This document shows positions 1 through 35,918 of a DNA stretch of 35,918 nt, piece after piece (position 1 is the stretch's first letter; the number at the start of each line of letters is the position of its first letter). The notes beneath the pieces were generated by a model. The model ran no database searches. It saw only the letters and a program-made list of their open reading frames with translations, and was not told where the DNA came from. The translations under genes and the position numbers were made by a program. The DNA lies in NCBI GenBank assembly GCA_913009825.1, contig CAJVYQ010000056.1, positions 1 through 35,918 of the forward strand, written 5' to 3'. This DNA comes from an uncultured Deferribacteres bacterium (GTDB lineage Bacteria; Zhuqueibacterota; JdFR-76; DREG01).

Positions 1-7
1 CAATACC

Positions 8-125
8 GTAACACTTTAGTTTTTTGAACAAATCCGCTTCCTTTGCGCTCTCTGCGTCTCTGCGTTTTAAAGCGCCTGTTTTTTTAACGCAGAGACGCGG
101 AGGGCGCAGAGAAATTGAAAAAATC
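8..125 (+). repeat. Palindromic dispersed repeat, family A, copy 1
   Basis: The element begins with AACACTTTAGTTTTTTGAA (10-28) and continues into a long imperfect inverted repeat made of CTCTGCG/CGCAGAG units around a central CCTGTTTTTTT loop, ending near GAAATTGAAAAAAT. Near-full copies occur at 7005-7101 (same orientation) and 24095-24211 (opposite orientation). It encodes nothing and would fold into a long hairpin. No transposase is near it, so it is best called a non-autonomous palindromic repeat. Confidence 0.8.
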
Positions 126-216
126 GTTTGCCTGTTCTACCCGCGAATTACACGAAATCATACGAATAGGACAAAATAGTTAACGATTCTCGTTTTTTAG
201 CGATATTAGCGTGCAA

Positions 217-312
217 CCTGAATAGTTACCAGAATTTATAGATTCCCCGCCTGCGGGCGGGCAAGCCGCTTTCGCGGGAATGATAGAAAAGTGGGGTTTT
301 CGTCCAGCCAAT
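217..312. repeat. Terminal motif CTGAATAGTTACC plus GC-rich palindrome
   Basis: CCTGAATAGTTACC at 217-230 is one copy of a motif seen many times in the intergenic DNA of this window. It is followed by a GC-rich palindrome (CCCGCCTGCGGGCGGG, about 246-261) and by a GGAATGATAGAA segment (277-288) that resembles 24034-24046. This looks like the remains of more than one small repeat upstream of the first gene. The 126-216 stretch also has CGAA-rich repeat remnants and no gene. Confidence 0.5.
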
Positions 313-343
313 AATTACAATAATAAAGAAGATGGAGGTTTAA

Positions 344-1246
344 ATGAATTTTGATGTGGCACGGGTGGGCGGGATTGTTGTTCCGGTCATTACCCCGTTT
401 AAAGAAGATGAGTCCATCGATGAATTGGCTTTGGAAAAAATAGTACAGCGTTTGCTCAATAATCATGTCCATGGTATATTTATCAACAGTACCACCGGCG
501 AGGGTGTTTGTCTGTCTGATGATGAGAAGAAAAGAGTTCTGGAAATTGTTGTGAATTCCGTGCAGAGTAAAATCCCTGTTTATGCAAGCGTCAGTGATGT
601 CGGCAGCAAGAGAGCCATACATAATCTGCAGGAAGTTGAAGCAATGGGTGCAGATATTGCCGTTGCACATCCGCCATATTATTATTTGCCCAATTCTCAG
701 GAAGAGATTTATTTCTATTTCCGGGATCTCGCCGCTGTATCATCCATTCCCATGATGCTGTACAATATCCCGTCCACGACAAAAGCGCCCATTTCTCTGG
801 ATACCGTAAAAAGGTTGTTGGAATTGGATACGATTATTGGTATCAAAGACAGTTCGGTTGATTTTGTATTTCTGCAAAATTTAATCGAATTAAAGAAAAT
901 CAGGCCGGATTTTAAAGTATTGATAGGCAAATCGAATTTATGGACTGCCGGCATTCTGTCCGGAGCAGATGGCGGCCTGGATGGAATTTCCAATTTGATC
1001 CCCGGTCGCTGCGTGGCATTATACAATAACATCCAAAACAGCTCCGATTCTGTTTTTCAGCAGCAGAAGGAAATTAATGAAATCTGGCGTGTGTACGAAT
1101 GCCGTTCTTTCCTGGGCGGCATAAAAGGGGCGATGAGTTTATTGGGATTGTGTAAACCGTTAACCGCCCGGCCAATTTTAAGCGCAACCGGCGCTGAGAT
1201 GAAAAAGATTGAAAATATCCTGCGAAAATGGGATATTTTGAAATGA
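344..1246 (+). CDS. Dihydrodipicolinate synthase / N-acetylneuraminate lyase family aldolase
   Basis: This 300-residue protein is a TIM-barrel class I (Schiff-base) aldolase of the DapA/NanA superfamily, which makes or cleaves 2-keto acids using pyruvate. Visible motifs are the N-terminal PVITPFKEDE (14-23), the STTGE loop (49-53), the conserved tyrosine in YNIPSTT (Tyr140) and the Schiff-base lysine in IGIKDSS (Lys168). Length is normal for the family. The start is set by a GGAGG site about 7 bases before the ATG. Motifs do not separate dihydrodipicolinate synthase from sialic-acid lyase or keto-deoxy-sugar-acid aldolase. The neighbours (Gfo/Idh oxidoreductase, phosphatase, DegT enzyme, symporter) favour a catabolic sugar-acid or amino-sugar role, but that is inference. 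Confidence 0.9.
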   Translation: MNFDVARVGGIVVPVITPFKEDESIDELALEKIVQRLLNNHVHGIFINSTTGEGVCLSDDEKKRVLEIVVNSVQSKIPVYASVSDVGSKRAIHNLQEVEAMGADIAVAHPPYYYLPNSQEEIYFYFRDLAAVSSIPMMLYNIPSTTKAPISLDTVKRLLELDTIIGIKDSSVDFVFLQNLIELKKIRPDFKVLIGKSNLWTAGILSGADGGLDGISNLIPGRCVALYNNIQNSSDSVFQQQKEINEIWRVYECRSFLGGIKGAMSLLGLCKPLTARPILSATGAEMKKIENILRKWDILK

Positions 1247-1259
1247 TAACTATTTGGTA

Positions 1260-1370
1260 TCTGTCCGAAAACTCGAGGAATCTGTATGTTACAATAACTT
1301 AAAGGGTTAAACAGATTTCTCTCCGCTTTTTGGCGGATCGAAATGACAAAAAAAGGTGTTTTCGGACAGA
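1260..1370. repeat. MITE-like element with 13-bp terminal inverted repeats
   Basis: TCTGTCCGAAAAC at 1260-1272 is perfectly inverted at 1358-1370, giving a 111-bp non-coding element starting 13 bases after the lyase stop codon. The same arm recurs as TCTGTCCGAAAAGT near 24644 and, diverged, around 24921-24990. The interior contains a CTCCGC/GGCGGA hairpin. It could also act as a transcription end structure, but no U-run follows it. Confidence 0.6.
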
Positions 1371-1454
1371 CACTATTTAATTCTGCACTCATTAACAAAG
1401 CAATTTGGTATTTGAATTTTTCTTAACTTCTTGTATATTTATTTTATATTCCTG

Positions 1455-1587
1455 AATTGAGCGATTCTAATGTCATTCCGCCCGCCCGGCCGCAGCGCGG
1501 GCCTGCCCGGCGAACCGCCCGCCTGTGCGGACAGGCAGAATGACAAAACTCTGTGGCCGGTTGTTTCAAGCTAAGAATCGCTCAATT
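1455..1587. repeat. Nested inverted-repeat element with GC-rich core
   Basis: AATTGAGCGATTCT (1455-1468) is perfectly inverted at 1574-1587. Inside it is a second inverted pair, TGTCATTCYGCC, and a GC-rich core of CCCGCC / GGACAGGCAG words that recur elsewhere in the window (246-270, 24310-24330, 25030-25055, 26930-26965). This looks like a small element that inserted into, or grew from, an older palindrome. The rest of the 1247-1804 gap holds no gene; 1689-1733 is the AACTTTcAACTTTtAA simple repeat. Confidence 0.55.
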
Positions 1588-1688
1588 TAGTACCTTGATT
1601 CTGAATTGCTTGTTTTTTTTGGCAGGAATTGTAAATTTTCCCTTTTTGCTAAGAAACCGTTGTCATCAGTCATTGGTCATTGAAAAAA

Positions 1689-1733
1689 GTGCAGTTTAAC
1701 TTTCAACTTTCAACTTTTAACTTTTAACTTCTG
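1689..1733. repeat. Short-period tandem repeat (CAACTTT/TAACTTT)
   Basis: About five to six tandem 7-8-bp units of the form YAACTTT. The reverse complement resembles the AAGTTTGAAGT and AAAGTGAGCT arrays at 30811-30881 and 26259-26362. It is low-complexity DNA upstream of the rubrerythrin gene, and no function is apparent. Confidence 0.6.
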
Positions 1734-1804
1734 GTTTATCCAGGACAGGATATTATAAATTGTTGTGAACCGTATTCATTCATCTTAACGAAAGGGAAAC
1801 GAAA

Positions 1805-2308
1805 ATGAAAAAAATGACGGAAAAATCGCTTAACGAGGCATTCGCCGGTGAATCGATGGCGCACATGAAATATCTGGCTTTCAGCGACATTGCCGAAAAA
1901 GAAGGTTTTACTAAAATAGCCAAACTTTTTAAAGCCATTGCGTATGCCGAACAGGTTCACGCCATTAATCATGCGAAGAATCTCGGCATGATCAAAAAAA
2001 CGGCGGAAAATTTACAGGCCGGAATCGATGGCGAGAATTTTGAAATTACCGAAATGTATCCGGCTTATGATGCAATTGCCAGACTCCAGGAGGAGAAAGC
2101 CGCGCAACGGTCTTTTCATTATGCAGTGGAGGCGGAAAAAATTCATGAAGAACTGTACGGCCTGGCGCTGAAACAGGTTTCTCAGGGAAAAGATATGGCT
2201 ATCGAAACTGTTTATATCTGTCCCGTTTGCGGTTATACCCACATCGGTGAACCGACGGAAAAGTGTCCGGTTTGCGGTATGCCGCCTGGAAAATTCAAAA
2301 GATTTTAA
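1805..2308 (+). CDS. rbr: Rubrerythrin
   Basis: This 167-residue non-haem di-iron peroxidase detoxifies hydrogen peroxide in the cytoplasm of anaerobes and microaerophiles, taking electrons from rubredoxin or NAD(P)H-linked partners. The N-terminal four-helix ferritin-like domain (about 1-130) carries the iron-ligand pattern: Glu16, EQVH (Glu49, His52), the GENFEITEMYP segment (78-86) and EKIH (Glu111, His114). The C-terminal rubredoxin-like domain has two CPxCG-type knuckles, Cys139/Cys142 and Cys154/Cys157, for one Fe(SCys)4 centre. The length is slightly short but complete. The site AAAGGGAAACGAAA precedes the ATG. It stands alone between repeat-rich gaps and suggests an organism that meets oxidative stress in an anoxic habitat. 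Confidence 0.96.
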   Translation: MKKMTEKSLNEAFAGESMAHMKYLAFSDIAEKEGFTKIAKLFKAIAYAEQVHAINHAKNLGMIKKTAENLQAGIDGENFEITEMYPAYDAIARLQEEKAAQRSFHYAVEAEKIHEELYGLALKQVSQGKDMAIETVYICPVCGYTHIGEPTEKCPVCGMPPGKFKRF

Positions 2309-2383
2309 GGAACTACATCTTTTTATTTCACAAATTTGTCAGATTAGGGCATTAAATCAGGAAAATCCCGGATAATAAAAAAA

Positions 2384-3715
2384 ATGAAAAGACTCAAACT
2401 TGCCGCCATCGGTTGTGGCGCCAGAGCGCAGACCTACCTGTCGCTGGCCGCGCAGATGCCGCAGAAATATGAAATTGTCGCGGCGGCAGACCCTGTGCCG
2501 GAACGCGTGGAAAAGATAAAAGCGCTTGCCGATAATCCCGATTTCCGCGGTTACAGCAGCGCAGCAGCGATTCTTGCCGGGGATAAACTGGCCGATGTGA
2601 TGATTATTGCCACGCAGGATCGGTTTCATTTTGAACCGTGCAAGCTGGCCATGGAAAAGGGGTATGATATTCTGTTGGAAAAACCGATCTCTCCCGATTT
2701 GTCGGAAGTGCATCAACTACAAAAAATTACCCGCCAATTGCAGCGCAGGGTGGTAGTGTGCCATGTACTTCGCTACACCGAATTCTATGGGAAAGTAAAA
2801 GAGATTATCGATTCCGGTGTACTGGGGAATATAATCACGCTCAATGCCAGCGAAGGTGTCTTGCCCTGGCATCAGGCTCATTCGTACGTCCGCGGTCATT
2901 GGGCGAATGTGGAAAAAGGTTCTCCCATGATTGTCGCAAAAAGCAGTCATGATATGGATATCATTCACTGGTTAATAGGGGAACGATGTACTGCTATTTC
3001 CAGTTTCGGTGCGCTTACCTATTTTACGCCGGAGAACGCACCGGCGGGAGCGCCGGAACGGTGCACGGACGGTTGTCCCATCGGCGATCATTGCATGTAC
3101 AATGCAAAACTTTACGCCGGCGTTCATCGCCATGAATGGCTTTCCCTGATTTATGACCGCGCCCGGGCAGCTTCCGATGAGGAGGTTTATCAATGGCTCA
3201 AAACCGGTCCGTGGGGGCGTTGTGTTTATCGCTGCGACAATACGGCAGTGGATCATCAGGTAGTATCCATGCAGTTCAAAGGAAATATCACCGCCACGTT
3301 CACCATGACGGCCTTCGAACATGAACGGCATCTGGACATATTCGGCACCGAAGGGATTTTGAAAAGCGGCAAGTTTTATAAAGATCAGACCGGTGCGGAT
3401 ATTATCGTCACCCGCCATGATTCCGGTGAAGTCACACGCTATCGATTGGATTCCTCTGATGATCTGAACGACGGTCATTATGGCGGCGACAAAGGGTTGA
3501 TGACGGCATTGTATGATGAAATGAATAAAACGGATACCGGAGAGATGCACACTTCTCTTTCCTCTTCCGTACACGGTCATGAAATGGCATTTGCTGCGGA
3601 AAAGGCGCGGCTTGAAAACAGGGTTGTCCAACTACAACAGATGAAACGATCGCCATCGTCGATGAGAATAATAAAATTGTCGGAGCGGAACCGCGCGCCA
3701 AAATGCGAATATTAA
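2384..3715 (+). CDS. Gfo/Idh/MocA family NAD(P)-dependent oxidoreductase
   Basis: This 443-residue protein has an N-terminal Rossmann fold (AAIGCGARAQ, 7-16) and the family signature EKPIS (Glu99-Lys100-Pro101), followed by the alpha/beta substrate domain with HDMDIIHWLIG. Members oxidise or reduce cyclic sugars, inositols and amino-sugar derivatives with NAD(P). A cysteine cluster (Cys227, Cys231, Cys237 in CTDGCPIGDHCMY) is seen in a subset of this family and may bind metal. The last 25 or so residues (after about 418) are low-complexity and basic. They overlap, in another frame, the start of a degenerate Nudix gene, so the natural C-terminus was probably lost and replaced by read-through. 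The Shine-Dalgarno is weak. Substrate is not predictable. Confidence 0.9.
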   Translation: MKRLKLAAIGCGARAQTYLSLAAQMPQKYEIVAAADPVPERVEKIKALADNPDFRGYSSAAAILAGDKLADVMIIATQDRFHFEPCKLAMEKGYDILLEKPISPDLSEVHQLQKITRQLQRRVVVCHVLRYTEFYGKVKEIIDSGVLGNIITLNASEGVLPWHQAHSYVRGHWANVEKGSPMIVAKSSHDMDIIHWLIGERCTAISSFGALTYFTPENAPAGAPERCTDGCPIGDHCMYNAKLYAGVHRHEWLSLIYDRARAASDEEVYQWLKTGPWGRCVYRCDNTAVDHQVVSMQFKGNITATFTMTAFEHERHLDIFGTEGILKSGKFYKDQTGADIIVTRHDSGEVTRYRLDSSDDLNDGHYGGDKGLMTALYDEMNKTDTGEMHTSLSSSVHGHEMAFAAEKARLENRVVQLQQMKRSPSSMRIIKLSERNRAPKCEY

Positions 3716-3813
3716 GTTTGAAACACCGGGCAACTTACATTCCGGTGTTCAATTCCGCCGGCCGACTGTTTGTGCAAAAACGTACGCAAACCAAGGATGT
3801 TTATCCCGGTTAA
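3640..3813 (+). pseudogene. Nudix hydrolase N-terminal remnant
   Basis: In a different frame from the oxidoreductase end, codons from 3640 read DETIAIVDENNKIVGAEPRA, then KMRILSLKHRATYIPVF, then a segment ending QKRTQTKDVYPG before a TAA at 3811-3813. This matches the opening of the YfcD/IDI-like Nudix family (VD..N..IG...R...R....HRAT.I.V.....LVQ.RT..KD..PG). The stop falls exactly where a tyrosine is expected (PG-Y-YDG). The Nudix box (GX5EX7REUXEEXGU) does not follow. No start codon remains and the gene is clearly broken, probably by a deletion that joined it to the oxidoreductase gene. Confidence 0.7.
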
Positions 3814-3842
3814 TACGATGGGGAAAGGATACCAAAAAGGTG

Positions 3843-3971
3843 ATGCCCTGGACGGTTAAACCTGAATTGGTGTTGTGTGGCGGCAGCGATGCGCCGGATA
3901 GACAACTTGGTTTTAAAGATTTGTGCAAAAAATCAAAACTTGTTATGTGTCAAAAACATTGGGAAAAATAG
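3843..3971 (+). CDS. Short 42-residue ORF, possible gene fragment
   Basis: An open frame begins ATG CCC TGG ACG (MPWTVKPELVLCGGSDAPDR, then about 22 more residues) and ends at TAG. It has a coding-like composition compared with the surrounding repeats, but no recognisable family and no clear ribosome site beyond CAAAAAGG. It lies between the Nudix remnant and a palindromic repeat, so it is more likely a leftover of a deleted gene than an intact small protein. Function unknown. Confidence 0.25.
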   Translation: MPWTVKPELVLCGGSDAPDRQLGFKDLCKKSKLVMCQKHWEK

Positions 3972-4011
3972 ATGAATCGCACGGTTTAGATTGTAAAAAA
4001 GTTCATGGAGT

Positions 4012-4173
4012 TAATCGTAACCGATCACAGAAACACTCGCCTGAAGCTGAAGCAACAGGCTTAAATATAGAAGCACCCTGAAGGGCGCTTTGGCGTCCTT
4101 CCACTTTTGAGCCTGAGGATTTATCCTCAGGCGGTATTGCGAACATCCCTGTGATTGGTTACAGTTAATCGGT
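4012..4173. repeat. Hairpin-array repeat with imperfect terminal inverted repeats
   Basis: The outer arms TAATCGTAACCGATCACAG and the inverted TGTGATTGGTTACAGTTAA (15 or so of 19 matching) enclose an array of small hairpins: AAGGGCGCTTTGGCGTCCTT (4080-4100) and AGCCTGAGG-ATTTAT-CCTCAGGC (4110-4133). The same design recurs at 24751-24911 and, more diverged, at 30895-31015. It sits directly upstream of the dipeptidase gene. It has no coding potential. Confidence 0.6.
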
Positions 4174-4194
4174 TCAAGAGGAAAGGAGAAAAAC

Positions 4195-5670
4195 ATGAAA
4201 AAGTATCTTGTTGTTGTATCACTGGGAGTTGCATTATTCCTTTCGGCATTTGTAAGTGAAGGAAAAAGCTGTACTAATTTTATCGTTACCAAAGGCGCTT
4301 CACAAAACGGATCGGTTATGATTTGTTATTTATGTGATGCACCTTTTCCATCCCGGCTGCATTACATTCCCGCAGCCGACCACGAGGCCGGCTCTTTTGT
4401 CGACATTCTATATACCAGAACCACAGTAAAAATAAAACAAGTGCCGCATACTTATGCGGTGATTGCTTCCAATGGGATCGGCCATATCAATGAGCATCAG
4501 GTTGCCATCGGTGAAACGACCTTCGGCGGCCGCAGAGGACTGGGGAATAAGGATGGTTTGCATTATTCCGATTTGATGACTATTGCTCTGCAGCGTGCGA
4601 AAACTGCCCGGGAAGCGATACGGGTGATAGCAGACTTGATGGCGGAATATGGATATAAGGAATCAGGCGAATCGTTGTCAATAGGAGATACGGAGGAAGC
4701 CTGGATAATGGAATTGATCGGGAAAGGGAAGGACCGGAAAGGTGCTGTTTGGGTGGCGGTGAGAATACCGGACGGCCAGGTTTCCTGTCATGCCAACCAG
4801 TCCCGGATTCGCGAGTTTCCTCTGCATGATCCGGAGAATTGCCTGTATGCGAAAGATGTTATTTCCTTTGCGATCGAAAAAGGATTCTATGATCCCAAAT
4901 CCGGGAATCAGTTCCGTTTCAGCGATGCATACAATCCGGCCAATGATCGGATCAAAAAAGGTTGTGCCATGCGGGTGTGGAGTCTGCTGCGCCGCTCTGC
5001 TCCATCTCTGCACCTTTCTTCAGATTATGCCCGCGGTGTCGCTAACGCCAGGCGCTATCCTCTCGGTGTGACGCCGGATCATAAACTGTCGACTGCCGAT
5101 GTGTTTTCTCTGCTGCGTGATCATTATGAAGGAACCGCGTTTGATATGACAAAAGGTGATTACGCCGGCGCTTTTGGCAGTCCCTACCAAAAACGGACGG
5201 AACGTTCCATTTCCATCCGGGGAACGGTATTTTCCATCGTTACGCAATCGAGGGCATCTTTACCCGATCCGATTGGCGGTGTGCTATGGTATTCGCCCGA
5301 TGATACCTATTTTTCCTGTTACACGCCGTTCTACTGCGGTATCCATGCGGTGCCGGAAGCTTATGCCGTTTGCGACCGAAAAAAATTTTCATGGGATTCT
5401 GCGTGGTGGACGTTCAATTTTGTCGATAATTATGCTAATTTGAAATATGCTAAAATGAAAAAGGATATTCAAGCCGTGCAAAAATCCATGGAAAGTAATT
5501 ATCTGACTCTGCAACCCGTCATCGAAAAAACGGCTGTCGATTTTTATGAGACAGATCCCAAATTAATGATGCAATACTTGACCAATTATTCCGTTTCCGG
5601 GGCAGAGCAGGTATTAAAACGCTGGCATCGATTAGCGGATAAATTGATTGTGAAATATAATGATCGATAA
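4195..5670 (+). CDS. C69-family dipeptidase (PepD-like Ntn-hydrolase), secreted
   Basis: This 491-residue protein of the C69 (U34) dipeptidase family hydrolyses dipeptides after self-processing to expose an N-terminal cysteine. Residues 1-25 form a hydrophobic signal/propeptide (KKYLVVVSLGVALFLSAF). Cys26 in SCTNFIVTKGAS is the expected nucleophile. The GESLSIGDTEEAWIMELIG segment (about 159-177) is the family's conserved GES.xIaD..EAW pattern. Length is in the usual 450-550 range. A good AGGAAAGGAG site precedes the ATG. The probable location is the periplasm or the outside. It is the first of three Ntn-type hydrolases in the window, consistent with peptide scavenging or amide-bond hydrolysis. 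Confidence 0.9.
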   Translation: MKKYLVVVSLGVALFLSAFVSEGKSCTNFIVTKGASQNGSVMICYLCDAPFPSRLHYIPAADHEAGSFVDILYTRTTVKIKQVPHTYAVIASNGIGHINEHQVAIGETTFGGRRGLGNKDGLHYSDLMTIALQRAKTAREAIRVIADLMAEYGYKESGESLSIGDTEEAWIMELIGKGKDRKGAVWVAVRIPDGQVSCHANQSRIREFPLHDPENCLYAKDVISFAIEKGFYDPKSGNQFRFSDAYNPANDRIKKGCAMRVWSLLRRSAPSLHLSSDYARGVANARRYPLGVTPDHKLSTADVFSLLRDHYEGTAFDMTKGDYAGAFGSPYQKRTERSISIRGTVFSIVTQSRASLPDPIGGVLWYSPDDTYFSCYTPFYCGIHAVPEAYAVCDRKKFSWDSAWWTFNFVDNYANLKYAKMKKDIQAVQKSMESNYLTLQPVIEKTAVDFYETDPKLMMQYLTNYSVSGAEQVLKRWHRLADKLIVKYNDR

Positions 5671-6040
5671 GGAATTTGAGTCATTTTAGACTATCCCGGT
5701 AAAAACAGATTTCTGCAGTAGGGTGGGAAAACGTACCGAATCACAGGATAAGCAAACCGTTGCTTTAACCCAAAAAATGAGACGCCGCAGAATGGCTGTT
5801 TGTCAATTGATAAGTTATCCCCCGGCAAAATGTTACATTTATTATTTTGACTTTCATTTTTTCCCTTGGTATTTTACCAACCGGTTCCTTGTTTTTATTG
5901 TTGTAAATACAACAAACCTTCCCGCAGGTCATTTTGAATTGATTAATTTGAGCTTGAATAGTTGAATTTTTTATCAGGAAAAATCTGTGGGAAGGTCTAA
6001 ATCAACAAACACATTCACATTGACGGAATAAGGTATTGAC
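5671..6040. other. Intergenic gap without a recognised feature
   Basis: This stretch is mildly AT-rich. A plus-strand open frame at 5723-5965 exists, but its translation shows no domain and no coding-like pattern, and no ribosome site precedes it. I see no strong terminator after the dipeptidase and none of the dispersed palindromes found in other gaps. Confidence 0.5.
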
Positions 6041-6862
6041 ATGATTCAGATTAGAGGCGGACTGACCGAACCGGAAGTGCGTGAAAAATTACAGTGTGTG
6101 ACAGCGTTTGTCATTGATCAGGATGGCACAACCTATTTGGAGCAGAAAGTGTTTCCGTGGACGATCCCGTTTTTGAATGGTCTGAAAGCCCGCGGCAGAA
6201 AATATCTGTTTTTAAGCAACAACTCCTCCAAAAGTTTGAAGGAACATCTTGAAAAGCTGATCTCAATCGGGATTGATGTTATTCCCGAACAGATACTAAG
6301 TTCCACGGACGCTACGCTGGAATACTTAAAATCGCTCAATTATTCCGATGAAATATTTCTGATGGCAACTCCCCCGGTGGAGCAGGATTTTGAAAAAGCG
6401 GGCTTCAATATTCGGTCGGATCATCCACGATATGTGGTTTTAGCATACGACCTGACGTTGACATTTGATAAATTGGATCGGGCCTGCCGCTTCGTTCGCA
6501 AGGGTGTTCCTTTCATTGCCACTCATGAGGATGCCAATTGGCTGATCGGTCCCAATGATTTTCGCCCGGACGTGGGCTCCCTTGCCGCTGCCATTACCGC
6601 ATCGACCAAAGTGGCACCAAAATTTATCGGCAAGCCCAATACGGAAATGGTCAATGCGTTTCTGAAAAGATTAAATGTCTGTAAAGATGAAGTTGCACTC
6701 ATTGGCGACAAGTTAAATACGGATATTCGCATGGGACAGGATCATGGAATTTTTTCCTTTCTGGTATTGAGCGGTCAAACGAGTGCGGAAGAGATTCCTG
6801 ATTCGCCCTGGCAACCGGATGTACTTGTCGGGAAAACAATTGATATTTTGGATTTTTTATAA
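6041..6862 (+). CDS. HAD-superfamily subclass IIA phosphatase (NagD-like)
   Basis: This 273-residue cytoplasmic phosphatase belongs to the NagD / p-nitrophenylphosphatase / phosphoglycolate phosphatase group. Motif I is VIDQDGT, with the nucleophile and acid/base aspartates at Asp26 and Asp28. Motif II is FLSNNSS (57-63), motif III the lysine in IGKPNTEM (Lys198), and motif IV GDKLNTDI (Asp223, Asp228). The long C2-type cap lies between motifs II and III, as expected for subclass IIA. The family dephosphorylates nucleotides, sugar phosphates or PLP, and the exact substrate cannot be read from sequence. A class II aldolase stub follows, so these may once have been a sugar-phosphate operon (inference). 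Confidence 0.9.
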   Translation: MIQIRGGLTEPEVREKLQCVTAFVIDQDGTTYLEQKVFPWTIPFLNGLKARGRKYLFLSNNSSKSLKEHLEKLISIGIDVIPEQILSSTDATLEYLKSLNYSDEIFLMATPPVEQDFEKAGFNIRSDHPRYVVLAYDLTLTFDKLDRACRFVRKGVPFIATHEDANWLIGPNDFRPDVGSLAAAITASTKVAPKFIGKPNTEMVNAFLKRLNVCKDEVALIGDKLNTDIRMGQDHGIFSFLVLSGQTSAEEIPDSPWQPDVLVGKTIDILDFL

Positions 6863-6951
6863 AAGTTCAATCTGGTTTGTTTAACCGGAAATTCGGTTTC
6901 CGGCCGGCCGGTCAAAAAAAAGACAACGTTTTATAAACAAGGAGACCGCTT

Positions 6952-6999
6952 ATGTCATTAGTACCTATGGCTGATCTGTTACAGAGAGCAAAGGCCTGA
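6952..6999 (+). pseudogene. N-terminal stub of a class II (fructose/tagatose-bisphosphate-type) aldolase
   Basis: AAGGAG (6939-6944) precedes an ATG by 7 bases, and 15 codons read MSLVPMADLLQRAKA before TGA. This strongly resembles the conserved start of class II aldolases (M.LV.mkelLekAk.ggYAV..FN). The rest of the gene is missing: four bases after the stop a family A palindromic repeat begins (from about 7005). The well-formed ribosome site shows this was a real gene start. The assignment rests on only 15 residues. Confidence 0.55.
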
Positions 7000-7004
7000 A
7001 AATA

Positions 7005-7101
7005 TGCAACAATTTAGTTTTTACTGAAATCTGTGTTCATTGCACTCTCTGCGTTTTGGAACGCCTGTTTTTTAACGCAGAGGCGCAGAGGACGCAGAAA
7101 A
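7005..7101 (+). repeat. Palindromic dispersed repeat, family A, copy 2
   Basis: It opens with CAACAATTTAGTTTTTACTGAA (7007-7028, in two pieces AACAATTTAG and TTTTTACTGAA) and continues into CACTCTCTGCG, the CGCCTGTTTTTT loop and AACGCAGAGGCGCAGAGGACGCAGA. It aligns with 8-125 and with the reverse complement of 24095-24211. It separates an aldolase stub from a headless sorting-domain remnant, so it lies at a deletion or insertion junction. Confidence 0.75.
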
Positions 7102-7189
7102 ATGGATGTTGCCGGCTCACAGGAAGGCAACAGTACGGCTGCCGGCCTGGTTATTGGTGCCGGCTCCATTAGTGCTGCAGCTATTTGAT

Positions 7190-7571
7190 CGTCTCGATCA
7201 ATTTGAATTTACTGTAGCCGGTAATGTGTATTCCGACCAAAAAGTGAAAATTGATTTGGATAAAATTTATGTAGTTCCCGATCCTTACATTGCCGCACAC
7301 ACGTTGGAACCCCGTTTGATCCGACAGACCGGCCGGGGGCAGCGTCGCATCGATTTTGTCAACCTGCCGCCAAAATGTAAGATCGCTATTTTTACAATCA
7401 GTGGTCATAAAGTGCAGGAAAGCGAGCATAACTCACTCCTTGATAACGGTCGTGAACCTCCGGAACATGCGCACAAAAGACGGACCGGAAGTAGCGTTTG
7501 AGGTCTATATTTTTTATGTGGACGTACCCGGAGTGGGAGAAAAAATTAGTAAATTTGCTATCATAAAGTAA
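7190..7571 (+). pseudogene. Frameshifted C-terminal region of a secreted protein with a YVVPDPY-type sorting domain
   Basis: The first frame reads FEFTVAGNVYSDQ, then KVKIDLDKIYVVPDPYIAAH, a linker, RRIDFVNLPPKCKIAIFTIS and GHKVQESEHNSLLDNGREP. At about 7459 the frame must shift by one base to continue as NMRTKDGPEVAFEVYIFYVD followed by VPGVGEKISKFAIIK and TAA at 7569-7571. This is the typical C-terminal type IX-like sorting module of FCB-group secreted proteins, and it resembles the end of the 682-residue protein in this window. A tryptophan expected after NGREP is CGG here, next to an extra C. The N-terminal portion is missing. No signal peptide or credible start remains, although an ATG at 7106 keeps the frame open. 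Confidence 0.75.
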
Positions 7572-7601
7572 GATAATTAAACCTTCCGGGAAGAAGGTAA
7601 A

Positions 7602-7635
7602 CTTTCCGGGTTTTGAAAACCTGGAAGGTTTTTTA
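7602..7635 (+). terminator. Intrinsic terminator after the sorting-domain remnant
   Basis: CTTTCCGGGTTTT / AAAACCTGGAAGG forms a 13-bp stem (one mismatch) with a single-base loop, followed by TTTTTTAT. A related AACCTTCC stretch lies just upstream. It would end transcription from the degenerate gene before the aminotransferase. Confidence 0.7.
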
Positions 7636-7743
7636 TGCCGGAAGGTTTTTATGCAGGAAACATTTTTAGCAATTGCAAAAAGAACCAATGATTGCTATAT
7701 TAACCTGAAAAATAATGTGAAAATTGCAGAAAGGATCTGTTGA

Positions 7744-8991
7744 ATGAGTAAACCGGCATGTTTGGGCGGCAGCCCCGTTACCAAAAATATTTTAGAGAAA
7801 AGTGATTTTACATTCCGGCGTGATTTGGAAAGAAAATATCTGCTTGAAGTGTACGAGAGTCGCGTTTGGGATGACTGGCCGGATGAGGAATCGATGGCCT
7901 CCGTATTCCGGAAAGAATGGGCGGAATTTAACGGTTCAAACTATTGCGCGCTGTTGACCAACGGAACACACACACTGCAGGTTGCGCTGGAAACTTTGGA
8001 TATCGGTTATGGCGATGAAGTGATCGTTCCGGGCATCACCTGGCAGGCGACGGCAAGCGCCGTATGCGATGTGAATGCCGTTCCCGTTTTGGTGGATGTG
8101 GATCCGGAAACGCTGTGTATCGATCCGCAAAAAGTGGAAGAGGCCATTACGGCAAATACCCGGGCGATTATCCCGGTCCATCTCTACCACAGAATGGCCG
8201 ATCTGGACAGATTGCTGCCAATCGTTGATAAACACAATCTGTTCATGGTGGAAGATTGCGCACACACGCACGGTTCGCAATGGAATTGTAAAGCGGCAGG
8301 CACTTTTGGCGATTTCGGCTCCTTCAGTTTCCAGAGCAGCAAGCTGATGACCGGCGGCGAGGGCGGTGCGCTGTTGATGCAGGATGAAGTGAATTACTGG
8401 AAGGTTGTCAGCCAAAAGAGCTGCGGGCGGGAATACAAGCCGGGTGTCCGGCTTCACAGCGGCAACTACCGCATGACCGGCTTTCAGGCTGCCGTGTTGC
8501 GCGGTCAGTTGGCAGCATTGAAGCATAATGCGCCGATTATGGATCGCAACGGCCTGGCGCTTGACCGGGCGGTAGCAGAGGCACCGGGTGTGAAACCGCT
8601 GCGGCGTAATGAACATATCACCCGTCAGTGCGGTTATTCGTACGTATTTTTGTACGACAGAGAATTCTACGATGGGTTAGAGCTGACGGATTTTCGCCGG
8701 GCGCTCAGCGAAGAACTGGGTTTTGAATTCGATACCGCATACACGCCCTTGTCCCACAGTGAGTTGTACACACCACACTACAAAAAGCGGCATCATCTTA
8801 ATAAGGCTTATCTGCAGGCCATTACACCTTCCCGGTGGCATTTGCCGGTTGCCGATGATTTATGGCAAAATAAAGCGGTTGTCGGACTCTGGCAGCTTTA
8901 TGGCTGCCCGCCGGATCGGGCTAAATTGCTCACCGATGCCATCACAAAAATTTATGCAAACCGGCATGAGTTGATGAAGGCATCGAAGTAA
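7744..8991 (+). CDS. DegT/DnrJ/EryC1/StrS-family PLP-dependent aminotransferase
   Basis: This 415-residue fold-type I PLP enzyme belongs to the sugar aminotransferase/dehydratase family that acts on keto-sugars (often nucleotide-linked) with glutamate or glutamine as amino donor. Visible motifs are LTNGTHTLQVAL (cofactor phosphate region), DEVIVPGITWQATASAV, VEDCAHTHGS (the aspartate that contacts the PLP nitrogen), and SFQSSKLMTGGEGG, where Lys200 is the Schiff-base lysine. The opening KPACLGGSPVTKN is typical of the branch annotated as DegT enzymes in sugar catabolic clusters. The ribosome site (AAAGGAT) is modest. It could work with the Gfo/Idh oxidoreductase on a keto-sugar (inference). 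Confidence 0.92.
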   Translation: MSKPACLGGSPVTKNILEKSDFTFRRDLERKYLLEVYESRVWDDWPDEESMASVFRKEWAEFNGSNYCALLTNGTHTLQVALETLDIGYGDEVIVPGITWQATASAVCDVNAVPVLVDVDPETLCIDPQKVEEAITANTRAIIPVHLYHRMADLDRLLPIVDKHNLFMVEDCAHTHGSQWNCKAAGTFGDFGSFSFQSSKLMTGGEGGALLMQDEVNYWKVVSQKSCGREYKPGVRLHSGNYRMTGFQAAVLRGQLAALKHNAPIMDRNGLALDRAVAEAPGVKPLRRNEHITRQCGYSYVFLYDREFYDGLELTDFRRALSEELGFEFDTAYTPLSHSELYTPHYKKRHHLNKAYLQAITPSRWHLPVADDLWQNKAVVGLWQLYGCPPDRAKLLTDAITKIYANRHELMKASK

Positions 8992-9013
8992 CATTTTCCG
9001 AACCATCATCCGG

Positions 9014-9040
9014 TGCAACACACTTTAGTTCTCTGAAAAA
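9014..9040 (+). repeat. Post-stop repeat motif (ACACTTTAGTTCTCTGAAAA)
   Basis: TGCAACACACTTTAGTTCTC then TGAAAAA starts 22 bases after the aminotransferase stop. The same motif follows the genes ending at 12825, 14838, 23783 and 26244, and it forms the left end of the full family A elements. Confidence 0.65.
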
Positions 9041-9092
9041 TTCTACTTACACTCATTTTAAGTGAGTGAATCATAGTTGGCGGTACGTATTC

Positions 9093-9178
9093 TCCCCTAA
9101 CCCCTCCCTTCGGCGGGCTCAGGACAGGCCCCGGTAAGGAGGGGGACTTCTCTCCTTACCAAGGGGGGCAATTTTGTT
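9093..9178. repeat. GC-rich inverted repeat (CCCCTAACCCCTCCC type)
   Basis: TCTCCCCTAACCCCTCCCTT followed by CAGGACAGGCCC and GGTAAGGAGGGGGACTT, then TCTCCTTACCAAGGGGGG, forms a strong imperfect palindrome. A related, inverted version lies at about 12878-12950 (CCGCCCCTTGATAAAAGG and GGGAGGGATTAGGGGAGG). Words shared with it also appear at 31011-31040. Dispersed repeat, non-coding. Confidence 0.5.
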
Positions 9179-9363
9179 GACTTCAGAAAATGGAAAAATA
9201 ATCTGCTTTTTGGGCTAAAGCTGGGGTGTTACGTCTGTTGGGTATAGAATCCCACAATAGTAGAGATTGGCTGTTACATACAGCAAAGGTTGTATAAGGA
9301 TACAAGAAGACATGAATATTTAAATTGTTTTGCATAAAAAAGGGCAGTTCACTACATCCTGGC

Positions 9364-9578
9364 GAGAAATTACCTATCGTCCCTAAAGATAGAGACGATA
9401 TGTGGATTTTTACCATAATAGTTTCCACAATCTGAAGTGTTTTTTTTTATATTGTCGCTACGCGACTTTTATCTTGTTTTAATTCCTCAGGCTATAAACA
9501 TCTCGTCCCTAACGGGACTCCGATATTTTTTGTGTACATTTTTTCTATAAACATTTCGTCTCTAACGAGACTTTTGTC
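9364..9578. repeat. Cluster of short palindromes (ATAAACATYTCGTCYCTAAC units)
   Basis: CTATAAACATCTCGTCCCTA (9492-9511) continues ACGGGACT, and CTATAAACATTTCGTCTCTA (9547-9566) continues ACGAGACT. An opposing TCGTCCCTAAAGATAGAGACGA palindrome lies at about 9379-9400. Each unit is a small hairpin centred on CTAAC. The 26545-26760 cluster, with CGCCCTTTCAGGGC-type hairpins, has the same look. These resemble REP-type elements, but no REP transposase is in the window. Confidence 0.5.
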
Positions 9579-9613
9579 GGGGGCATATTTTTACCAATTT
9601 TATTAACGATGCC

Positions 9614-9726
9614 GTAACTATTCAGCCACTAAGGTACGAAGACACGAAGTGACACAACAACAGATCATTGTTATAGTGAACCTTTGTGCCTTAGTGTCTT
9701 TGTGGCACAGGCACATGAATAGTTAC
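9614..9726. repeat. MITE-like element with perfect GTAACTATTCA terminal inverted repeats
   Basis: GTAACTATTCA (9614-9624) and TGAATAGTTAC (9716-9726) are perfect inverted ends. The interior is itself a long palindrome of GCCACTAAGG / CCTTAGTG and GTACGAAGACAC / GTGTCTTTGTGG words. It is 113 bp and non-coding. It is the cleanest example of a terminal motif that recurs throughout the intergenic DNA. Confidence 0.7.
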
Positions 9727-9761
9727 ACGATGCCCAATTATTTAAGCGGGCGTCATTTATA

Positions 9762-9897
9762 ATTCTGTTGATTAACTCCCATAAAACTTCCAAAGTTTTT
9801 AATCAATCCTGTAAAATGTATTTATCACTTCCAAAACACACAAAATGGTGATAAGAACTGACAAAGAAACTTTGGAAGTTCAGTTAATCAACAGAAT
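9762..9897. repeat. 136-bp element with long double inverted repeat
   Basis: ATTCTGTTGATTAACT (9762-9777) pairs perfectly with 9882-9897, and AACTTCCAAAGTTT (9785-9798) pairs perfectly with 9867-9880, giving 30 bp of perfect stem in total around an approx. 68-base loop. The end TTAATCAACAGAATCATT recurs at 27041-27058. No gene lies inside. The larger 8992-10068 gap contains only repeats. Confidence 0.7.
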
Positions 9898-10068
9898 CAT
9901 TTATGTTATTCACTGTCTGCGCAGCCGGGCTTGCCTGTTTAGTCAGGAAATGACATTTTTGGCGTAGAGATCCCTGTAGAATTAAATGATACAGATACCA
10001 CCCTTTGATTTTTGTAAGGGATTTAAAAGAGGCCAAAGACAAAATTCTGTCCCAGGGAGGTTGTAAAA

Positions 10069-11052
10069 ATGAAAATACAAAAAAACTTTGTCTTGTCTTT
10101 GATTGTTCTGTTGTTGTTTCTATGTTGCAATTTTGCAAACAGTCAGGAAAAGGCACCCAAACCACCGCACGGATATCCCAATTTAACGTTGTTGAAAATT
10201 GCCGGCGCCATCGGTCTGGTAAAATTGATGGATGTAAAACCGGAGATTCCGGCAGATATCCGGGCATGCAAAGATATTGTTTACAAAGAGATTGGTGAAC
10301 GGAAACTGAGATTGGATATTTATCAACAGAAAAAGCTGCAGAAAGCGGCGCCGGTGTTAATTTTTATCCACGGCGGCGGCTGGAAAAAAGGGGATAAAGC
10401 GGATTATTTGGTTTATCTGCTGGATTTTGCCGGAAGAGGGTATGTTACGGCAACCATCTCCTATCGCTTTTCTCAGGAAGCAAAATTTCCGGCTGCGGTG
10501 GAAGATGTAAAATGTGCTGTGCGCTGGCTGCGTACCCATGCTGCCGAATATCATATCGATACGAATAAAATGGCGGTTATCGGCGGTTCGGCAGGGGGGC
10601 ATCTTGCCATGATGATCGGCTATTCGGCGGATGTGAAAGAATTCGACAAAGACTGTGAGGTCGATTCTGTCAGCAGCCGGGTGCAGGCCGTGGTTAATTT
10701 GTACGGCCCAACGGATTTGACCACGGAGTTCGCCATCAAACAGAAATCTTTACTGGAATTTATCGGACAGCCTTATGATAGCGCAGCGGAGATTTACCGC
10801 CGGGCTTCTCCGCTTACCTATATCACCAGCGACGATCCGCCGACGCTGATTTTTCACGGCACCATCGATGACACGGTTCCGGTCGGGCAATCCGATATTT
10901 TGAAAGCTGCACTGGATAAAGCGGGCGTGGCCAATGAATATCACCGATTGAAAGGCTGGCCGCACACCATGGATCTGGCTGTTTCCGTGAATAATTATTG
11001 CCGGTATTATATGAATGCTTTTTTCGAGAAGTACATTCCCATAGAAAAATAG
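10069..11052 (+). CDS. Secreted alpha/beta-hydrolase (carboxylesterase/lipase-like)
   Basis: This 327-residue exported esterase of the hormone-sensitive-lipase/BD-FAE type probably removes acyl or acetyl groups from glycans or small esters. A signal peptide spans about 1-25 (FVLSLIVLLLFLCCNFANS). The oxyanion motif HGGGW is at 101-105. The nucleophile is Ser174 in GGSAGGH, the acid is the Asp267/Asp268 pair in HGTIDDTVPV, and the base is His299 in WPHTM. GGGAGG sits 9 bases before the ATG. It is followed after 13 bases by a YdjC-type deacetylase, so the two are likely one operon for carbohydrate deacylation (inference). Confidence 0.9.
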   Translation: MKIQKNFVLSLIVLLLFLCCNFANSQEKAPKPPHGYPNLTLLKIAGAIGLVKLMDVKPEIPADIRACKDIVYKEIGERKLRLDIYQQKKLQKAAPVLIFIHGGGWKKGDKADYLVYLLDFAGRGYVTATISYRFSQEAKFPAAVEDVKCAVRWLRTHAAEYHIDTNKMAVIGGSAGGHLAMMIGYSADVKEFDKDCEVDSVSSRVQAVVNLYGPTDLTTEFAIKQKSLLEFIGQPYDSAAEIYRRASPLTYITSDDPPTLIFHGTIDDTVPVGQSDILKAALDKAGVANEYHRLKGWPHTMDLAVSVNNYCRYYMNAFFEKYIPIEK

Positions 11053-11065
11053 AAAAGGAGAACCT

Positions 11066-12055
11066 ATGTTTTGGCAAAGAATAAAATTGCTATTTGTACT
11101 TGTTTCTTTTGCATTGGTTTTAACGTGTGGCGGTGGAGACGGTTCATCCCGTCAACCGGCTGGTGCGGCGGCAACCTGGGCGGAAAAATTGGCCTACCCC
11201 AAAGGTAAACGGGTGTTAATTTTACATGCAGATGATACCGGCATGTGCAGCGAAGCCAATGCGGCGGTCAAACCGTACCTGCTGCACGATCAGATTCAAT
11301 CCGCATCCGTTATGATGCCCTGTCCCCGTGCCGCTGAATTTGTCGCCTGGTACAAGGATCATCCGCAGGAAGATGTGGGTCTTCACCTGACCCTGACCAG
11401 CGAATGGAAAACCTACCGCTGGGGCCCGGTAGCAGATGCGCAGTCGGTTCCTGGGTTGGTCGATCCGGCGGGAAAAATGTGGCCGGAAGTGGTTGATGTG
11501 GTGCAGCATGCCGGCGCGGCGGAAGTGGAGAAGGAAATTCATGCCCAGATTGAAAAGGCGCTTGCCGGCGGTATCCATCCCGGACATCTGGATACACACA
11601 TGGGTACTTTGTACGGCAGCGCCGGTTTTGCCGGAGTCTATCTTAAAACAGCCATGGAATATCATATTCCGGCCATGGTCATTGAATTCACGCCGCCGGT
11701 AGTCAAGCGATTTCGGCAGCAGGGTTATCCTATAACAGATGAAATGGTGAAATTTGTGAGCGACTACACTCTGCCAAAATTAGACGATTTTTATGCCGCA
11801 CCGGAGGCTTCTACCTACGCGGAGAAAAAGCAAAAATTCTTTGCCCTGGTAAAATCTTTAAAACCGGGAATCACGGAGATTATTTTTCATCCTTCCATTG
11901 AAAGCGATTCGCTCAAAATGATTACCAATTCCTGGCAGCAGCGTGTGTGGGAAGCGGCTTTATTCAGTGATCCGGAAGTGATTCAATTTTTTAAAGATGA
12001 GGGGGTTTTGTTCACCAATTGGAAAGAGATGATGAAACGGTTCGAGAAAAAGTAA
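11066..12055 (+). CDS. YdjC/ChbG-family carbohydrate deacetylase, probable lipoprotein
   Basis: This 329-residue protein carries the YdjC/ChbG signature. Family members are metal-dependent and deacetylate acetylated chito- or cello-oligosaccharides. Metal-site motifs are HADDTGM (54-60, with Asp56/Asp57), GHLDTHMG (about 172-179) and the late FHPSIES histidine (about 275). The N-terminus is hydrophobic and ends in LVLTCGGG, where Cys21 could be a lipobox cysteine; Thr at -1 is less usual, so a plain signal peptide or inner-membrane anchor is possible. AAAAGGAGAACCT precedes the ATG. It is closely spaced behind the esterase, 13 bases apart. Surface exposure and joint glycan trimming are inferred. 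Confidence 0.88.
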   Translation: MFWQRIKLLFVLVSFALVLTCGGGDGSSRQPAGAAATWAEKLAYPKGKRVLILHADDTGMCSEANAAVKPYLLHDQIQSASVMMPCPRAAEFVAWYKDHPQEDVGLHLTLTSEWKTYRWGPVADAQSVPGLVDPAGKMWPEVVDVVQHAGAAEVEKEIHAQIEKALAGGIHPGHLDTHMGTLYGSAGFAGVYLKTAMEYHIPAMVIEFTPPVVKRFRQQGYPITDEMVKFVSDYTLPKLDDFYAAPEASTYAEKKQKFFALVKSLKPGITEIIFHPSIESDSLKMITNSWQQRVWEAALFSDPEVIQFFKDEGVLFTNWKEMMKRFEKK

Positions 12056-12093
12056 GACTTCAAAAGTTTAATAAACCTTTGAGGTCTTGATTT

Positions 12094-12825
12094 ATGGGAG
12101 TAGGAAAAGTCATGCAAATTTTAAAAAATTTATTCCAGGTCAGCGGCGATCTGAATGGACTCACCCGGACTTGTGTGGATGCCGGTTACGAAGACGCCAA
12201 TACGTATATTTTAAAAAGACCGGGAGGGCTGATCCTTTTCGATTGTGGCTGCGGAGAAACGCTGGAGCAGATATTTGCCAATATGCGTTACTGGGGGCTT
12301 CTACCCGAAGAGATCAAATATTGCCTGTTGACACATCCTCATCTGGATCATACCGGAGCCGCCGCCAAACTGCAGAAAATGGGTGTAAAACTGATTGCAC
12401 ACAAAGAAACAGCCGATGCGATCGCGGCCGGGGACGAAAGGTGTTGTGGGTATCTGTATCATAAAATATTTTCACCCTGTGTGGTGGATCAGGTTGTTAG
12501 TGATAATGAAATAATCGATCTTTTCAATGTTGAGATCGAAGTGCTGCATCTGCCGGGGCATACGATGGGATGCACAGCCTACCTGTTCAACTATGAAAAC
12601 AAACGGATTGTGGTCAGCGGTGATATCATCGGCACCTTACTGAAGGATGATTTCGGCTGGGCTGGTTCCATCGATTTTAACAAAGTAGAATATCTGAAAT
12701 CGCTGCAGCGATTTGCCAAAATTGACACGGATATCATGCTTCCCGGCCACGGTCTCATCTATTTTCATCAACCGCGGCGCCGGGTGGAACAGGTATTGAC
12801 GGCAGCCCTGGAGCAATGGCGGTAG
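12094..12825 (+). CDS. MBL-fold metallo-hydrolase
   Basis: This 243-residue protein has the metallo-beta-lactamase fold. The zinc motif THPHLDH (His81, His83, Asp85, His86), LPGHTMG, SGDIIG and the C-terminal LPGHG motif are all present. Family members hydrolyse thioesters, lactones, phosphodiesters and other substrates, and the specific reaction is unknown. Two starts are possible. The ATG at 12094 has GAGG about 10 bases upstream. The ATG at 12112 gives six residues fewer (MQILKNLFQV), has GTAGGAAAAG at good spacing, and matches the usual family opening, so it is equally likely. The gene follows the deacetylase by 38 bases and is probably co-transcribed. Confidence 0.9.
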   Translation: MGVGKVMQILKNLFQVSGDLNGLTRTCVDAGYEDANTYILKRPGGLILFDCGCGETLEQIFANMRYWGLLPEEIKYCLLTHPHLDHTGAAAKLQKMGVKLIAHKETADAIAAGDERCCGYLYHKIFSPCVVDQVVSDNEIIDLFNVEIEVLHLPGHTMGCTAYLFNYENKRIVVSGDIIGTLLKDDFGWAGSIDFNKVEYLKSLQRFAKIDTDIMLPGHGLIYFHQPRRRVEQVLTAALEQWR

Positions 12826-12832
12826 AAGATTA

Positions 12833-12852
12833 GTAACTTTAGTTTTTTGAGA
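12833..12852 (+). repeat. Post-stop repeat motif
   Basis: GTAACTTTAGTTTTTTGAGA lies 8 bases after the MBL-hydrolase stop codon. It is a short copy of the family A left-end motif. Confidence 0.6.
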
Positions 12853-12877
12853 ATATGAAGTTCAACTCCTACCGCCC

Positions 12878-12950
12878 CTTGATAAAAGGAAGATTTTCCC
12901 CTCCTTTACAAGACCTGTCCCGAGCTTGACGGAGGGAGGGATTAGGGGAG
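12878..12950. repeat. GC-rich inverted repeat, inverted relative of 9093-9178
   Basis: CCGCCCCTTGATAAAAGG, CCCCTCCTTTACAAG and GGAGGGAGGGATTAGGGGAG together form an imperfect palindrome. It shares words such as GACCTGTCC and GGATTAGGGGAG with the earlier element in reverse orientation. Non-coding. Confidence 0.45.
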
Positions 12951-13088
12951 GTTGCATACTATCAAGTATGAATTATTCACTTTAAATAGGAGTTTGGTAG
13001 AATTTTTCAAAGGAATAAATGTTAAGAAAATGCAATATTCCATCTCTTTTTTTGCAACAGAATATATATTCATCAGAGGGAGTTGTAC

Positions 13089-14636
13089 ATGCAGTTAGCC
13101 GGAATTGATTATTTCATTGTGATTCTGTACCTGGTGGGAATCCTGATTTTGGGTTTGTATTTCCGCAAATTTGTCAGCACTTCCGCCGATTATTTTTTAG
13201 CCGGCAAGGTGCTGCCTTTCTGGGCAATCGGTATGTCGATTGTTGTCACCGATATCGGGGCAGTTGATTTTGTCGGGCTCACCGGCCAGGCGTATCGGTT
13301 TGGCATTGTGGTCGCCAATTTCGATTGGATCGGCTCGGTTCCGGCCATGATTCTCGCCGGATTGGTTTTTGTCCCTTATTACTGGCGCGCCGGTGTTTTC
13401 ACCATTCCGGAATATTTAGGTCGCCGTTACAATGTTTATGTCCAAACGCTGAGTTCACTGATCTGGATCGTCTTTTTAGTGTTCAGCCTGGGTGTAACCT
13501 TGTGGGCATCCGGTGTGATGCTCAGTGAGCTGATGGGGTGGTCCATCATCACGTCTATTTTCATTACGGCGGCTGTTGTCGGCTTTTATACGGTGCTGGG
13601 TGGACTGTCCGCTGTGGTGATGACCGATGTGGTGCAATTGGTCATCATGTTCATCGGCGCCATTGCCATTTTAATTTTGGGTTTCTGGCAGATAGGCGGT
13701 TGGACGGCGATGGTGGATAAAATTCATGCACTGGGTCCCGAATATGCCCATCATCTTTCCCTGATTGTCTTGCCGAATACAAACAATCCCTATCCATGGA
13801 CAGGGATTTTGTTTGGGCTTGCCATTGTTCTGGCGCCGGCCTATTTTATTGCTAATCAAACCATTGTGCAGCGCACACTTGGCGCCCGCGATGAATGGAA
13901 TGCAAAAGCCGGTATGTTGTTCGCTGCCTTTTTTAAGATGATGATTCCGGTTTTAGTTGTATTTCCCGGTCTGCTGGCGCTGGGACTCTATCCGGGTATC
14001 GAAGATGCAGACCGTTCTTTTGCCACGCTGATCAAAAATCTTTTACCGCCGGGGATGACCGGTTTGGTGTTCGCCGCATTTTTTGCGGCGCTCATGTCCA
14101 GTGTGGATTCAACGCTAAATTCTGTGGCAACTTTGTGGACGAAGGATATATATCAGAAATTTTTGAAAAAGAATGCGGATGATCGACATTATCTTCGTAC
14201 CGGGCAGCTTTTCACCTTCCTTATTTTAATTCTGGCAATCATCACTTCACCTCTTAGCGCAAAATTCCCGGGGATTTATGTTTACATTCAAACGCTGCTT
14301 TCCTTTATCCAGGGTCCCATTTTAGCCGTTTTGGTTCTGGGCATGTTTTGGGCACGTACCACGGAATGGGGCGGTCTGATTGGGTTGATCGGCGGTATGT
14401 GTTTATCCGGAATCATGTATTTATTTAAGGGCGGTTTGTTTACTATCGAGGATCCGTTTTTGTATTTAGCCTGGTGGAGTTTTCTCGGATCGATTATATT
14501 GACGTACGGCGTCAGTTTGTTTACCAAACCGAAATCTGCTGAAAAATTACGCGGCCTGGTTTATGGATCGGTGCTAAAAGATACGGCGCTGCAACAAGTT
14601 CTTGAAAATAATATCGGAGAAGATGATCATGTTTAA
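13089..14636 (+). CDS. Sodium:solute symporter (SSS family)
   Basis: This approx. 515-residue polytopic inner-membrane protein of the SSS/SGLT family imports a solute (sugar, sialic acid, amino acid or similar) with Na+. It shows at least a dozen hydrophobic helices, the early FLAGKVLPFWAIG segment and the diagnostic SSVDSTLNSVATLWTKDIY motif (about 340-358), which includes the Na2-site serines. I chose the ATG at 13089 because GAGGGAG (13076-13082) is 6 bases upstream; a TTG at 13083 would abut that site. The C-terminus overlaps the next small gene by 8 bases. The substrate is not readable; the neighbours suggest a carbohydrate or sugar acid. Confidence 0.93.
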   Translation: MQLAGIDYFIVILYLVGILILGLYFRKFVSTSADYFLAGKVLPFWAIGMSIVVTDIGAVDFVGLTGQAYRFGIVVANFDWIGSVPAMILAGLVFVPYYWRAGVFTIPEYLGRRYNVYVQTLSSLIWIVFLVFSLGVTLWASGVMLSELMGWSIITSIFITAAVVGFYTVLGGLSAVVMTDVVQLVIMFIGAIAILILGFWQIGGWTAMVDKIHALGPEYAHHLSLIVLPNTNNPYPWTGILFGLAIVLAPAYFIANQTIVQRTLGARDEWNAKAGMLFAAFFKMMIPVLVVFPGLLALGLYPGIEDADRSFATLIKNLLPPGMTGLVFAAFFAALMSSVDSTLNSVATLWTKDIYQKFLKKNADDRHYLRTGQLFTFLILILAIITSPLSAKFPGIYVYIQTLLSFIQGPILAVLVLGMFWARTTEWGGLIGLIGGMCLSGIMYLFKGGLFTIEDPFLYLAWWSFLGSIILTYGVSLFTKPKSAEKLRGLVYGSVLKDTALQQVLENNIGEDDHV

Positions 14637-14838
14637 TTTTGATTGGTGCAGTAATTTGTCCGCAGGATGGGCACGGTTTTTGGTGATTCTTGCATTCATT
14701 TTCCCTCTGGTTTTTGCATTTACCATGCGCCGTCAGTATATTTACCGGGGCGCCGAGGATCAGAAAATTTGGCGCAACTTAAAAATTTGGGTGTTTTTTC
14801 TGGTCGCGGCGCAGGTTCTCATCTATCTTTATTTTTAG
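14629..14838 (+). CDS. Small membrane protein translationally coupled to the symporter
   Basis: This 69-residue protein starts at ATG 14629 (MFNFDWCSNL), inside the last codons of the symporter and overlapping it by 8 bases, with GGAGAAG as ribosome site. It has two hydrophobic segments, about 18-36 (LVILAFIFPLVFAF) and 49-69 (WVFFLVAAQVLIYLYF), separated by a basic loop (RRQYIYRGAEDQKIWRN), so it is a two-helix hairpin. The overlap implies fixed stoichiometry with the symporter. It may be a small accessory subunit, but I do not recognise a named family. An upstream in-frame ATG at 14602 is possible but less well placed. Confidence 0.7.
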   Translation: MFNFDWCSNLSAGWARFLVILAFIFPLVFAFTMRRQYIYRGAEDQKIWRNLKIWVFFLVAAQVLIYLYF

Positions 14839-14843
14839 GATAT

Positions 14844-14868
14844 TGTAACATTTTAGTCCTTTGAAAAT
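14844..14868 (+). repeat. Post-stop repeat motif
   Basis: TGTAACATTTTAGTCCTTTG then AAAAT begins 5 bases after the small membrane protein stop. It is the same motif as at 8-28 and 23901-23925. The rest of the 14839-15153 gap is featureless to me; an open frame at 14960-15157 has no coding-like pattern. Confidence 0.6.
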
Positions 14869-15153
14869 TGGTTGGCAAAAAGAAGGTTTATGATTCTGCC
14901 GCCAAATTCGGAACTGTTAATTGGCTTGCTGTTTTGGGCTAAAATCCGGGGAGAAATGATTGCAAAACTGCTCCATGAGCTTCAGATCATGGATTTATAT
15001 AGACAGCCAAACTTTGAGTGGCTGCAGCCTAATCCTATTTAATTTTAACGCACCAGGTTATTATTTTCCTTTAAACCGGGCGCGAATAACAAATCGATTT
15101 TTTTTTCAAAGGATTAAAATGCTACAAACAGAATTTAAAAACAGGATTCAAAT

Positions 15154-15387
15154 ATGAACGAGAATGAGAGACAGGAAACGTCCAAAGCGGAGGAGATAGA
15201 AGCATTATTGGTGATCGGTCTTTTTCTGGGCGCTTTTGGCGTAGCGGTTCTAACAGCCGTCTTTTTTACCGATACTTATCACGGTAAAATTACCAATCTG
15301 ATCAGCGGCGGTTTACTGATTGTTATTTCTGTATATGCCGTGGTTCGCTCGCGGCTGAACAAGAAACGCAAAAACGCAGGCAAATAG
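15154..15387 (+). CDS. Small two-helix membrane protein, function unknown
   Basis: This 77-residue protein has an acidic N-terminus (MNENERQETSKAEEIEA), two transmembrane helices (about 18-39, LLVIGLFLGAFGVAVLTAVFF, and 49-65, TNLISGGLLIVISVYAV) and a basic tail (RSRLNKKRKNAGK) that would face the cytoplasm. Its stop is one base before the next ATG, so the two genes form a coupled pair. The ribosome site is weak (AGGATT). I do not recognise the family. Confidence 0.65.
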   Translation: MNENERQETSKAEEIEALLVIGLFLGAFGVAVLTAVFFTDTYHGKITNLISGGLLIVISVYAVVRSRLNKKRKNAGK

Positions 15388-15388
15388 C

Positions 15389-15949
15389 ATGTACGTCGTT
15401 CCGGAAATCGATAAGGCCAGGGCACAGGCGGTATTAACCCGGCAGCCGCGCCCTTTCACCCGTAAACGCAATATTCTGAAAACCGAGTTACTTTACCTGC
15501 CTTCGTTTCTTTTCTTACTACGGGTTAAACCGGGGACAGGCAGCCATTTCGTGGAATATGTTACTATCGAGGCAATCCACGGCGAATTTGCCCTGATAGA
15601 AAAAAGCGATTATTCGCCGGAGCCTGTTACACCTTCCCGGATTTATAATTTTGTCCTTCCGTCCGATGAGGCTGAAGCCGTCGCCCTCGATCTGTATAAA
15701 CGAATTTTGCTTAAAAAAAGCCTCAAAAACAAATCGATGGCCGTGGTCGAATCCATTGAACTGGAACAGAAATTTTACTATCCCTACTGGATCGGCTATT
15801 TCCATCACAAAGGAGCGCTGGATTTTGATGTTATCGATGGCATAAGCGGAAAACATCAGGGGCCTAAAATGCGTTCGGTGTTTATCGAGCTGTTGCTGCA
15901 ACAGAAAAAAGAGGCAGCGGACGCGGTTCAAAAAAAAACAGATGATTAA
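15389..15949 (+). CDS. Conserved-looking hypothetical protein, 186 aa
   Basis: The predicted protein is soluble or peripheral, with basic N-terminal and C-terminal ends. A central segment reads VIESIELEQKFYYPYWIGYF-like (actual: VVESIELEQKFYYPYWIGYF) and is followed by DFDVIDGISGKHQG. This YYPYW...DVIDGISG pattern resembles a module often seen in zinc-ribbon or membrane-associated hypothetical proteins, but I see no cysteine ribbon and assign no function. It is translationally coupled to the 77-residue membrane protein immediately upstream, so the two may act together at the membrane. It ends 11 bases before a strong promoter for the next operon. Confidence 0.7.
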   Translation: MYVVPEIDKARAQAVLTRQPRPFTRKRNILKTELLYLPSFLFLLRVKPGTGSHFVEYVTIEAIHGEFALIEKSDYSPEPVTPSRIYNFVLPSDEAEAVALDLYKRILLKKSLKNKSMAVVESIELEQKFYYPYWIGYFHHKGALDFDVIDGISGKHQGPKMRSVFIELLLQQKKEAADAVQKKTDD

Positions 15950-15959
15950 AAAAAAGTTC

Positions 15960-15988
15960 TTGACAATGTAACATTAATTTGTTAAAAT
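15960..15988 (+). promoter_or_regulatory. Sigma-70 promoter of the TonB-receptor operon
   Basis: TTGACA (15960-15965), a 17-base spacer and TAAAAT (15983-15988) form a near-consensus promoter. The start site would be about 15995, leaving a leader of roughly 340 bases before the receptor ATG at 16333. The leader is AT-rich and contains no gene that I can support. Confidence 0.7.
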
Positions 15989-15992
15989 TAGG

Positions 15993-16004
15993 GCAATCGA
16001 TTGC
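15993..16004. promoter_or_regulatory. LacI-family-type operator
   Basis: GCAATCGATTGC is a perfect 12-bp palindrome with the central CG typical of LacI/GalR-family operators. It lies 5 bases after the -10 box, across the predicted start site, where a bound repressor would block transcription. The cognate regulator is not in this window. Confidence 0.6.
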
Positions 16005-16332
16005 ATTGATATTATCGGACCTATTTTAAGTGCATTATCACGTATGATTTTTTAACCTCTTGATGCCGAGTGAATTGAGTTTTTTAAAAAATTAATTTAA
16101 TTCTTTAACTTATTGTGTTTATATGAACGCTGCTATTCCAGCCCAATTTTTTTTAACCGATCTGTTCATCATCATGCAAATCAGGAAAAAAAGCAGCACT
16201 TTATCCAAATTACAGAATTTTAAAACCAAACCTGAATCAGTGGTTTTTGCCTTAATTAAAATATAAAGATCGCGGGTACCATTCATTAAAAATGTCGAGA
16301 ATCCAAATCAGATAAATTGCGGAGGCTCATAT

Positions 16333-19332
16333 ATGAAAAAAATATGTTTTTTATTACTTTTGATCATGTTAACCTTCCTGATTTCTCTACCGTTGTTTGC
16401 CGGTACGACAGGGAAAATAAGGGGAGTGATTAAAGATAAGGCGAATGGTGATCCATTACCGGGTGTGAATGTGGTGATTACTCATGTTTGGCGGTTTGGT
16501 AAAGCAGTAAAATTGACAACACCGTTAGGGGCCGCGACCAATTTGAATGGTGAATTTATCATTTTGCAGGTGCCGCCCGGTATCTATTCTGTAACCGCAA
16601 AAATGATGGGATATACGAACAAAGTGCAGCAGCATGTGCAAGTCTTTATCGACCGGACGACAACCATTAATTTTACTTTACCTAGTATCGTTCTGGATCT
16701 GGGTAAAAGTGTGGTTGTCGAGGCAAAGCGGGATGTTGTTCAATTAGATGTGGCCAGCACGGAAAATTACATTTCCGAAGAAGATTATAAAGAGACTCCC
16801 TTTGCCAATCGCGTGGAAGATGTCATCGGAATGCAGTCGGGAGTCAGCGGTAACATCATCGAAGGTGAAATAAAAATTCGCGAGGGAGAGGCTTATGAAG
16901 TTGGTTTTCTGGTCGATGGCATGTCCATGGTGGACAATAAATTTAACCGGCCGGTTATTTCGATCAACCCCGGTGTGGTTCAGGAGATCAAAATCATCCG
17001 AAATGGATTCAACGCGGAATACGGACAGGCGCAGTCCGGGCTTATCAACGTCATCACAAAAAATCCCAACAACAAGCTTCATTTCAGTATGGATTACCAA
17101 TTTGATCCGCCACATCGCCCTAATTATGGCAGAAGTTGGTACGATCCGGCAAGCCGTTGGGAATACCGTTTGATTTCCGATCAATATAAACCGGATAGCC
17201 TGTTTCTGAATGAAGGGAGAGCAGGTGAATGGAAATATTGGAGAGGTTGGAAAAAGTACGCGGAAGACCTAAACAGTGACGGCGACCCCAACAACGATTT
17301 AACGCCGGAAGAAGCCAATGAACTGTGGAAATGGCGTCATCGGTCGGTAGATTATGGCAATCTGGCCGGCCATAATGCAGATTTTTCTCTTTCCGGCAGA
17401 GTTCCGTTGATTCCGTGGAAGGCAAATTTTTTAGCCGGCTTCAAATATGAATTCCATCCGTTTACATTGGCTCAGACCAGAGATCATTATGGCGAAAAGA
17501 TATCTTCCTTAAAGCTGGTAAATCAGATCACACCCAACCTGAAAATAACTTTGAACGGAATGTATTCCAAAGTGAAAACAGTGACGCAGGGGACTTCAAC
17601 GAGTTCCTGGAGTGAGGAAGACCGGCTGTCTTACAGCGGCGGCGGTGTCGACATTCACTATCGTTTTAGAAAACCGATTTTAGACCGGTCTACTTCCATC
17701 GCCGGATTAAAATTGGTTCATACACTTTCGCCGAAGATGTTTTACGAGATCAACCTCAACCATTTTTACATCGATTGGAATATTGGCCGCGGCGATTCTT
17801 CCCGCGCGGAGGATGGCAGATATTTTCATGGTCGACTGTATTATGACCCCAATTCCGGATGGATTTCACGAGCGAATGGAGTAGATGATGCTGCGTCGGG
17901 ATACCGCATGTGGGGTGCGCCGCACACCTGGGATGATTCTTACAATCGACGGACTGTTCTTCAAACCAGATTTACGGATCAGTTTAATGAATATAATGAA
18001 CTGAAAGCGGGATTTTCTTTTAAATATGAAACCCTTTATGAAAACCGTGTCCATTGGGATCATGAAGATCCGGAACAGGAGTTTCAGCGAAAAATGAACG
18101 TGAATCCGTTCGAAATCGGGTGGTTTGTGCAGGATAAAATTGAATTTAAGGGGATGATTGCCAATGTCGGAGTTCGCTTCGATTATTTTAACACCAATAC
18201 TGATGTTTGGGCAATCCACCAGGTGCTCGATCATGACGAAAATGATCAGGCGATCTGGACGAATGATACATTGTATCAGGCGGTAAAGTTGGGTATTTAT
18301 CCCAAATACAGGGCAAAACCAAAATACTATGTCAGTCCCAGAATCGGCATTTCGCATCCGTTGACCGATAAAAGCAAAATTTATTTTAATTACGGCCATT
18401 TTGTTCAAACACCAAGATCGGCTGCTCTTTACGAATATGTTTTGGACGGGCGTATGCCGCGTATACAGTGGATGGGCAATCCCGATATCGGTTACGAAAA
18501 GACCATTGCCTACGAATTGGGTTATGACCAGGCTATCGGTGATTACCTCAGTATTCATATCGGTGCGTTTTATAAAGACTATCACGATGTGGTGAGCGGC
18601 ATGGTGTATGCGCATTTCGATCAAAGTCTGGTGATGGAATGGGCGGCGCAACGGGAGAACAGGGAAATCCGCGGTCTCGAGATTGAACTGAGAAAAAGCT
18701 ACGGCAAATGGATCACAGGCTGGATCAATTACAATTTAACCAAGAAAAGTAAGAGCGATCTGGAAATTCCTAATCTTAGTGATATTCCCATTATCACCGA
18801 CGAACCTTCTGTAGGCATCAATGGTGAATTGAGAGGAGTTCCCCGGCAGATCGTATCGGACGTGGTTCCTTACGGAAGAGGAGTGATTACGTTTCGGGTT
18901 CCCGCACGATGGGGACCAAAATGGAAAGGCCGCTCTCTTTTGGGAAATACATCTCTGAGTACACAGGTATTTTATCAACGGGGCGGACAAAGAAAACATC
19001 CGCGCTCCAGTTTCCGGTCGGCTCACCCCGATGTACGTTTTCGTGAAATATCCAAATACTGGGCAAATATTCGCATTTCCCGCTCGTTCAATCTCAGAAC
19101 CCTGAGGCTCGATCTGTATATGGATGCCAGCAATGTTGTGCACAGTAAATTCAGATATCCTCCCGGTGGCCGTAATGGAGTAGATTATTATGATGACCTT
19201 TATGCCTCGGGGCGTCTGGATCAGGTGGGTACCGATAAACTTACAGACCCCAATATTTTTAACACGGAATCGGATAATGTCTATTGGGCAAAGTTGAGAA
19301 CCTATATCTTCGGGATCAGGCTGCATCTCTAA
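16333..19332 (+). CDS. TonB-dependent outer-membrane receptor with carboxypeptidase-regulatory-like domain
   Basis: This 999-residue outer-membrane transporter has a signal peptide at 1-23 (cleavage after LPLFA). A CarboxypepD_reg-like beta-sandwich follows at about 26-115 (GKIRGVIKDKANGDPLPGVN, then DLNGEF-like TNLNGEFIILQVPPG). The plug domain at about 120-240 includes RVEDVIGMQSGV, FLVDGMSM and the typical NGFNAEYGQAQSGLINVITK, and a large beta-barrel runs to the C-terminus (YIFGIRLHL). Such receptors import oligosaccharides, peptides or chelates with TonB energy. GGAGG precedes the ATG. It heads a four-gene unit behind a promoter with a LacI-type operator, which favours a sugar-regulated substrate, but it lacks an adjacent SusD-like lipoprotein. 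Confidence 0.93.
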   Translation: MKKICFLLLLIMLTFLISLPLFAGTTGKIRGVIKDKANGDPLPGVNVVITHVWRFGKAVKLTTPLGAATNLNGEFIILQVPPGIYSVTAKMMGYTNKVQQHVQVFIDRTTTINFTLPSIVLDLGKSVVVEAKRDVVQLDVASTENYISEEDYKETPFANRVEDVIGMQSGVSGNIIEGEIKIREGEAYEVGFLVDGMSMVDNKFNRPVISINPGVVQEIKIIRNGFNAEYGQAQSGLINVITKNPNNKLHFSMDYQFDPPHRPNYGRSWYDPASRWEYRLISDQYKPDSLFLNEGRAGEWKYWRGWKKYAEDLNSDGDPNNDLTPEEANELWKWRHRSVDYGNLAGHNADFSLSGRVPLIPWKANFLAGFKYEFHPFTLAQTRDHYGEKISSLKLVNQITPNLKITLNGMYSKVKTVTQGTSTSSWSEEDRLSYSGGGVDIHYRFRKPILDRSTSIAGLKLVHTLSPKMFYEINLNHFYIDWNIGRGDSSRAEDGRYFHGRLYYDPNSGWISRANGVDDAASGYRMWGAPHTWDDSYNRRTVLQTRFTDQFNEYNELKAGFSFKYETLYENRVHWDHEDPEQEFQRKMNVNPFEIGWFVQDKIEFKGMIANVGVRFDYFNTNTDVWAIHQVLDHDENDQAIWTNDTLYQAVKLGIYPKYRAKPKYYVSPRIGISHPLTDKSKIYFNYGHFVQTPRSAALYEYVLDGRMPRIQWMGNPDIGYEKTIAYELGYDQAIGDYLSIHIGAFYKDYHDVVSGMVYAHFDQSLVMEWAAQRENREIRGLEIELRKSYGKWITGWINYNLTKKSKSDLEIPNLSDIPIITDEPSVGINGELRGVPRQIVSDVVPYGRGVITFRVPARWGPKWKGRSLLGNTSLSTQVFYQRGGQRKHPRSSFRSAHPDVRFREISKYWANIRISRSFNLRTLRLDLYMDASNVVHSKFRYPPGGRNGVDYYDDLYASGRLDQVGTDKLTDPNIFNTESDNVYWAKLRTYIFGIRLHL

Positions 19333-19381
19333 CACCAGATATTCGAATAGATTTTGTTGCCTTAATCGCAGGAGGTGTTTT

Positions 19382-21430
19382 GTGAAATTTACGTATATGT
19401 TGAAATTGTCCGTTTTAATCTTAATTGCTATGATTGTGATGGCTGTAACCGCTTTGGCACAGTTGCAAAGTCATGAAATCGGACGTTTATGGGATACACG
19501 GTTTCCTGTTGGTTCGCTGCCGGACTACGCTCCGGTGCAGGATCAGATGTGTTATCCCGGCGGAGATTATTTTTTTCAAACCAGAAAAAACCTGGAACGG
19601 CGCGGCCTCTGGATCGGCGTAAAAGACTGGACGGATAAATTCGGAAAATTTTATCCTTATTATGTTTCGGAAGGCGGCCCCCTCAATTTTGACGCACTTG
19701 AATATAATACACAACTTTCAAATAAAAAATATACCCGTGTTCGTTTACCCAATGTAATTGTGAACGGTTCCCGGGAGACACGTCTCCTGGATTGGCGCAG
19801 CGGTCATAAAGTGTACAAAAAATCCACATTGGCAAGCGATGAAAAAATTATCACGGTCTGGACTACAAATGTTGGGGTTACTGTCACCCGGAACAGCTAC
19901 GCTTTTGCCAATCGAAAACATGATAGTTACATTATCCTGGAACATGTATTCCAAAATACCGGCAATGTCAATGGAAGCACCGGCTCAAGAGAATTGGCGA
20001 ACCAGAATCTTCATGATGTTTATTTTGGCTTCATTTTCAGATTTCTTCCTTCCGGTGATATCGGTCATGAACAGATGGGCGGGGAGAGGGATGATTGGGT
20101 GCATTATTACGGCAACCGGTTGGCTGACACATTGAGAGGGCTGTGGTATTGTTACGATGGAGATTCCCAACGCAAAGCGGGCGATGATATCGGTGATCCC
20201 AGCGATATCAATGGTGAGTTCTTATCGCCGCAATATGTCGGTGCCGGCGTTATCCATGCAGATAAGGCTTATAACGATGATTCGGATGATCCGTCTCAAC
20301 CGGCAACGGTTAATTATTGGGCCGGAGACCGCGCCCGTTCTCATACCAAAGGCGACCCCGAGCAGACACTTTATTTCGAATTGAATTCCGGTATTCAAAG
20401 TCATGGAACGGATACGGGAGCATTCACGCATCCCTGGAACCCGGAAATTCAGGGTCCCTGGGTTTTTATGGCCTTTGGCCCTTACGATATCCCCTATAAT
20501 AAAGAAGTTCGCATTGTGATTTACAATGCGGTTGGCATGATTTCCAGAAAAAAGGCAATCGAATACGGGCAACAGTGGAAAAACGGCGAACTTACCTATA
20601 ACGGATTAACCGGTGATGAAGCAAAAGATGCTATTGTTGCAACAGGTAAAGATTCTCTGTTTCTGTACGCTTCCCGCGCCGAGAAAACCTGGAAAAACGG
20701 TCTGGCCTCGGTACCCGACGGCCCCCCTACTCCGGATAATTTTAAACTGAACTCAGGTCCCGGCAGAATCGATCTGGAATGGGACCCGGTTGATGATAAA
20801 GAGGATCCGGATACCGGCGAACTGGATTTTGCCGGATATCGCTTATATCGCACGGAGGGATTTTATACTAATGAATATACCCGAATATGGGAATGTGGCG
20901 GCAGTTCGGGAATACCGGTATCAAATTCATATACTGATAGAAACGTGGAACGGGGGAAAAATTATTACTATTATGTGACCGCCTATGATGAACAGGGCAA
21001 TGAATCCAGTTATTTTTCTAACCGGAATTACCAATATGCTGCCGTTCCGTTTTTGGGGGCAAGGTCAAAACTTGATTCTGTTTATGTCGTTCCGAATCCT
21101 TTTCATGCGCAGGGGCTGGTTTACGGCGGCAGTTTGGAAGAAGATTACAAAGAGATCCCCAGAAAAGAAGATCAAATTCGTTTTGTGGGTTTACCGGCTC
21201 AGGCAACCATTCGAATTTTTACCGTAAGCGGTGATCTTGTTTCTACGCTGCATCATCCCAATCCGGAAAATCCTTTATCGGTTCCCGAATCTTCCGGTGA
21301 AGCTTATTTCCAGATTTCACAAAGTTGGCAGACCATTAAAAGCGGTGTATACTTCTATCATGTGGAAGGCTGGGATTTGGATGGCAATTACCTCGGTTCA
21401 ACCACCGGAAAATTTGTAGTTATCCGATAA
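19382..21430 (+). CDS. Secreted fibronectin-III protein with type IX-like sorting domain
   Basis: This 682-residue protein starts with GTG, supported by AGGAGG six bases upstream (19370-19375). It has a signal peptide ending ALA-Q at 26. A large N-terminal region (about 30-440) is rich in Tyr, Trp and Asp and has no family I can name. It includes GPYDIPYNKEVRIVIYNAVG, as in proteins paired with TonB receptors in FCB-group genomes. A fibronectin type III domain spans about 446-550 (DLEWDPVDD, GYRLYRTEG, YYYYVTAYDEQGNES). The C-terminal sorting module is about 567-682 (YVVPNPF, IRFVGLPAQATIRIFTVSGD, GKFVVIR). It is probably exported and held at the surface. The location between a TonB receptor and a PorV-like barrel suggests a surface substrate-binding role (inference). 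Confidence 0.85.
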   Translation: MKFTYMLKLSVLILIAMIVMAVTALAQLQSHEIGRLWDTRFPVGSLPDYAPVQDQMCYPGGDYFFQTRKNLERRGLWIGVKDWTDKFGKFYPYYVSEGGPLNFDALEYNTQLSNKKYTRVRLPNVIVNGSRETRLLDWRSGHKVYKKSTLASDEKIITVWTTNVGVTVTRNSYAFANRKHDSYIILEHVFQNTGNVNGSTGSRELANQNLHDVYFGFIFRFLPSGDIGHEQMGGERDDWVHYYGNRLADTLRGLWYCYDGDSQRKAGDDIGDPSDINGEFLSPQYVGAGVIHADKAYNDDSDDPSQPATVNYWAGDRARSHTKGDPEQTLYFELNSGIQSHGTDTGAFTHPWNPEIQGPWVFMAFGPYDIPYNKEVRIVIYNAVGMISRKKAIEYGQQWKNGELTYNGLTGDEAKDAIVATGKDSLFLYASRAEKTWKNGLASVPDGPPTPDNFKLNSGPGRIDLEWDPVDDKEDPDTGELDFAGYRLYRTEGFYTNEYTRIWECGGSSGIPVSNSYTDRNVERGKNYYYYVTAYDEQGNESSYFSNRNYQYAAVPFLGARSKLDSVYVVPNPFHAQGLVYGGSLEEDYKEIPRKEDQIRFVGLPAQATIRIFTVSGDLVSTLHHPNPENPLSVPESSGEAYFQISQSWQTIKSGVYFYHVEGWDLDGNYLGSTTGKFVVIR

Positions 21431-21442
21431 AAGGAGAATAAA

Positions 21443-22474
21443 ATGAAAAGAGTGGCAATTTTCATTTTGATATCGATGCTAACCCTGGGAGCATTTCATA
21501 CAAACTTGTTTGCCTTAAAGAAAAAAGTAGCGCAGAGTGGTATGACTTATCTGGCGATCAGCTTAGGAGCCAGGGAAAGCGCCATGGGGGATGCTTCCGT
21601 TGCTTCTGTACGCGGTATACAAGGCACGTTTTACAATACGGCTGTTTTGGCGGATATTTCCAAATTTTCTTTTTGCATCGATCAGGTAAGCTGGTTGGTT
21701 GATACAAAGGTTTACGGTTTGGCGGCAGCATATTCTCTGGGCGGGATCGGTACGATCGGACTGGATTTGGTCTACATGGATTATGGTGAAATTATGGGAA
21801 CCAAAGCTGTGGATAAGTCCGTTGATTATCGCGGATTTATAACAACCGGTGATATCGGTGTGGAAGAATATGCATTGGGATTCTCATTTGCCCATCGCGT
21901 GAGCGATCGCTTTGCATTTGGCATACATGTGAAAAAACTGCATGAAAATTTAGGCAACGCAGAAATCGCCGTCAAACAGGACCCTAACACAGAACAGGTT
22001 ACCGAATATAAAATGGAAACCTGGAAACTGAATCATTGGGGTATGGATGTGAGTACCATGTATTTTACCGGATATAAAAACCTGGCCTTTGCCATGTCCA
22101 TGCAAAATTTTTCAACGGATATGAAATATTGGTACGAGGAATTTCAACTTCCGATGGCGTTGAGAATGGGACTGTCCATGGATGTCAGTCAGATATTTAT
22201 GCCCGCAAACGAAAATTTTCAATTGAATATGGCCATCGATGCGATCCATCCCAACGATTTTTTGGAACGGGTTCAAATCGGGACAGAGTTGGTGTATCTG
22301 AAACGATTTGCTCTGCGCGGCGGTTACAAATTTAATCATGATGTGGAAACCTTTACCCTCGGTGTAGGAATGGAATTTAGTTTTGCCGGGTTGGAGACCC
22401 GGTTTGATTTTGCCTATACCAACGCAAATTATTTCAAAGATGTGAATCGTTTTTCGTTACAATTTTCTTTTTAG
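21443..22474 (+). CDS. PorV/PorQ-like outer-membrane beta-barrel protein
   Basis: This 343-residue protein has a signal peptide ending near residue 24 (NLFA). The family signature is an early GARESAMGDASVASVRGIQG segment, which in relatives reads GaR..alGgA.vA.....a.y.NPA.l. Alternating hydrophobic strands and a terminal aromatic strand (NRFSLQFSF) indicate an FadL/PorV-type barrel. PorV shuttles type IX cargo to the attachment machinery, and PorQ-like relatives are general outer-membrane partners. It starts 12 bases after the sorted 682-residue protein with AAAAGGAGAATAAA as ribosome site. The neighbours suggest it serves the export or anchoring of the two sorted proteins in this operon (inference). 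Confidence 0.85.
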   Translation: MKRVAIFILISMLTLGAFHTNLFALKKKVAQSGMTYLAISLGARESAMGDASVASVRGIQGTFYNTAVLADISKFSFCIDQVSWLVDTKVYGLAAAYSLGGIGTIGLDLVYMDYGEIMGTKAVDKSVDYRGFITTGDIGVEEYALGFSFAHRVSDRFAFGIHVKKLHENLGNAEIAVKQDPNTEQVTEYKMETWKLNHWGMDVSTMYFTGYKNLAFAMSMQNFSTDMKYWYEEFQLPMALRMGLSMDVSQIFMPANENFQLNMAIDAIHPNDFLERVQIGTELVYLKRFALRGGYKFNHDVETFTLGVGMEFSFAGLETRFDFAYTNANYFKDVNRFSLQFSF

Positions 22475-22646
22475 TTGCAATAATTGTCTATAAAAATAAG
22501 CAGATGTAACGATGCAGCCCGCAAATAAAGCGGATCATACGAATAGTTACCGGTCCTTAAAATGAAGGTAGTGCTGTTTTATAATAAATTGTCTTGCTCG
22601 ACCGGTAAACAACCTTTTCTATTAACTAACTGATTGGAGGTGTGTT

Positions 22647-23783
22647 ATGTTACAAAAGCTACTGATATTTGTTGGTAGTATGTTACTTATTGTTGCCGCA
22701 TCCGGTTTTGCGTTGGCGCAGCAGCAGTACCCAATTATTTGGGAAGATCATTTTGAAGATGTTGACTCCCTTGCCCTCAAAAATGTCGGCTGGATCTATT
22801 ATCCGGAGCAGGATGTACCGGGACAGGTTATCCGGCAAAAGGATGGCGAACTGTTTATCGAAGCCGGCTCCTATGGCGGTCTGGTTGGCGTCGGCCTGGT
22901 TGCAACCAACGGTATACCGGAAATTACATTGGATGAAGATGGAAACATCGATAGTTCAACCGTTCAATTATCACTGCAAAATAAATGGGGTGATCCCAAC
23001 CAGTTGCTGACATTTAAGGTTCGTTTTGCCCGTTTTACCACATCCGCATTTGTAGTGGGAACCCGTATGCCCATCGATTCCAGCCGGGGTGATTCCGATC
23101 CTACGGAGGCGCCTGCATACGCTTTGATGATCAGCCCGCTGGATAATACGGTTATGATTGGCAGATATAATGAAGCAATGCAAGTATTAGCCCCGGACAC
23201 CTGGAGCTATTTTGCCCAGGCAGGTTTTGATTTTGATCTGGAAGTGGACTATTGGGTACAATTCTACCTCAAAGAAGGCGATCTGAAAGTGAAAATCTGG
23301 GAAGGTGAATTGGGTGATGAGCCTACAGAGTGGCTGGCAGAAGGGGTGGATGCTGAGCCGAGAGTAACCGGAAAATTCACCATGTTTGCTTCCATGGGTT
23401 CGCCGCCGCAGCCGGGCCAGGGCGACCGGTTCTATCTGGATGATATCGTAATGCGTGGATTGTCCACGACAGCGGTAAAATCCGAGACGGAAGTTATCCT
23501 GCCGACGGAGTTTGATCTGGAACAAAATTATCCCAATCCTTTCAATCCAAACACCTCGATTTCTTTTTCGCTGACGGTGAAGAACCATACTAAACTGGTC
23601 GTTTACAACACTATGGGACAGGTTGTCAATACAGTCATCGATGCGGATATGCTGCCCGGTTCCCATAAAATTGTCTGGAACGGTATGGACAGCAACCATC
23701 ATCCGGTAACAAGCGGTATCTATTTTTACCGTCTGACCAGCGGTAAACAATCTGTTACCAAACAAATGATTCTGATGAAATAA
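22647..23783 (+). CDS. Secreted protein with YPNPFNP type IX-like sorting domain
   Basis: This 378-residue protein has a signal peptide ending FALA-Q at about 25. The central region (about 30-275) opens IWEDHFEDVDSLALKNVGWI and runs through VDYWVQFYLKEGDLKVKIWE and GDRFYLDDIVMRG, the look of a concanavalin/LamG-like jelly roll that often binds glycans. The C-terminus (about 289-378) is a textbook sorting module: FDLEQNYPNPFNPNTSISFS, then VYNTMGQVV and GIYFYRLTSG, ending TKQMILMK. GGAGG precedes the ATG. It is the last gene before a strong terminator, although the 172-base gap upstream means it might have its own promoter. A role in surface glycan binding is inference. Confidence 0.85.
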   Translation: MLQKLLIFVGSMLLIVAASGFALAQQQYPIIWEDHFEDVDSLALKNVGWIYYPEQDVPGQVIRQKDGELFIEAGSYGGLVGVGLVATNGIPEITLDEDGNIDSSTVQLSLQNKWGDPNQLLTFKVRFARFTTSAFVVGTRMPIDSSRGDSDPTEAPAYALMISPLDNTVMIGRYNEAMQVLAPDTWSYFAQAGFDFDLEVDYWVQFYLKEGDLKVKIWEGELGDEPTEWLAEGVDAEPRVTGKFTMFASMGSPPQPGQGDRFYLDDIVMRGLSTTAVKSETEVILPTEFDLEQNYPNPFNPNTSISFSLTVKNHTKLVVYNTMGQVVNTVIDADMLPGSHKIVWNGMDSNHHPVTSGIYFYRLTSGKQSVTKQMILMK

Positions 23784-23832
23784 TCTGTAACATCTCTCGT
23801 TGTGCCGGGATGATTCGACGAATACCCCTTTT

Positions 23833-23875
23833 CATTGGCGCCGGAATCTTTTATCCGGTGCCAATGATCATTTGT
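23833..23875 (+). terminator. Intrinsic terminator closing the TonB/PorV/sorted-protein operon
   Basis: CATTGGCGCCGGA and TCCGGTGCCAATG pair over 13 bp with one G-T mismatch and an 8-base loop (23833-23866), followed by a T-rich run. It is the strongest terminator in the window and supports a single transcription unit from the 15960 promoter. Confidence 0.8.
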
Positions 23876-23900
23876 TTTGGTTTGTTTTTTTTTGAAGTAT

Positions 23901-23925
23901 TGTAACACTTTAGTTTTTTGAAAAA
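23901..23925 (+). repeat. Post-stop repeat motif
   Basis: TGTAACACTTTAGTTTTTTG followed by AAAAA is nearly identical to 9-28. It lies after the operon terminator. Confidence 0.65.
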
Positions 23926-23930
23926 TAACA

Positions 23931-24031
23931 GTAACTACTCAGGTAACCCACGAAAGACTCGAAAAAACACGAAAAAAAATTAGATAATACTTTTTGAGTG
24001 TTTCGTATATTTCGTGGACTGAATAGTTGCC
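23931..24031. repeat. Element with GTAACTACTCAGG / CTGAATAGTTGCC ends
   Basis: The inverted ends (23931-23943 and 24019-24031) resemble those of 9614-9726. The interior is a different palindrome, CCCACGAAAGACTCGAAAAA against TTTCGTATATTTCGTGG. A half copy with the same words lies at 33412-33450. Non-coding. Confidence 0.6.
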
Positions 24032-24094
24032 GGAAATGATAGAAGAGCGGAGTTTCCGGTCAGGAACTAAATAGTTGCCGACAATTTTCAGTTC

Positions 24095-24211
24095 CAATTT
24101 TTTCAATTTCTCTGTGTCCTCTGCACCTCTGCGTTAAAAAACAGGCATTCTAAATCGCAGAGACGCAGAGAGCGCAAGGGAAGCAGATTTCGGTAAAAAC
24201 CAAAGTGTTAC
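24095..24211 (-). repeat. Palindromic dispersed repeat, family A, copy 3 (inverted)
   Basis: Read on the minus strand, it begins GTAACACTTTGGTTTTTACC, then GAAATCTGCTTCCCTTGCG, CTCTCTGCGTCTCTGCG, a CCTGTTTTTTAACGCAGAGG turn and GAAATTGAAAAAATTGG. It is the only one of the three full copies facing against the genes. Confidence 0.75.
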
Positions 24212-24228
24212 GAATTATTACTTTTCTC

Positions 24229-24435
24229 GCAACTATTCATGTATGTTTGTTATTTTGATGCGTTATAGGTCTTCGACTCCGCTCAGGCCGGCTTAATAGC
24301 TGTGCTGAGCGCCTGCCTGCTGCGGGCAGGGAGTCGAAGCGTGATCGCAGCTAATTTTTAGTGCATACCCGAATAGTTATCTCCTGTAAAAAAACATAAT
24401 GTAGAGAGACGGGACTCGTCGCTCTACAAACCAAC
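24229..24435. repeat. Cluster of inverted repeats between GCAACTATTCATG and GAATAGTTATC
   Basis: GCAACTATTCATGTATG (24229-24245) faces GCATACCCGAATAGTTATC (24363-24381). Between them lies a palindrome, CTTCGACTCCGCTCAG and CTGAGCGCC with GGAGTCGAAGC. Just after is a separate hairpin, TGTAGAGAGACGGGACTCGT followed by CGCTCTACA. All are dispersed-repeat-like and non-coding. Confidence 0.5.
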
Positions 24436-24750
24436 CGATTGAAAAACTTGGCTAAAAAAACAAACTTTTACGATGCAATAATTTAAATACCTGTAAATTT
24501 ACCAAACACCATCCTTCCCTTGTGTGAGAAGAAAGTTAACGATATTCGAAATTCTTCAAGCCCATAAAACATCAGCCTGTGGCAGACCGGTTCTTAATAT
24601 AGCAAAGGTAGTAGAATATTAAACATCGCTGATTATTTAGAGTCTGTCCGAAAAGTGGAAAACATGCATCTTGCTTGTTTAATAAACTGTTTAGTTTCCT
24701 GCTTTTCAATAAGATTATAATTCAAACAGGATGTTTGATATACAATTTAG

Positions 24751-24911
24751 ATAACTATTCAGGTGTTTTCTTTCAATCTTTTTCGCCTTGCCGTGAACGA
24801 CAAGGCTAAGAAATAAAAGGGCGCTAAAGCGTCCTATTTACGATAGCATCCTTCAGGATGCTTTCATGTCTTAGCCTGAGGGGTTCACTCTCAGGCGACC
24901 TGAATAGTTAC
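24751..24911. repeat. Hairpin-array repeat with ATAACTATTCAGGT terminal inverted repeats
   Basis: ATAACTATTCAGGT (24751-24764) is inverted as ACCTGAATAGTTAC (24898-24911). The interior carries AGGGCGCTAAAGCGTCCT, AGCATCCTTCAGGATGCT and AGCCTGAGG-GGTTCA-CTCTCAGGC hairpins, matching the layout of 4012-4173. It combines the terminal motif of one family with the hairpin core of another. The remaining parts of 23784-25110 hold no gene. Confidence 0.65.
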
Positions 24912-25110
24912 CAATTTAGATACTTTTCGTTCAGACACTAATTAATGCTTTTCGTGTGTTTATAAATAATCTGAGCCTTTATTGTCTGAACGAAAATCCC
25001 AAAAACTGTAAAAGTGTCATCCCTGTGATAGCAGCCTGCCTGCACAGACAGGCCTGCCTGGGGCACGACGGGAATGATGACAGTGAAAAATAAAGAAGGA
25101 GTTTCTTGTC

Positions 25111-26244
25111 ATGTTAAAAAAATATTTTGTAATATGGCTCTCTTTGGGTTTATGGCTGCAATTTTCCTGTGGTCATTCCGTAAACGGTTACCGCACCACC
25201 GTTGGCAGCGGCCAGGATGAAATAACGGTGGTTGTCGTCCATGGCAGTCCTTATGAAATGGGGTTCGCCGCGGGGAATTTGCTGCAAGCAGAAATCAAAC
25301 CGTGTCTTTCCGGATTTTTAGATTTTGTCCAAAAAGCAGAACCGGAGCGTTTTTCAGATTCCGTTCTTGATGATGCATGGAACGCTATCTCACCTTTCGT
25401 CAGTGAACGCTTCAAACAAGAACTGAAAGGAGTTGCGGATGGCGCCGGTTTCTCCCTCGATCTGCTGCGTCGTGCGCATGCCATACCGGTGGTTGCAGAT
25501 TATGCCTGCAGCGGCGCGGCCGTTTGGGGAGAGGCGACAAGTAACGGCCATCTGTACCAACTCCGTAACCTGGATTTTATAATGCAGGCGCATCTGCAGG
25601 ATTATCCGGTGGTTATTATCTACAAACCGGTCGACGGTATCGCCCATGCTGTTGCAACCTTTGCCGGTTACATCGGCGCGCACACCGGCATCAATGCAAA
25701 AGGGATTGTACTGGGTGAAAAAGGAGTTTCTCCCCAAAGCGAGTATCCGTTTGATCTGAACGGCGTTCATTTCTCCACTTTGTATCGCGATATTCTTTAC
25801 GATGCATCCACATTGCAGGAAGCGGTTGAGCAGATAAAATCAGCACAGTTGATCAAACGGTATTATTTTTATGCCGGTGACGGCAAACCGGCGACCATGG
25901 GAGCGGTAAAAATTAAAGTAACCTCGCCGGATTCTGTTAAATTGACCGTCTGGAAAGATGACGATCCCACTGATGAAATGGCGCCCGACATTTTGAAAAA
26001 TGCTGTTTATTACACTATGAAAAATAAAATAGCCTTCGAACAATTAACCGAAAACAACGGCAGTTTTAATACGGACAAAATGATTCAATTATCCCGCGCC
26101 GTAGCCGATGATGATGGCAATCTGGTGAATGTAGTTTATGATGCCACCGGTTTGCAAATGTGGGTCGCTTATGCCGAAAAGATGGAGATTGCCGGTAAAC
26201 GTCCTTATGTGCATATTAATTTGAAAGATTATGGTTGGAAGTGA
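25111..26244 (+). CDS. C45-type Ntn-hydrolase (linear amide hydrolase/acyltransferase family), lipoprotein
   Basis: This 377-residue protein carries a lipoprotein signal (WLSLGLWLQFSC, lipobox Cys20). The core is that of the C45 / acyl-CoA:6-aminopenicillanate acyltransferase-like family, which self-cleaves to expose a cysteine and cuts linear amide bonds. GSPYEMGFAAGNLL (45-58) is the family's N-terminal motif, and YACSGAAVWGEAT (131-143) supplies the catalytic Cys133, followed by GHLYQLRNLDF. A good AGAAGGAG site precedes the ATG. It is related to the C-terminal half of the 615-residue protein further on, so the pair are local paralogues. The likely place is the outer or inner membrane facing the periplasm; the substrate is unknown. 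Confidence 0.85.
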   Translation: MLKKYFVIWLSLGLWLQFSCGHSVNGYRTTVGSGQDEITVVVVHGSPYEMGFAAGNLLQAEIKPCLSGFLDFVQKAEPERFSDSVLDDAWNAISPFVSERFKQELKGVADGAGFSLDLLRRAHAIPVVADYACSGAAVWGEATSNGHLYQLRNLDFIMQAHLQDYPVVIIYKPVDGIAHAVATFAGYIGAHTGINAKGIVLGEKGVSPQSEYPFDLNGVHFSTLYRDILYDASTLQEAVEQIKSAQLIKRYYFYAGDGKPATMGAVKIKVTSPDSVKLTVWKDDDPTDEMAPDILKNAVYYTMKNKIAFEQLTENNGSFNTDKMIQLSRAVADDDGNLVNVVYDATGLQMWVAYAEKMEIAGKRPYVHINLKDYGWK

Positions 26245-26258
26245 GCAGGAGATCAGTT

Positions 26259-26362
26259 TGAAGTGACTAAAGTGAGCTAAAGTGAGCTAAAGTGAACTAA
26301 AGTGACTAAAGTGCCTGAAGTGAACTAAAGTGAGCTAAAGTGACTAAAGTGAGCTAAAGTTG
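26259..26362 (+). repeat. Tandem repeat, about ten 8-10-bp units (AAAGTGAGCT type)
   Basis: Units AGTGACTAA, AGTGAGCTAA, AGTGAACTAA and AGTGCCTGA-like variants repeat from 15 bases after the C45 gene stop. The period is mostly 10 with 8-9-base variants, so it is not a codon array. An inverted, shorter version (27117-27166) precedes the next gene, and a relative follows the second C45 gene. Confidence 0.8.
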
Positions 26363-26450
26363 AAAAGACATGATTCCTCACCTGTACTTACGAAAAAATG
26401 TCATTCTTAATCCCGATTCATTGGGATGGGAAATCTCTGCTCACAAATAT

Positions 26451-26475
26451 ATGTTTCATTTTAGTTCTTTGAAAA
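26451..26475 (+). repeat. Post-stop repeat motif, diverged
   Basis: ATGTTTCATTTTAGTTCTTT then GAAAAC, and then AATTCGCTTCCTG, matches the family A left end (compare AAATCCGCTTCCTTTG at 30-45). Confidence 0.5.
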
Positions 26476-26544
26476 CACAGAATTCGCTTCCTGCTAATCT
26501 TCTCTTTCGGAAAATTCAGGAAAAACATTGTTAAACAACGGCAA

Positions 26545-26760
26545 ATGGAAAATAATTATCGCGCCCTTTCAGGGCTACGGGGAAATATGATAATAATCAA
26601 TCCCGGGGTCTTCCCTGGACGTTATATTTTGCTCTTTCAGGGCGTATTTATGCAAATATTTATCACCCTAGAAAGGGTGAAATAATACAGCCCGGTGCGA
26701 AGCGCCGGGATTCGAAGCAAAAACATATTCATAGCCCTGACGGGGCGAGATAAATCGTTA
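26545..26760. repeat. Cluster of REP-like hairpins
   Basis: Several small palindromes follow one another: CGCCCTTTCAGGGC, TCACCCTAGAAAGGGTGA, CCCGGTGCGAAGCGCCGGG and AGCCCTGACGGGGC, separated by ATAATA / ATATTT spacers. The pattern echoes 9364-9578. Later in the 26245-27178 gap, 26930-26965 repeats GCCTGCTCGGGCAGG twice, and 27041-27058 copies the end of the 9762-9897 element. There is no gene. Confidence 0.55.
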
Positions 26761-27116
26761 AAAACAATGGCTGTGTGCAGTAAATAGGATTACACTTTTT
26801 AATGCAGGGTGTAATTACTCAGGTGTGCTCCATCAATTATTTGTAATCACACTTTGACAGGGTTCATCCTGAGCTTTTCGAAGGGCTCAGCAAGACTGTT
26901 TGAGCCATCCGCATCAGCCGGAATTTGCTTGCCTGCTCGGGCAGGCTTGCCTGCTCGGGCAGGGAATGACATTTTTGCCAAACTACAATATTCAAACTCA
27001 AATTAATCAATTGAAAATATCCTGCGGAAGGTTTTCGGACTTAATCAACAGAATCATTAGTTTTCGCTTTCTCCCGCTTCTGTAGACGGACGGAGATGAC
27101 AGAGAGGAGGAAGATG

Positions 27117-27166
27117 GCCAACTTTAGTCACTTTAGCTCACTTCCAACTTTAGTTACTTCAAATCA
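27117..27166 (-). repeat. Tandem repeat, inverted relative of 26259-26362
   Basis: CCAACTTTAGTCACTTTAGC then TCACTTCCAACTTTAGTTAC is the reverse complement of the AGTGAGCTAAAGTGACTAAA pattern. It lies directly upstream of the next gene and faces the first array, so the two enclose about 750 bases of repeat-rich DNA. Confidence 0.7.
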
Positions 27167-27178
27167 GGGAGATGATCG

Positions 27179-28066
27179 ATGAGAAAAATTTATTTTGTAT
27201 CTGCGATTCTTGCTTGGCTTCCGCTTTTTACCGCTTGCGGGGGACGTCAGAATATTCCCATCGCCAACTACTACGATTACGATCCCACTTTTCCTTTGGA
27301 AGATTCCGTTCGGGTTGAGCAGGAAACGGATCAGTTCACTTTGTATTATGTGACCTACCGTAGTTTTCACGAGGCAATTGTCACCGGGGTGCTGTCTATT
27401 CCCCAAAATGTGCCCGCGCCCATGCCGGCAATTATTTTTCTACATGGTATCGGTGACAACAAACAGGCCGATTACATGGAAGTGGGAAATCGCTATTTTG
27501 TCCAGGCCGGTTATGCCGTTTTGCGCATAGATATTGCCAACCACGGCGACCGGAAGATTCATGATTACAAATACGATTTTGTTTCCGGCTACCGTTACTG
27601 GACGCGGGATATCATCGCCCAGACGGTTTTTGATCTGCGCCGGGGGATCGATTTTCTTAAAACGCGTGCGGAGATCGACAGCCGGCGCATCGGCTTTTTC
27701 GGCATCAGCCTGGGTGGAATTATCGGCACGGTTTTTTGCGCTGTGGATCAGCGCATCAAAGTGCCGGTCATTACACTGGCAGGGGGAGGTTTGCACCTGG
27801 CTTTTAAATTCAAAGCCTTTACGGATGCAACCAAAATTTATTTCAGTATCATCGATCCGATCAATTTTGTCGCCAGGATTGCTCCGCGGCCGCTTTTAAT
27901 GCTCAATGCTTCCAAAGACGAAATTGTGCCGCCGTTTACTACCAAAGCCATGTTCAAAAAGGCAAAGCAGCCCAAAAAGATTATCTGGTATCCCACTAAA
28001 CACCGGGAGGTTCCTCTGGATCAGGCATTTCCGGAGGGGATAAAATGGTTCAGGGAATATTTGTAA
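27179..28066 (+). CDS. Alpha/beta-hydrolase (dienelactone-hydrolase/acyl-peptidase-like), lipoprotein
   Basis: This 295-residue enzyme has a lipoprotein signal (LAWLPLFTAC, lipobox Cys20), so it is probably membrane-anchored outside the cytoplasm. The core fold shows the oxyanion FLHGIGD (88-93), the nucleophile elbow FGISLGG (Ser177), the acid in NASKDEIVPP (Asp247) and the base in TKHREVP (His275). Members cleave esters or peptides, and the exact substrate is not visible. GGGAGATG-type spacing (AGGGAGATGATCG) precedes the ATG. No operon partner is adjacent: repeats lie upstream and an AT-rich toxin-antitoxin region downstream. Confidence 0.88.
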   Translation: MRKIYFVSAILAWLPLFTACGGRQNIPIANYYDYDPTFPLEDSVRVEQETDQFTLYYVTYRSFHEAIVTGVLSIPQNVPAPMPAIIFLHGIGDNKQADYMEVGNRYFVQAGYAVLRIDIANHGDRKIHDYKYDFVSGYRYWTRDIIAQTVFDLRRGIDFLKTRAEIDSRRIGFFGISLGGIIGTVFCAVDQRIKVPVITLAGGGLHLAFKFKAFTDATKIYFSIIDPINFVARIAPRPLLMLNASKDEIVPPFTTKAMFKKAKQPKKIIWYPTKHREVPLDQAFPEGIKWFREYL

Positions 28067-28292
28067 TTGTGGTTTTGTTACATTAAAAATTCGGTTTTTT
28101 TAACAGGATCGACAGGCGGCGCTGAATAGAAACCGGATTATCGATTTGATCGTAATTTTTCAGCTTGCGATTAACAGGAATCATGTAAACGGGAATCATC
28201 CTGTTGATATGATTCTAAGTTAGTTGAGAAAATGTTTATAAAACAGATGTTAGGGCTGGAATGTTGGTTAATAGATATAATTGAGAATAATC

Positions 28293-28332
28293 TTGAAAGT
28301 TCTTATCTCTAAGTATATATTATAGTATATAC
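28293..28332 (+). promoter_or_regulatory. vapB promoter with overlapping palindromic operator
   Basis: TTGAAA (28293-28298), a 17-base spacer and TATATT (28316-28321) form the promoter. GTATATA (28313-28319) and TATATAC (28326-28332) form a palindrome across the -10 box, the usual arrangement for autoregulation by an antitoxin. GGGAGG follows just before the vapB ATG. Confidence 0.6.
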
Positions 28333-28344
28333 GGGAGGTGTATA

Positions 28345-28569
28345 ATGATTAGTGCAAAAGTATTCAAATCAGGCAATAGTCAGGCAATTCGTTTGCCAAA
28401 AGAATATCGTTTGGATGTAGATTCTGTTCAAATAAATAAAATTGGAAATTTATTGGTTCTAATTCCCAAAGATGATCCATGGGTAAGCTTTATTGAAGGA
28501 ATAAATGAAGCGGATGAATTTCCAGATATTTATAACAATGAGCTAAGTCTTAAAGAGGTCAAAATTTAA
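28345..28569 (+). CDS. vapB: VapB-type antitoxin (SpoVT/AbrB swapped-hairpin fold)
   Basis: This 74-residue protein has an N-terminal AbrB/MazE-like DNA-binding domain (SAKVFKSGNSQAIRLPKEYR, residues 3-22, then ILVLIPKDD-like). The acidic C-terminal tail (EADEFPDIYNNELSLKE) would wrap the toxin. GGGAGG sits 8 bases before the ATG. Its stop codon overlaps the toxin start (TAATG). Such antitoxins repress their own promoter with the toxin as co-repressor, and the palindrome at 28313-28332 fits this. Local base composition is much more AT-rich than the flanking genes, a sign of recent transfer. It may now be an orphan because the toxin is truncated. Confidence 0.9.
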   Translation: MISAKVFKSGNSQAIRLPKEYRLDVDSVQINKIGNLLVLIPKDDPWVSFIEGINEADEFPDIYNNELSLKEVKI

Positions 28570-28772
28570 TGAAATATTTGGTGGACACGAATATTCTAAT
28601 ATACTTGATGAATTCGAAATCTTTGAAGTTACGGAAAAAATTTACCAGCAGAAGTATTGAGGAGTTTTGTGTATCATCAGTTACCGTGGCGGAATTGATA
28701 TATGGAGCGAAGAAAAGTAAGAATGTTGAAAAGAATTTAAATGCTGCAATAAAAGTATTATCACCTTCTTAA
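28569..28772 (+). pseudogene. vapC: VapC-type PIN-domain toxin, truncated
   Basis: This 67-residue product opens with MKYLVDTNILIYLMN, holding the first catalytic acid Asp6, and contains VSSVTVAELIYGAKKS with the second acid, Glu43. VapC ribonucleases normally run to about 130 residues. The second half, with the remaining acids (the D..IAA.A and T.N..DF segments), is absent and the frame ends LSPS-stop at 28770-28772. I found no continuation in other frames of the next 170 bases, so this looks like a deletion rather than a simple frameshift. The product should lack ribonuclease activity. It overlaps the antitoxin stop by one base. Confidence 0.8.
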
Positions 28773-28949
28773 GGTTGCAAAAGCGACAAAAAAATAAATG
28801 ATAAGAACAAATTATTGAATTACTTTCCCACTCCGGTAAATTAAGTTCAGGGGTAAAATTCATTGCATTTTATCAGGTTCTACGCCGCTGTTTCAAGCGG
28901 GTTAAACCAAAAAACCGTTTGTCTTCTGCAAATTTAATCGGAGAAAAAA

Positions 28950-30797
28950 ATGAACAAAAAACTTTCCCGAAGTATTCTGGTTTTAATCGCGTTGCTTCTG
29001 ATATTGTCCATTGTCTTTTGGGGGCGTCTGTCCGGTTCTTACACCCTGTTTCAAATGACGGGTGAATTTACCCGGAGCTGCATCACCGGAAAAGACAATC
29101 TTAATCTAAAAGTAACCGGCAGTTGGGGACAAAACGGCCGACTCGATTCTCTGCGGGCGACTGTTCATTATAAAAAAGATCATCACTTTCTGGCAGATGT
29201 TCAAGTGAAACACAACCAGTATGTGGTGCAGAGTGATCAAAAGCAGACATTGGTGCTGATTTCCAACCCGAAATTGATTATTACAGGAAACGGGCCGGAA
29301 CAGAAAAATTTTGACATTCTGCTGCTGCTTGGTGAAATTGTGGGCAGTCATCCTCAATTGGCGCAGATGCTTGATCTGAATTGGACTAAACGTCTCGGCA
29401 TATCGGTGTGGTCATTTATGAAATGTGATTTTACCAAAAAGGAATGGCAGGGAAAACGGTACCAAATCATCAGGTTCCCGCATGAAATAAATGAAAACAA
29501 TCCGACAATCTGGAAAAATCTGGATCAACCGGGTGGGTTCCGGATTGTTGCCGGCGATTCACTCAATCCGTTTTCGGTTACCTTTTCCCCGGTAGATTCT
29601 GCTTATCTGCCGGCAAAAATTGATGAAAGCGGGGCGGAAAAATTGCTTGTAAACCGTCGGGAACTGAATACAGCCATTTATCGCGGCGCGGTTCGGGCAG
29701 CGACCATCTCCATAGAAAATAGGATGCCGCCGAAGCCGGACGGGAAAGACCGGGTTTGGGGAAAAGGGCTTTTGACTTATGTCAATGGCAACCGGGTACT
29801 CATCGCTAAAGGAACGCACAGGGAAATTGGCCGGGCCCACGGCGCCCTGCTGAAACAGGAAGTGAGGCAGATGGCAGACGCCACGCTTTACACCATCTGC
29901 TGGGTTTACACGCTGGAGCGCCGTCACTGGTTTCTGGATGATATGCGCGGCGCTTATGCCCGGTTAGCACCGTTTATCCCGGAAAAATATGAGGAGGAGA
30001 TGGCCGGCCTGGCTGAAACAAGCGGCATCTCGCTGGATGAAATCCATCTAACCAATGTTTTCCCGGCGCTGTTTCATTGTTCCGGGTTTGCGCTGTTTAA
30101 CAAAGCAACTGTGGACGGAAAGCTTTATCATGGCCGTGTATTGGATTATATCACTGATTTAGGTTTGCAGTATAATGCGGTTGTGTACATTTTACAGCCG
30201 AAAGGCAGCTTTGCATTTGCCAACGTGGGATTTGCCGGATTCATCGGTTCCGTCTCCGGCATGAACGACCAGCAGGTGGCTTTTGGTGAAATGGGCGGCG
30301 CCGGTGAGGGCGATTGGGACGGGATGCCCATGGCCTTTTTGATGCGGGAAGGACTGGAACGGGCAAAAACGTTAGCTGAAGCGGTAACTATTTTTCGCGA
30401 CACGCCCCGTACCTGTCAATATTTTTATGTGATTTCCGATGGTAAAATTCCCGATGCCCGCGGCCTGGCAACCACGCCGGCAAAATTTGAAGTAGTGAAG
30501 CCCAACCAATTGCATCCGCTTTTGCAGCATCCGGTTGAAGATGCCGTCCTGATGTCAGCCGGCGACCGGTATGAAAAGTTATTTGAAAGGGTGAAACAGA
30601 ACTACGGCAAAATCGATGCGGAGAAAGCGATTCGTTTGATGGACCGGCCTGTGGCCATGAAAAGCAATTTGCATGATGTGTTGTTTGCGCCGCAATCTCT
30701 GGAATTTTGGGTAGCCAACGCCGGCGCTTACACGCCGGCCAGCAGCGAGCCTTATACCCATTATTCGTTACCGGAACTGCTGCAGAGATTGAAGTAG
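28950..30797 (+). CDS. C45-type Ntn-hydrolase with long N-terminal LolA-like domain
   Basis: This 615-residue protein has an N-terminal membrane anchor or signal (ILVLIALLLILSIVFW, 9-24). A beta-rich region of about 240 residues (40-265) follows, with LNLKVTGSWGQNGRLDSLRA and YVVQSDQKQTLVLISNPKL, resembling the LolA/outer-membrane-lipoprotein-sorting type of fold. This resemblance is by pattern only. The C45-like hydrolase domain (about 270-605) carries GTHREIGRAHGALL (288-301) and ALFHCSGFALFNKATVDGKL with the predicted nucleophile Cys377. Normal family members are 350-400 residues, so the N-terminal part is an extra domain. It is a paralogue of the 377-residue enzyme at 25111. Function is probably amide hydrolysis in the periplasm; the substrate is unknown. 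Confidence 0.82.
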   Translation: MNKKLSRSILVLIALLLILSIVFWGRLSGSYTLFQMTGEFTRSCITGKDNLNLKVTGSWGQNGRLDSLRATVHYKKDHHFLADVQVKHNQYVVQSDQKQTLVLISNPKLIITGNGPEQKNFDILLLLGEIVGSHPQLAQMLDLNWTKRLGISVWSFMKCDFTKKEWQGKRYQIIRFPHEINENNPTIWKNLDQPGGFRIVAGDSLNPFSVTFSPVDSAYLPAKIDESGAEKLLVNRRELNTAIYRGAVRAATISIENRMPPKPDGKDRVWGKGLLTYVNGNRVLIAKGTHREIGRAHGALLKQEVRQMADATLYTICWVYTLERRHWFLDDMRGAYARLAPFIPEKYEEEMAGLAETSGISLDEIHLTNVFPALFHCSGFALFNKATVDGKLYHGRVLDYITDLGLQYNAVVYILQPKGSFAFANVGFAGFIGSVSGMNDQQVAFGEMGGAGEGDWDGMPMAFLMREGLERAKTLAEAVTIFRDTPRTCQYFYVISDGKIPDARGLATTPAKFEVVKPNQLHPLLQHPVEDAVLMSAGDRYEKLFERVKQNYGKIDAEKAIRLMDRPVAMKSNLHDVLFAPQSLEFWVANAGAYTPASSEPYTHYSLPELLQRLK

Positions 30798-30810
30798 AAA
30801 GAGGGGCTTT

Positions 30811-30881
30811 TAAGTTTGAAGTTTGAAGTGTGAAGTTTGAAGTTTTAAGTTTTAAGTTTGAAGTGTGAAGTGAGCTAAAGT
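30811..30881 (+). repeat. Tandem repeat (AAGTTTGAAGTGTG / AAGTTTTAAGT)
   Basis: About ten 7-bp units of the GAAGTTT or TAAGTTT type end in GTGAAGTGAGCTAAAGTTG, which joins the pattern of the 26259-26362 array. It begins 13 bases after the second C45 gene. The reverse complement resembles 1689-1733. Confidence 0.75.
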
Positions 30882-30894
30882 TGTTCTACGGTAA

Positions 30895-31040
30895 ATGTGA
30901 ATATCGGAGCAGCCGCCCCGAAGTTTACTCCGGGACTGAAAATAGAAAGGACGCTGAAGCGTCCTGTATTGTGAGTAATACCCGCTTCCTCCTGAAAGAG
31001 GAAATCTAATAGTCTCCCCTTGAGGGGAGTACGGGGGATG
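30895..31040. repeat. Diverged hairpin-array repeat
   Basis: AGCCGCCCCGAAG-TTTA-CTCCGGGACTG and AGGACGCTGAAGCGTCCT (30949-30966), then TCCTCCTGAAAGAGGA, repeat the hairpin design of 4012-4173 and 24751-24911. TCTCCCCTTGAGGGGAG at 31013-31029 is a further palindrome. There is no gene in the 30798-31096 gap. Confidence 0.5.
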
Positions 31041-31096
31041 TTCTCTCAATCTATCTGAAGCGTTACTTATTTTAACTGAAGAATTGGAGAAAATGA

Positions 31097-33409
31097 ATGA
31101 AGAGACGATTTGCATTGGTGATATTTTTTGCAGGTTTGCTGGTAACCGGTTTTTTGTACGGCCAGGAACCGGCAACGTTGTATACGGGACCTTATTTACA
31201 AAATGTCAGTCAAAACGGTATTGTGATCATGTGGGAAACAACGGATTCCGTTTCCGGTACGGTTGAGTATGGCCTGTCGGCTGAAAAACTGGAATTGTCC
31301 GTAATGGAGACTGAAGCGAAAAAGATTCATGAAATCAAATTAACCGGGTTGAAAACCGGTACCCGCTACTATTACCGCTGCCGCTGGGACGATGCCGTAA
31401 CAAAAGTTTGGCATTTTAAAACGGCGCCGTCCGAAAATTGTGAGCGGATAAAAATAGCTGCCTATGGCGATTCCCGCAGCGATCCGGCCATGCATCTGAA
31501 AATAGCAAAATTAATTGCCGCAGAACATCCGGATCTGGTGCTTCATTCCGGGGATCTTGTGGCGGATGGGCGAAAATTTGATTTATGGAAACCACAGTTT
31601 TTTGATCCCATCAAACCTTACGCCGCGGAAGTTCCCATCCTGCCGGTGCTGGGCAATCATGAGCGAAATTCGGTTTATTATTACAATTTTTACTCGCTGA
31701 ACAACAACGAAGCGTGGTGGTCGACCGATTACGGCCCCGTTCATATCATCGGTTTGGATAGCAATCAGCCGGGCGGACCCGGAACGGATCAATATAAATG
31801 GCTGCTTCAGGATCTGGAAAAATCAAAAAATGCCGGATGGAAAATCGTCATGTTTCATCATCCGTTATTCAGCGCCCATCCTACCCGTCCCGTTCATGAA
31901 ATGCGCTCGGTCTGGCATCCTCTGTTCCGGAAATACGGCGTTAAATTGGTAATAAATGGCCATGATCATTATTACAACCGTACCTATCCCATCGGCGATG
32001 CGAAAAATCAGGTGGTTTATATTGTTACGGCCGGCGGCGGCGCCCCACTCTATCCGGTTGTCGACAAGGAATATGATGCATTTACAGAGAGTATTCACAA
32101 TTTTGTGATTCTTGACATTTCCGGAGAAAAAATATCCGGCACAGCAATAGATGATAACGGAAATGTCATCGATACATTTACAATCGATAAAAACCCGGCG
32201 AAACTCCCTGAAAAGATCATCTCTTTTGCGTTGTTGAACCTGAAGAATTCCGTGCAAAAGGAGGTATCTCAACTCAAATTGGTTCCGGATGAACAGGGCA
32301 ATTTCCGGCTCACCGGAAAACTTTTCATTTCTGTACCCGTTCAATACTCTGCTTCCCTCTCTTTTCGAACCGTTTCGTCTGCCGGCTGGCAGGTGGAACC
32401 GGCTGCATTGACAAAAGTTGTCGGTCCGCAGAATGCGGTACAAATTTCCATCGAAGGAACAGCGCCGAAGGGGAATGATTATCCGCTGCCGGTTTTTCAT
32501 TTTAAAATGAGCAGGCAGGGAACCGGACAGGGAGCGGTTCCTTCGGCACCGTTAGCCGAATTTTCCGTGAGCCTGGAGCAGGCTCAGATCGATCATATTT
32601 TACAATTACACGGGACCGTTCCTATCATCAGAGCAGGCCTGGATTTTGTAAAAAATTTTCCCCACAGTCCGTTTGCTTATCGGGTTGCCGCTAATTTACG
32701 GTTGCTGACCGGGGTGAAAGGCGAAACAAGAGTTGAAACCATTGCCGATTTACATCGGCTCATCGACGGGCTGGATGGTGATTCGCAGGCGGCGATCTTT
32801 TATCCCGGGCTGTTTCTCTTTGGTGATTTTTCCGGCTGGCACGATTGGCTGGCTTTAGCAAAAAGAGCTAATGTTGAACAGGGTAATGCCATCGCCACAA
32901 ATCTGTACTATCTGCTAAAATCGCGAAAACTGCCCGGCAGTGCGGTTAAAAATTGGCACATCATCGGCCCCTTCGATAATTCACACGACGAAGGTTTTGC
33001 CCGGGTTTACGATCCCGAGAAAAAGATCGATTTTACCGCGGATTATTCCGGCAAGAACGGCCAAAAACTGAAGTGGCGGAAAATAATTATTGCCGGTAAA
33101 CAGATCGATTTTACCCAATATGTCTCAGATCCTGAAAACGGCATCGTTTACGCCGCAGCCAAAATATCGGCAGAAAAGAAAACCATCGCCCCGTTACTAT
33201 TGGGCAGCGACGATGCCGCCGTTGTTTGGGTGAACGGCACAGAAGTTTTCCGTTTGCATCAGAATCGCGGCCTTAAAGTGGCGGAAAATTTTATCCTGGC
33301 GGATTTCCACAAGGGTGAAAATACGGTTCTGGTGAAAGTAAGCCAGCTTGGCGGAGATTGGGGACTTTCCCTGCATGTTGTCGATAAAGATGATTTGTTG
33401 ACGTTTTAA
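31097..33409 (+). CDS. Secreted purple-acid-phosphatase-like metallophosphoesterase with C-terminal extension
   Basis: This 770-residue exported enzyme has a signal peptide at 1-22 (LVIFFAGLLVTGFLYG). A purple-acid-phosphatase-type fibronectin-like N-terminal domain spans about 27-110 (GPYLQNVSQNGIVIMWETTD, TRYYYRC). The calcineurin-like phosphoesterase domain (about 117-355) has the metal motifs GDSRSD (Asp125), GDLVADG (Asp153), GNHE (186-189), HHP (254-256) and GHDH (288-291). A further 400 residues follow, ending in a jelly-roll-like module (NWHIIGPFDNSHDEGF, AAVVWVNGTEVFRLHQNRGL, KVSQLGGDWGLSLHV) that is common on secreted hydrolases. GGAG sits 7 bases before the ATG. The likely role is phosphate release from organic phosphate outside the cell; specificity is unknown. 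Confidence 0.9.
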   Translation: MKRRFALVIFFAGLLVTGFLYGQEPATLYTGPYLQNVSQNGIVIMWETTDSVSGTVEYGLSAEKLELSVMETEAKKIHEIKLTGLKTGTRYYYRCRWDDAVTKVWHFKTAPSENCERIKIAAYGDSRSDPAMHLKIAKLIAAEHPDLVLHSGDLVADGRKFDLWKPQFFDPIKPYAAEVPILPVLGNHERNSVYYYNFYSLNNNEAWWSTDYGPVHIIGLDSNQPGGPGTDQYKWLLQDLEKSKNAGWKIVMFHHPLFSAHPTRPVHEMRSVWHPLFRKYGVKLVINGHDHYYNRTYPIGDAKNQVVYIVTAGGGAPLYPVVDKEYDAFTESIHNFVILDISGEKISGTAIDDNGNVIDTFTIDKNPAKLPEKIISFALLNLKNSVQKEVSQLKLVPDEQGNFRLTGKLFISVPVQYSASLSFRTVSSAGWQVEPAALTKVVGPQNAVQISIEGTAPKGNDYPLPVFHFKMSRQGTGQGAVPSAPLAEFSVSLEQAQIDHILQLHGTVPIIRAGLDFVKNFPHSPFAYRVAANLRLLTGVKGETRVETIADLHRLIDGLDGDSQAAIFYPGLFLFGDFSGWHDWLALAKRANVEQGNAIATNLYYLLKSRKLPGSAVKNWHIIGPFDNSHDEGFARVYDPEKKIDFTADYSGKNGQKLKWRKIIIAGKQIDFTQYVSDPENGIVYAAAKISAEKKTIAPLLLGSDDAAVVWVNGTEVFRLHQNRGLKVAENFILADFHKGENTVLVKVSQLGGDWGLSLHVVDKDDLLTF

Positions 33410-33743
33410 TCTTTCGTTTCTTTCGTGTGTTTAGTGGGCTGAACAGTTACAATATTTCAGGAATCTTTCTTGTTGATTTTTACATAACGATGTATTAGAA
33501 TTGGCAGGGAGGAACAAACCAATATTATTCTGAACCACTTTGATTTTTGAAAAAATAGGTAAATAATCTCCAAAATGTCTAATATTAGTAATGACCAAAT
33601 TCCTGCTAGTAGGAGTAAATTCCAAAAATGGAAGTTATTTCCTGTTGATGGCAATAAATTTTTGGTAATAAATTGAAGACTAGTTATAGGTTAGGGGTAA
33701 ATAAACCAATTGATGTATCTATTTTTTAATACTATATTAAAAT
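33410..33743. other. Gap at a composition boundary
   Basis: The first 40 bases hold a half element (TTTCGTGTGTTTAGTGG then CTGAACAGTTAC, 33439-33450), a relative of 23931-24031. From there to the next gene the DNA becomes AT-rich, with no gene that I can support. Minus-strand open frames at 33431-33654 show no domain. Confidence 0.5.
33710..33738 (+). promoter_or_regulatory. Possible promoter for the AT-rich 646-residue gene
   Basis: TTGATG (33710-33715), a 17-base spacer and TATATT (33733-33738) lie just before the ATG at 33744, which has no Shine-Dalgarno site. If real, the transcript would start at or next to the start codon (leaderless). In such AT-rich DNA, chance matches are common. 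Confidence 0.35.
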
Positions 33744-35684
33744 ATGAAAAATGTTTTTAATCGAAACTTTTTTAAAAGTCGTTCAATTCAAGCCGCATTG
33801 ATCGGTATTATTGGTCTTCTTTTAGTAGGGACAATTTTTGCTCCAATTAGTAAAAAAATTATTGATTCAATTTTCACAAAAACTCCAGATAAAAGGATTC
33901 AATACGAGATCAAATCAATCAAAAATTTAAGTAAAAATGAAATTATAAAAGCTATAAATGAAAACTTTACTTATTCCAAAATTGATTTTAGTTATGATGA
34001 TAATATTTTGGATGATTATTTCCTAACTACTATTGATATTAAAAATTTAGGAGATCCAATCCAAGATGACTTCTTTTTAAATTTAATTTACAAAGAAGAA
34101 AATATCAAAATCATGGATGTATTATGCAAATTTATTGAACCTTTGAGAAAAGAAGTCAATATAGAAACAGACAGACCTCCTTTAGAATATGAATTCCCCA
34201 GTAAGGATTCTATAAAAATTGAGATAAGTACTTCACCTGATTTTGATCAGTCTGCAACAAATAGTTTTGTTTATAGGAGCTATTCAAAGGACGTAGGATT
34301 TGGTAGAAGGAATCCTTCTCCTATTGTTGATAACACATTTCAAGAAATTGTAAAAAACGGTGGGCATTATTGGTATAAAATATCTTTAGAAAGTTTACCT
34401 GGTAGTGAATTAGGAATATCGGACACATATCCATGGCCTGAAAGTTGGTTTAATCGCCCGTTCTTTAAAAATACAAAAACGATTTTTCCTGTATTTTCAG
34501 ACGACAAATATGACATGGATTGTCTATATGATAGTCTAAAACAAACTTTATCAGAATTAAAAGAGAATGAAAAAGTATATATCGATATTGAAAAAAATGA
34601 ATTCAAAATAATTTTATCAAAGAAATTGAGCGATGCTCCCATTTATTTTAAAAATGATATTGAATTTTTATTTGGAAGGACTTCCATTTATATAGACGAT
34701 TTGTTAGAAAACAGCCTTCTTAGAATATTTTTAATTTCAAAGACTTATTTAGAAATGAAAAAATTGTTAAACTTAGAAATATCGCTAAAAAATATTGGGA
34801 ACATAAAAGTTATAAAAAAGAAAAATATAAGTTATGATAAACCTAATTTGAACAAACAAATTACTATAGATAAGAATGCTGCACTAACTCCTTTTAGAAC
34901 AAGATTATTTTTGGGAAAAAATAAAATCATTTTAGCTTGGTCAGAACCAGAAAATTCTAATGTTGAGGGTTATCGTATCTTCAGAACTCATTATTCGCAA
35001 AGATCAGAGTTTGCTATGACATTAGACAATGAACTATATGATGGAGCAGGTAAAAAAGGTTTACTACTTGGTGCATCTCCTTATATTCGATTTTTTAGAA
35101 ATAATGAACCTGCTCAAATAAAAAGAAAGAAAATATTACATATTTCATTACCACCCAGAAAAATAAAACGAAATTATCTGGACAATCGACCCCCTACTCC
35201 CATAATTAATTCGATACGACTAATGGCTAATTATCCAGTAAATGTTTATAATGGTAATCTCATGCGATATTACATCGACAAAGATGTTAAATTAGGTGAA
35301 ACATACTTATATACATTATTTGCATATGATAATAAAGGAACTTACTCTTATCCAATCGAATCGATAATAAAATATGAGCAAAGCGAAGTATATACTGAAA
35401 TAATTGATGTGGAGAATTATAAAAGTGATATTAAGTCGCTAAATATTCTTAAAAAATATTACCTCGAAAACAAATATTTAAATGAAGCAAGCAAACTTGA
35501 TAGTATAATAACATATATTGATTCTTCTTTGAGTTCTTCTTCAAAATTATCAGATTCAGGATTAATAATAGATTTTGTACAACCACTAGACAAGTCAGAT
35601 TCATCAAAAAATGTTAACATTCAACTTAAGGTGCCAATTTCTATTTCAGATTCTGTAAAGAGTAAAAAAGAAAAAGACAATTAA
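33744..35684 (+). CDS. AT-rich membrane-anchored protein of unknown function
   Basis: This 646-residue protein has one N-terminal transmembrane helix (about 15-34, AALIGIIGLLLVGTIFAPIS) after a basic start, so most of it should face outside the cytoplasm. The N-terminal half is rich in Asp, Asn, Lys and Ile and has no motif I recognise. A fibronectin-III-like stretch lies at about 387-550 (NKIILAWSEPENSNVEGYRI, later LGETYLYTLFAYDNKGTYSY). The tail is Ser/Asp/Lys-rich. Codon use is far more AT-rich than in the rest of the window, and no ribosome site is visible, both consistent with acquired DNA. The gene is followed by a terminator. I cannot assign a function. Confidence 0.75.
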   Translation: MKNVFNRNFFKSRSIQAALIGIIGLLLVGTIFAPISKKIIDSIFTKTPDKRIQYEIKSIKNLSKNEIIKAINENFTYSKIDFSYDDNILDDYFLTTIDIKNLGDPIQDDFFLNLIYKEENIKIMDVLCKFIEPLRKEVNIETDRPPLEYEFPSKDSIKIEISTSPDFDQSATNSFVYRSYSKDVGFGRRNPSPIVDNTFQEIVKNGGHYWYKISLESLPGSELGISDTYPWPESWFNRPFFKNTKTIFPVFSDDKYDMDCLYDSLKQTLSELKENEKVYIDIEKNEFKIILSKKLSDAPIYFKNDIEFLFGRTSIYIDDLLENSLLRIFLISKTYLEMKKLLNLEISLKNIGNIKVIKKKNISYDKPNLNKQITIDKNAALTPFRTRLFLGKNKIILAWSEPENSNVEGYRIFRTHYSQRSEFAMTLDNELYDGAGKKGLLLGASPYIRFFRNNEPAQIKRKKILHISLPPRKIKRNYLDNRPPTPIINSIRLMANYPVNVYNGNLMRYYIDKDVKLGETYLYTLFAYDNKGTYSYPIESIIKYEQSEVYTEIIDVENYKSDIKSLNILKKYYLENKYLNEASKLDSIITYIDSSLSSSSKLSDSGLIIDFVQPLDKSDSSKNVNIQLKVPISISDSVKSKKEKDN

Positions 35685-35704
35685 AATAAATGCAAGTTTC
35701 CCCT

Positions 35705-35745
35705 AACCAACGTTTCCAGGCAACCCAAACAGCGGTTGGTTTTTT
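35705..35745 (+). terminator. Intrinsic terminator after the AT-rich gene
   Basis: AACCAAC (35705-35711) pairs with GTTGGTT (35735-35741), and the stem runs into TTTTTTGAG. The loop is long (about 23 bases), so the stem is moderate. The last 170 bases of the window after it contain no feature I recognise. Confidence 0.5.
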
Positions 35746-35918
35746 GAGTTTCAGAGCAGATTGGTTGAAATATTTTGCTCTAACAAAGTGAGTCTCCTGC
35801 TGTTTGTGCGCCTGAAACCAAGTCCGTTAGCATTAAAAATATCTCAAGCCAGATGAATTCAAATGATTTTCTTTTCTCAAACAAATAAATTGATATATTA
35901 TAGAAAGTTTAGTATATT

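Follow-up and report, generated by a model that had tools for sequence, protein, structure and literature searches.

Importers of glycans and peptides of the SusC/SusD and RagA/RagB type are encoded by a TonB receptor gene that adjoins the gene of a surface partner, with accessory binders and glycan-degrading neighbors, and a TonB receptor with a surface partner other than SusD is known from the vitamin B12 pedal-bin complex BtuB/BtuG, whose partner BtuG is a beta-propeller lipoprotein. In the attachment complex of the type IX secretion system (T9SS), PorQ and PorV retain the CTD proteins PorZ and PorU, respectively, on the cell surface (PMC5562754), and the CTD of PorZ stays uncleaved (PMC8545088). 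For type B CTD proteins, as in the SprF-like shuttle pairs of Flavobacterium johnsoniae, the cognate barrels are encoded directly downstream, while one PorV is described as serving every type A CTD (PMC12618676).

Here, we analyzed a stretch of 35,918 bp (the window), which is a contig of a 5.1-Mb host genome (123 contigs, 96% complete) whose relatives are recorded as candidate division KSB1, Calditrichota, or Caldithrix. It contains a unit that, like SusC/SusD and RagA/RagB, places a TonB receptor next to a candidate surface partner (a 682-residue protein, P682), a possible accessory binder, and glycan-degrading neighbors; unlike in those systems, the receptor lies outside TIGR04056, the partner is not a SusD by sequence or fold, has no lipobox, and is probably exported by the T9SS, and an extra barrel gene is present. 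At the level of genes, the unit resembles PorQ:PorZ and PorU:PorV in pairing a CTD-bearing surface protein with a PorV/PorQ-family barrel, but it is linked to a TonB receptor, occurs in many copies per genome, and encodes a P682 in which we found no propeller or sortase domain. It shares with the type B pairs a substrate gene directly followed by its own barrel gene, although its CTD stands closer to type A and its barrel is of the PorV-like kind. With BtuB/BtuG it has in common, again as genes only, a TonB receptor and a non-SusD partner, from which P682 differs by its fold and by not being a lipoprotein. The unit looks as if it had evolved independently as a counterpart of the SusC/SusD pairs with which gut bacteria take up sugars.

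Table 1. Features of the unit, with positions counted from the first letter of the window.
Feature	Position	Strand	Basis or remark
Sigma-70-type promoter TTGACA-17-TAAAAT	15960..15988	+	11/12 consensus matches, TG before second hexamer
Perfect palindrome GCAATCGATTGC, candidate repressor operator over expected start site	15993..16004	.	Sequence scan
TonB-dependent receptor, 999 aa, CarboxypepD_reg domain and plug	16333..19332	+	ORF and profile search
P682, 682-aa exported protein, GTG start	19382..21430	+	ORF
PorV/PorQ-family outer-membrane barrel, 343 aa	21443..22474	+	Profile search
P378, 378-aa exported protein, lectin-type jelly roll and standard T9SS type A CTD	22647..23783	+	Profile and fold
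Intrinsic terminator, 14-pair stem then T-rich tail	23832..23867	+	Sequence scan

The promoter, the perfect palindrome, the four co-directional exported proteins, and the terminator were all confirmed where the initial annotation had placed them (Table 1). The promoter ranked first among 32 promoter-like sites in the 10.6 kb scanned, and the gaps between the open reading frames measured 49 bp (receptor to P682), 12 bp (P682 to barrel), and 172 bp (barrel to P378).

Upon checking other genomes of the phylum for conserved synteny, we observed the order receptor, P682, PorV-like gene at all 19 orthologous loci examined. P378 came next at 15 loci, and of those lacking it, two run into a contig end soon after the PorV-like gene. 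A peptide pattern blind to neighbors retrieved the wider P682 family from genome_contigs, comprising 78 loci in records of KSB1/Calditrichota, Neomarinimicrobiota, Ignavibacteriales, Latescibacterota, and WOR-3. In the 85 cases where the sequence reached far enough to show one, a TonB receptor lay at most 400 bp upstream of the P682-family gene in 80, and a PorV-like gene followed within 1.2 kb in 60 of 86, leaving ~30% of P682-type genes with the PorV-like gene missing downstream; about eleven further P682-family loci had the order PorV-receptor-P682, with the PorV-like gene just upstream of the receptor. The window's genome itself holds paralogous units on contigs C9 (two), C17, C29, and C51, of which that on C17 has the PorV-like gene between the receptor and the CTD protein, and on C1 a receptor and a PorV-like gene occur with a lipoprotein-like gene in the place of P682. 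Judged by gene order and sequence, the unit is real, widely conserved, and unlike both SusCD and the described T9SS modules. Searching the open-licence literature, we found no description of a TonB receptor-PorV-T9SS unit.

Gene linkage alone proves no complex, and the genes might be merely co-transcribed for a common substrate or regulator, with the PorV-like barrel acting as a separate small-molecule pore. That all distance matrices of the unit correlate would suit such plain co-transcription, as genes that are inherited together give correlated distances. Against this, linkage and order persist over several phyla and paralogous units, and the CTD class goes with PorV linkage (see below), and we regard mere co-transcription as unlikely. 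Among the loci compared, we also observed a tandem duplication of P378 (L065:11142-13678), two P378 copies apparently fused in one frame (L071:5742-7592), and a P682 orthologue with one in-frame TAA stop (L048 / L077:8892-10946, genome G034), which is either a pseudogene or a sequence error.

The receptor of the unit gave no match to the SusC/RagA model TIGR04056 at E <= 0.01. Three SusC/RagA receptors elsewhere in the genome score 541-766 bits with this model, and each is followed by a lipoprotein gene, two of these being matched by PF07980. The unit itself gave no SusD match. Since the genome does hold three SusC/RagA receptors with lipoprotein genes after them, a SusD encoded elsewhere might be the true partner of the receptor; each of these lipoprotein genes adjoins its own SusC, however, the window receptor falls outside TIGR04056, and 10 of the 19 other unit-bearing genomes hold neither a match to PF07980 or PF14322, the two SusD models searched, nor an over-cut-off TIGR04056 match, six of these ten being at least 90% complete. 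As the unit persists in ten genomes with no SusC or SusD detected by these models, a SusD elsewhere is no required partner, and we rejected this explanation as highly improbable. The initial annotation had seen its proposal of a dedicated uptake-and-display unit without SusD as vulnerable to precisely such a partner; the synteny and these ten genomes support the proposal. Elsewhere in the window's genome, on C36 (L221:5604-10398), C38 (L228:4242-9014), and C59 (L098:7881-11585), a receptor gene is directly followed by the gene of a generic type A CTD protein with no PorV-like gene, a second, PorV-free pairing of receptor and T9SS substrate.

P682 consists of an N-terminal beta domain with two helices (about residues 30-440), an FN3 domain (about 440-560), and a CTD (about 562-682). 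No Cys follows its signal peptide, so that no lipoprotein anchor is seen. P682 itself has no Pfam match, CTD included, and a Pfam search of its relatives yielded only two one-member matches and no enzyme family model. Its predicted structure (pLDDT 84.5, pTM 0.82) matched FN3 tandems, and a profile match to FN3 structures, at about residues 440-538, supports the FN3 domain that had been read from the sequence earlier; no SusD fold was among the matches listed for the model. The N-terminal domain gave weak fold matches to GH15 and GH94 sandwich domains (TM about 0.25, rmsd 10-13 Å). Residues H292, D294, Q306, and P307, in an Asp-rich loop, are invariant in all 29 relatives (alignment A1, residues 292-309), a motif that could be metal binding, catalytic, or structural. 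Both the fold matches and the motif would be compatible with P682 being a surface enzyme that trims the substrate for the receptor, rather than a binder or lid. The matched region is, however, what we take to be the non-catalytic sandwich domain of GH15 and GH94 enzymes, P682 has no catalytic barrel after it, and the lack of any enzyme family match among the relatives points the same way, which leaves an enzymatic role for P682 with a low probability.

The two secreted proteins of the unit differ in their CTDs. While the P378 CTD scores 40.9 bits with TIGR04183, above the cut-off of 23, and is a normal type A domain, the P682 CTD stays below it with 14.2 bits. Of the two proteins that the initial annotation had read as sorted, P378 has the usual CTD and P682 an atypical one. 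Among 29 P682 relatives, six match TIGR04183 at E <= 0.01 and eight are matched by the PorZ profile, within the CTD in the members examined. A single branch with 100/100 support divides P682-type from generic type A CTDs, in a comparison whose class-2 (P682-type) rows were partly picked by similarity to P682, and the P682 and P378 CTDs are separated by that branch despite their common operon. In the window's genome, 5/6 class-2 CTD genes adjoin a PorV-family gene, as compared to about 4/45 generic CTD genes (Fisher p = 0.0003; adjacency counted by eye). P378 has a lectin-type jelly-roll fold that resembles legume-type and ERGIC-53 lectins and CBM66, which bears out the earlier reading of this protein as a jelly roll.

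We found the barrel to belong to the PorV/PorQ family, in keeping with its earlier description as PorV-like, without being an equivalog of either namesake. It passes the family model NF033709 with 167.8 bits (cut-off 90), and reaches 71.9 bits with the PorV equivalog NF033710, far under the cut-off of 250, and 68 bits with the PorQ model (cut-off 220). The best candidates of the genome for these roles are encoded on C25 for PorV (227.8 bits) and on C16 for PorQ (206 bits), each slightly under the respective cut-off, and the other eight PorV/PorQ-family proteins compared stay below about 96 bits with either model. From these scores, it is likely that the window barrel is neither the PorV nor the PorQ of this genome. 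The genome encodes a T9SS translocon and sortase (SprA 876 bits, PorU 893 bits), and at the unit the gene of a CTD protein is linked to that of a PorV/PorQ-family barrel, as expected for anchoring of the PorQ:PorZ type. By analogy to such pairs, the barrel probably serves P682 as an anchor or shuttle rather than taking part in general type IX export, which refines the reading of the initial annotation. In addition to the main PorU on C34, we observed two extra PorU-like proteins under the PorU cut-off, at G000:C28:57482-62110 and G000:C20:27438-31526 (open frames of 1790 and 1615 aa), the latter gene adjoining a PorV-like gene at C20:31613.

The neighborhood of the unit includes sugar-related genes. 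Flanks of the orthologous loci hold GH2, GH5, GH57, GH92, GH106, and BNR proteins, FGGY kinases, and Gfo/Idh/MocA proteins, and glycoside-hydrolase or BNR types account for at least about 16 of the 102 proteins in these flanks, whereas the families listed for 88 control proteins, taken from elsewhere in the window's genome, included no such type. The contrast is approximate, with p between 3e-5 and 0.016 depending on single-match families beyond those listed. The window itself encodes an SSF symporter, a DHDPS-family aldolase, a Gfo/Idh/MocA protein, a YdjC-type deacetylase, and esterases. The sugar link that had been suspected for the unit is strengthened by these neighbors, and a glycan or amino-sugar is the likely substrate.

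We suggest the following mechanism. The receptor, outside the SusC family, would import a substrate, most likely a glycan or sugar derivative, and P682 would stand in the place of the SusD lipoprotein as surface partner, exported by the T9SS. The CTD of P682 would dock in its own PorV/PorQ-family barrel, like PorZ with PorQ and PorU with PorV, and this docking would hold the N-terminal domain and FN3 beside or over the receptor, while P378 would exit by the ordinary type A route and might serve as an accessory surface binder like SusE/SusF. Export of P682 by the type IX route and its hold by the linked barrel are derived from PorZ/PorQ, PorU/PorV, and the type B pairs, together with the presence of SprA and PorU. 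Upon comparing distances, we observed a closer agreement of the receptor with the CTD and PorV than with the N-terminal domain of P682, although the joint inheritance of the genes and the presence of paralogues whose N-terminal domains are unrelated confound this comparison; the seating of the N-terminal domain on the receptor is hence a proposal only. An expectation that the N-terminal domain would track the receptor while the CTD tracks PorV was not borne out, as the CTD tracks both better.

The same distances would fit a receptor that aids the export or assembly of P682 instead of importing nutrients, so that the unit would be a surface-display or adhesion module; a precedent is the TonB receptor Oar, which is reported to be needed for secretion of the protease PopC in Myxococcus (PMC6434023). 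As the genome has its own T9SS translocon and sortase, the neighbors are glycan-degrading and transport genes, and one paralogous unit adjoins a LacI gene and ABC-transporter-like genes, such a helper function is improbable in our view. For the glycan-uptake unit, with a type-IX-exported P682 that is held by its own PorV/PorQ-type barrel and partners a non-SusC TonB receptor, we put the chances at about even. A more general proposal, for which we would give slightly under even chances, is that of a widespread, undescribed class of TonB uptake complexes. In these, the receptor would be of a non-SusC type, its partner would have a CTD class of its own and leave by the type IX route, and a dedicated PorV/PorQ paralogue would anchor that partner at the receptor, making up a SusCD counterpart assembled via the T9SS. 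Export and anchoring of P682, complex formation, transport direction, and substrate are all points that we infer, and the mechanism as a whole is well-grounded reasoning rather than demonstration. If true, phyla related to Bacteroidota would import nutrients with a type-IX-exported protein in place of the SusD lipoprotein, and many copies of the PorV-family proteins, for which the usual annotation is that of secretion components, would each anchor one specific partner, which would account for the some 20 PorV/PorQ-family genes in a single genome of this phylum. It would also add many uncharacterised TonB systems to carbon-uptake models of uncultured bacteria.

The part of the earlier interpretation that did not stand is regulation: while the conserved uptake-and-display unit without SusD and its sugar-related neighbors were upheld, control by LacI is weakly supported. 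By its shape, a CG-centered palindrome at the promoter, GCAATCGATTGC fits a LacI-type operator. Dinucleotide shuffling of the 383-bp intergenic stretch produced such a perfect 12-bp palindrome in 2.85% of the trials, so that the palindrome alone is suggestive and not compelling. It is missing upstream of 15 orthologous units, the window contains no LacI gene, and the genome has just a single further exact copy, which lies within a coding ORF; we accordingly rejected a GCAATCGATTGC regulon. A scan for GCAANCGNTTGY hit some two dozen places, from which no clear regulon emerged. The genome scan for a cognate regulator gave one lead. Among four LacI genes in the genome, that on C53 carries GCAAACGATTGT, a site with two mismatches, 84 bp upstream of its start (chance expectation roughly 0.04, an estimate for about 1.1 kb scanned with up to two mismatches). 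This LacI gene is unlinked to the unit and is followed (L190:6925-13302) by genes for an 842-aa protein, a HAD-like protein, and an SSF-like symporter, and the 842-aa protein is 59% identical to the BNR protein adjoining the orthologous unit in G065 (L064). The C53 LacI may be a candidate cognate regulator that controls the unit in trans, which on sequence grounds is only a lead.

An Rfam search of the window gave no match. Downstream of the unit, ~1.2 kb without a clear gene (23900-25110) is A/T-rich, palindromic, and repetitive-looking, and two C45-type acyltransferase genes lie at 25111-26244 and 28950-30797; homologues of these adjoin the unit on the opposite strand in L077 (one) and L078 (two).
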